The notes beneath the pieces were generated by a model, which saw nothing but the letters and a program-made list of their open reading frames with translations, made no database searches and was not told the DNA's origin. 36,447 nucleotides of DNA from an uncultured Flavobacteriales bacterium (GTDB taxonomy: Bacteria; Bacteroidota; Bacteroidia; Flavobacteriales_D; Sanyastnellaceae), in assembly GCA_905479115.1 (NCBI GenBank), contig CAJQLF010000017.1, forward strand, positions 1-36,447, written 5' to 3'. Positions 1-36,447 of this stretch are shown piece after piece. The position numbers and the translations under genes were made by a program. Numbering within the stretch: the first letter of the stretch is position 1; every line of letters begins with the position of its first letter.

Positions 1-1120
1 CTGAACTGTAATTACATGCACTGGTTGAGGTACAACCGGGAACTTCGTCTGCATCGCAAACACCATCATTATCGGAATCCCCGTCAACAATAGTTCCTGA
101 GCCATCTTGTTCACCGCTGCATGATTCACAATTGCCCGTATCAGCATAAACACATGTGGGTGAAGAAATCGTAGCGCCTGAATCGTAATTACACGCACTT
201 GTTACAGTACAGCCTGCACAGGAACTTAAATCGCACGCTTCGTTCGCACTAGCGTTGTAGTTGCAAGCTGAGGTATTCGTGCAATTATCTACATCGTCAC
301 AAATCCCATCGCCGTCTGCATCTGTTGAACAAGAACCTCCACAAACTCCTAATGCATCCAGGATAGAGCAAGAACCATCATCGTCTGTAGCATTAGAATC
401 GTAGTTACAAGCTGTGGCATCTGTACACCCATCTATTTCCTCGTCGTTGCACACGCCGTCGTTATCAGAGTCTCCATCAACCACCGTACCTGTGCCATCA
501 GTTTCTCCCGAACACGAGTCACAACCTGTAGCGTAAACGCAAGATGCCAAATCGGAAATTGATTTTCCCGCATCGTAGTTGCAGGCACTTACAACGGTGC
601 AACCCGCGCAAGTAGCATAGTCGCACGAACCATCATCTTCCGTAGCATCTTCGTCGTAATTGCATGCGCTTCCTGCCGTGCAGCCATTGACTTCCAATTC
701 ATCACAAACTCCGTCGGCATCCGCATCATTCAGACAAACATCGTTGCAATCATAATAGGTTGTAGCAAACTCACAAGAGCCTGCATCTGTTGCATTCGCA
801 TTGAAGTTGCACGCTGTTTCATCTTGACAACCAACTACTTCGGCTTCATCGCATACACCATCCGAATCCGAATCAGTTGTGCAGTTGCCATCGCAGTCTA
901 CATAACTAACACCGTATATATCGAGCGGATATTGACAGGACTCCGAATCGGGTATCGTTGCTTCAGAATTATAATTGCAGGCATCAGAGACGGTACATCC
1001 AGAGCAACTCGTATACTCACAACCGCTGTTGGTCGTAGCGTTACAGTCATAGTTACAGGCCGCTGACAATTGACATCCATCGACTTCATTATCGTCATAA
1101 ACGCCGTTTCCGTTTGCGTC
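1..1120 (-). repeat. Tandem coding repeats in the secreted protein, with a 130-132 codon higher-order period
   Basis: Nine GC-x4-ACNY modules and six acidic Dx[DN]xDG-like loops are encoded here. A longer unit is visible: the Gly-Cys-Thr-Val modules begin at about 1000, 604 and 214, spacings of 396 and 390 bases. Within the unit come an ACNY module, a CxSCSGExDG segment, a VDGDSDNDGVCD loop and another ACNY module. Copies are diverged at the DNA level. Confidence 0.8.
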
Positions 1121-1855
1121 CGCCACTGCATCTCCCTCTGCAGTGGTTTCCGATTGAACATACACTGTAATCTCGTTCCACATTCGGCGAGTGCCACAGT
1201 TGTTCAAGACTTCGATTGCGAAAGTGTAATACCCCTCAATCGTTGCATCAAAGCCGGTGCCGGCAGGATTTAAGTTTGCAATTTCTGTTGAGCCCAAGTT
1301 TGTATTGATACCAAAAGACGAGAAGTCACTTGCTTGCGTGAATGGATTGGCTTCGAAAGCTGAACCGATGTCGATTGAATACATGTCCTCTTCTGTGTAT
1401 CCATAACAGGGATCGAAATCGATATGGAGCACCACTTGAACACTGTCGAACGCTCCGCCATCAATACCAGCATACATGAGAATGTTCCAAGTAGCTTCAG
1501 GGCCTGAACCCGTGGGTCCGTTTTGAGAAGCTGGGCTGTAACCAGGCTCTACAAAGTAGACGTTTCCAGCGCTTGCTGTGTTGTCATTGGGTGCCGTTGT
1601 GTTACGAAGCTTTACACCCAGAAAGGTTGTAATGTCCGAGTTTTCTTTAATGCACAAATTATTATCACTAATTCCAGAGCCTAAGGACCAATAGGAGGAA
1701 TTGTTTAATCCGTCAAGATAATCCGCTCCTGGAAAGAAGTCGGCTTGCGTTTGTTGAGCACCGAAGCCAGCATAGGATACTGGAGAGGGTTCTGAACATA
1801 GCTGGCCTTGAGCGAGCAAGGGCAAGGCCAAGAGGATGGACAGTATAAATCGCAT
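1..1855 (-). CDS. Secreted cysteine-rich calcium-loop repeat protein (partial, C-terminus outside window)
   Basis: The frame is open from the ATG at 1855 to the window edge, about 618 codons with no stop, so the C-terminus is missing. The N-terminus (MRFILSILLALPLLAQG) is a clear signal peptide. It is followed by a non-repetitive region of about 225 residues with no family I can name. From about residue 246 on, the protein is built of modules reading roughly [GN]C-x4-ACN[YF], nine copies, alternating with acidic loops such as DSDNDGVCD and DADGDGICD, which resemble the calcium loops of thrombospondin type 3 repeats. Such repeats are common in large cell-surface or T9SS-exported proteins of Flavobacteriales. 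A T9SS sorting domain would be expected beyond the window but cannot be seen. Likely role: surface adhesin or structural protein (inference). It stands alone, with a possible promoter at 1880-1913. Confidence 0.85.
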   Translation of the reverse strand, partial: MRFILSILLALPLLAQGQLCSEPSPVSYAGFGAQQTQADFFPGADYLDGLNNSSYWSLGSGISDNNLCIKENSDITTFLGVKLRNTTAPNDNTASAGNVYFVEPGYSPASQNGPTGSGPEATWNILMYAGIDGGAFDSVQVVLHIDFDPCYGYTEEDMYSIDIGSAFEANPFTQASDFSSFGINTNLGSTEIANLNPAGTGFDATIEGYYTFAIEVLNNCGTRRMWNEITVYVQSETTAEGDAVADANGNGVYDDNEVDGCQLSAACNYDCNATTNSGCEYTSCSGCTVSDACNYNSEATIPDSESCQYPLDIYGVSYVDCDGNCTTDSDSDGVCDEAEVVGCQDETACNFNANATDAGSCEFATTYYDCNDVCLNDADADGVCDELEVNGCTAGSACNYDEDATEDDGSCDYATCAGCTVVSACNYDAGKSISDLASCVYATGCDSCSGETDGTGTVVDGDSDNDGVCNDEEIDGCTDATACNYDSNATDDDGSCSILDALGVCGGSCSTDADGDGICDDVDNCTNTSACNYNASANEACDLSSCAGCTVTSACNYDSGATISSPTCVYADTGNCESCSGEQDGSGTIVDGDSDNDGVCDADEVPGCTSTSACNYSS

Positions 1856-1879
1856 GGTGTGTTTTGTGATAATTCGTAT

Positions 1880-1913
1880 TAAAGATACAAAAAAAACTCG
1901 ACTAAACTACAAA
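1880..1913 (-). promoter_or_regulatory. Possible promoter of the secreted repeat protein
   Basis: On the minus strand TATCTTTA (1887-1880) matches TAnnTTTG with one mismatch. TTTG (1913-1910) lies 22 bases upstream, near the expected -33 distance. The box ends 24 bases before the ATG at 1855. Confidence 0.35.
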
Positions 1914-2029
1914 ACCAATGTTTTGAGCATATTTTCTTATCGACTAAAATCAAAAAGCTGTTACATATGAACCTTTAGACATAGCCTGTACGTCACAAAT
2001 AGCAAAAAGGTTGTGGTTTCGTCAAGGTT

Positions 2030-2063
2030 TTTGTCAAAAGAACGTGTTCCCTGTGTACTTTTG
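2030..2063 (+). promoter_or_regulatory. Promoter of the RRM protein gene
   Basis: TACTTTTG (2056-2063) is a perfect match to the Bacteroidota -7 element TAnnTTTG. TTTG (2030-2033) lies 22 bases upstream as a -33 element. The box ends 20 bases before the GTG start at 2084. Confidence 0.6.
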
Positions 2064-2083
2064 GACTTTAAAATCTATTTAGA

Positions 2084-2335
2084 GTGAACATATTTGTAGG
2101 TAATCTCTCTTGGGGCGTCGATGATGCCGCCCTTCAAGAAGCATTCGAAGCTCATGGAGTTGTCGAGCGTGCTAAAGTAATTCAGGACCGAGAAACTGGG
2201 CGAAGCCGAGGATTCGGATTTGTTGAAATGCCAAACCAAGCCGAAGCTGAAGCAGCTTTGGAGGCTATGGAAGGTAAAGATCTCATGGGACGGTCCATTC
2301 GTTGCAATGAAAGTGAAGCGCGAGAGCGTCGATAA
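2084..2335 (+). CDS. RRM-domain RNA-binding protein
   Basis: This 83-residue protein is a single RNA recognition motif. RNP2 (IFVGNLSW) is at residues 3-10 and RNP1 (RGFGFVEM) at about 42-49; both carry the aromatic residues that stack on RNA bases. Short single-RRM proteins of this size are common in Bacteroidota and cyanobacteria and are often linked to stress or cold response. The start is GTG: an in-frame TAA at 2069 leaves no upstream ATG, and the RNP2 strand begins right after it. It is monocistronic, with a good promoter just upstream and a strong terminator 46 bases downstream. The RNA targets cannot be read from the sequence. Confidence 0.95.
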   Translation: MNIFVGNLSWGVDDAALQEAFEAHGVVERAKVIQDRETGRSRGFGFVEMPNQAEAEAALEAMEGKDLMGRSIRCNESEARERR

Positions 2336-2381
2336 GATCAAAAATATTGGGGAGCAATTAAATTGCTTTTCACATGACTTG

Positions 2382-2410
2382 AAAGCCCTCCTCATGGAGG
2401 GCTTTTTTTT
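2382..2410 (+). terminator. Rho-independent terminator of the RRM gene
   Basis: A perfect 10-bp stem, AAAGCCCTCC / GGAGGGCTTT, encloses a TCAT loop and runs straight into a T tract (eight T from 2403 to 2410). It is the clearest plus-strand terminator in the window. Confidence 0.9.
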
Positions 2411-2525
2411 GCGCAACTATTTTTAATCAAACGCAAGCTATCTGGATAGAACAAAAGATATGAGTTGACGAATCTATGGTGTGAGCTGGCGTTGAATAAA
2501 GGAAAATCTATCTGGCGTGTCAATA

Positions 2526-2564
2526 GTCAGCTTAAGCCTTAACCCTCTAATGGGCTTAGTTGAC
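2526..2564. other. Unexplained hairpin in the gap between the RRM gene and tRNA-Met
   Basis: GTCAGCTTAAGCC (2526-2538) pairs with GGCTTAGTTGAC (2553-2564) as a 12-bp stem with one bulged T and one G-T pair, around a 14-base loop. No T tract follows on either strand, so it is not an ordinary terminator. The rest of 2411-2590 shows no reading frame or promoter I can support. Confidence 0.35.
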
Positions 2565-2590
2565 CCACTTACATTGTGACATGGTATTGA

Positions 2591-2630
2591 AAATAAAAAA
2601 CGGACCAGTAGAAATACTGATCCGTATTTT
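2591..2630 (-). terminator. Terminator downstream of tRNA-Met
   Basis: Arms CGGACCAGTA (2601-2610) and TACTGATCCG (2615-2624) pair with a single mismatch around a GAAA loop. On the minus strand the stem is followed by a T-rich run (complement of the A-rich 2591-2600). It begins just 3' of the tRNA. The plus-strand side also ends in TATTTT, so it may act weakly in both directions. Confidence 0.7.
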
Positions 2631-2634
2631 GAAG

Positions 2635-2708
2635 TAGCGGGAGAGAGACTCGAACTCTCGACCTCAGGATTATGAATCCTGCGCTCTAACCGGCTGAGCT
2701 ATCCCGCC
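2635..2708 (-). tRNA. tRNA-Met (CAT anticodon)
   Basis: The 74-base minus-strand sequence folds as a full cloverleaf. The acceptor stem is GGCGGGA with TCCCGCT (one G-U pair at position 1), the D arm is GCTCAGCCGGTTAGAGC, the anticodon stem CAGGA/TCCTG carries loop TTCATAA, and the T arm contains TTCGAGT. The anticodon is CAT. The three G-C pairs typical of initiator tRNA are missing from the anticodon stem, so an elongator tRNA-Met is most likely; the lysidine-modified tRNA-Ile that shares a CAT anticodon is less likely but not excluded. CCA is not encoded, which fits a CCA-adding enzyme being present at 14158-15612. Confidence 0.93.
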
Positions 2709-2717
2709 AAACGGCGG

Positions 2718-2725
2718 CAAATATA
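2718..2725 (-). promoter_or_regulatory. -7 promoter element of tRNA-Met
   Basis: On the minus strand TATATTTG is a perfect TAnnTTTG match ending 9 bases before the tRNA 5' end, a distance that fits a start of transcription just ahead of the tRNA. The -33 element is weak (TTTC at about 2744). Confidence 0.55.
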
Positions 2726-2826
2726 AGGATGGAGTTGTCGAAATCCCCTAGAGAAGAGAAAATTCGACAAAACAATTCATTCAAGAACAAATCAGCGTAT
2801 CTTGGTATTTCTTGAGAAACGGCAAG

Positions 2827-3213
2827 ATGGAGAAAGTAAAGTTTCAAATTGAGTTCCCAGTCAACAGTTCGAAAGGAGTGTTATTCAACGCCTTTAGCAC
2901 ACCAAGCGGGCTTTCCGAATGGTTCTGTGATGATGTCAATATTAAGAAAGACGTTCACGTTTTCCTTTGGGATGGCAGCGAAGAAAGCGCGCGCATGCTC
3001 ACGAAAAAACGCGAAGAATTCGTAAAATTCCGGTGGCTTGAAGATGAAGAAGACGGAATCAATAGCTTCTTCGAATTCAGAATCAAAATTGATGATCTTA
3101 CAGGCGATACAGCCGTTGTGATTACGGATTTTGCCGAAGAGGACGAAATGGAGGATTCCAAAGAATTGTGGTCGGCACAGATTGACCGGCTAAAGCAAGT
3201 GTTAGGCGCCTAG
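2827..3213 (+). CDS. START-like (SRPBCC fold) domain protein
   Basis: This 128-residue acidic protein resembles the START-like/AHSA1-type proteins conserved in Bacteroidota: an N-terminal strand (KVKFQIEFPVNSS), a helix with the typical FxAFSTPSGLSEWFCDDV pattern, then beta strands with WDGSEE and FRWLEDEE, and a C-terminal helix ending in LKQVLGA. These folds form a hydrophobic ligand pocket; the ligand is unknown. I chose ATG at 2827 rather than the TTG at 2812, because MEKVKFQIEFP is the usual family start. Its TAG stop is directly next to the stop of the convergent trmN6-like gene, with no bases between. Confidence 0.8.
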   Translation: MEKVKFQIEFPVNSSKGVLFNAFSTPSGLSEWFCDDVNIKKDVHVFLWDGSEESARMLTKKREEFVKFRWLEDEEDGINSFFEFRIKIDDLTGDTAVVITDFAEEDEMEDSKELWSAQIDRLKQVLGA

Positions 3214-4005
3214 TCAACGTTCATTCCAATCGAGCACATAAGGTTTTAATAAGCTCTTGTATTCAGCACTTAATTGAGGTGAACCGTTCTGTCTGATTGT
3301 AGCTTCCAAGGCAATGGTGTGTTGATGAGGCTCGAATTTGTGCCCCTGCTGCTCAATCGCAGTAGTATCCGACTCGGAGTTCAGCGTCCAGCGGGATATC
3401 ACGCGTGTAGGCAAATGTTCAGCCGTACCGCAGATACCCAGGCCCTCTTCAAATTTAAATCCAAATCGAGCACATTGTGCTTCCAGCTGTGCCCATCGAT
3501 CCACTGGCCATATTAGCTGAAAAGAGCCTTGGTCCTTTAGCAATCTTTTGACTGATTCGAGCAGCTCTGATAATGGCAAGAAATCATCATGTCGAGCCAT
3601 ATTTCTTGCAGCAATAGGTGATTTTGGCTTCCCATGAAAGTAAGGTGGATTGCTTATTACAACATCATAGGTTCCCGCTTGTATGTCAATTTTACTAAAT
3701 GCTTGAGCCGATTCTTGGATTACATGAATGCGGTCGTTCCAAGGGCTATTGGCGATATTTTGCTTCGCTTGGTTTGCGGCATTTTCTTCAAGCTCCACCC
3801 CATAGACAGCGGCTTGGGTTGCACGTTGTGCGACCATCAGAGCCATAATTCCTGAACCACACCCCACGTCAATTATTTTATGAGCACCTTTCACACGTGC
3901 CCACGAGCCGAGTAGAACAGCGTCTGTGCCGACCTTCATGGCACAGGCGTCGTCCCTGACTTCAAACTGTTGGAATCGTACGATTCGATTTCCTGATTTC
4001 CCCAC
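3214..4005 (-). CDS. trmN6: tRNA1(Val) adenine-37 N6-methyltransferase (TrmN6/YfiC family)
   Basis: This 263-residue Rossmann-fold methyltransferase has the family opening FxQFEVRDDACAMKVGTDAVLLG (about residues 11-33), SAM-binding motif I DVGCGSGIMAL (about 46-56) and the catalytic NPPY motif of N6-adenine methyltransferases (about 118-121). E. coli TrmN6 methylates A37 of tRNA-Val. The start is a GTG at 4005, one base after the stop of the paaY-like gene, so translation is probably coupled. It is the last gene of the paaJ-paaY-trmN6 set, though its role is unrelated to phenylacetate; cotranscription may be a matter of gene packing. Confidence 0.88.
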   Translation of the reverse strand: MGKSGNRIVRFQQFEVRDDACAMKVGTDAVLLGSWARVKGAHKIIDVGCGSGIMALMVAQRATQAAVYGVELEENAANQAKQNIANSPWNDRIHVIQESAQAFSKIDIQAGTYDVVISNPPYFHGKPKSPIAARNMARHDDFLPLSELLESVKRLLKDQGSFQLIWPVDRWAQLEAQCARFGFKFEEGLGICGTAEHLPTRVISRWTLNSESDTTAIEQQGHKFEPHQHTIALEATIRQNGSPQLSAEYKSLLKPYVLDWNER

Positions 4006-4006
4006 G

Positions 4007-4606
4007 TTACTCCCGCTTTTTCCGCTCCTGCCACGTCTCGAATTGAGGAAACATTTCTGGTCGGTTACCCGGGTCCTTCCTCAATGGCATGACTTCTTGA
4101 GATGAGTGCATCATTTCATATGGAAGAGTTTGGTATAAGCGTGTTCCCTCCTTTTTGTGGGCGATCATTTCGTCCGATACTTGACCGACTAATTTTGCTG
4201 GATTTCCTACGATTAAACTTCTAGGACTCCAATTTGAGTTAGCTTTCAACAAGGCCAATGCACCGACGATGGACTCCTCTCCTAATTGAACCCCATCCAA
4301 AACAACAGCATTCATTCCGACCATGACTTCCTTGCCTACAATGGCTCCATGAATCATGGCACCATGACCTATATGCGCTCCTTCATGCAAGTGAACGGTT
4401 TCACCTGGAAACATGTGGAGGACGACATTTTCTTGAACATTGCATCCACCTTCTAGCTTAATCTTCCCCCAATCTCCTCGCAGAACTGCTCCAGGACCGA
4501 TATAACAGGAAGGTCCGATGGTGACGTGGCCAATGATTGTCGCAAGAGGATGGACATACGATGACTCATCAACAACCGGAATCATATGTTTGAAGGATTG
4601 AATCAC
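4007..4606 (-). CDS. paaY: PaaY-like hexapeptide-repeat thioesterase / gamma-carbonic anhydrase family
   Basis: This 199-residue left-handed beta-helix protein carries repeated hexapeptides (for example IIGHVTIGPSCYIGPGAVLRGDWG, broken at about residues 24-47) and histidines in HIGHGAMIHG suited to metal binding. Length and the C-terminal extension after the helix match PaaY, a thioesterase that clears dead-end CoA esters in phenylacetate degradation, rather than a short gamma-carbonic anhydrase. The start is GTG at 4606; the alternative ATG seven codons later would cut into the first strand (FKHMIPVVDESSYVHP). It sits 9 bases after the PaaJ/PcaF-type thiolase, which supports the PaaY assignment. 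Confidence 0.8.
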   Translation of the reverse strand: MIQSFKHMIPVVDESSYVHPLATIIGHVTIGPSCYIGPGAVLRGDWGKIKLEGGCNVQENVVLHMFPGETVHLHEGAHIGHGAMIHGAIVGKEVMVGMNAVVLDGVQLGEESIVGALALLKANSNWSPRSLIVGNPAKLVGQVSDEMIAHKKEGTRLYQTLPYEMMHSSQEVMPLRKDPGNRPEMFPQFETWQERKKRE

Positions 4607-4615
4607 GTTGGACGA

Positions 4616-5821
4616 TTAACGCTGCATATTTTCCAGCACTGTCGCATACCCTTGACCGACCCCAATGCATAAGGTGACAAGCGCGTATTGCTTACCTGAA
4701 CGCACCAATTGTTTGGATGCGGTAAGCAACAGGCGTGCACCTGTCATACCAAGCGGATGACCCAGGGCTATGGCTCCGCCGAGCGGGTTCAATCGTTCGT
4801 CGACATCAGATATTCCCCATGAGCGAATGCAAGCAAGCGCCTGAGCGGAGAAAGCTTCATTCAATTCAATCAATCCCATATCATTCATCGTCAAACCAGC
4901 TTTAGAAAGCGCTCGATTTGAAGCTTCAACCGGACCTATGCCCATGATCCGAGGTTCTACACCAATAACGGCACTTGAAACAATGCGCGTCATAGGCTCG
5001 AGGTCGTGTGTTTTCAACCCCCTTTCATTCGCCAACAGCATGGAGGCCGCACCATCGTTCAGTCCCGAGGAATTTCCTGCTGTGACAGACCCTCCCTCCT
5101 TTCGGAACGCGGGACGGAGTTTGGCGAGAGCATCCAGTGTGGTTCCTGCTCTCACAAATTCATCATGAGCGAATTCTATCGGATCTGCCTTACGCTGCGG
5201 AATAGAAACCGGAATGATTTCCTCAGATCGCTCCTTGCTCGATTGAGCAGCTTTGACTTGAGACCAGTGGGCAAAAGCATCTTGGTCTTCTCGGCTGATT
5301 TGATGTAAATCGACCAAGTTCTCTGCTGTTTGCCCCATTCCCTCCGTGCCGTATACTTCCTCCAGTTTTGGGTTGATAAACCTCCATCCAAAACTGGTAT
5401 CGTGCATTACGCTGTCTCGACCAAACGGCTTCGAGGCCTTCGAAAAGACCCAAGGTCCTCGGGTCATGTGTTCTACCCCTCCAGCTATGACAACATCAGC
5501 GTCGTTGCAATGAAGCATGCGCGCACCATGGATCGTTGCTCCCATGCCTGAAGCGCAAAGCCGATTGATGGTTGCACCTGGTATTTCGTGTGGTAATCCG
5601 GCCAGCAATGACGCCATGCGCGCAACATTCCGGTTATCCTCACCCGCCTGATTGGCACATCCGAATAACACGTCACCGATGGATCGAGGGTCCAGATTTT
5701 CATGACGTTGCATCAAAGCTCTTATCGATAGAGCAGCTAAGTCATCTGTTCGAATCGGCGAAAGGGTGCCACCAAAGCGCCCGATGGGCGTGCGCAAACC
5801 GTCAACAATAAATGCATTCAT
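4616..5821 (-). CDS. paaJ: 3-oxoadipyl-CoA / beta-ketoadipyl-CoA thiolase
   Basis: This 401-residue thiolase has all catalytic positions: nucleophile Cys89 in NRLCASGMG, His355 in GHPLG and Cys385 in CIGVGQG. Length and segments such as GCANQAGEDNRNVARMA resemble PcaF/PaaJ, which cleave 3-oxoadipyl-CoA to succinyl-CoA and acetyl-CoA, more than general FadA or PhaA thiolases. The neighbouring PaaY-like gene points to phenylacetate. The other paa genes (paaABCDE, G, H, Z) are not in this window, so the pathway is only partly shown here. The gene leads the operon and has a perfect -7 box (5848-5841) upstream. The symbol pcaF would fit equally well. Confidence 0.85.
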   Translation of the reverse strand: MNAFIVDGLRTPIGRFGGTLSPIRTDDLAALSIRALMQRHENLDPRSIGDVLFGCANQAGEDNRNVARMASLLAGLPHEIPGATINRLCASGMGATIHGARMLHCNDADVVIAGGVEHMTRGPWVFSKASKPFGRDSVMHDTSFGWRFINPKLEEVYGTEGMGQTAENLVDLHQISREDQDAFAHWSQVKAAQSSKERSEEIIPVSIPQRKADPIEFAHDEFVRAGTTLDALAKLRPAFRKEGGSVTAGNSSGLNDGAASMLLANERGLKTHDLEPMTRIVSSAVIGVEPRIMGIGPVEASNRALSKAGLTMNDMGLIELNEAFSAQALACIRSWGISDVDERLNPLGGAIALGHPLGMTGARLLLTASKQLVRSGKQYALVTLCIGVGQGYATVLENMQR

Positions 5822-5840
5822 TTTTCAACTGTACTCATGT

Positions 5841-5848
5841 CAAAGATA
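5841..5848 (-). promoter_or_regulatory. -7 promoter element of the paaJ-paaY-trmN6 operon
   Basis: TATCTTTG on the minus strand is a perfect TAnnTTTG match that ends 19 bases before the paaJ ATG. I see no clean TTG at the -33 distance. Confidence 0.5.
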
Positions 5849-5908
5849 AAGGGTCCCTTGTGCTAGAAGCACGGTCTTTCACCTCAATTTTACAACACAG
5901 CCCTCAAT

Positions 5909-6940
5909 ATGAAATTCTCCATCATCATTCCGCTGTACAATCGACCGCAAGAAATCGATGAATTACTCGCGTCACTTACCCTCCAGACGCATAAGAATTT
6001 TGAAGTCTTGGTAATCGAGGATGGCAGCACTGAAAGAGCTGATTCCATTGTAAATCAATATTCCGACCGATTGGATATTCGGTATTTTTTTAAAGAAAAC
6101 ACACGGCAGGGCTTCACACGAAATTTTGGTTTTGAGCGAGCTCGGGGAGAGTGGTTCGTGGTATTTGATTCCGATTGCATTATTCCTAAGCACTATTTGG
6201 AGTCTGTTTTGAGCTTCCTAAATGAACATCCAACCATTGATGCTTATGGAGGTCCGGATGCTGCATCACCGGAATTTTCACGAATTCAAAAGGCCATTAG
6301 TTACTCCATGACATCTCCATTCACGACGGGTGGAATACGCGGAGGTAAGCGCAATTTGGGAACCTACCACCCTCGTTCATTCAACATGGGGATTTCGAGA
6401 AGAGCATGGGAGATTACGCAGGGATACCGGATCAGCGTTAAAGGAGAGGATGTAGAGTTTTCCATTCGCATCCTTGATCACGGATTGAAAACTGCTCTCA
6501 TCGCAGATGCGTATGTTTATCATAAGCGCAGAACAAGCTTTGGGCAATTTCGATCACAAGTGGAGTTTTTTGGGCGCGCTCGCCTCAATATTCGAAAATT
6601 TTATCCCGGTGAACTGAAACCGATTCATTGGATGCCTTCTTTGTTTTTAGCATACATCCTGGCTTGCCTGATTGGATGTGTGCTTCTTCCAAGTCATATC
6701 GCTGCGCTGTGTGCGCTTCCATTTGCCTTGTGGAGCGCTGCGATAGTAGGGCATGCCACCCTGACCAATCGCAGTCTGGCCATTGGACTCCTGGCGTGGT
6801 GGGCGGGTTTTTGCCAATTGTCTGCATACGGCTGGGGATTATTCCATGAATACCTTCAAGTGGTCATTCTCAACAGGCGAAACCCCACCATCGGAGAAGT
6901 CAAAGAGGTGCCCCTCCCCACTCGGGATCAAAGACCTTGA
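5909..6940 (+). CDS. Family 2 glycosyltransferase with C-terminal membrane segments
   Basis: The 343-residue protein opens with the GT2 core FSIIIPLYNRPQEIDELLASL. It has VIEDGS (nucleotide binding), the metal-binding DSD at about residue 90, and GEDVEFSIR at about residue 179, matching the ED motif of GT-A enzymes with an inverting mechanism. After about residue 230 come two or three hydrophobic segments (HWMPSLFLAYILACLIGCVLLP, split, and SLAIGLLAWWAGFCQLSAYGW), so it is probably membrane attached. Proteins like this transfer sugars onto lipid or polysaccharide acceptors; the substrate is not evident. It is a single gene. Its last 13 bases overlap the convergent DUF4340 gene. Confidence 0.9.
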   Translation: MKFSIIIPLYNRPQEIDELLASLTLQTHKNFEVLVIEDGSTERADSIVNQYSDRLDIRYFFKENTRQGFTRNFGFERARGEWFVVFDSDCIIPKHYLESVLSFLNEHPTIDAYGGPDAASPEFSRIQKAISYSMTSPFTTGGIRGGKRNLGTYHPRSFNMGISRRAWEITQGYRISVKGEDVEFSIRILDHGLKTALIADAYVYHKRRTSFGQFRSQVEFFGRARLNIRKFYPGELKPIHWMPSLFLAYILACLIGCVLLPSHIAALCALPFALWSAAIVGHATLTNRSLAIGLLAWWAGFCQLSAYGWGLFHEYLQVVILNRRNPTIGEVKEVPLPTRDQRP

Positions 6941-7935
6941 AGCAGAGGGTCGAATACGAAACGCTGCACCAGAACAGCCTCGTTTTTATATACCGCATAC
7001 ATGCGCGCACCATCCCATTCATTGAGATTTCCATTGTCATCATAGGTATCCGACGTTGGAGACTTCCAGAACAAGTCAATGGAATTGGGTTCTACTTGTT
7101 CAGCAGACCAGGCAGTTAGTGTAAACGCTGGCTTGGCCAGATTAATCAAGCTATCCTGGCCTTCTGGCGTGAGATGGTTGTTGTACGTCTCCAAGTGCAC
7201 CTTCCGAAACAAGTTGAACTTGTTTTGCCAGAACATCGTGTCCATTCGGGAGTCCAATTGTGCTCCTTCAACCATCAACTGTGCTTCATCGTTCACGGCA
7301 ATTTGATACGTTCTTGGTTTCGCACCGTGCACTTCAATCTCCACCCGTTTCAGCTCCTCCCCTGGATAATCGAAGACTCCTGTATACCGCCATTCCCTTT
7401 CCTCTGTAAAAAACCGAGTCGATAAAAATCCTGTAAAACCTTCCATGTGCACCACAAAAGGTTCTTCGGCAATGCTCTCATCGGCCTTACCAAGTACCAT
7501 GTATGTACCTGTATGATTTTGTGTGGAAGTTCCGATATACCAAGTTTTCACGGGCTCTTCTCCCCCTTGATAGATTTCTACTTTCTTCGCTCGCCCTGCG
7601 AGCAACCGATTGACATTCTCCAATTCAGCCTTAGCAACGGGACTCTTTACCCGGGCGCGCAACATGGTTTTCAACAACAAATCCACGGCATCCTTGCGTG
7701 CAAAATATTTACCGTTTAAAGTCCAATATCTTCCAGTGGTTCGTTCGATAAGGACAGAATTGCCGTCTTTGTCTGCAATGAATATCCGATCAACAGATGC
7801 CGTATCGGCTACTGCAAATGCAGCCGAATCATACGATTGTATTTCCGCACTGTTTTGACCTTCATAGTACCTCAAACCGGCAGCAGTCGCTGTAACCAAC
7901 AATAAGATATAAAAGAGCCGAAGGTTCTTATTCAT
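6928..7935 (-). CDS. DUF4340 domain-containing membrane-anchored protein
   Basis: The 335-residue protein has one N-terminal membrane segment (LFYILLLVTATAAGL, about residues 8-22) and an extracytoplasmic body. The pattern VDRIFIADKDGNSVLIERTTGRYWTLNG (about 49-76) is typical of DUF4340, whose members accompany GldG-like ABC components. It follows the GldF-GldG fusion by 15 bases as the last gene of its operon, so it probably works with that complex in the envelope (inference). Function is unknown. The C-terminus overlaps the end of the convergent glycosyltransferase gene by 13 bases. Confidence 0.85.
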   Translation of the reverse strand: MNKNLRLFYILLLVTATAAGLRYYEGQNSAEIQSYDSAAFAVADTASVDRIFIADKDGNSVLIERTTGRYWTLNGKYFARKDAVDLLLKTMLRARVKSPVAKAELENVNRLLAGRAKKVEIYQGGEEPVKTWYIGTSTQNHTGTYMVLGKADESIAEEPFVVHMEGFTGFLSTRFFTEEREWRYTGVFDYPGEELKRVEIEVHGAKPRTYQIAVNDEAQLMVEGAQLDSRMDTMFWQNKFNLFRKVHLETYNNHLTPEGQDSLINLAKPAFTLTAWSAEQVEPNSIDLFWKSPTSDTYDDNGNLNEWDGARMYAVYKNEAVLVQRFVFDPLLQGL

Positions 7936-7950
7936 GTGAATTATTTCAAG

Positions 7951-10419
7951 CTATGAAGATAACGACCTGCCAAATTTACGCTTCCGACGAGTCACAAATC
8001 CCCATCCGACAAGGATGACCAATGCAATGGGCCCTAACAGCGCTCCAACCTGCCATCCTAATCGCTCTCGTCGAATGGTTTCTCCGTTCAGTGGACGAAG
8101 GGCAATGGTCCTGGAACGAACGGATATGGCGGCCGTCTCGTCGAGCAGGTAACTCACTGCATTGCGCAAAAACTCCTTGTTGTCATAAATAACCCGCCCC
8201 GCCTGACGATCGTATCCCAACGGCAAAATCATGGGGCCATTTGGGCCCGCCTTCACTTGATTCTCAATCAAATTCCCGTCTCCTATCATCAATTGGGCTG
8301 TTGGAAGGCTTTGGCTTTGGAAGGCAAAATCCGGATCATTCATTAAGGTGTCAGGCAATCGGTATTGAAAAGCTGATTCAAATTGTCCCTCCACCAAGAC
8401 GGCTAAGGGTTGATGAGGCAAGTTGTTCTGGGTAAAATATTCAGGTTTCAGTTCCACAATATTACTGGAGACGCGCACGGGCGCCCTGTATTCCCGTGAC
8501 ATTTCTGATGTAGACAGCAGCACTGTTTTCTTAAGGTCACCTCCCGTCTCTACTGTATCCAATCGGGAAGCGAAATCAAATTTGATCGGATCCAAGTTGG
8601 TGGTGATGGGATGCTGAATCCCCATGGGAATGGCAATCGGAGCGAAATACCAATTGAACACCTGCCAATTTTCCTGATTCCCCATCGGACCCGCCCCCAT
8701 GACGATGGGCGCGCATTGTAAATCCACGACCAAGTTCCGGTTGAATCGAACACCGTATTGAAACAATTGATCGTATATATCAAGCTCATTGGTTACTCCC
8801 ATGGTCATCTGGTTCGCAGACAAACTATCCAAATCCAGCGCTATAGGATCAATGAGCCAGATGACTTTTCCGCCGTTCATGATGAACTGATCCATTATGA
8901 CCTGATCCTTCGGGTCAAAAGCAGAATCAGGCTTAGCGACAATCGCTAGATCAAACCGGTTCACCCGGCGGGTCATACCTTCTATTCGTTCAGAAAGAAC
9001 ACCCAATTGACCATTAAGCTTAACGCGGTACACATCATAATCCACTTCAAGGTCCATCACAAAGTCTGCGACGGAGGCTTCATCCAGTTCCTGATGTCCT
9101 TCGATCATTGCAACCCGCGGCCTCTCCAACTGTTGAAGTTTTCGAATGGCTCGGGTTAGCTCATACTCAAGTGAATTGATGGAACCTTGGACCATAAGCT
9201 CCGTGGGCTCTGGCATTTCGGAACGAAAAAACTGCACAGGTTCCGTTTCGTTGCGATAAGTAACCAGCGCTGCAGGCCAGATCGTTTTAAACGCTTGAGC
9301 CCCCTTTTCTGAAAACGAAATACGCGTATACTGAAGCCCCTGTTCAACAAGCTTCTCTTCATTTTGACCAATTGTCTGACGGTCTTCTATGGCGTAGATG
9401 TCGACAAATTGAAAACGGACATTCCCCTTTGAAACCGACGCAAGTCCATCCAATTGATGACGAATGGCGCGTTCGAGACGCTTCCATTGCGCAGGAAAGT
9501 CTCCCGTCAGGTAGCATGTAACAAACACTTCATCCTCAAGCTCTTGAACGAGATCAATAGTGGACTCAGTAAGTGTGAAACGTTGCTCCTCCGTTACGTC
9601 CCATTGCCACGGAATCAGGGTGATTACCCAGAACAAAACTGCGATGATCCCATTGCCTAACAACCATTGGATCTTTGCATCCTTCGTATTCGAATACATG
9701 CATTGGAGCGTGTATTGAGCCAACCACAAAAAGACAACAGTGACCAAGACAAAATACCCCATATCCACCGTCGTCAATACCCCTCTACTCAAGGATTGGT
9801 AATGGGCGTCCATGCCCAATTGCGCGAAGGCATAATCCCATGTTCCCATCCAATCAAAACTCGCCAAAGCCGAAAAGCCGATGTAGCCCAATACGAGCGT
9901 GAAAAGTGCAATAAGGAAGGCCATCAAAGGATTACGCGTAAGTGCTGAGATTGCAACACCAACGGCTGTGTAAGCCGCGCTGATGAACACCAAACCTGTG
10001 AAGCTGCCCTTGATCGCGCCTAGGTCCAAGTTCCATTGAGGTTGCCCCAAAACCCCAATTACCGGGATAAATAACAAGGTGGGCAAAAGCGCAAAAAGCA
10101 ATACACCGAAAGCCCCCAGAAACTTCGCTAAAACGATGCCGAATGAACTGATGGGTTTCGTAGCCAATAGCTCCATCGTACCCGTCCTCATCTCTTCTGA
10201 AAAGGTCCGCATGGTAATCGCCGGGACAACAAGCATGAGGACCCATGGGGCCCAAATAAAAAAGGACTCTAGACTAGCCTGTCCTGCGTCAAACACATTC
10301 CATTCACTTGGGAATATCCAAATAATCAATCCATTCAGGAGTAAGAATATGGCTACAACCACATAGCCCATCAACGTGCTGAAAAACGCCCGGAGTTCCT
10401 TAATGGCAAGTGCGATCAT
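7951..10419 (-). CDS. gldF-gldG: GldF-GldG fusion: ABC transporter permease joined to substrate-binding protein
   Basis: This 822-residue protein joins two gliding-associated ABC parts. Residues 1 to about 240 are GldF: MIALAIKELRAFFSTLMGYVV, then about six membrane helices, including the TFSEEMRTGTMELLATKPIS loop typical of ABC-2 permeases. After a link at about 241-255 comes GldG: a membrane helix (GIIAVLFWVITLIPW), then DVTEEQRFTLTEST, a large extracytoplasmic domain, and a final helix (GALLGPIALVILVGWGF). In Flavobacterium johnsoniae GldF and GldG are separate genes that act with the ATPase GldA, and are needed for gliding there. I see no stop or frameshift at the join. The frame extends 48 codons further upstream, but that stretch covers the end of the preceding gene and lacks family sequence, so I use ATG at 10419. 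Confidence 0.9.
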   Translation of the reverse strand: MIALAIKELRAFFSTLMGYVVVAIFLLLNGLIIWIFPSEWNVFDAGQASLESFFIWAPWVLMLVVPAITMRTFSEEMRTGTMELLATKPISSFGIVLAKFLGAFGVLLFALLPTLLFIPVIGVLGQPQWNLDLGAIKGSFTGLVFISAAYTAVGVAISALTRNPLMAFLIALFTLVLGYIGFSALASFDWMGTWDYAFAQLGMDAHYQSLSRGVLTTVDMGYFVLVTVVFLWLAQYTLQCMYSNTKDAKIQWLLGNGIIAVLFWVITLIPWQWDVTEEQRFTLTESTIDLVQELEDEVFVTCYLTGDFPAQWKRLERAIRHQLDGLASVSKGNVRFQFVDIYAIEDRQTIGQNEEKLVEQGLQYTRISFSEKGAQAFKTIWPAALVTYRNETEPVQFFRSEMPEPTELMVQGSINSLEYELTRAIRKLQQLERPRVAMIEGHQELDEASVADFVMDLEVDYDVYRVKLNGQLGVLSERIEGMTRRVNRFDLAIVAKPDSAFDPKDQVIMDQFIMNGGKVIWLIDPIALDLDSLSANQMTMGVTNELDIYDQLFQYGVRFNRNLVVDLQCAPIVMGAGPMGNQENWQVFNWYFAPIAIPMGIQHPITTNLDPIKFDFASRLDTVETGGDLKKTVLLSTSEMSREYRAPVRVSSNIVELKPEYFTQNNLPHQPLAVLVEGQFESAFQYRLPDTLMNDPDFAFQSQSLPTAQLMIGDGNLIENQVKAGPNGPMILPLGYDRQAGRVIYDNKEFLRNAVSYLLDETAAISVRSRTIALRPLNGETIRRERLGWQVGALLGPIALVILVGWGFVTRRKRKFGRSLSS

Positions 10420-10432
10420 CGTAGGGTCAAAG

Positions 10433-10753
10433 TTACAACGAGAAAGGGAGGAATTCGGGTGAGTCCACAGGCCAATCAACACTCCAGGCTGCGGGTGCAC
10501 TAGCAAACAGTTTCTTAGTCTGAGGCCATACTTCACCGAACAATTCTGAATTGCGGTATGCATCCAATGCGGGTTGATCAGCCCACCAACTCAAGGTGGT
10601 TCTGAGCCCTGCATGGCTTGTTCCTTTTAATAAAATGACCTTTTGGCAACCTGGCGTGGAGGCTATCTCCTGCTGGTAAAATTCAAACAATCGATCGAAT
10701 GCTTCAACTGATGACGATTCAAACTCCATCTTAACAATTCTGAGAATTCCCAT
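10433..10753 (-). CDS. Small ABM-like (antibiotic biosynthesis monooxygenase fold) protein
   Basis: The 106-residue protein fits a dimeric alpha-beta barrel: an N-terminal strand (ILRIVKMEF), a helix (AFDRLFEFYQQEIASTPGCQKVILLKG) and the typical SWWADQPALDAYRNSELFGEVWPQTKKLF segment. Related proteins include quinol monooxygenases and many without known activity. The ATG at 10753 shares its A with the TGA of the preceding SAM-dependent gene (TGATG), so translation is probably coupled; the TTG just before is less likely. It sits 13 bases ahead of the GldF-GldG fusion. No catalytic role can be shown. Confidence 0.75.
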   Translation of the reverse strand: MGILRIVKMEFESSSVEAFDRLFEFYQQEIASTPGCQKVILLKGTSHAGLRTTLSWWADQPALDAYRNSELFGEVWPQTKKLFASAPAAWSVDWPVDSPEFLPFSL

Positions 10754-11571
10754 CAAAGCATTGTGTTACCGTCAAATTTCACCCGAATAATCTGCCCTTT
10801 ATTGAGTCCCAATAAGGCATCCGCCCCTCCTCTATCTCCTGGCGCGCTGTGGTTGTTCATCGCAATTTCCAAGAGCCCTGCATAATTAAATAAAGCCACC
10901 TCTTTGCCGACTTGAACCTCTTGGTAGTGTTCGCTTATTGTGCGGATGTGCATGCGACTCGTGCGCAATTGAATCTCAAAAGGCCGGCCCTTTCCAAATG
11001 TTTGAAAGTCTTTTTTGGTGATGTTCGTTATTACATCGCCGTAATCATCTACAAAAACCACATGCCCCACGAGCGTATCTTGCTCATAGCTAACTCGTCG
11101 AGGCTCGACCTCTCTCAACTCACCTGCGGGTCGCCCGATCAGCTCCGCGCGACCGCCCCGGGCAAGATGAGCCGCTGCAGGCACGAAGACTTCTCGCTCC
11201 GGAAACGTTGGCGCATTGACGTCGAGGTTTAAGCCAGAAAAATCAAAGACTGCTTCTGGCTTAGATTCGGACAATAACCGAAAGACTCCGGTATCCGCAC
11301 CAATAAAATAATGCCCTCCTAGAAGGACTAACCGATGCGGTGTTTCTGGTGATTGAGCCCCACGAACACATATCATGTGAATGGTCCCTTGAGGGAATTC
11401 CTGATACACCGAACGCAAAATAAAAGCTGCTTCCACGACATCAAACTTGCGAACCTTATGTGAAATATCCACCACCTGAACGTCTGGAACTCTCTGTAAA
11501 AGAGCCCCTTTGAGAATAGCTGAGTAGTAGCTGCTCCACCCATAGTCAGATGTTAGTGTTACGATCGGCAT
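10753..11571 (-). CDS. SAM hydroxide adenosyltransferase (DUF62 / fluorinase-like family)
   Basis: The 272-residue protein has the family markers TLTSDYGWSSYYSAILKG near the start (residues 5-22), DVQVVDISHKV (about 30-40) and DDYGDVITNITKKDF in the C-terminal domain. Family members split SAM with water into adenosine and methionine; fluorinase and chlorinase relatives are rare and need special residues I cannot confirm. It leads a four-gene operon with the ABM-like protein, the GldF-GldG fusion and the DUF4340 protein, and is divergent from phoH with only 36 bases between the two start codons. Confidence 0.87.
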   Translation of the reverse strand: MPIVTLTSDYGWSSYYSAILKGALLQRVPDVQVVDISHKVRKFDVVEAAFILRSVYQEFPQGTIHMICVRGAQSPETPHRLVLLGGHYFIGADTGVFRLLSESKPEAVFDFSGLNLDVNAPTFPEREVFVPAAAHLARGGRAELIGRPAGELREVEPRRVSYEQDTLVGHVVFVDDYGDVITNITKKDFQTFGKGRPFEIQLRTSRMHIRTISEHYQEVQVGKEVALFNYAGLLEIAMNNHSAPGDRGGADALLGLNKGQIIRVKFDGNTML

Positions 11572-11590
11572 TTTGCAAAGGTGAGAAACC

Positions 11591-11598
11591 TATTTTTG
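11591..11598 (+). promoter_or_regulatory. -7 promoter element of the phoH operon
   Basis: TATTTTTG is a perfect TAnnTTTG match. It ends only 9 bases before the phoH ATG at 11608, so the transcript may have almost no leader. TTTG at 11572-11575 is the nearest -33 candidate, but it is only 15 bases away. Confidence 0.45.
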
Positions 11599-11607
11599 TA
11601 TCCGCAT

Positions 11608-12606
11608 ATGCAAAAGAAAGAGATATCCATTGAAGGTGTTGATCCATTGGTGTTTTTAGGCGCCGACAATATTAATTGGCGTGCACTAAAATCCCGCTTC
11701 TCCACCTTGCACCTAGTAACCCGAGGAGAACACGTCTCGGTTTCTGGGTCCATTGAAGACGTTGGCCGCTTCGAAGAAGTAATGCGCATGATCTTATGGC
11801 ACATTGAACGCTTCAACGATTTGAACGAAGACGATGTGCACCGGCTGTTCGCGGAAGACGAATCCAAGCTCATGTCCCAGTCTAAAAAGGATGATACATT
11901 GGTTTACGGCCCGGGCGGGAATCGGATTACCGCGCGAACTCCCAATCAGCAGCGGCTCGTGGACTCCATCCGTTCAGATGACATGGTCTTTGCCATTGGT
12001 CCTGCTGGTACAGGCAAGACCTACACGGCGGTCGCGATGGCGGTGGCAGCCTTAAAGGATAGGCGTGTAAAAAAAATTATTCTAACGCGACCTGCGGTAG
12101 AAGCAGGCGAGAACCTTGGGTTTCTCCCTGGAGACCTGAAGGAAAAATTAGACCCTTACCTTCAACCGCTTTACGACGCACTTACAGATATGTTGCCCTT
12201 TGACAAAGTGGCGGATTACTTAGAAAAAGGAGTCATTGAAATAGCTCCTTTGGCCTTTATGCGTGGACGCACCTTGGATAAAGCCTTTGTTATTCTCGAC
12301 GAAGCTCAGAATACCACAGTCGCTCAAATCAAAATGTTTTTGACCCGCATGGGCAAGGATGCCAAGTTTGTAATTACCGGGGACGCCACCCAGATTGACC
12401 TTCCCCGAAAACAAGCCTCTGGATTGAAATATGCCCATCGGTTTCTGACGGGAATTCCCGGTATATCGTTCATTGAATTGGACGGAAGCGACGTGATTCG
12501 GCACCGATTGGTCAAAGCGGTAATCCAAGCATTTGAAAAGGCAGAACCTGAACCCTCCTCCTCTGTTCACTCGGCAAATTTGCCATCCGATTCTTCGTCC
12601 TCATGA
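11608..12606 (+). CDS. phoH: PhoH family ATPase (PhoH/PhoL-like)
   Basis: This 332-residue protein has an N-terminal KH-like region (residues 1 to about 80) and a PhoH ATPase core with Walker A GPAGTGKT (131-138) and Walker B VILDEAQN (228-235). RPAVEAGENLGFLPGDLKEK and GDATQIDLPR are further family hallmarks. PhoH proteins bind ATP and probably act as RNA helicases or ribosome-linked factors. The ATG at 11608 fits the family start (QKKEISIEGVDPLVFLG); the GTG at 11581 lies upstream of the promoter box. It starts the phoH-purC-tsaC-cca operon and overlaps purC by ATGA. The serine-rich C-terminal tail is probably disordered. Confidence 0.93.
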   Translation: MQKKEISIEGVDPLVFLGADNINWRALKSRFSTLHLVTRGEHVSVSGSIEDVGRFEEVMRMILWHIERFNDLNEDDVHRLFAEDESKLMSQSKKDDTLVYGPGGNRITARTPNQQRLVDSIRSDDMVFAIGPAGTGKTYTAVAMAVAALKDRRVKKIILTRPAVEAGENLGFLPGDLKEKLDPYLQPLYDALTDMLPFDKVADYLEKGVIEIAPLAFMRGRTLDKAFVILDEAQNTTVAQIKMFLTRMGKDAKFVITGDATQIDLPRKQASGLKYAHRFLTGIPGISFIELDGSDVIRHRLVKAVIQAFEKAEPEPSSSVHSANLPSDSSSS

Positions 12607-13562
12607 GTAAGCATTTGTTCCACACAGATTTTAAATTCCTGAACCAAACCGAGGCTTATCACGGCAAGGTAAGGGATATGTATACCTTGAATGATGACCT
12701 CATTGTCGCTGTCGTTTCAGATCGAATCAGTGCCTTTGACGTGGTCTTACCTCAGCCCATCCCGTTCAAAGGCCAGGTTCTGAATGGCATTGCGAGCTAT
12801 TTCCTCGATGCCGTATCAGACATCATCCCTACCTGGAAATTAGCCACTCCCCATCCACAGGTCACCATTGGTCACAAATGTGAGCCCATTCGACTTGAAA
12901 TGGTGATTCGCGGCTATTTAACGGGTCATGCCTGGCGCACGTACAAGTCGGGCAAGCGAATCCTCTGCGGAGTATCATTGCCCGATGGAATGAAGGAGCA
13001 CGACCGATTTCCTTCACCCATCATCACGCCTGCAACAAAAGCGGACGAGGGACACGATGAAGACATCAGCAAAGAGGAAATAGTAGAGAGAGGCCTCGTT
13101 TCACCTGAGCTCTATGCCCAGTTGGAATCTGCCACTAGGGCACTTTTCGATCGGGGTACAGCGTTGGCATCCGAGCGCGGTCTAATCCTGGTGGACACCA
13201 AGTATGAATTTGGACTCAAGGATGGACACTTGATTCTAATCGATGAAATCCACACCCCGGACAGTTCGCGCTATTTCATCCAAGAAGGATACGAGCAGCG
13301 ACAAGCAGAGAATGAAAATCAAAAGCAACTCAGCAAAGAGTTCGTTCGTGAATGGCTCATGCAGCAGGACTTTATGGGGCTTGATGGCCAAACGGTTCCT
13401 TCATTGCCCACAGAATTTGTGGAGAAAGTAAGCAAACGGTACATCGGATTGTATGAGCAAGTGACGGGTAAGTCCTTTGTGATGCATGAAACTGACGCGT
13501 TAGAAGCCGAAATCCAACAAGCCGTTGATCAATGGATTACAGAAAACAGAGTCCATGGCTAA
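12603..13562 (+). CDS. purC: Phosphoribosylaminoimidazole-succinocarboxamide synthase (SAICAR synthase)
   Basis: This 319-residue enzyme joins CAIR and aspartate with ATP in purine synthesis. It is the long form of PurC. Visible family segments are HGKVRDMYTL (about residues 20-29), VVSDRISAFD, the EMVIRGYLTGHAW stretch and DEIHTPDSSRYF. The start ATG overlaps the phoH stop (ATGA) and the end overlaps tsaC by 8 bases, so it is firmly within the operon. No other pur genes are in the window. Confidence 0.96.
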   Translation: MSKHLFHTDFKFLNQTEAYHGKVRDMYTLNDDLIVAVVSDRISAFDVVLPQPIPFKGQVLNGIASYFLDAVSDIIPTWKLATPHPQVTIGHKCEPIRLEMVIRGYLTGHAWRTYKSGKRILCGVSLPDGMKEHDRFPSPIITPATKADEGHDEDISKEEIVERGLVSPELYAQLESATRALFDRGTALASERGLILVDTKYEFGLKDGHLILIDEIHTPDSSRYFIQEGYEQRQAENENQKQLSKEFVREWLMQQDFMGLDGQTVPSLPTEFVEKVSKRYIGLYEQVTGKSFVMHETDALEAEIQQAVDQWITENRVHG

Positions 13563-14151
13563 GCGAAAACAACCTTGGCATGCGGATGCGGTTGAAACGG
13601 TTCGTGCGCTTCGTAATGGCGGTGTGGCTCTTCACTCCACAGACACCGTTTGGGGCCTTGCCGCCGACTCAATGGATACTGCGGCCGTTTCGAAGATTTT
13701 TGAGTTGAAAGGCCGTGATCCGAATGATTCGCTGCTTATGCTCATTGATTCAGAGCGCTTATTAGAGCAATTGCTCCCGCAATTGCCTGATGCCGCTTGG
13801 GAACTATTGGAGGTAAGTGACCGGCCTATTACACTGGTCGGTAAATTATCGAAGCAAAGCCCTTTTGAATTTGCACCGGGCATGGTCCGCTCCAATGGTT
13901 CGATAGCCGTGCGCTTAGTCCAAGATCCTTATCTGCAATTTTTAATTCAAGGGTTGGGTCGACCAATGGCCTCCACAAGCGCCAATATAACAGGCCAGCC
14001 AGCGGCTGTGAAATGGGATGACGTGCATCCGCAATTAAAAAGTCAAGTCGACTATTGTGCTCAATATAAAGGCTCCGTCGCCCAAGTTGGACGTCCGTCG
14101 ATGCTCGTTCGCTTCGACGAACATGGCCGAATCGAAATCCTTCGAAGCTAA
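13555..14151 (+). CDS. tsaC: L-threonylcarbamoyladenylate synthase (Sua5/YrdC family)
   Basis: This 198-residue protein makes threonylcarbamoyl-AMP from threonine, bicarbonate and ATP, the first step of t6A37 tRNA modification. It shows HSTDTVWGLAAD near residue 28, KGRDPNDSLLMLI, RSNGSIAVRL and STSANITGQPA, which line the substrate cleft of this family. It has only the YrdC domain; the extra Sua5 C-terminal domain is absent. I chose ATG at 13555 (MAKRKQPWHADAV), which overlaps the purC end by 8 bases, rather than the earlier ATG at 13525 lying deep within purC. Confidence 0.93.
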   Translation: MAKRKQPWHADAVETVRALRNGGVALHSTDTVWGLAADSMDTAAVSKIFELKGRDPNDSLLMLIDSERLLEQLLPQLPDAAWELLEVSDRPITLVGKLSKQSPFEFAPGMVRSNGSIAVRLVQDPYLQFLIQGLGRPMASTSANITGQPAAVKWDDVHPQLKSQVDYCAQYKGSVAQVGRPSMLVRFDEHGRIEILRS

Positions 14152-14157
14152 CCTTGA

Positions 14158-15612
14158 ATGAATCGAAGTACCTTTACCGGTGATTCCAACAACCTGATGA
14201 ATTACGCAGCTCACCTTAATCATCCTTTGTTCAAAACCATCGGAGAAATCGCAGATGCGGAAGGGAGGCATGCCTTTGCCATTGGCGGGTTTGTTCGGGA
14301 TTTGATGCTCCAGAGGAGATGCAAGGACATTGATGTGGTTGTTGAAGGCAGCGGCATTGAACTTGCCAAGAAATCGTCTGAAGCGCTCAATGCAGGAAAA
14401 GTGACGGTCTTCAAGAATTTTGGCACCGCCATGTTCCGCTACAACGACTGGGAAGTCGAATTTGTAGGGGCCCGCAAAGAGTCCTATGAGAGAGGCAGCC
14501 GGAACCCCATTGTCGAGGACGGAACGATCGAGGATGATCAAAACCGCCGTGACTTTACGATCAATGCCTTGGCTTTGAGCTTGAACGCCGATTCATTTGG
14601 CGACTTGATTGACCCCTTTGGCGGCATGCGAGATTTAGAAGACAGGTGCATTCAAACGCCTCTTGATCCGGATATCACATTTGGCGACGATCCCCTTCGC
14701 ATGTTGCGCGCGATTCGATTTGCAACCCAACTCAATTTTAGAATCACTGATTCCAATCTGGAGTCCATTCGAAAGAACGCGCATCGCCTTGAAATTATCA
14801 CCCAAGAGCGAATCCATACAGAACTGCATAAAATCATCTTAAGCACCCGTCCATCCATCGGATTCAAGTTGCTCGATAAATGCGGGCTCTTGGAAATCGT
14901 GTTCCCGGAAATGACAGCTCTCAAGGGCGCCGAAGTGAAAGACGGAATTGGCCACAAAGACAACTTCTACCACACGTTGGAAGTTTTGGATAATGTAGCC
15001 CAAGTGTCCGATGATCTCTGGTTGAGGTGGGCGGCTATATTGCACGACATCGCCAAACCAGCTACGAAACGTTTTCAGAAAAATCACGGATGGACCTTCC
15101 ACGGCCATGAAGACCGCGGAGCCAGAATGGTTCCGAAGATTTTTAAGCGCATGAAGTTGCCCCTGGATCAGAAAATGAAGTTTGTGCAAAAGCTCGTCCT
15201 CTTGCATCTACGTCCCATCGCGTTGACTAAAAATCAAATCACCGATAGTGCCGTGCGGAGGCTTTTGTTCGACGCAGGCGACGACATCGATGCGCTCATG
15301 ATTTTATGCCGCGCAGACATCACGTCCAAAAATGAATCTCGCGTCAAACGATACCTGGCGAATTACGATGTCGTGATGGAGAAGTTGCGTGACGTGGAAG
15401 AAAAAGATCATCTCCGCAATTTTCAGCCTCCTGTATCCGGAGAGGAGATCATGGCAATATTCGGTATTCCCCCGAGCAAGCCGATTGGCGACTTAAAAAA
15501 TGCCATCAAAGAAGCCATCCTGGACGGTAAAATCCCAAATGAACCATCGGCTGCAAAAGCATTGATGTTTGAGTTGGCAGCTGAAATGGGGCTATCAGCA
15601 GCGGACCACTAA
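14158..15612 (+). CDS. cca: CCA tRNA nucleotidyltransferase / poly(A) polymerase family with HD domain
   Basis: This 484-residue class II nucleotidyltransferase has the head-domain motif GGFVRDLML with catalytic DID (Asp57, Asp59), then RRDFTINALAL (130-140), the DDPLRMLRAIRFA neck motif and an HD phosphohydrolase domain (LHDIAKP, His296-Asp297). It adds or repairs the CCA end of tRNAs, which fits the lack of encoded CCA on the tRNA-Met in this window. A second ATG at codon 14 (14197) is an alternative start closer to the usual length. It ends the phoH operon; its stop overlaps the end of the convergent glnS by 4 bases. Confidence 0.93.
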   Translation: MNRSTFTGDSNNLMNYAAHLNHPLFKTIGEIADAEGRHAFAIGGFVRDLMLQRRCKDIDVVVEGSGIELAKKSSEALNAGKVTVFKNFGTAMFRYNDWEVEFVGARKESYERGSRNPIVEDGTIEDDQNRRDFTINALALSLNADSFGDLIDPFGGMRDLEDRCIQTPLDPDITFGDDPLRMLRAIRFATQLNFRITDSNLESIRKNAHRLEIITQERIHTELHKIILSTRPSIGFKLLDKCGLLEIVFPEMTALKGAEVKDGIGHKDNFYHTLEVLDNVAQVSDDLWLRWAAILHDIAKPATKRFQKNHGWTFHGHEDRGARMVPKIFKRMKLPLDQKMKFVQKLVLLHLRPIALTKNQITDSAVRRLLFDAGDDIDALMILCRADITSKNESRVKRYLANYDVVMEKLRDVEEKDHLRNFQPPVSGEEIMAIFGIPPSKPIGDLKNAIKEAILDGKIPNEPSAAKALMFELAAEMGLSAADH

Positions 15613-17291
15613 CCCTTCCAACCGTCCTTCAGCGTCACAGCTCTGTTGAACACGAGAGCGCCAGGAGCACTGTACTTCGAGTCTACGGTAAAATATCCCA
15701 GTCGTGTGAACTGGTAAACGACACCCTCTCCTGCCTGGGCCAGAGAAGGCTCTATTTTACAATTTGGCTTGATTTGAAGGCTATCCTCATTCAGTGCATC
15801 CATAAAATCTCCTGAAGCCTCCGGATTAGACTCGTTGAAAAGGCGATCATACAATCGCACCTCGGCATCGATTGCATGCGACTGGGAAACCCAATGCAAT
15901 GTGCCTTTGGCTTTCACGCCTGACACATCTTGACCGCTTCGACTATTCGGGATGTAGTTTACATGTACCTCTGTGACATTGCCCGACTCATCCGTCAAGT
16001 GATTGACGTATTCCACGATATAGGCGGATTTGAGACGCACGACTTTGCCCGGAGCCAATCGAAACCACTTCTTGTTGGCTTCTACCTTAAAGTCATCAGC
16101 TTCCATCCAAAGCTCCCTTCCAAAGGGAATCTCCCGATTGCCCGCAGTTTCATCTTCGGGGTTGTTCACCGTTTCCAGCCATTCATTTTCACCTTCAGGA
16201 TAATTCAAGACCACCAATTTGATGGGATTAAGCACCGCCATTACTCGTGGCGCGCGGCGATTTAAGTCGTCTCTCAATGACCATTCCAATAAGCTGACAT
16301 CAATGACATTGTTCCGCTTAGCCACACCTACGCGATCAGCAAAAACGCGAATACTCTCAGGTGTGTATCCCCTTCTTCTCAATCCGGAAATGGTCGGCAT
16401 CCGAGGATCATCCCAACCATCCACCACCCCTTCTTCGACCAAGCGCAGCAACTTTCGCTTGGACATGATCGTGTAACTCAAGTTGAGTCGAGCGAATTCA
16501 GTTTGCTCGGTTGGGTAAATGTCCAGTGTCTGAATGAACCAATTGTACAAGGGACGATGATTCTCAAACTCTAGTGAACACAAGCTATGCGTAATGTTCT
16601 CAATCGAATCCGATTGTCCGTGTGCAAAATCATACATCGGATAAATCACCCAATCCGTCCCTGTTCGATGGTGCTCTACAAATTTGATGCGATAAATGAT
16701 GGGATCCCGCATCAACATGTTGTCATGGGCCATGTCGATTTTAGCCCTCAACACCCGCGATCCCTCTTGGCATTGCCCCTCCTTCATTTCATTGAATAAG
16801 CGGAGGTTTTCCTCTGGACTTCTGTCTCGAAAGGGACTGTTCGTGCCTGGGACACCCGGAGCACCTTTTTGAGCGGCCATCTCCTCTGCCGATTGTTCAT
16901 CCACGTATGCTTTGCCCTGTGCAATCAATTGACAAGCAAAATCATATAGCTGAGAGAAATAATCACTGGTGTAGTACTCCCCTCCATTCCATTCAAATTG
17001 CAACCAAGAAATGTCCTTCCGAATGGCATCTACGTATTCTGTGCTCTCCTTTTCTGGGTTGGTGTCGTCAAAGCGAAGGTTCGTTTTGCCCCCGTACTTT
17101 TTCGCAAGGCCAAAGCTGACGCAAATGGCTTTGGCATGTCCGATGTGCAGGTAGCCATTGGGCTCGGGAGGAAACCTAGTCAAAACCGCACCTCCGTGCT
17201 TTCCAGCGGCGATGTCCGCCTCAATCTTTTGTTCTATAAAATGAAGGGGACGCTTCTCCGTCCCGTCTTGCACCATTTCCGGATTTCCCAT
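15609..17291 (-). CDS. glnS: Glutaminyl-tRNA synthetase
   Basis: This 560-residue class I synthetase charges tRNA-Gln. The HIGH motif (LHIGH, residues 48-52) follows the FPPEPNGY signature, the KMSKS loop reads IMSKRK (275-280), and the C-terminal anticodon-binding beta barrels are present (for example VVLNYPEGENE, GTLHWVSQSHA). A genuine GlnRS suggests direct charging instead of, or alongside, the GatCAB route. The ATG at 17291 is used; ATG at codon 6 (17276) is just as plausible and would place the -7 box (17304-17297) 20 bases upstream, the usual spacing here. The gene overlaps cca by 4 bases at its end. Confidence 0.96.
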   Translation of the reverse strand: MGNPEMVQDGTEKRPLHFIEQKIEADIAAGKHGGAVLTRFPPEPNGYLHIGHAKAICVSFGLAKKYGGKTNLRFDDTNPEKESTEYVDAIRKDISWLQFEWNGGEYYTSDYFSQLYDFACQLIAQGKAYVDEQSAEEMAAQKGAPGVPGTNSPFRDRSPEENLRLFNEMKEGQCQEGSRVLRAKIDMAHDNMLMRDPIIYRIKFVEHHRTGTDWVIYPMYDFAHGQSDSIENITHSLCSLEFENHRPLYNWFIQTLDIYPTEQTEFARLNLSYTIMSKRKLLRLVEEGVVDGWDDPRMPTISGLRRRGYTPESIRVFADRVGVAKRNNVIDVSLLEWSLRDDLNRRAPRVMAVLNPIKLVVLNYPEGENEWLETVNNPEDETAGNREIPFGRELWMEADDFKVEANKKWFRLAPGKVVRLKSAYIVEYVNHLTDESGNVTEVHVNYIPNSRSGQDVSGVKAKGTLHWVSQSHAIDAEVRLYDRLFNESNPEASGDFMDALNEDSLQIKPNCKIEPSLAQAGEGVVYQFTRLGYFTVDSKYSAPGALVFNRAVTLKDGWKG

Positions 17292-17296
17292 GGCAG

Positions 17297-17304
17297 CAAA
17301 TCTA
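17297..17304 (-). promoter_or_regulatory. -7 promoter element of glnS
   Basis: TAGATTTG on the minus strand is a perfect TAnnTTTG match. It ends 5 bases before the first glnS ATG (17291) and 20 bases before the second in-frame ATG (17276), which helps decide the start in favour of the second. Confidence 0.5.
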
Positions 17305-17338
17305 ACTCCTAGCGCCTCGAATTAAATGAATTTACCTT

Positions 17339-18025
17339 TTAAAGTAGGCGCACATTTTTCATCAGGTTGTCTTTGTATGTTCGGCTTACTGGTACATCTT
17401 CTCCACCAATGTGCACGGTGCTTTGGTAGACATCAATGTGATTGATGTGATTCAAATTGACGACGTAATTGCGGCTAACGCGAACGAAATCGGTTGAAGC
17501 AAGAATGATGAGCAGGTCTTTTAACGATGCCTTCACATGGTACTGCCGACTCTCAAGCTGGATCGCGCTGTACTTTCCTTCTACTTGAATGTACCGAATG
17601 TCCGAAAGATTTATCCTGCGTAGTTTGTTACCTACCTTGGTGTAAAAGTGCTGGTTTTGAGCAGGTTGAAGAGCAATGGACTGCAAGCGAGAAAGAAGTC
17701 CTTCTGCGTTAGTAACCGGTAGGCTTTCATCCAAGCTAAAAGGCTCTTCGGCTTTGGCAAGCGACTTATCCTCTGTATGCGTCCATTTCGTGGAGACAGA
17801 CAAGAATGGAGTTCGAGCTTCAAGGGCAGCCTTAACCCGCTGCCATTCCGTCAAATGATCCAAACCCTCAGACCAAATCACCACCTTGGGATCTCCCTCC
17901 AAAATCGAAAGAATTGTATCTTCTGGCGTACTAGCAAGCTGTACCTGATACCCTTGTTCTGACAATACGGAATGGACCGAATTGTTGGATTCTGAATTCA
18001 CTAGTAAAAGTTTTGCTCTTTCCAT
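17339..18025 (-). CDS. LytTR-family DNA-binding regulator with a degenerate receiver domain
   Basis: The 228-residue protein has a receiver-like N-terminal domain (residues 4 to about 115) and a LytTR domain (about 127-228) with HFYTKVGNKLRRINLSDIRYIQVEG and the DFVRVSRNYVVNLNHI recognition segment. The receiver lacks the usual acidic pair (LLLVNSESN in place of LIVDDE), has no Asp at the phosphorylation site (VVIWSEGL) and has Glu instead of the conserved Lys (AEEPF), so phosphorylation is unlikely. No histidine kinase is next to it. I start at ATG 18025 because MERAKLLLV matches the usual receiver start; the ATG at 18043 is possible. The target genes are unknown. Confidence 0.85.
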   Translation of the reverse strand: MERAKLLLVNSESNNSVHSVLSEQGYQVQLASTPEDTILSILEGDPKVVIWSEGLDHLTEWQRVKAALEARTPFLSVSTKWTHTEDKSLAKAEEPFSLDESLPVTNAEGLLSRLQSIALQPAQNQHFYTKVGNKLRRINLSDIRYIQVEGKYSAIQLESRQYHVKASLKDLLIILASTDFVRVSRNYVVNLNHINHIDVYQSTVHIGGEDVPVSRTYKDNLMKNVRLL

Positions 18026-18067
18026 GCGATTAAAACCCCTCATCCGTGCTTTTGTTCATTCAGTGCA

Positions 18068-18436
18068 ATGAATATGGGGGCATTCTCTTATTTTCGCATT
18101 ATGGATGCTTTTCATTCGCTCAGCACATTTTTACGCTATGACACTCCCAAGCTCGAGACTTCGACGGAGGAGCAAGTTGTAAGTGATTCCTTGCTCGACA
18201 CTTTGGAGAGTGAAGGATTCAACTTGGTCTTATACAATGATGAGCATAACACGTTTGACCACGTGATCAATATGCTGGTTGCCGTTTGTAATCATGATGC
18301 AATGCAAGCTGAACAATGCGCGCTCATGGTGCATTTTAAGGGCAAATGCGCTGTAATGAGCGGCACGTACGACGAACTCGAGCCCAAATGTACAGGCTTA
18401 CTCGAGGCCGATTTGACTGCAGAAATCGAGGCGTGA
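18068..18436 (+). CDS. clpS: ATP-dependent Clp protease adaptor ClpS
   Basis: The C-terminal 75 residues form a ClpS domain: LVLYNDEHNTFDHVINMLVAVCNHDAMQAEQCALMVHFKGKCAVMSGTYDEL, split, with the Asn-Asp-x-x-x-Thr-Phe pocket that binds the destabilising N-terminal residue, and the conserved His of VHFKG. ClpS hands N-degron substrates to ClpA/ClpC. The N-terminal 47 residues are unconserved. The start is unsure: ATG 18068, 18074 and 18101 are in frame. The sequence TATTTTCG (18089-18096, one mismatch to a -7 box) just before 18101 would favour the last, a 111-residue form. An aminoacyl-transferase-like gene for the same pathway lies at 21295. Confidence 0.9.
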   Translation: MNMGAFSYFRIMDAFHSLSTFLRYDTPKLETSTEEQVVSDSLLDTLESEGFNLVLYNDEHNTFDHVINMLVAVCNHDAMQAEQCALMVHFKGKCAVMSGTYDELEPKCTGLLEADLTAEIEA

Positions 18437-18441
18437 CAAGC

Positions 18442-19092
18442 TCACATGCCCTTCATTTCTCGAATAGCCACCTGAGGGTCAGGCGCATTGAATGTTGACG
18501 ATCCTGCCACCAACACATCCGCTCCTGCCTCTACAAGTTTTTGCCAGTTGCCCTTCCCCACTCCACCGTCGATTTCAATAAGTAAAGCATCATTAACACC
18601 GGTCGTCATTGCGCGTAGTTCCCGCACTTTACTGTACGTATGTTCTATAAAAGATTGCCCGCCAAAACCAGGGTTCACAGACATAAGACATACCAAATCC
18701 ACCTCGTGCAACACATCCTGCAAAACCTTCACAGAGGTATGAGGATTCAACGCGACGCCCGCCTTCATACCGAGGCTTCGAATGGCCGACAAGGTCCGAT
18801 GTAAATGGTTGCAGGCCTCGTAATGAACCGTGAGGACATCTGCCCCCAGATCACAGAAATCCTGGACATAACGATCGGGATCTATGATCATCAAATGAAC
18901 ATCCAGTGGTTTCTTCGCGTGATGTGCAATGGCCTTAATGACTGGCATACCAAAGCTAATGTTGGGTACAAAAACGCCGTCCATGACGTCCAAGTGAAAC
19001 CAATCTGCTTCTGAGGCATTAACCAATTCAACATCCCGTTGAAGATTCGCGAAGTCTGCTGCCAGAATGGATGGGGCGATTAAATGTTCCAT
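18442..19092 (-). CDS. rpe: Ribulose-phosphate 3-epimerase
   Basis: This 216-residue TIM barrel interconverts ribulose-5-phosphate and xylulose-5-phosphate in the pentose phosphate pathway. It has IAPSILAADF at the start, the metal and catalytic residues in HLDVMDGVFVPNISFG, DVHLMI, MSVNPGFGGQSF and EIDGGVG. I start at ATG 19092; the longer frame to 19155 would run through the divergent coaE start and lacks family sequence. It converges on clpS with 5 bases between the stops and is divergent from coaE with 44 bases between the starts. Confidence 0.95.
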   Translation of the reverse strand: MEHLIAPSILAADFANLQRDVELVNASEADWFHLDVMDGVFVPNISFGMPVIKAIAHHAKKPLDVHLMIIDPDRYVQDFCDLGADVLTVHYEACNHLHRTLSAIRSLGMKAGVALNPHTSVKVLQDVLHEVDLVCLMSVNPGFGGQSFIEHTYSKVRELRAMTTGVNDALLIEIDGGVGKGNWQKLVEAGADVLVAGSSTFNAPDPQVAIREMKGM

Positions 19093-19136
19093 GGTGTAAA
19101 GGTCTGTTTTTCGGGGTTTTGATTCACCTTTGTACC

Positions 19137-19805
19137 ATGGGTGTTTTATCCACAAAGAAACCGGAGCTTTTGCCCGTTGTGGGAATTACAGGCGGCATCG
19201 GCAGCGGTAAATCGCTGGTGTCTGCCATTTTCAGCTCCATGAACGTTCCGACATTCAATGCCGATGAAGTGGCGAAAGGCCTCTATCCTAGCGACTTGGA
19301 ATTGCGCAAGTGGGTGGTCGATCAATTCGGAACAGACTGTGGAAGATGGAAAGAAGGGAAATTAGTGGACGTGAATCGAGCCGCGTTGGCCCGGATTGTC
19401 TTTGACGATTCATCGGCCTTGGCGTTGCTCAACGCACAAATCCACCCTCGCGTCGGAACCGCTTTTCGCCACTGGCATAGTGCCCAAAGCACAAATCAAC
19501 AATCCCCTTTTGTGCTGCGTGAAGCAGCAATTCTATTGGAGAGCGACAGTTATAGAGATTGCCACGCGGTTATTGCCGTTGAAGCACCCATTGCCCTTAG
19601 AGCCCAGCGCGCTGCAGTGAGACTGGGCATATCAGTGCACGAGGTGGAAAATCGAATCCGCATGCAATGGACCGATGAAGAGCGTAGAAAGAAAGCCGAC
19701 TTCATCCTTCACAACGCTCCAGAGGATGCTCTATTGAATCAGGTGATCCAAGTTCATAACCAGATCTGTGAGTCCATTGGTAAAGACATCCGATTTGATT
19801 CATAA
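19137..19805 (+). CDS. coaE: Dephospho-CoA kinase
   Basis: This 222-residue P-loop kinase adds the 3' phosphate in the last step of coenzyme A synthesis. The Walker A motif GGIGSGKS is at about residues 19-26, followed by FNADEVAKGLY with the family Asp, HPRVGTAF and LREAAILLES. ATG 19137 gives the usual short lead before the P-loop; the earlier ATG at 19071 would overlap the divergent rpe start. It begins a plus-strand run coaE-nfeD-SPFH-transferase-xth with short gaps or overlaps. CACCTTTG just before the ATG is a weak match to a -7 box. Confidence 0.95.
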   Translation: MGVLSTKKPELLPVVGITGGIGSGKSLVSAIFSSMNVPTFNADEVAKGLYPSDLELRKWVVDQFGTDCGRWKEGKLVDVNRAALARIVFDDSSALALLNAQIHPRVGTAFRHWHSAQSTNQQSPFVLREAAILLESDSYRDCHAVIAVEAPIALRAQRAAVRLGISVHEVENRIRMQWTDEERRKKADFILHNAPEDALLNQVIQVHNQICESIGKDIRFDS

Positions 19806-19814
19806 CTTCGTTGC

Positions 19815-20279
19815 ATGCATTGGGAAGTCTGGCAAATATGGATCGCTGGAGGCTTGATCCTCCTCGTATTGGAAGTGTTCGTTCCAGGGTTCGTCTTGGC
19901 CTGTTTAGGCCTCGGTAGTTTTGGTGGAGCCATTGCCGCCTATTTTGAGTTGGGGTTTGAATGGGAAATTACCATCGCAGGGCTCACCGGCTTGCTGGCC
20001 TTCCTGTTTCTCCGCCCTTTTGCGCTCAAGCTCGGATTCAATGGAAACGAACGCCTTTCGGGAGTCGAAGCTTTAATTGGGCAAGAATGCACGATTACGA
20101 AAGCTTTTAATCCACAAACCGGATTGGGTCGATGCAAGATAGATGGGGATGATTGGCGTGCCAAACTAGTTGATCGGGAGCAGGCTAAATCCCTGGCTCC
20201 TGGTTCAGTTGTATGGATTCACCGCGTAGACAGCAATACATTAATCGTCTCATTACACCCTCAAACAACCACCCCATGA
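19815..20279 (+). CDS. NfeD-like membrane protein (SPFH partner)
   Basis: The 154-residue protein has three hydrophobic segments in the first 80 residues (IAGGLILLVLEVFVPGFVLACLGLG, split; ITIAGLTGLLAFLFL) and a C-terminal OB-fold region (ALIGQECTITKAF, GRCKIDGDDWRAKL, VVWIHRVDSNTLIV). This is the short NfeD form without a serine protease domain. NfeD proteins are coded next to stomatin/paraslipin genes; here the stop overlaps the start of the SPFH gene (ATGA), a strong sign that the two work together in the membrane. Confidence 0.9.
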   Translation: MHWEVWQIWIAGGLILLVLEVFVPGFVLACLGLGSFGGAIAAYFELGFEWEITIAGLTGLLAFLFLRPFALKLGFNGNERLSGVEALIGQECTITKAFNPQTGLGRCKIDGDDWRAKLVDREQAKSLAPGSVVWIHRVDSNTLIVSLHPQTTTP

Positions 20280-21271
20280 CCGCAACAGGAGTCTTAGCTA
20301 CCATTTTTTTCCTTTTTACAGCCGTCATTATTGTCAAAGGCGTTCGGATTATCCGACAGAGCGAAGCCATGGTCATCGAACGATTGGGAAAGTACCGGAC
20401 GACACTGAACGCAGGCATCAATATCATCATTCCACTTATTGATCGGCCCCGTGAAATTGCCATGCGCGCAGTGGCAGAGCGGCCAAACGGTGTCAAAATC
20501 ACTCAGTATAAATTAAGGGACCGCGTCGACCAAAGAGAAACAGTGTTTGACTTCCCGAAGCAGGGTGTTATTACGAAGGACAATGTCGTTACTGAAATCA
20601 ATGCGCTGATCTATTTTCAAATCATTGATCCTGTAAAGGCCGTCTACGAAATCAACAATTTGCCCAATGCGATTGAGAAATTGACGCAGACAACACTGCG
20701 AAATGTGATCGGTGAGTTGGAGCTGGATGAATGCTTGACCTCACGGGACACCATTAACATGAAACTGCGAGCGATATTGGATGAGGCCACCAATAAATGG
20801 GGAGTGAAGGTCAACCGCGTGGAACTTCAGGACATCAATCCTCCCAAGGATATCAAAGAGGCCATGGAGAAGCAAATGCGGGCAGAACGAACAAGGCGAG
20901 CACAAATCATTGACGCGGAGGGAACGAAAAGGGCAGCTATTCTTGAGGCTGAAGGCCGCAAAGGAGCAGATATCAACCAAGCAGAAGGTCAAAGGCAAGC
21001 CAAAATTCTACAAGCCGAAGGAGATGCTAACGCTCGCCTTCAAATAGCAGAGGCAGAAGCGGAGGCCATTCGCAAAATTGCCAATGCTGTTGCTGACACA
21101 AAAGCCGACCCCACCCAATACTTAATTGCCATCAAGTACATTGATACCATCGAAGCAGTTTTGAAGGATGGAGGTGCTGGAAGCAAAACCGTCTTCATGC
21201 CCTATGAAGCGAGTGGCTTGATGAGCAGCGTCGGAGGGCTGAAGGAACTGATGAACGCAGCCAAAGACTAA
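20276..21271 (+). CDS. SPFH/Band 7 (stomatin/paraslipin-like) membrane protein
   Basis: The 331-residue protein has one N-terminal membrane segment (GVLATIFFLFTAVIIVKGV, residues 5-23), an SPFH domain (about 25-190; RQSEAMVIERLGKY, VITKDNVVTEINALIYFQI) and a long helix with AEG repeats (about 190-290) typical of oligomer formation in paraslipin/QmcA-type proteins. The C-terminus ends near GGLKELMNAAKD. Such proteins build membrane microdomains. ATG 20276 overlaps the NfeD stop; the longer frame from 20213 lies within nfeD. Confidence 0.92.
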   Translation: MTATGVLATIFFLFTAVIIVKGVRIIRQSEAMVIERLGKYRTTLNAGINIIIPLIDRPREIAMRAVAERPNGVKITQYKLRDRVDQRETVFDFPKQGVITKDNVVTEINALIYFQIIDPVKAVYEINNLPNAIEKLTQTTLRNVIGELELDECLTSRDTINMKLRAILDEATNKWGVKVNRVELQDINPPKDIKEAMEKQMRAERTRRAQIIDAEGTKRAAILEAEGRKGADINQAEGQRQAKILQAEGDANARLQIAEAEAEAIRKIANAVADTKADPTQYLIAIKYIDTIEAVLKDGGAGSKTVFMPYEASGLMSSVGGLKELMNAAKD

Positions 21272-21294
21272 TTCAGCAAAACGACCTTCGAATT

Positions 21295-22368
21295 TTGCTC
21301 GTACAGACCCACTTTCCGCGTAAACTGACGCACGCCCGGTACGATCAGTACCTGGCCTCCGGCTGGTTTCGAGGTTCGGTGATGTTGTACAAAATGGACT
21401 TGCTCTGCATTGAAGCAAACGTTTTTTCTGTAGTCAATATTCGTCTTGAACTGGCAAAGCATGCCTTGAGCAAGTCCCAACGTAAAATCAAGCGAAGAGT
21501 TGAGCAGCGCTTTACGGTGGCTATCGGACCTGCCAAAGTGAGTCAAAGCCGGCAACGGCTTTATGATCAGCACAAGAATCGATTCAAAGGATTCATCCAC
21601 GAAACGCTGGATGAATACTTACATGCCGGGTTTCACTCTACCGTCTTTGACACCCAAGAAGTATGTGTCTACGACGGTGACCGATTGATTGCCGTTTCAT
21701 TTTTTGATTTAGGAGAACGGTCTATGGCCTCTCTCCTAGCGCTTTTTGACGATGAATACCGGGCACATAGCTTAGGTGTCTACACCATGCTCAAGGAAAT
21801 TGAATATGGTTCATTTTCTGGGCGCAAATGGTATTATCCAGGATACGTTTTAGATCAGCCTTCCCGGTTTGACTACAAATTAGCCTTGGGTGACATGGAG
21901 TACTACACCCCGAGTAAACGATGGGGTAAATACACCAATTTTGATCCAGAACAAACCATTGCGCATGGCTTAAGAAATGCCATGAACGAATTGCAAAAGG
22001 CCTTTGAGACAGAGGCTGTCACCTCGAAATCATGGTTCTACCCCTACTTCAGCATGGGTTACATGCCCTTGTGGAAGGATCGCTTTCTCCATATGCCATG
22101 GATTCTGGAACTCGGACATGATTTAGACGGCATGTGCATTGTTGGATTCTGTGCCGAGCGCAAACATTTTATACTCACGCACATTCATCCTTGTACAGAC
22201 GAACAGCACTTCATCAACATGGAGCAGGCACGTGAATTCGGCGACACAGCAACGTATTTATCGCATTTGATGGAATATGGTACGCACCTGTATGAAGGCG
22301 AACTCAACGGAGCACTTGCTGCAATTCAATCTTGGTTAGTGCGTCCCGACAAACTCCCTCCTATATGA
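21295..22368 (+). CDS. Arginyl/leucyl-tRNA--protein transferase-like protein (ATE/Bpt family)
   Basis: The 357-residue protein resembles the ATE1/Bpt family, which adds an amino acid to protein N-termini. It has RYDQYLASGWFRGSVMLY near residues 15-32, SKSQRKIKRR (about 59-68), a GNAT-like core with EVCVYDGDRLIAVSFFDLGERSMASLLALFDDEY, split, and a KEIEYG...WYYPGYV segment. The cysteine cluster usual in the N-terminus of ATE1 is not seen; only Cys38 lies there. The start must be non-ATG: TTG at 21295 gives the normal distance to the YDxxLASGW motif, and the next ATG would remove it. Nearby clpS suggests an N-degron role. The stop overlaps xth (ATGA). Confidence 0.75.
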   Translation: MLVQTHFPRKLTHARYDQYLASGWFRGSVMLYKMDLLCIEANVFSVVNIRLELAKHALSKSQRKIKRRVEQRFTVAIGPAKVSQSRQRLYDQHKNRFKGFIHETLDEYLHAGFHSTVFDTQEVCVYDGDRLIAVSFFDLGERSMASLLALFDDEYRAHSLGVYTMLKEIEYGSFSGRKWYYPGYVLDQPSRFDYKLALGDMEYYTPSKRWGKYTNFDPEQTIAHGLRNAMNELQKAFETEAVTSKSWFYPYFSMGYMPLWKDRFLHMPWILELGHDLDGMCIVGFCAERKHFILTHIHPCTDEQHFINMEQAREFGDTATYLSHLMEYGTHLYEGELNGALAAIQSWLVRPDKLPPI

Positions 22369-23141
22369 AATTATTGACCTGGAATGTGAATGGCATACGC
22401 GCCATCGTCAAAAAAGACTTTGGTCAAATCCTTCAGAAACTCGATGCCGATGTGATTGGGTTGCAAGAGACCAAAGCACAAGACGATCAAGTTCGGGAAG
22501 CGCTTTTTGGATTGTCCGGCTTGGAAGATTATCACATGTACTCGAGCTCGGCCATCAAGAAAGGATACTCAGGAACGGCCATACTCTCTAAGGTTGAGCC
22601 TCTGCAAGTGAATGCCGGCATAGGCGTGCAGGGATTAGACGATGAGGGCCGCGTCCTGCACGCGGAGTTCGAAGCCTTTCACTTCGTCACGGTGTATACT
22701 CCCAACTCATCGTCAGGTCTGAAACGACTTCCTTTTCGCAAGGAATGGGACCTGGCGTTCATTGATTTCATCCAAAAGCTAGACGCCTCGAAACCGGTCG
22801 TGTGCACAGGGGATTTAAATGTCGCTCATCAGGCCATTGATTTAGCGCGTCCCAAAGCGAACTACAACAAAACTCCGGGTTACACGCAGGATGAGATCGA
22901 TGGCATGTCTCGGTTGTTAGAAGAGGGAAAACTCTGTGATTCCTGGCGCAGGAAGCATCCAAATGAAGTGGGATATTCTTGGTGGAGTTACCGGGGTGGC
23001 GCACGCGAAAAAAACGTAGGCTGGCGCCTTGATTACATGCTGGTGAGTGAGCGGTTAATGGACCGGGTTGATTCCGTGAAAATTCATGCCGATGTTGTGG
23101 GATCCGATCATTGTCCTGTTTTCCTTGATCTACAGGTTTAA
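22365..23141 (+). CDS. xth: Exodeoxyribonuclease III (AP endonuclease, Xth family)
   Basis: The 258-residue protein belongs to the exonuclease/endonuclease/phosphatase fold. It shows TWNVNGIRA (Asn in the active site), GLQETKAQ (metal-binding Glu), the YTPNSS stretch, TGDLNVAH and SDHCPVF (catalytic His). It repairs abasic sites in DNA. I use ATG 22365, which overlaps the stop of the transferase gene; the longer frame from 22332 lacks family sequence. It ends the coaE run. Confidence 0.95.
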   Translation: MKLLTWNVNGIRAIVKKDFGQILQKLDADVIGLQETKAQDDQVREALFGLSGLEDYHMYSSSAIKKGYSGTAILSKVEPLQVNAGIGVQGLDDEGRVLHAEFEAFHFVTVYTPNSSSGLKRLPFRKEWDLAFIDFIQKLDASKPVVCTGDLNVAHQAIDLARPKANYNKTPGYTQDEIDGMSRLLEEGKLCDSWRRKHPNEVGYSWWSYRGGAREKNVGWRLDYMLVSERLMDRVDSVKIHADVVGSDHCPVFLDLQV

Positions 23142-23192
23142 ACTAAGGAGCCTCAATTGCAATAACCCCTAATTTCCTGCTTTTTTCCTCTG

Positions 23193-23200
23193 TTCTTTTG
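23193..23200 (+). promoter_or_regulatory. Possible -7 element of the dockerin-like/LTD gene
   Basis: TTCTTTTG differs from TAnnTTTG at one base and ends 19 bases before the ATG at 23220, the spacing seen at other promoters in this window. There is no clear -33 TTG. Confidence 0.3.
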
Positions 23201-23219
23201 GACGATAAACAAAGAACGC

Positions 23220-23903
23220 ATGAGGAGAAAAATGAAGGGGTTAGCCGCCCAGATCGCCATGATCGCAATGGCCAATGTCACATGGAGTCAAGCAGATTGC
23301 CCGGCAGACATCAACGGAGATTTTGTGGTCGATTTGGACGACTTATTGGTCCTTCTCATTCATTATGGCGACAGCTGTGAAGAAGCGACATCAGCTTATC
23401 CTTCTATTTACATCTCTGAGATTCACTACAATCCCCATTCCTCTCAAGGAAATGACAGTGATTGGGAGTTCCTGGAATTGTACAATCCCAACCCTTATCC
23501 GCTTTCCCTAGCCCAGTGGAGCCTGAACAATGCGGTGGAGCTAACGTTTCAAGGGACCGACACCCTGCCGACTATGGGGTATTTCACGGTCGCTCGAAAC
23601 CTGGATTCGCTTGCAACGGTATTACCTAGTTCAGCGTTTGCCCGTCAATGGAACAGCGGACAGAGCTTGAATAACACGGGCGAAACCATTGAAGTTCGTG
23701 CCCCTGATGGCACAGTCATCGCCTCTGTGTCGTATGAAGACAATGATGGGTGGGTTCCTGAACCGGATGGAAGTGGACCCAGCCTCGAGTGGATGGACGC
23801 CGGACTCCCCAATAATGCACCTGATTCATGGACGTTTTCTCTCATCCCAGGTGGTACGCCAGGACAGGAGAACAGCATGTGGGGATTGAGTGATCCTGAA
23901 TGA
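23220..23903 (+). CDS. Secreted protein with EF-hand/dockerin-like loop and lamin tail domain (LTD)
   Basis: The 227-residue protein has a signal peptide (hydrophobic run to about residue 23, ending TWSQ-AD). Next is CPADINGDFVVDLDDLLVLL (27-46), a dockerin/EF-hand-like calcium loop, and then a lamin tail domain (about 62-185) with ISEIHYNPH, DWEFLELYNPN, PLSLAQWSLNN and VSYEDNDGWVPEPDG. LTDs occur in secreted nucleases and surface proteins of bacteria. A second ATG at 23232 has AGGAG 5 bases ahead of it and may be the real start. No T9SS sorting domain is evident. The gene converges on the GH65 gene with 9 bases between. Confidence 0.8.
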   Translation: MRRKMKGLAAQIAMIAMANVTWSQADCPADINGDFVVDLDDLLVLLIHYGDSCEEATSAYPSIYISEIHYNPHSSQGNDSDWEFLELYNPNPYPLSLAQWSLNNAVELTFQGTDTLPTMGYFTVARNLDSLATVLPSSAFARQWNSGQSLNNTGETIEVRAPDGTVIASVSYEDNDGWVPEPDGSGPSLEWMDAGLPNNAPDSWTFSLIPGGTPGQENSMWGLSDPE

Positions 23904-23912
23904 TTTTGTCAA

Positions 23913-26213
23913 TCAGTGGCGGGGACGCAATAAGGTGTCCTTGCCATTGATCACTACTTCGAGTGCCTCCCCAGAACACAGGTCGACGGTTGTTTGATTC
24001 CCTCGAATATCCACTTCCAAAAGCCGATTGCGAAAATTGATCTTGAATGTAAGCCCGCTCCATGCTGGAGGCAATTGACCATTAAAATGAGGCTTGTCGT
24101 TTTTCACAGCAAAGCCGCCAAACCCTTCCACGACCGAGAGCCAGGTGCCCGCCATCGACGTAATGTGCAAACCCTCATGCACCTCCTTGTTGTAATCGTC
24201 TAAATCCAACCGAGAAGTGCGCAAATAATGCCCGTAAGCTTCCTCCATGCGACTTAGTCTCGCGGCGAGAATAGCGTGAACGCAAGGAGATAAACTGGAC
24301 TCATGGACCGTTTTGGGCTCGTAGAAATCATAATTTTCTGCAAGCGTTTCAGTGTCAAAATTGCCTCCAAAGAAATACATTCCCTGAAGAACATCTGCCT
24401 GTTTAATGAACACCGAGCGCAAGATTCGATCCCAGCTCCACTTCTGATTGATAGGACGTTGAGACGCAGGTAAGTCGGCAACTGTTAGCTGCTCTTTATC
24501 CAAAAACCCATCTTGTTGCAAAAACACGCGAGTTCCTTCCAGTCTCGGAAAGTACATTTGATCGGGGATGGTAACCCAGTCTTGGAAAACGTGGGATTCA
24601 TCGATAGCGTATTCAATAGAGAGCCTTTCCCAATCAGCGGGGTGGTGAACTTTTATCCAATCTGCCACTTCTCGGGCATATCGCATGCACCATGCCGCAA
24701 TGTAATTCGTGTACCAATTGTTGTTGACGTTGTTCTCGTATTCGTTCGGACCTGTAACACCCAGCATGACATACGCCTTTCGGTGTTCTGACCATTGAAC
24801 ACGCTGTTGCCAGAACCTTGCGACGGCCAGCAATACAGCGAAACCATTGGTCCGCAAGTAGTCTTCGTCTCCAGTGTAGTTGACATAGTTCCAAATGGCA
24901 TAGGACATGGCCCCGTTGCGGTGAATTTCCTCGAAAGTGATTTCCCACTCATTGTGGCATTCCTCACCGTTCATGGTCACCATTGGATACAGTGCAGCAC
25001 CTTTGTCAAAACCAAGTTTTACGGCATTTTCAATCGCTTTATCCAAATGTCGATACCGATAAAGCAACAATTGCCTTGCAACCGAAGCGGAATGCCCAGC
25101 TAAATAAAAAGGCAAACAGTAGGCTTCGGTATCCCAATAGCTCGCTCCCCCATATTTTTCTCCAGTGAACCCCTTCGGCCCTATGTTGAGCCGAGGATCA
25201 TCCCCTCGGTAGGTTTGATTTAATTGAAAAATATTGAACCGAATCGCTTGCTGTGAAGCCACGTCTCCCTCGATGACGATATCGGCCTGACGCCAAATCG
25301 AATCCCAAGCAGCTTTGTGTTCCTCCAGGTTTAATGCCCATCCCGTTTTTTGAGCGCGCGCTGCGTGCTCATCTGACAAAGAACGAAGCTTCGATTTCGG
25401 ATGGCGAACCGTCGTGGTAATGCCGACATACTTTTCCACTTCAAGCCATTCTCCTTTCTTCAAGTCATGCGCATACACATAGCCTGTTTTGAAATCAGAT
25501 TTAAAGGAAGTTCCCGACAACAACCTTTGGAACTCTCCCTGGTTGGAAGCAATCGTTGCACCTGTCCACATTGAGAAGCACACTCCAAAATCTGATTTTT
25601 GAGTCGATGCTTCAATTGAAGCCAATCCCTCCCCTTTAGATTCCACCGCAGAAATGGACCAAAATTGATCATCCCAATTGGAATCTTCGTTTTTGACCGC
25701 TGCGTCAAGTGCCGACGAGACTTCGACGGAGCAATTCGCAGCTTGAATTGCGTAGCGCAAACACCCCAACTCTGGCTGGGCCATGGAACAAAACCGTTCT
25801 GCGCGAACAGCAACACCCGAGCCGTTCGACATGGTCAACTTGAATTCTCTGCGCAATACGCCTTCCTTCATGTTCATCCCCCATTCAAAGTGATCGACGG
25901 ACTTCGCCGTATACAAGTCAAGGACCTCACCGTTGACCTTCACTCCTATGTCAATCCAATTTGTTGAATTCAACACCTTGGCGAAAAATTCGGGATACCC
26001 ATTTTTCCACCATCCCACCTTCGTCTTGTCCGGGTAGTACACTCCACCGAGGTAAGACCCTCTCAGCGATGTGCCTGAAAAACCTTCCTCAAAATTCGCG
26101 CGTTGTCCAAAGCGTCCATTGCCAATGGACAAAATAGATTCAAAGGATTCCACATCCGTGCCATGATTCCAGCCCGAACAGCCTAAATTCCATGAATCGA
26201 TTACGCCTGACAT
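23913..26213 (-). CDS. malP: Maltose phosphorylase (glycoside hydrolase family 65)
   Basis: The 766-residue protein is a full GH65 enzyme. It has SIGNGRFGQRANFEEGF at residues 29-45, YWDTEAYCLPFYLAG, EECHNEWEITFEEIHRNG (417-434), the general-acid motif GPNEYENNVNNNWYTN with Glu491, and a HESSLSPCVHAI segment of the phosphate site. These match maltose phosphorylases more than trehalose or kojibiose phosphorylases, but specificity within GH65 is best tested by experiment. The reaction gives beta-glucose-1-phosphate and glucose. The downstream order pgmB-GH65 and the upstream sugar kinase cover both products. ATG 26213 lies 10 bases after the pgmB stop; the longer frame from 26270 lies inside pgmB. 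Confidence 0.92.
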   Translation of the reverse strand: MSGVIDSWNLGCSGWNHGTDVESFESILSIGNGRFGQRANFEEGFSGTSLRGSYLGGVYYPDKTKVGWWKNGYPEFFAKVLNSTNWIDIGVKVNGEVLDLYTAKSVDHFEWGMNMKEGVLRREFKLTMSNGSGVAVRAERFCSMAQPELGCLRYAIQAANCSVEVSSALDAAVKNEDSNWDDQFWSISAVESKGEGLASIEASTQKSDFGVCFSMWTGATIASNQGEFQRLLSGTSFKSDFKTGYVYAHDLKKGEWLEVEKYVGITTTVRHPKSKLRSLSDEHAARAQKTGWALNLEEHKAAWDSIWRQADIVIEGDVASQQAIRFNIFQLNQTYRGDDPRLNIGPKGFTGEKYGGASYWDTEAYCLPFYLAGHSASVARQLLLYRYRHLDKAIENAVKLGFDKGAALYPMVTMNGEECHNEWEITFEEIHRNGAMSYAIWNYVNYTGDEDYLRTNGFAVLLAVARFWQQRVQWSEHRKAYVMLGVTGPNEYENNVNNNWYTNYIAAWCMRYAREVADWIKVHHPADWERLSIEYAIDESHVFQDWVTIPDQMYFPRLEGTRVFLQQDGFLDKEQLTVADLPASQRPINQKWSWDRILRSVFIKQADVLQGMYFFGGNFDTETLAENYDFYEPKTVHESSLSPCVHAILAARLSRMEEAYGHYLRTSRLDLDDYNKEVHEGLHITSMAGTWLSVVEGFGGFAVKNDKPHFNGQLPPAWSGLTFKINFRNRLLEVDIRGNQTTVDLCSGEALEVVINGKDTLLRPRH

Positions 26214-26223
26214 ATGTGCAAAC

Positions 26224-26880
26224 TTAAGGGTTGAACCCTTCAAGGATATGATCCCACGTCCTGCCCTCAAAGCCAGGTATCACATATCTCGCACCGGACA
26301 ATTCAGAGGCATTGCCTACCCCTACAACCTCAAAACCACCTGCACGCGCTGCATCAATTCCAGACTGAGCGTCCTCGAATACGATGCATTCAGGTGGATT
26401 CGCACCCAGCGATTTAGCTGCCATGAGAAAGACTTCAGGGTCGGGCTTCGACAACGTGATGTGATTTCCGTCCACCAACGCGTCAAACGCATCCAACAAC
26501 TCGAGTCGTTCCAAGATCATCGTTGCATTCTTAGAAGAAGAGCCTAAGGCTATCTTGATCCTCTTTGCTCTAAGTTCATGCAACAAATCTCTTACACCCG
26601 GCAAGGCATCTTTGGGCTGCGTTTGATCTGCGAGTTGCAGATAATGCGTATTCTTTCGATCCATGAGCTTCAATTTGGTCGCTGGATCAAGAATGAGCCC
26701 TCCTTTTCTGAGTATGTACTCTAGACTGTCAACCCGAGACACTCCTTTGAGGCGTTCGTTGTCTTCATGGCTAAATGGCACGCCCAATTCCTCCGCCAAT
26801 CTATTCCAAGCTACAAAATGATGGGCTGCTGTGTCAACAATGACTCCATCCAAATCAAATATACAAGCTTGAAACACCAT
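26224..26880 (-). CDS. pgmB: Beta-phosphoglucomutase
   Basis: The 218-residue HAD-family protein has the DLDGVIVDT motif (nucleophile Asp9 and acid-base Asp11), the cap segment LKGVSRVDSLEYILRKG (about 44-60) typical of beta-PGM, ALGSSSKNA and KPDPEVFL. It converts beta-glucose-1-phosphate to glucose-6-phosphate via beta-glucose-1,6-bisphosphate. It lies between the sugar kinase (4-base gap) and the maltose phosphorylase (10-base gap), the expected partner. Confidence 0.95.
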   Translation of the reverse strand: MVFQACIFDLDGVIVDTAAHHFVAWNRLAEELGVPFSHEDNERLKGVSRVDSLEYILRKGGLILDPATKLKLMDRKNTHYLQLADQTQPKDALPGVRDLLHELRAKRIKIALGSSSKNATMILERLELLDAFDALVDGNHITLSKPDPEVFLMAAKSLGANPPECIVFEDAQSGIDAARAGGFEVVGVGNASELSGARYVIPGFEGRTWDHILEGFNP

Positions 26881-26884
26881 GTTA

Positions 26885-27745
26885 TCAGTCGTTTAAAATG
26901 TATTTTACGTGGTAATCTGCCAATCCATCAACTGGTCGTTTGATGATCTTTCCCACGCGAATCCCCTCGCGTTCGCAAACATGGCAAAGCACATCTTGGA
27001 AGTGAAAAGCAACAGAACCAACGAAATGTATGGGAACCTCCCGGTAGTTTTTGTAACACTTCACGTGCACATCCACAAAGGACTGGAAGCCCTCTTCTAA
27101 AAGCGAAATCACTTGCGGAACCTCTCGGTGCCGACCCAGGAACGTCATAAAAGAAGCCAGAAAGACATTGGCGTTGGGCTCTTTGTAGACTCGGTTGACA
27201 ATATCGTCTTTTGAGAAATTAAACGTCGCATTGAAATCAGCCTCGACCATAGGGTCCAACTTATGGTATAGGTGCAAGGCAAGAAGTCGTTTACCAAACC
27301 AAGACCCACTTGCCTCATCCCCTAGGATGTAGGCCAAGGCTGGCACTTCCTCGCTCGTGACATGACCGTCAAAAAAACAAGAATTAGAACCTGTTCCGAT
27401 AATGCAAGTAATGGCCGGTTCGCCCGAATACGTGCTGTACGCCGCACCATCTAAATCGTGCCCTACATGCACTTTAGCATTGACGAAAACTCGCTGAAGG
27501 CCTTCTCGAATCACGGCGCAAAGCGGCTCGGAGCTGCTTCCAGCGCCATAAAAATACACCTTAACTACATCCTCCGCTATGGCAGCGGCCTCAGTAGAGT
27601 CTTGCATTTTCGCTTCAACGAGATCGGCATTATGGAAGTAGGGGTTGAAACCCATGGTATGGAATTCTCCTTCCGTCTTACCGTGCTCATCCATGATCAT
27701 CCAATCGCACTTCGTCGAGCCACTATCTGCTACTAAAATCTTCAA
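26885..27745 (-). CDS. BadF/BcrA-type ATPase, N-acetylglucosamine-kinase-like; probable glucose kinase
   Basis: The 286-residue protein belongs to the BadF/BadG/BcrA ATPase family with the ASKHA fold. Phosphate-1 motif VADSGSTKCDW is at the start, the IGTGSNSCFFDG motif in the middle, and LGDEASGSWFGKRLL follows. Relatives include N-acetylglucosamine kinases. The GH65 enzyme releases free glucose and no ROK or Glk glucokinase is present here, so phosphorylating glucose is the likely job (inference). The frame has no ATG start: TTG 27745 gives LKILVADSGS, the usual family start, while TTG 27781 would add 12 residues. It lies between gapA and pgmB. Confidence 0.78.
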   Translation of the reverse strand: MKILVADSGSTKCDWMIMDEHGKTEGEFHTMGFNPYFHNADLVEAKMQDSTEAAAIAEDVVKVYFYGAGSSSEPLCAVIREGLQRVFVNAKVHVGHDLDGAAYSTYSGEPAITCIIGTGSNSCFFDGHVTSEEVPALAYILGDEASGSWFGKRLLALHLYHKLDPMVEADFNATFNFSKDDIVNRVYKEPNANVFLASFMTFLGRHREVPQVISLLEEGFQSFVDVHVKCYKNYREVPIHFVGSVAFHFQDVLCHVCEREGIRVGKIIKRPVDGLADYHVKYILND

Positions 27746-27793
27746 ATTTTCTCGGTTTTTGGTGAAGAAGAATCCAAACAACGAAAGAGGCTA

Positions 27794-28777
<984 letters not shown>

Positions 28778-28797
28778 TTAGTTCTTTTTTCCGTAGG

Positions 28798-29769
28798 TTA
28801 AATAGACAAAATTTTCGCAATCCTCACTTCATCTTTTAGTGAGGCAGACTTATTCTCAATAACTTCCTCAAACGGGAAATACACCAGTTGGTCATTGACC
28901 ACACCCGCCATCACATTTCGTTTTCCAGACAACAATCCTTCAACCGCTGCCACACCCAAACGAGAGGCCAGCACTCGATCCGCACAGCTTGGATCGCCGC
29001 CTCTCTGAAGGTGACCGAGGACCGTTATGCGCGTCTCGTATTTGTTATCAATCGCATGAACCTTTTTTGCGATTTCAAAGGCACCACCTTCTGGATGACC
29101 TTCCGCCACAATCACAATACTGGACGTTTTATTGGAAGCTTGACCGCTGTTGAGAATCTCCACCAAGTCGTTGATGGAAATACCCGATTCTGGCGTCATA
29201 ACCGCTACAGCTCCTGTGGCAATTCCGGAATGCAATGCGATGAAACCGCTATCGCGTCCCATCACTTCTACGAAAAACAAGCGATTGTGGCTGTCTGCCG
29301 TGTCCCGGATCTTATCCACTGCTTCCACCACCGTATTGGTCGCTGTATCGAATCCAATGGTAAAATCGGATCCAGATAAATCGTTATCAATGGTTCCAGG
29401 TATACCTATGATTGGAAATCCTGTTTCTCTGCAAAAATGCATCGCCCCCTCAAAGGTGCCATTGCCGCCAATTACGACAAGCGCATCCACCTCATGTTCC
29501 AAGAGGGCTTGGTGAGCCAATCTTCTTCCTTCCACTGAATGAAAACTTTTGCAGCGGGCAGATTTCAGAATAGTTCCTCCACGGCCTAGGATTTTAGCCA
29601 CCGAACGGACGTGGAGACGTTTAAAGTCCCCATCAATGAGTCCTTGGTACCCCTGAAATACCCCTACCGCCTCGCATCCATGGTACACGGATGTTCGGAC
29701 CACCGCTCGGATGGCCGCATTCATCCCTGGAGAATCACCTCCAGAAGTCAAAACCGCGATTTTCTTCAT
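28798..29769 (-). CDS. pfkA: 6-phosphofructokinase
   Basis: The 323-residue protein aligns along its length with E. coli PfkA. It has TSGGDSPGMNAAIRAVVR (8-25), the GTIDND motif with catalytic Asp128, EVMGRDSGFIAL and VLGHLQRGG. At the site that separates ATP from PPi enzymes it keeps Gly104, pointing to ATP, but residue 103, the Mg-binding Asp of E. coli (GGDGS), is Asn here (GGNGT). It leads the maltose operon. ATG 29769 (MKKIAVLTSGGD) is the usual family start; ATG 29802 adds 11 residues and is possible. A -7 box at 29850-29843 and the palindrome beside it probably control it. Confidence 0.93.
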   Translation of the reverse strand: MKKIAVLTSGGDSPGMNAAIRAVVRTSVYHGCEAVGVFQGYQGLIDGDFKRLHVRSVAKILGRGGTILKSARCKSFHSVEGRRLAHQALLEHEVDALVVIGGNGTFEGAMHFCRETGFPIIGIPGTIDNDLSGSDFTIGFDTATNTVVEAVDKIRDTADSHNRLFFVEVMGRDSGFIALHSGIATGAVAVMTPESGISINDLVEILNSGQASNKTSSIVIVAEGHPEGGAFEIAKKVHAIDNKYETRITVLGHLQRGGDPSCADRVLASRLGVAAVEGLLSGKRNVMAGVVNDQLVYFPFEEVIENKSASLKDEVRIAKILSI

Positions 29770-29842
29770 GCTTTCAATGTGAATCAGTCCATCGTTCTTC
29801 ATTTGAACGGCAGCGAATATAAGACGTTTAAAAGCACATTTA

Positions 29843-29850
29843 CAAACTTA
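29843..29850 (-). promoter_or_regulatory. -7 promoter element of the pfkA-gapA-kinase-pgmB-GH65 operon
   Basis: TAAGTTTG on the minus strand is a perfect TAnnTTTG match. Its first three bases lie within the palindrome at 29848-29868, so a protein bound there would cover the promoter. No clear -33 TTG is seen. The leader to ATG 29769 would be about 70 bases. Confidence 0.6.
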
Positions 29851-29868
29851 GTGTAACAGATACACTAA
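29848..29868. promoter_or_regulatory. Palindromic operator, probable binding site of the Nudix-type regulator
   Basis: TTAGTGTA (29848-29855) and TACACTAA (29861-29868) are perfect inverted copies around a 5-base spacer ACAGA. The 21-bp size fits a dimeric winged-helix regulator. It overlaps the -7 box of the pfkA operon and sits about 22 bases ahead of the -7 box of the divergent regulator gene, so one bound dimer could control both. No second full copy was found in the window. Confidence 0.7.
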
Positions 29869-29889
29869 TAACGTCACCCTGCTTTATTG

Positions 29890-29897
29890 TACTTTTG
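29890..29897 (+). promoter_or_regulatory. -7 promoter element of the Nudix-type regulator gene
   Basis: TACTTTTG is a perfect TAnnTTTG match and ends only 5 bases before the ATG at 29903. The transcript may therefore start at or next to the start codon. Confidence 0.5.
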
Positions 29898-29902
29898 ACA
29901 CT

Positions 29903-30613
29903 ATGCAACAGAATGAGACCCTGCACTTGTCTGTAGACTGTGTTCTTTTCGGTTACGATGACGCAGGCCTCAAAGTCTTGTTAATCAATCAGAAGAGAAC
30001 GGAACCCGCTGACAGCAACGTAAAGCCCATGTCCCAATTACCCGGTGACTTGATCCTTCTGGATGAAGGCCTCGACGAAGCTGCAGCTCGGGTTTTGTAC
30101 GAATTAACTCAGCTGAATGGAGTCTATCTCAAGCAGTTTCATGCTTTTGGTGACCCCAACCGGGTGAAAGATTTGAAAGACAGAGCCTGGTTGCGGTCCG
30201 TCCGCACCCAGCCGGAACAACGAGTTGTAACCGTGGGGTACTTTGGACTGGTGAGTTTGCATGATTTCAATCCCAAACCTGCTTCCTTTGCAGGCAGCGC
30301 TGACTGGATTGACCTGCAGGATATAGGAGAACTCGCATTTGATCACAATGAAATTCTCTCCGGTGCAATCGATGCCTTGCAGAGTCAATTAGAAAGTCAA
30401 CACATTAGCTTCGAACTACTGCCTAAAAAATTCACCATCAGTCAACTACAGTCTCTTTATGAAGTGGTTCTTGAAAAGAAGTTTGACAAAAGAAACTTTC
30501 GCAAAAATGTCAAAAAGATGAGCCACGTGGTTCCGTTGGACGAAAAACAACAAGGCGTGATGCACAAACCCGCACAGCTTTTCAGCTTCAACCGCAATGA
30601 ACTTGAGTCTTAA
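29903..30613 (+). CDS. Nudix-domain winged-helix transcriptional regulator (NrtR/AraR-type)
   Basis: The 236-residue protein has an N-terminal Nudix domain (about 8-150; LSVDCVLFGYDDAGLKVLLI, LPGDLILLDEGLDEAAARVLYEL) and a C-terminal winged-helix part (about 155-225; PKKFTISQLQSLYEVVLEKKFDKRNFRK). The Nudix box lacks the glutamates of REUxEE needed for hydrolysis, as in NrtR-like regulators and the Bacteroidota arabinose regulator AraR, where the domain senses a ligand. Here the context suggests a sugar or sugar phosphate from maltose metabolism (inference). It is divergent from the pfkA operon across a perfect palindrome, and its end overlaps the start of the CotH gene by 17 bases, so those two are probably cotranscribed. 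Confidence 0.88.
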   Translation: MQQNETLHLSVDCVLFGYDDAGLKVLLINQKRTEPADSNVKPMSQLPGDLILLDEGLDEAAARVLYELTQLNGVYLKQFHAFGDPNRVKDLKDRAWLRSVRTQPEQRVVTVGYFGLVSLHDFNPKPASFAGSADWIDLQDIGELAFDHNEILSGAIDALQSQLESQHISFELLPKKFTISQLQSLYEVVLEKKFDKRNFRKNVKKMSHVVPLDEKQQGVMHKPAQLFSFNRNELES

Positions 30614-32906
30614 GCAACGCACGTATCGAGGTTTCATCGGATTCGTTGCGGTGTTCACCTTCTGCTCGTCCATGGCACAAGAGCTGGGAATCTTAACCCA
30701 CCCTGATAATGGTGCTGCCTTCTTAAGTGAAGAAATTCCATCTGTGCACATAACATGCGGTGACGCCATCGAATGGATGTTTGAGGAGGAGAATTGGTAC
30801 GCTGACGTAGAACACCCTGCGACGTTTATTTTCACCAGCTTGGCCGGTTCGGATACCCTGGCAAATGTGGGCTTCCGTTTGCGGGGAAACACTTCGCGAG
30901 CAGCGCCGAAAAAATCATTTAAGATCTCCTTTGATACATTCGAATCAGATCAAGAATGGAACGGTTTAGATAAATTAAATTTAAACGGCGAACACAACGA
31001 TCCCAGTGTTATCAGGTCGCGGCTTTCATGGGAGTGTTTGAGAGATGCTGGTGTCCCCGTCTCACGCGTGCAGCACGTCAACCTGTACATCAACGGAACG
31101 TTTTATGGGGTCTATGCCAACATCGAACACATCGACGGAGAATGGCTTGAAAAACGATTTGACCATGCCCATGGCAACCTCTGGAAGTGCACTTATCCTG
31201 CTGATCTGAATTTCATTAGCAACAATGCCGATGCGTACAAATTCACGCCGAGTTGGTCTGACCAACGTGTATATGACTTGAAGACCAACAACCTCAATGA
31301 TGACTACTCGGCATTGGCTGCATTCATTGACGCCTTAAACAATACTGCATTGGATGAACTGCCATGTTCATTGGAGCGAATCTTTGACGTGGATGCTTAC
31401 CTCAAAATTGCCGCTGGTGAAATTCTTTCTGGCCACTGGGACAATTACATTGGAAACCGAAATAATTTTTACCTCTACCAGCGATCGACAGATCACCGGT
31501 TGATGTACATTCCGTATGACATGGATAACACCATGGGAATCCAGTGGTTTGGGGAATGGACCACGCAAGATATTTACGCTTGGACCACGGGAAACGACCG
31601 CCCCTTGTACAGTCGTTTGCTCCAGGTTCCGCAGTACCGGGATCGGTTTACCTGGTACATCCGTTGGTGGATGGAAAACTATTACACGGAGGATTGGATC
31701 GATCAACGGGGTGATTGGCTTATCAGTCTATTGGAACCGCACATCGAAAACGACACCTTTTATTCTTCAAGCTATTCCTTCGGTTTACAAGACTTTATGG
31801 AGTCCATGGACGAGCCATGGGGATCCCATGTTGCCCATTCCCTGAATGGCTATGCGGCATCTCGGTTGTTTTGGGCCGACATCCAGGCGGACGAAATCAC
31901 AGCAGCCCCTCCCCCTGTCCAATGCTGGGCAGAAGGTCCACGATTGAACGATTCAATTCAAGTGAAGTGCTGGGTTCCCGAAAATGAAGAACTCACGTCT
32001 TGGGCTTTTGAACTGGAATTGGACATCGACGGCTCGACCAGCGAACACCCTTTGGATTTGATTGGAATCAATGAGCACGGACATGAATGGGGTACCTCGG
32101 TTCCGCTGAACAATGGCTCAGATGTGCATTGGATGGTCTCGTTCACGAATCCGGAAGGAGCGCTTAACACGTCGCCCTGCGAGCCTCAACGCATTTGGAA
32201 TACGGGATCGCCCATCCCTCTTTTGATCAACGAAGTCATGCCTGTAAACAATTCTGTTATTGCGGATGCTTCAGGCCATTACGGCGATTGGGTGGAACTT
32301 TTGAACCATGGAAGCGTTCCCATGAATGTCGGGAATTATTACATCACCAACCGGTTAATGGAACCCGCTCGCTGGCCGCTGCCAAGCGTGACGTTGGAGC
32401 CTGGACAGCACTTGCTCATTTGGTGCGATGATGAACCCGTAAACGGACCGTTGCACTCTTCCTTTACCCTGAATGGTGGTGGCGACGAAGTGTTCATTAT
32501 GCACCAAGAGGATGGTGCGTGGCGCGTTATCGATGATGCTGAATGGTCCAATGCTCCCGAAAATGCCAGCTGGGGACGATCCACAGACGGCGCGGACGAT
32601 TGGATTTGGTTTCATGACAACCTTGGCAACAGTCCTACGCCCAATGGGCCGAATGGTGTCGCCACTTCCATCGATTCATCCGCCAAGGATGAACTTTGGG
32701 ACAGCTGGAATCCAATCAATCCTTGCAACCATCCTTGTCAGATCAAATTTCCAATGGCCACAGACTGGAGTCTTATGAGCGGGTCTGGCCAACTGCTATT
32801 GACAGGATTTGGTGACCAATCTTTGCTTAATCTTCCATCTAGCACCTATCACCTCCTGCTATATCCAGATGGTAATCCTATTGCACGAAAGCTCATCATT
32901 CAATAA
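30597..32906 (+). CDS. Secreted CotH kinase-family protein with lamin tail domain and T9SS-like C-terminus
   Basis: The 769-residue protein has a signal peptide (residues 1-28, ending SMAQ). The CotH kinase domain (about 90-430) shows VGFRLRGNTSRAAPKKSFKISF with the ATP-binding Lys, IEHIDGEWLEKRF (176-188) and the metal-binding IPYDMDNTMG (305-314), so the kinase site seems intact. A lamin tail domain follows (about 541-645; LLINEVMPVNN, GDWVELLNHG). The last 60 residues end LPSSTYHLLLYPDGNPIARKLIIQ, split, which resembles a T9SS type A sorting domain. It overlaps the regulator gene by 17 bases and precedes the amylase by 7. Its substrate is unknown; a role in modifying exported proteins is a guess. 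Confidence 0.85.
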   Translation: MNLSLKQRTYRGFIGFVAVFTFCSSMAQELGILTHPDNGAAFLSEEIPSVHITCGDAIEWMFEEENWYADVEHPATFIFTSLAGSDTLANVGFRLRGNTSRAAPKKSFKISFDTFESDQEWNGLDKLNLNGEHNDPSVIRSRLSWECLRDAGVPVSRVQHVNLYINGTFYGVYANIEHIDGEWLEKRFDHAHGNLWKCTYPADLNFISNNADAYKFTPSWSDQRVYDLKTNNLNDDYSALAAFIDALNNTALDELPCSLERIFDVDAYLKIAAGEILSGHWDNYIGNRNNFYLYQRSTDHRLMYIPYDMDNTMGIQWFGEWTTQDIYAWTTGNDRPLYSRLLQVPQYRDRFTWYIRWWMENYYTEDWIDQRGDWLISLLEPHIENDTFYSSSYSFGLQDFMESMDEPWGSHVAHSLNGYAASRLFWADIQADEITAAPPPVQCWAEGPRLNDSIQVKCWVPENEELTSWAFELELDIDGSTSEHPLDLIGINEHGHEWGTSVPLNNGSDVHWMVSFTNPEGALNTSPCEPQRIWNTGSPIPLLINEVMPVNNSVIADASGHYGDWVELLNHGSVPMNVGNYYITNRLMEPARWPLPSVTLEPGQHLLIWCDDEPVNGPLHSSFTLNGGGDEVFIMHQEDGAWRVIDDAEWSNAPENASWGRSTDGADDWIWFHDNLGNSPTPNGPNGVATSIDSSAKDELWDSWNPINPCNHPCQIKFPMATDWSLMSGSGQLLLTGFGDQSLLNLPSSTYHLLLYPDGNPIARKLIIQ

Positions 32907-32913
32907 ACTCAGC

Positions 32914-35721
32914 ATGCAAATCAAGCATCTTTTCTCCGCGACTTTATTGGCCGTAGCAAACATCGGTGCTGCCCAACTCGTATGGACGGAACCTGCCTTC
33001 CCTACCATGGAAGATGAGGTAACGCTCTATTACAACAGTGCCCTTGGAAATGGAGAACTCGAAGGGGTCATCCCCGTCTACATTCACACGGGTGTTATCA
33101 CAAGCAATAGCAGCGGTCCCAGTGATTGGCAAAATGTTCAAACTGCATGGGGCACGTCCGATGCGGATGCACTCATGAACCCTGAAGGTGCGGGAATCCA
33201 CAGCTTTGATTTCAATGGCCTGACGTTGACCGACTATTATCAGCTGGATGCCAATGAAACAATAGAAAGCCTTGCCATGGTTTTTCGCAACAGCAACGGC
33301 TCCTTGGTCGGAAGGAATGCAGATGGCTCGGACATTTTCTTCGAAGTCAGCAGCGGCTCGTTCAGTACGTCCTTGCAAACCCCCGAAAACGGTTATGCTG
33401 TTTTGGACCTGGGAGAATCCCTCACCATTTTGGGACAAGCGAGTGAAACATGTGATTTGACCTTGCTTGTGAACGGCGTTGAATCCGCCTCCACCATGGG
33501 AACAGAACTGGCGTATGAATTTGAAGCCACTGCAGGTGGTCAGTTCAATTTGGAACTCGTTGGCGACAATGGCAGTATGATAGCCCAGGACGTTGCCACC
33601 ATCACGGTGCTTCCTGAGGACCCCATCACGGGCTGGCCTCCTTCCGGCTCGGAAGATGGGATTCATTACCCTAACAGCACCAGTGCGTTTCTACAATTGC
33701 ATGCCCCCGGCAAGGAATTCGTTTTTGTAGTTGGAGACTTCAATGATTGGCAGCTGAGTTTTGACTATTTAATGACGCAAACCCCGGACGGCAACAAGCA
33801 CTGGATTGAACTCGACGGCCTCGAAGCTGGTGCTTCGTATCGTTTTCACTACCACGTCATGCCGGATGATATGCGCGTGGCCGACCCCTATACTGAAGTT
33901 GTTCTGGATCCGTGGAATGACCAATGGATTCCCGAAACGACCTACCCTAATTTGCTTTCTTTCCCTAACATGCTGACCGAAAACACCCCTGTTTCCGTTC
34001 TCCAGCCTGGTGCACCCGAGTTTCCGTGGACCGATTCAAATTTCGATCGACCGAGCAAAGAATCACTGATCATTTATGAGTTGCTGGTTCGGGACTTTAC
34101 AGAAGAACGAAATTATCAAACGATTCTTGATACGCTCGATTATCTCGAGCGACTGGGAATCAATGCCATTGAATTTATGCCCGTCAACGAGTTCAATGGG
34201 AATGATAGTTGGGGGTACAATCCGACTTTTTATCAAGCATTGGACAAGGCATATGGAACCAAAGAAGCATTTAAGGCGCTCATCGATGCCTGCCATGATC
34301 GAGGGATAGCGGTCATTTTGGATGTGGTGTTAAACCATGCCGATTATCCTAACCCTTTCCTCAAACTCTATTGGAACGAAGCGAACTTCCAACCTGCTTC
34401 AAACAATCCTTGGTTCAATGAAGTATCCCCCAGTCCGGAGTCCTGGTTCTTCGATTGGAACCATGACAATGCAGCCACCCAGTACTTCATGAAACGAACC
34501 CTGTCGTATTGGGTCGATGAATACCATGTGGACGGCTACCGACTCGATTTTTCGAAAGGAATGACCCAGACGCCTGGCAATGTATCCGGCTACGATCAAG
34601 CCCGAATTGATTTGCTCACGGAGTATGCTCAGCATCTATGGGAGGAGGATGACGAGGTTTATATGATCCTCGAGCATTGGGTGGATTTATCCGAAAACCA
34701 AGCCCTCGTCAACAACGGCTTCATGGTTTGGGCCAACGTATCTCACGATTACAGTGAAGCGGCTATGGGGTATGCTTCAAATTTGAACTGGGCCAGTTAC
34801 CAGACCCAATCCATGGCAAATCCAGGTGTGGTCTCTTATCCAGAAAGCCACGATGAGGAACGATTGATGTACAAGTCCCTTGAATATGGAAACGGAAATG
34901 GAGACTACCAAGTGACAGATTTGCCAACTGCATTGAAGCGGATTGAGGCAATACAATGCTTCAACTTGCTATTGCCGGGGCCCAAATTACTCTGGCAATT
35001 TGAGGAATTGGGATACGATTACAGCATCAACACCTGCAGTGATGGGGTGACCATCAATGAAGACTGTAGAACGTCCTCCAAGCCTGTTCGATGGGATTAC
35101 CGCGATGACCCCAATCGATACCGGATTCACGAAGTGATTTCCGGCTTAGCGACGCTCAAAACAGACTATCCCGATCCGTTTCAAACCACCAATTTTAATT
35201 GGGATGTCGGTGGGTATGGCAAACGCCTTCATCTCAATGGAGAATCAATGAACGCCATTGTAGTCGCCAATTTTCAGGTAACAAATTTGAGTATGATCCC
35301 CGGCTTTCAGCATGCAGGAACATGGTATGATTATTTTTCGGGGGAACCGCTTCAGATCGATGATATTAATGCATTCATGGATTTTGCTCCGGGTGAATAC
35401 CATGTCTATGTTGACCAAGAAATTGATTTTCCTGCTCACGTGCAGTCCTTGCAAGCACCAGCAACCTCCTCAGCCCCGTTTCCCAATCCGACTTCAGGAA
35501 TGGTGCAATGGGCAATCAATCAGCCTGAGGCATTGCAGGCGGTTCGTGTCTTTGACGCAAAAGGCGCCCTGATAATGGACGCTGCATCGTTCACCATTCT
35601 GTCAAATGGACAGGGGCTCCAACTAGATTTGTCTGTTCTTCCCAGCGGGATATACTCGATTTTTGCTATTGGGAATGAGTTATTTGACTTCGCTCAAGTG
35701 CATATTATGCATGAACGTTGA
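32914..35721 (+). CDS. T9SS-exported alpha-amylase (GH13)
   Basis: The 935-residue protein starts with a signal peptide (MQIKHLFSATLLAVANIGAA-Q). N-terminal beta domains follow, then a CBM48/E-set-like domain (about 258-340; FVFVVGDFNDWQ). The GH13 barrel (about 385-760) has region I DVVLNH (470-475), region II DGYRLDF with nucleophile Asp545, region III MILEHW with general acid Glu587 and region IV ESHDEE with His646-Asp647. The C-terminal 85 residues (PFPNPTSGMVQW to IYSIFAIGNELFDFAQVHI) are a type A T9SS sorting domain. It would cut starch or glycogen outside the cell. ATG 32914 is 7 bases after the CotH stop; the frame from 32809 overlaps cotH. Confidence 0.95.
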   Translation: MQIKHLFSATLLAVANIGAAQLVWTEPAFPTMEDEVTLYYNSALGNGELEGVIPVYIHTGVITSNSSGPSDWQNVQTAWGTSDADALMNPEGAGIHSFDFNGLTLTDYYQLDANETIESLAMVFRNSNGSLVGRNADGSDIFFEVSSGSFSTSLQTPENGYAVLDLGESLTILGQASETCDLTLLVNGVESASTMGTELAYEFEATAGGQFNLELVGDNGSMIAQDVATITVLPEDPITGWPPSGSEDGIHYPNSTSAFLQLHAPGKEFVFVVGDFNDWQLSFDYLMTQTPDGNKHWIELDGLEAGASYRFHYHVMPDDMRVADPYTEVVLDPWNDQWIPETTYPNLLSFPNMLTENTPVSVLQPGAPEFPWTDSNFDRPSKESLIIYELLVRDFTEERNYQTILDTLDYLERLGINAIEFMPVNEFNGNDSWGYNPTFYQALDKAYGTKEAFKALIDACHDRGIAVILDVVLNHADYPNPFLKLYWNEANFQPASNNPWFNEVSPSPESWFFDWNHDNAATQYFMKRTLSYWVDEYHVDGYRLDFSKGMTQTPGNVSGYDQARIDLLTEYAQHLWEEDDEVYMILEHWVDLSENQALVNNGFMVWANVSHDYSEAAMGYASNLNWASYQTQSMANPGVVSYPESHDEERLMYKSLEYGNGNGDYQVTDLPTALKRIEAIQCFNLLLPGPKLLWQFEELGYDYSINTCSDGVTINEDCRTSSKPVRWDYRDDPNRYRIHEVISGLATLKTDYPDPFQTTNFNWDVGGYGKRLHLNGESMNAIVVANFQVTNLSMIPGFQHAGTWYDYFSGEPLQIDDINAFMDFAPGEYHVYVDQEIDFPAHVQSLQAPATSSAPFPNPTSGMVQWAINQPEALQAVRVFDAKGALIMDAASFTILSNGQGLQLDLSVLPSGIYSIFAIGNELFDFAQVHIMHER

Positions 35722-35739
35722 AAAGTCCTCGCATACTTC

Positions 35740-35752
35740 GTGTTGAAAACAC
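35740..35752. promoter_or_regulatory. Small perfect palindrome upstream of susC
   Basis: GTGTT-GAA-AACAC is a 5-3-5 inverted repeat that covers the probable -33 TTG of the susC promoter. It could be an operator or a weak hairpin after the amylase gene; no T tract follows. It differs from the palindrome at 29848. Confidence 0.3.
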
Positions 35753-35773
35753 ACCTTCTCAGCCTTAATTTCG
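35743..35773 (+). promoter_or_regulatory. Probable promoter of susC
   Basis: TTG at 35743-35745 and TAATTTCG at 35766-35773 (one mismatch to TAnnTTTG) are 20 bases apart. The box ends 19 bases before the first ATG of susC, the usual spacing here. Confidence 0.4.
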
Positions 35774-35792
35774 ACCTACTAACTTTCCTTTG

Positions 35793-36447
35793 ATGATGAG
35801 AAACGCACTAACCCTGATGTCCGCCTGTTTGTGGGTCGCCCTTGCACAGGCCCAATCGCTTAGCGGCGTCATTCAAGATTCCAATGGTGCGCCATTGCCA
35901 GGTGCCTCCGTGGTAGCAGATGGAATCAATGGCCAATTTACTGATAGAAATGGTCGTTATGAGCTGAGTCTTACTCCTGGAAATCACTCCGTGCAGTTTT
36001 CTTACATTGGATACATTGCTCAAAACAAGCAAGTCACCATGGGCTCAGCCAGCATTGTCTTGAATGTCACCCTCGCCGATGATGCGGTGCTCATTGACGA
36101 CGTTGTCGTCGTTGGTTATGGGGTGCAGCGGAAGAAAGAGGTCACAGGCAGCATTGTCCAAGTCAACGCCAAACAAATCACAGGGATACAAACTCCTTCA
36201 TTCGAAGCAGCACTCCAAGGGCAAGCAGCGGGTGTTCAAGTAAGCCAATCCTCTGGCATCGCAGGCGCACCATCCTTGATTCGAGTTCGCGGAGTGGCAT
36301 CTGTATCTGCAGCGGGAGATCCACTTTATGTGGTTGATGGCATTCCGATTACCCAGGAATATTTCTTGCGGGGGAATTCAGGGGCCATGAACAACAATCC
36401 CCTCGCTGCGATTAACCCGAACGACATTGAATCTGTTGAGATTTTGA
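35793..36447 (+). CDS. susC: SusC/RagA-family TonB-dependent outer membrane transporter (partial, N-terminus only)
   Basis: The frame is open from ATG 35793 to the window end, 218 residues. It has a signal peptide (ending ALAQAQ), a carboxypeptidase-regulatory-like domain (about 22-95; LSGVIQDSNGAPLPGASVV, FTDRNGRYELSLTPG), then the SusC signature DDVVVVGYGVQRKKEVTGSI and the plug domain (ALQGQAAGVQVSQ, IRVRGVASVSAAGDPLYVVDGIPI). SusC proteins import oligosaccharides through the outer membrane with a SusD lipoprotein, expected just downstream of the window. Its place after the amylase points to maltodextrins as substrate. ATG 35796 is an equal alternative start. Confidence 0.95.
   Translation, partial: MMRNALTLMSACLWVALAQAQSLSGVIQDSNGAPLPGASVVADGINGQFTDRNGRYELSLTPGNHSVQFSYIGYIAQNKQVTMGSASIVLNVTLADDAVLIDDVVVVGYGVQRKKEVTGSIVQVNAKQITGIQTPSFEAALQGQAAGVQVSQSSGIAGAPSLIRVRGVASVSAAGDPLYVVDGIPITQEYFLRGNSGAMNNNPLAAINPNDIESVEIL

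Follow-up and report, generated by a model that had tools for sequence, protein, structure and literature searches.

The window analysed here, a stretch of 36,447 nucleotides of DNA from an uncultured Flavobacteriales bacterium, holds two divergent gene units (Table 1). On the minus strand, to the left, lie the genes from pfkA to that of a GH65 family enzyme; on the plus strand, to the right, a regulator gene is followed by genes for a CotH-family protein, a secreted amylase and a SusC-like receptor. Between the two units stands TTAGTGTA-ACAGA-TACACTAA, which the earlier note had described as an exact 8-5-8 palindrome. It is found there letter for letter, and we call it O1.

Table 1. Genes, predicted operators and promoter elements of the locus, by position in the window.
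Feature	Position	Strand	Basis
GH65 family phosphorylase/hydrolase	23913..26270	-	family search
beta-phosphoglucomutase	26224..26880	-	family search
BadF/NagK-like sugar kinase candidate (scores under both curated cut-offs)	26885..27781	-	family search
gapA-like glyceraldehyde-3-phosphate dehydrogenase	27794..28777	-	name by reading of translation only
pfkA, 6-phosphofructokinase (likely start 29769)	28798..29802	-	family search
conserved pfkA -7 box, TATATTCG	29814..29821	-	17/17 in genus comparison
TTTG, likely pfkA -33 element, one base from O1	29843..29846	-	read from sequence, inference
O1, main operator (predicted), perfect 8-5-8 palindrome, core GTGT-N7-ACAC	29848..29868	.	sequence, motif search, conservation
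O2, second imperfect operator (predicted), over the regulator's own -7 box and start	29884..29904	.	motif search, matrix
regulator -7 box, TACTTTTG	29890..29897	+	sequence; genus comparison
NrtR/AraR-type regulator, Nudix-like domain and winged helix	29903..30613	+	domains, alignment, model
CotH-family protein	30597..32906	+	family search
secreted alpha-amylase with Por secretion tail	32809..35721	+	family search
O3, candidate operator before the SusC-like gene, TTCGTGTTGAAAACACACCTT, matrix score weak (11.0)	35737..35757	.	sequence and relatives
SusC-like gene -7-like box, TAATTTCG	35766..35773	+	inference from sequence
SusC-like TonB-dependent receptor, gene start (runs off the window)	35790..36447	+	sequence

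The window has no exact 8-N5-8 inverted repeat besides O1. By itself O1 is unremarkable, since a Markov null expects 0.7 such repeats per window. Within the 133-base gap between pfkA and the regulator gene, the nulls put the chance of an exact repeat at 0.3% for a spacer of 5 and at 2.8% for spacers of 0-10. When the window was searched for the motif with three mismatches allowed, two places were found, O1 and a second site, O2, with 0.03 expected.

Conservation gives O1 its decisive support, in the upstream regions of regulator orthologues, in an alignment of the genus and in matrix scores. Sites were sought up to 400 bases upstream of 92 orthologues with at least 45% identity, the window's own counted and a few coming from other families; they are part of those detected in the search, and 14 duplicate loci, 3 further duplicates, 2 loci cut near the gene and 1 partial match were dropped before the count. 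The palindrome's conservation in orthologous upstream regions, on which the earlier note had staked its reading, holds: a site of at least 12/16 stands upstream in 82 of the 92, compared with 51 of 1840 shuffles, the best match in some rows being O2 and not O1. In the remaining 10 no site at 12/16 lies within the 400 bases. As the orthologues are related to each other, they are not independent tests. The conservation reaches across genera, down to about 50% protein identity. All 17 sequences aligned from the window's genus (17 of its 22 genomes) carry the AGTGT..TACAC core of O1, and a weight matrix made from 65 operators, all from outside the genus, scores O1 at 14.3-22.6 in 17/17. That O1 is a chance palindrome within a promoter region, a reading favoured by the null expectation for the window, has next to no probability given this conservation and the 0.3% chance in the gap, and we reject it.

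The gene beside O1 encodes a protein with NrtR_WHD (2.2e-24), AraR_C and NUDIX domains, and its profile scores compare with the cut-offs as 85.8 bits vs 27 (PF21906), 33.6 vs 23.8 (PF19368) and 24.6 vs 21.1 (PF00293). On these matches it is a member of the NrtR/AraR superfamily of Nudix-related regulators. An AlphaFold model, made with an alignment of 31 sequences, has a mean pLDDT of 80.4; using Foldseek, its closest matches in the PDB are BtAraR (5bs6, 5dd4), then NrtR (3gz6). BtAraR (BT0354) is the NrtR-family L-arabinose regulator of Bacteroides thetaiotaomicron, with structures 5bs6, 5dd4, 5ddg and 5deq; as described in the accessible part of the BtAraR-DNA paper, the contacts define GTGT and are made by K179, the intercalating R180, N181, R183 and K184 (PMC4666351). 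These residues align with K196, R197, N198, R200 and K201 of the window's regulator, whose recognition helix runs K196-R197-N198-F-R200-K201. As far as the accessible part of that paper describes it, BtAraR resembles our system in its fold, its GTGT-N7-ACAC operator core, its KRNxRK major-groove contacts and its paired operators at the promoter. By sequence match, a palindromic operator with a GTGT core, predicted to be read by a KRNxRK helix, is found here, as expected of a member of the superfamily.

The two proteins also differ. Their identity is about 32-33%, K204 and R205 of the BtAraR wing align with H221 and K222, and the Nudix domain of the window's regulator has an insert of about 15 residues with the pattern DPxRV..KD..W..R..P. 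Orthologues from four other families (f3, f4, f8 and f9) share this insert, which neither BtAraR nor any of the six paralogue rows aligned has. By hand reading, the GDLILLDEGLDEAAARVLYELTQLNG stretch departs from the Nudix signature GX5EX7REUXEEXGU. In hand-read alignments, the arabinose pocket of BtAraR (R34, R86, H131 and G47-G48-F49) is not reproduced: H131 and F129 are kept, but G48-F49 becomes D-L, and R34 and R86 become K31 and T102 next to gaps. Unlike those of BtAraR, the regulator's predicted targets belong to glycolysis and starch use, and no gene for arabinose was recognised among the window genes examined or at the 87 sites read below, 8 of which stand before genes of other or unknown kind. 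With NrtR of Shewanella oneidensis and relatives, the ADP-ribose-responsive regulator of NAD genes, the protein shares a Nudix-like domain and a winged helix, but it reaches 98.6 bits where the NtrR equivalog model has a curated cut-off of 400, and no NAD gene was recognised, either among the genes of the window that were examined or at the target sites read. A sugar-related NrtR protein of the same phylum, BtXylR (BT0791), is, by the published descriptions seen in part, predicted to control xylose use (PMC3878776).

Could O1 be the operator of a different regulator family, for example Crp-like or LacI-like, with the Nudix gene a mere neighbour? Such proteins do control sugar genes in Bacteroides, according to the accessible part of one study (PMC3878776). 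No LacI-type domain was reported for the regulator in the domain search, and its fold matches are Nudix/NrtR. We consider this alternative very improbable, because the core and the contact residues match those of BtAraR, the site stands at the regulator's own promoter in 82/92 orthologues, and in six paralogue loci the half-site is changed along with the helix. The same evidence favours the earlier note's proposal that O1 is the operator of the Nudix regulator at 29903. O1 is almost certainly an operator, and very probably the one to which the adjacent regulator binds.

The changed half-site is seen in a group of paralogues that we call B. Of 11 paralogue B rows, six have Gly in place of the intercalating arginine, two have Ala and three retain it; of the last, two have Ile for the neighbouring lysine and one is unchanged. 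The six Gly loci (L310, L311, L312, L313, L316 and L319) carry TTGT-N7-ACAA near their own start, so that motif and recognition helix change together, in loci that are related to each other. A simple pairing of Gly with TTGT does not fit the other five rows (two Ala, two Ile, one unchanged), since they have no own-start site at the threshold used. Where it has Gly, paralogue B is unlikely to own the GTGT motif, because its own motif differs. The Gly paralogue and the window's regulator make a natural specificity pair, TTGT vs GTGT.

Other paralogues were seen as well. No site was found for paralogue C in loci from G000 (threshold 8) or from G051 and G080 (threshold 6). The window's own genome has another NrtR-like paralogue (G000:C68:8974-9606, L130) near what by eye is an S-adenosylmethionine synthetase-like gene, with no site scoring at least 8 within the 4.5 kb examined. 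In L321 (G049:C70), a paralogue with Arg for K196 lies beside a nicotinamide phosphoribosyltransferase-like gene (by eye), with GCGT-type palindromes on both sides of the regulator gene, and could be an NrtR of the classical NAD type. A distant NrtR paralogue of family f3 (L276, L277), with about 25-29% identity, has a perfect GTGTA-N5-TACAC 22 bases before its start.

Bacteroidetes promoters have TTTG at -33 and TAnnTTTG at -7. In all 17 genus sequences, a minus-strand TAnnTTYG box lies +36 to +38 from the centre of O1; for L016, L018 and L020 the offset of 38 was set by hand, the automatic pick having taken a spurious weak site as O1. As TTTG stands 21 bases upstream of this conserved box, O1 would abut the pfkA -33 element instead of covering the -7 box, and the TTTG next to O1 likely fits better as the -33 element than as part of a -7 box. 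The earlier note had placed O1 over the pfkA -7 box, which is probably wrong: TAAGTTTG (minus strand 29850-29843) overlaps O1 yet occurs at that position in one of the 17 sequences, the window's own, whereas the other box is there in all 17. We therefore reject the overlap for this genus. In other genera, a -7-like box overlapping the operator at +8/+9 stands before pfkA in 7 of 18 pfkA rows.

On the other side of the gap, the regulator -7 box ends 5 bases before the ATG in 14 of the 17 genus sequences and 4 bases before it in three; as TACTTTTG ends 5 bases before the ATG, the regulator mRNA is probably leaderless. O2 is operator-like in 12/17 genus sequences (score 15.8-19.0, with the matrix built outside the genus) and, by the same matrix, degenerate or lost in five. 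The centres of O1 and O2 are 35-36 bases apart in 11 of 12 sequences and 46, about a helical turn more, in one; this spacing pattern hints at cooperation, though the hint hangs on the single 46-base case. At the position of O3, a GTGT-N7-ACAC site is found in 10/13 relatives (9/12 within the genus) and absent in the other three, and the TTG -33 of the SusC-like gene would fall inside it. O2 and O3 go without mention in the earlier note, as does the wide regulon described below.

The window's own genome contains one perfect motif site. Scans that allow mismatches give fewer matches than the reversed-pattern control (5 vs 16, 8 vs 31 and 10 vs 48), so weak sites in this genome are not trustworthy singly, and we therefore relied only on conserved sites. 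A candidate site lies before pdhA, at C36:37618. By hand recount, 19 of 21 genus genomes keep the GTGT-N7-ACAC core exactly, at a distance of 103-125 bases upstream of the pdhA start, and in two the core is broken; the score is at least 8 in 17/21. A further candidate precedes the gene of a CBM48/CBM20 starch-binding protein (C6:51823, examined in the own genome). Candidates at C3:33810 and C22:6700 were left out, as neither has a clear sugar gene beside it. No site was found before eno, pyk, fbp and pgi (G000, G053, G061, G058) or pckA (G000, G053, G061), 19 genus promoters in all, which argues that the wide regulon is not intact in the window's genus. The predicted regulon of this genome is short, consisting of O1, O2, O3 and the sites before pdhA and the CBM48/CBM20 gene. 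In two genus members (L324 2203 and L325 943), a near-perfect site precedes the gene of a 429-residue protein of no assigned family, and in L325 a GH92 gene is divergent from it.

The earlier note had also proposed scanning genomes for further copies of the motif. The perfect motif, TWAGTGTA-N5-TACACTWW, occurs in 49 of 114 family genomes, and the reversed-pattern control in 1/114. We read 87 non-duplicate sites in context, taken from among the matches listed and from 13 genomes searched again, so that they are not every site of the family; target names come from family searches or similarity, a few by eye from N-termini. Central-carbon, starch or sugar-uptake genes follow 79 of the 87: 58 sites stand before central-carbon genes (pfkA 16, pyk 15, eno 6, pdhA 5, pgi 5, pdhB 4, gdhA 4, pckA 2, fbp 1) and 21 before starch or sugar-uptake genes, the remaining eight being other or unknown. 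Amylase genes are also among the perfect-motif targets in the family. The pyk sites precede an IPExxxVDY gene; in loci that reach far enough, pyk is the next gene downstream of it. In genus g3, the regulator loci read have no pfkA within 4 kb, and the regulator of g12 is separated from the pfkA site by about 3 kb; pfkA has kept the perfect site in both genera. A cultured relative, Phaeocystidibacter luteus (L058), has the pfkA-linked regulator. The motif also precedes a phosphosulfolactate synthase (ComA) gene and a serine-palmitoyltransferase-like gene (L137, L178, L189). ComA uses PEP, and these two targets could belong to sulfonolipid synthesis.

An orthologue of at least 46% identity is present in 13 of 26 genomes of other families, most of the 26 having been picked for their motif hits. 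The 13 belong to families f3, f4, f5, f8 and f9, and 11 of these 13 loci carry a site scoring at least 16.8, with none in the other two. On these matches, the regulator extends to five or more other families of the order. Among 20 loci read outside the family, the motif stands before pdhA (2), gapA (1), pfkA and the regulator (2), CBM48 (1) and the distant NrtR (2), the rest being 3-oxoacyl-synthase-like (7) or of other or unknown kind (5). In family f9, genus g29 (L266-L272), the perfect motif precedes a 3-oxoacyl-synthase-like gene (by eye) in seven species, and these sites may belong to another regulator.

If one protein acts at all these sites, then the position of the operator relative to the promoter may set the direction of control. 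For 82 gene-site pairs, we recorded how far TAnnTTYG boxes lie from the operator, in counts that related sequences inflate. Boxes are enriched at -26 to -17 (13 observed vs 0.7 expected; pyk 10, where the operator covers the start), at +8 to +14 (19 vs 0.9; pfkA 7, CBM48 5, amylases 4, pdhB 2, pgi 1), at +15 to +28 (6 vs 0.8), at +29 to +37 (12 vs 0.6; eno 6, pdhA 2, pdhB 2, GH31 1 and pfkA of the window's genus 1), at +47 to +57 (10 vs 0.7; pdhA 5, pdhB 2, fbp 1, pyk 2) and at +85 to +88 (4 vs 0.25, all gdhA). There were no boxes at +38 to +46 and no enrichment at +58 to +84 (3 vs 1.7) in these pairs. For pdhA, a distance of 47-48 is shared by three genera whose flanking sequences have diverged (5/7 pdhA rows). 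The classes at -26 to -17 and +8 to +14 fit repression and the far classes fit activation, judged by position. Activation of fbp and pckA is a guess from distance, since fbp is one locus and pckA two, with no clear -7 box. At pfkA in the window's genus, the direction of control is ambiguous.

The alternative that survives best is that O1 is local, the regulator controlling itself and the neighbouring pfkA and amylase operons, while the similar sites at eno, pyk, pgi, pdhA and gdhA are those of a second regulator that recognises this half-site too. Several observations favour it: the own genome has a single perfect site, eno, pyk, fbp, pckA and pgi have none in the 19 genus promoters, many family genomes have a second NrtR-like match, and the distant NrtR of L276 and L277 has the same perfect motif before its own start. 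We nevertheless think it unlikely, as the six Gly loci of paralogue B go with TTGT..ACAA, seven genomes with no second regulator match at E <= 0.001 (G014, G015, G031, G044-G047) each have sites at other genes, away from the regulator gene, and pdhA keeps its exact core in 19/21 genus genomes.

We therefore return to O1 as the operator of the adjacent NrtR/AraR-type regulator, with the regulon proposed here, an explanation that as a whole we hold with good confidence. In this model, a regulator dimer would put one recognition helix on each GTGT half-site. Through O1, which abuts the pfkA -33 element, it would control the operon of pfkA, gapA, kinase, beta-phosphoglucomutase and GH65 genes; through O2, which covers the -7 box, it would repress its own gene; and through O3 it is predicted to repress the SusC-like gene, with candidate sites also before pdhA and the gene of the CBM48 starch-binding protein. 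The Nudix-like pocket would take up a ligand, most likely a signal derived from a hexose, that alters DNA binding in the way L-arabinose acts on BtAraR. The same regulator would run a wider regulon of glycolysis, gluconeogenesis and starch genes in the family's other genera and, in part, in further families of the order. It would act as a repressor where operator and promoter overlap (pyk, amylases, pfkA of other genera) and probably as an activator where the operator is placed far upstream (pdhA, gdhA, perhaps fbp and pckA). The site, its conservation, the protein family, the target genes and the spacing classes are observed in sequence; from them we infer binding by the regulator, its effector and the direction of control.

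Central carbon flux switching is, to our knowledge, much less known in Bacteroidota than in Proteobacteria and Firmicutes. In Proteobacteria, Cra/FruR, of the LacI family, is one regulator over glycolysis and gluconeogenesis genes. HexR and CceR are central-carbon regulators of Proteobacteria as well, and a study that reconstructed the central carbon regulons of a mat community names, in its accessible part, these two for Proteobacteria and none for its Bacteroidetes (PMC5507952). Like Cra/FruR, HexR and CceR, the regulator described here would be a single protein over glycolysis and gluconeogenesis with repressor-like and activator-like site positions, but the protein families are unrelated and it is a member of none of theirs. 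We found no description of an NrtR-type glycolysis regulator in Bacteroidota in the literature covered, which comprised titles and the starts of abstracts, with most subscription journals outside its scope.

Our data suggest a so far undescribed master control of central sugar metabolism in these bacteria. We lean towards a dual-acting master regulator of glycolysis, gluconeogenesis and starch genes, widespread in Flavobacteriales and a Bacteroidota counterpart of Cra, with a Nudix-type sensor that carries the insert of about 15 residues, an operator position that sets repression or activation, and a regulon of which the window's genus would have kept the pfkA operon, pdhA and starch genes. 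The natural paralogues, with GTGT vs TTGT half-sites and Gly at the intercalating arginine, would offer a ready system for studies of recognition. Control by the NrtR fold would widen from NAD and pentoses to glycolysis itself, and one regulator with a defined operator, a target list and repressor- and activator-like positions would make the question of how these bacteria switch carbon flux directly testable.
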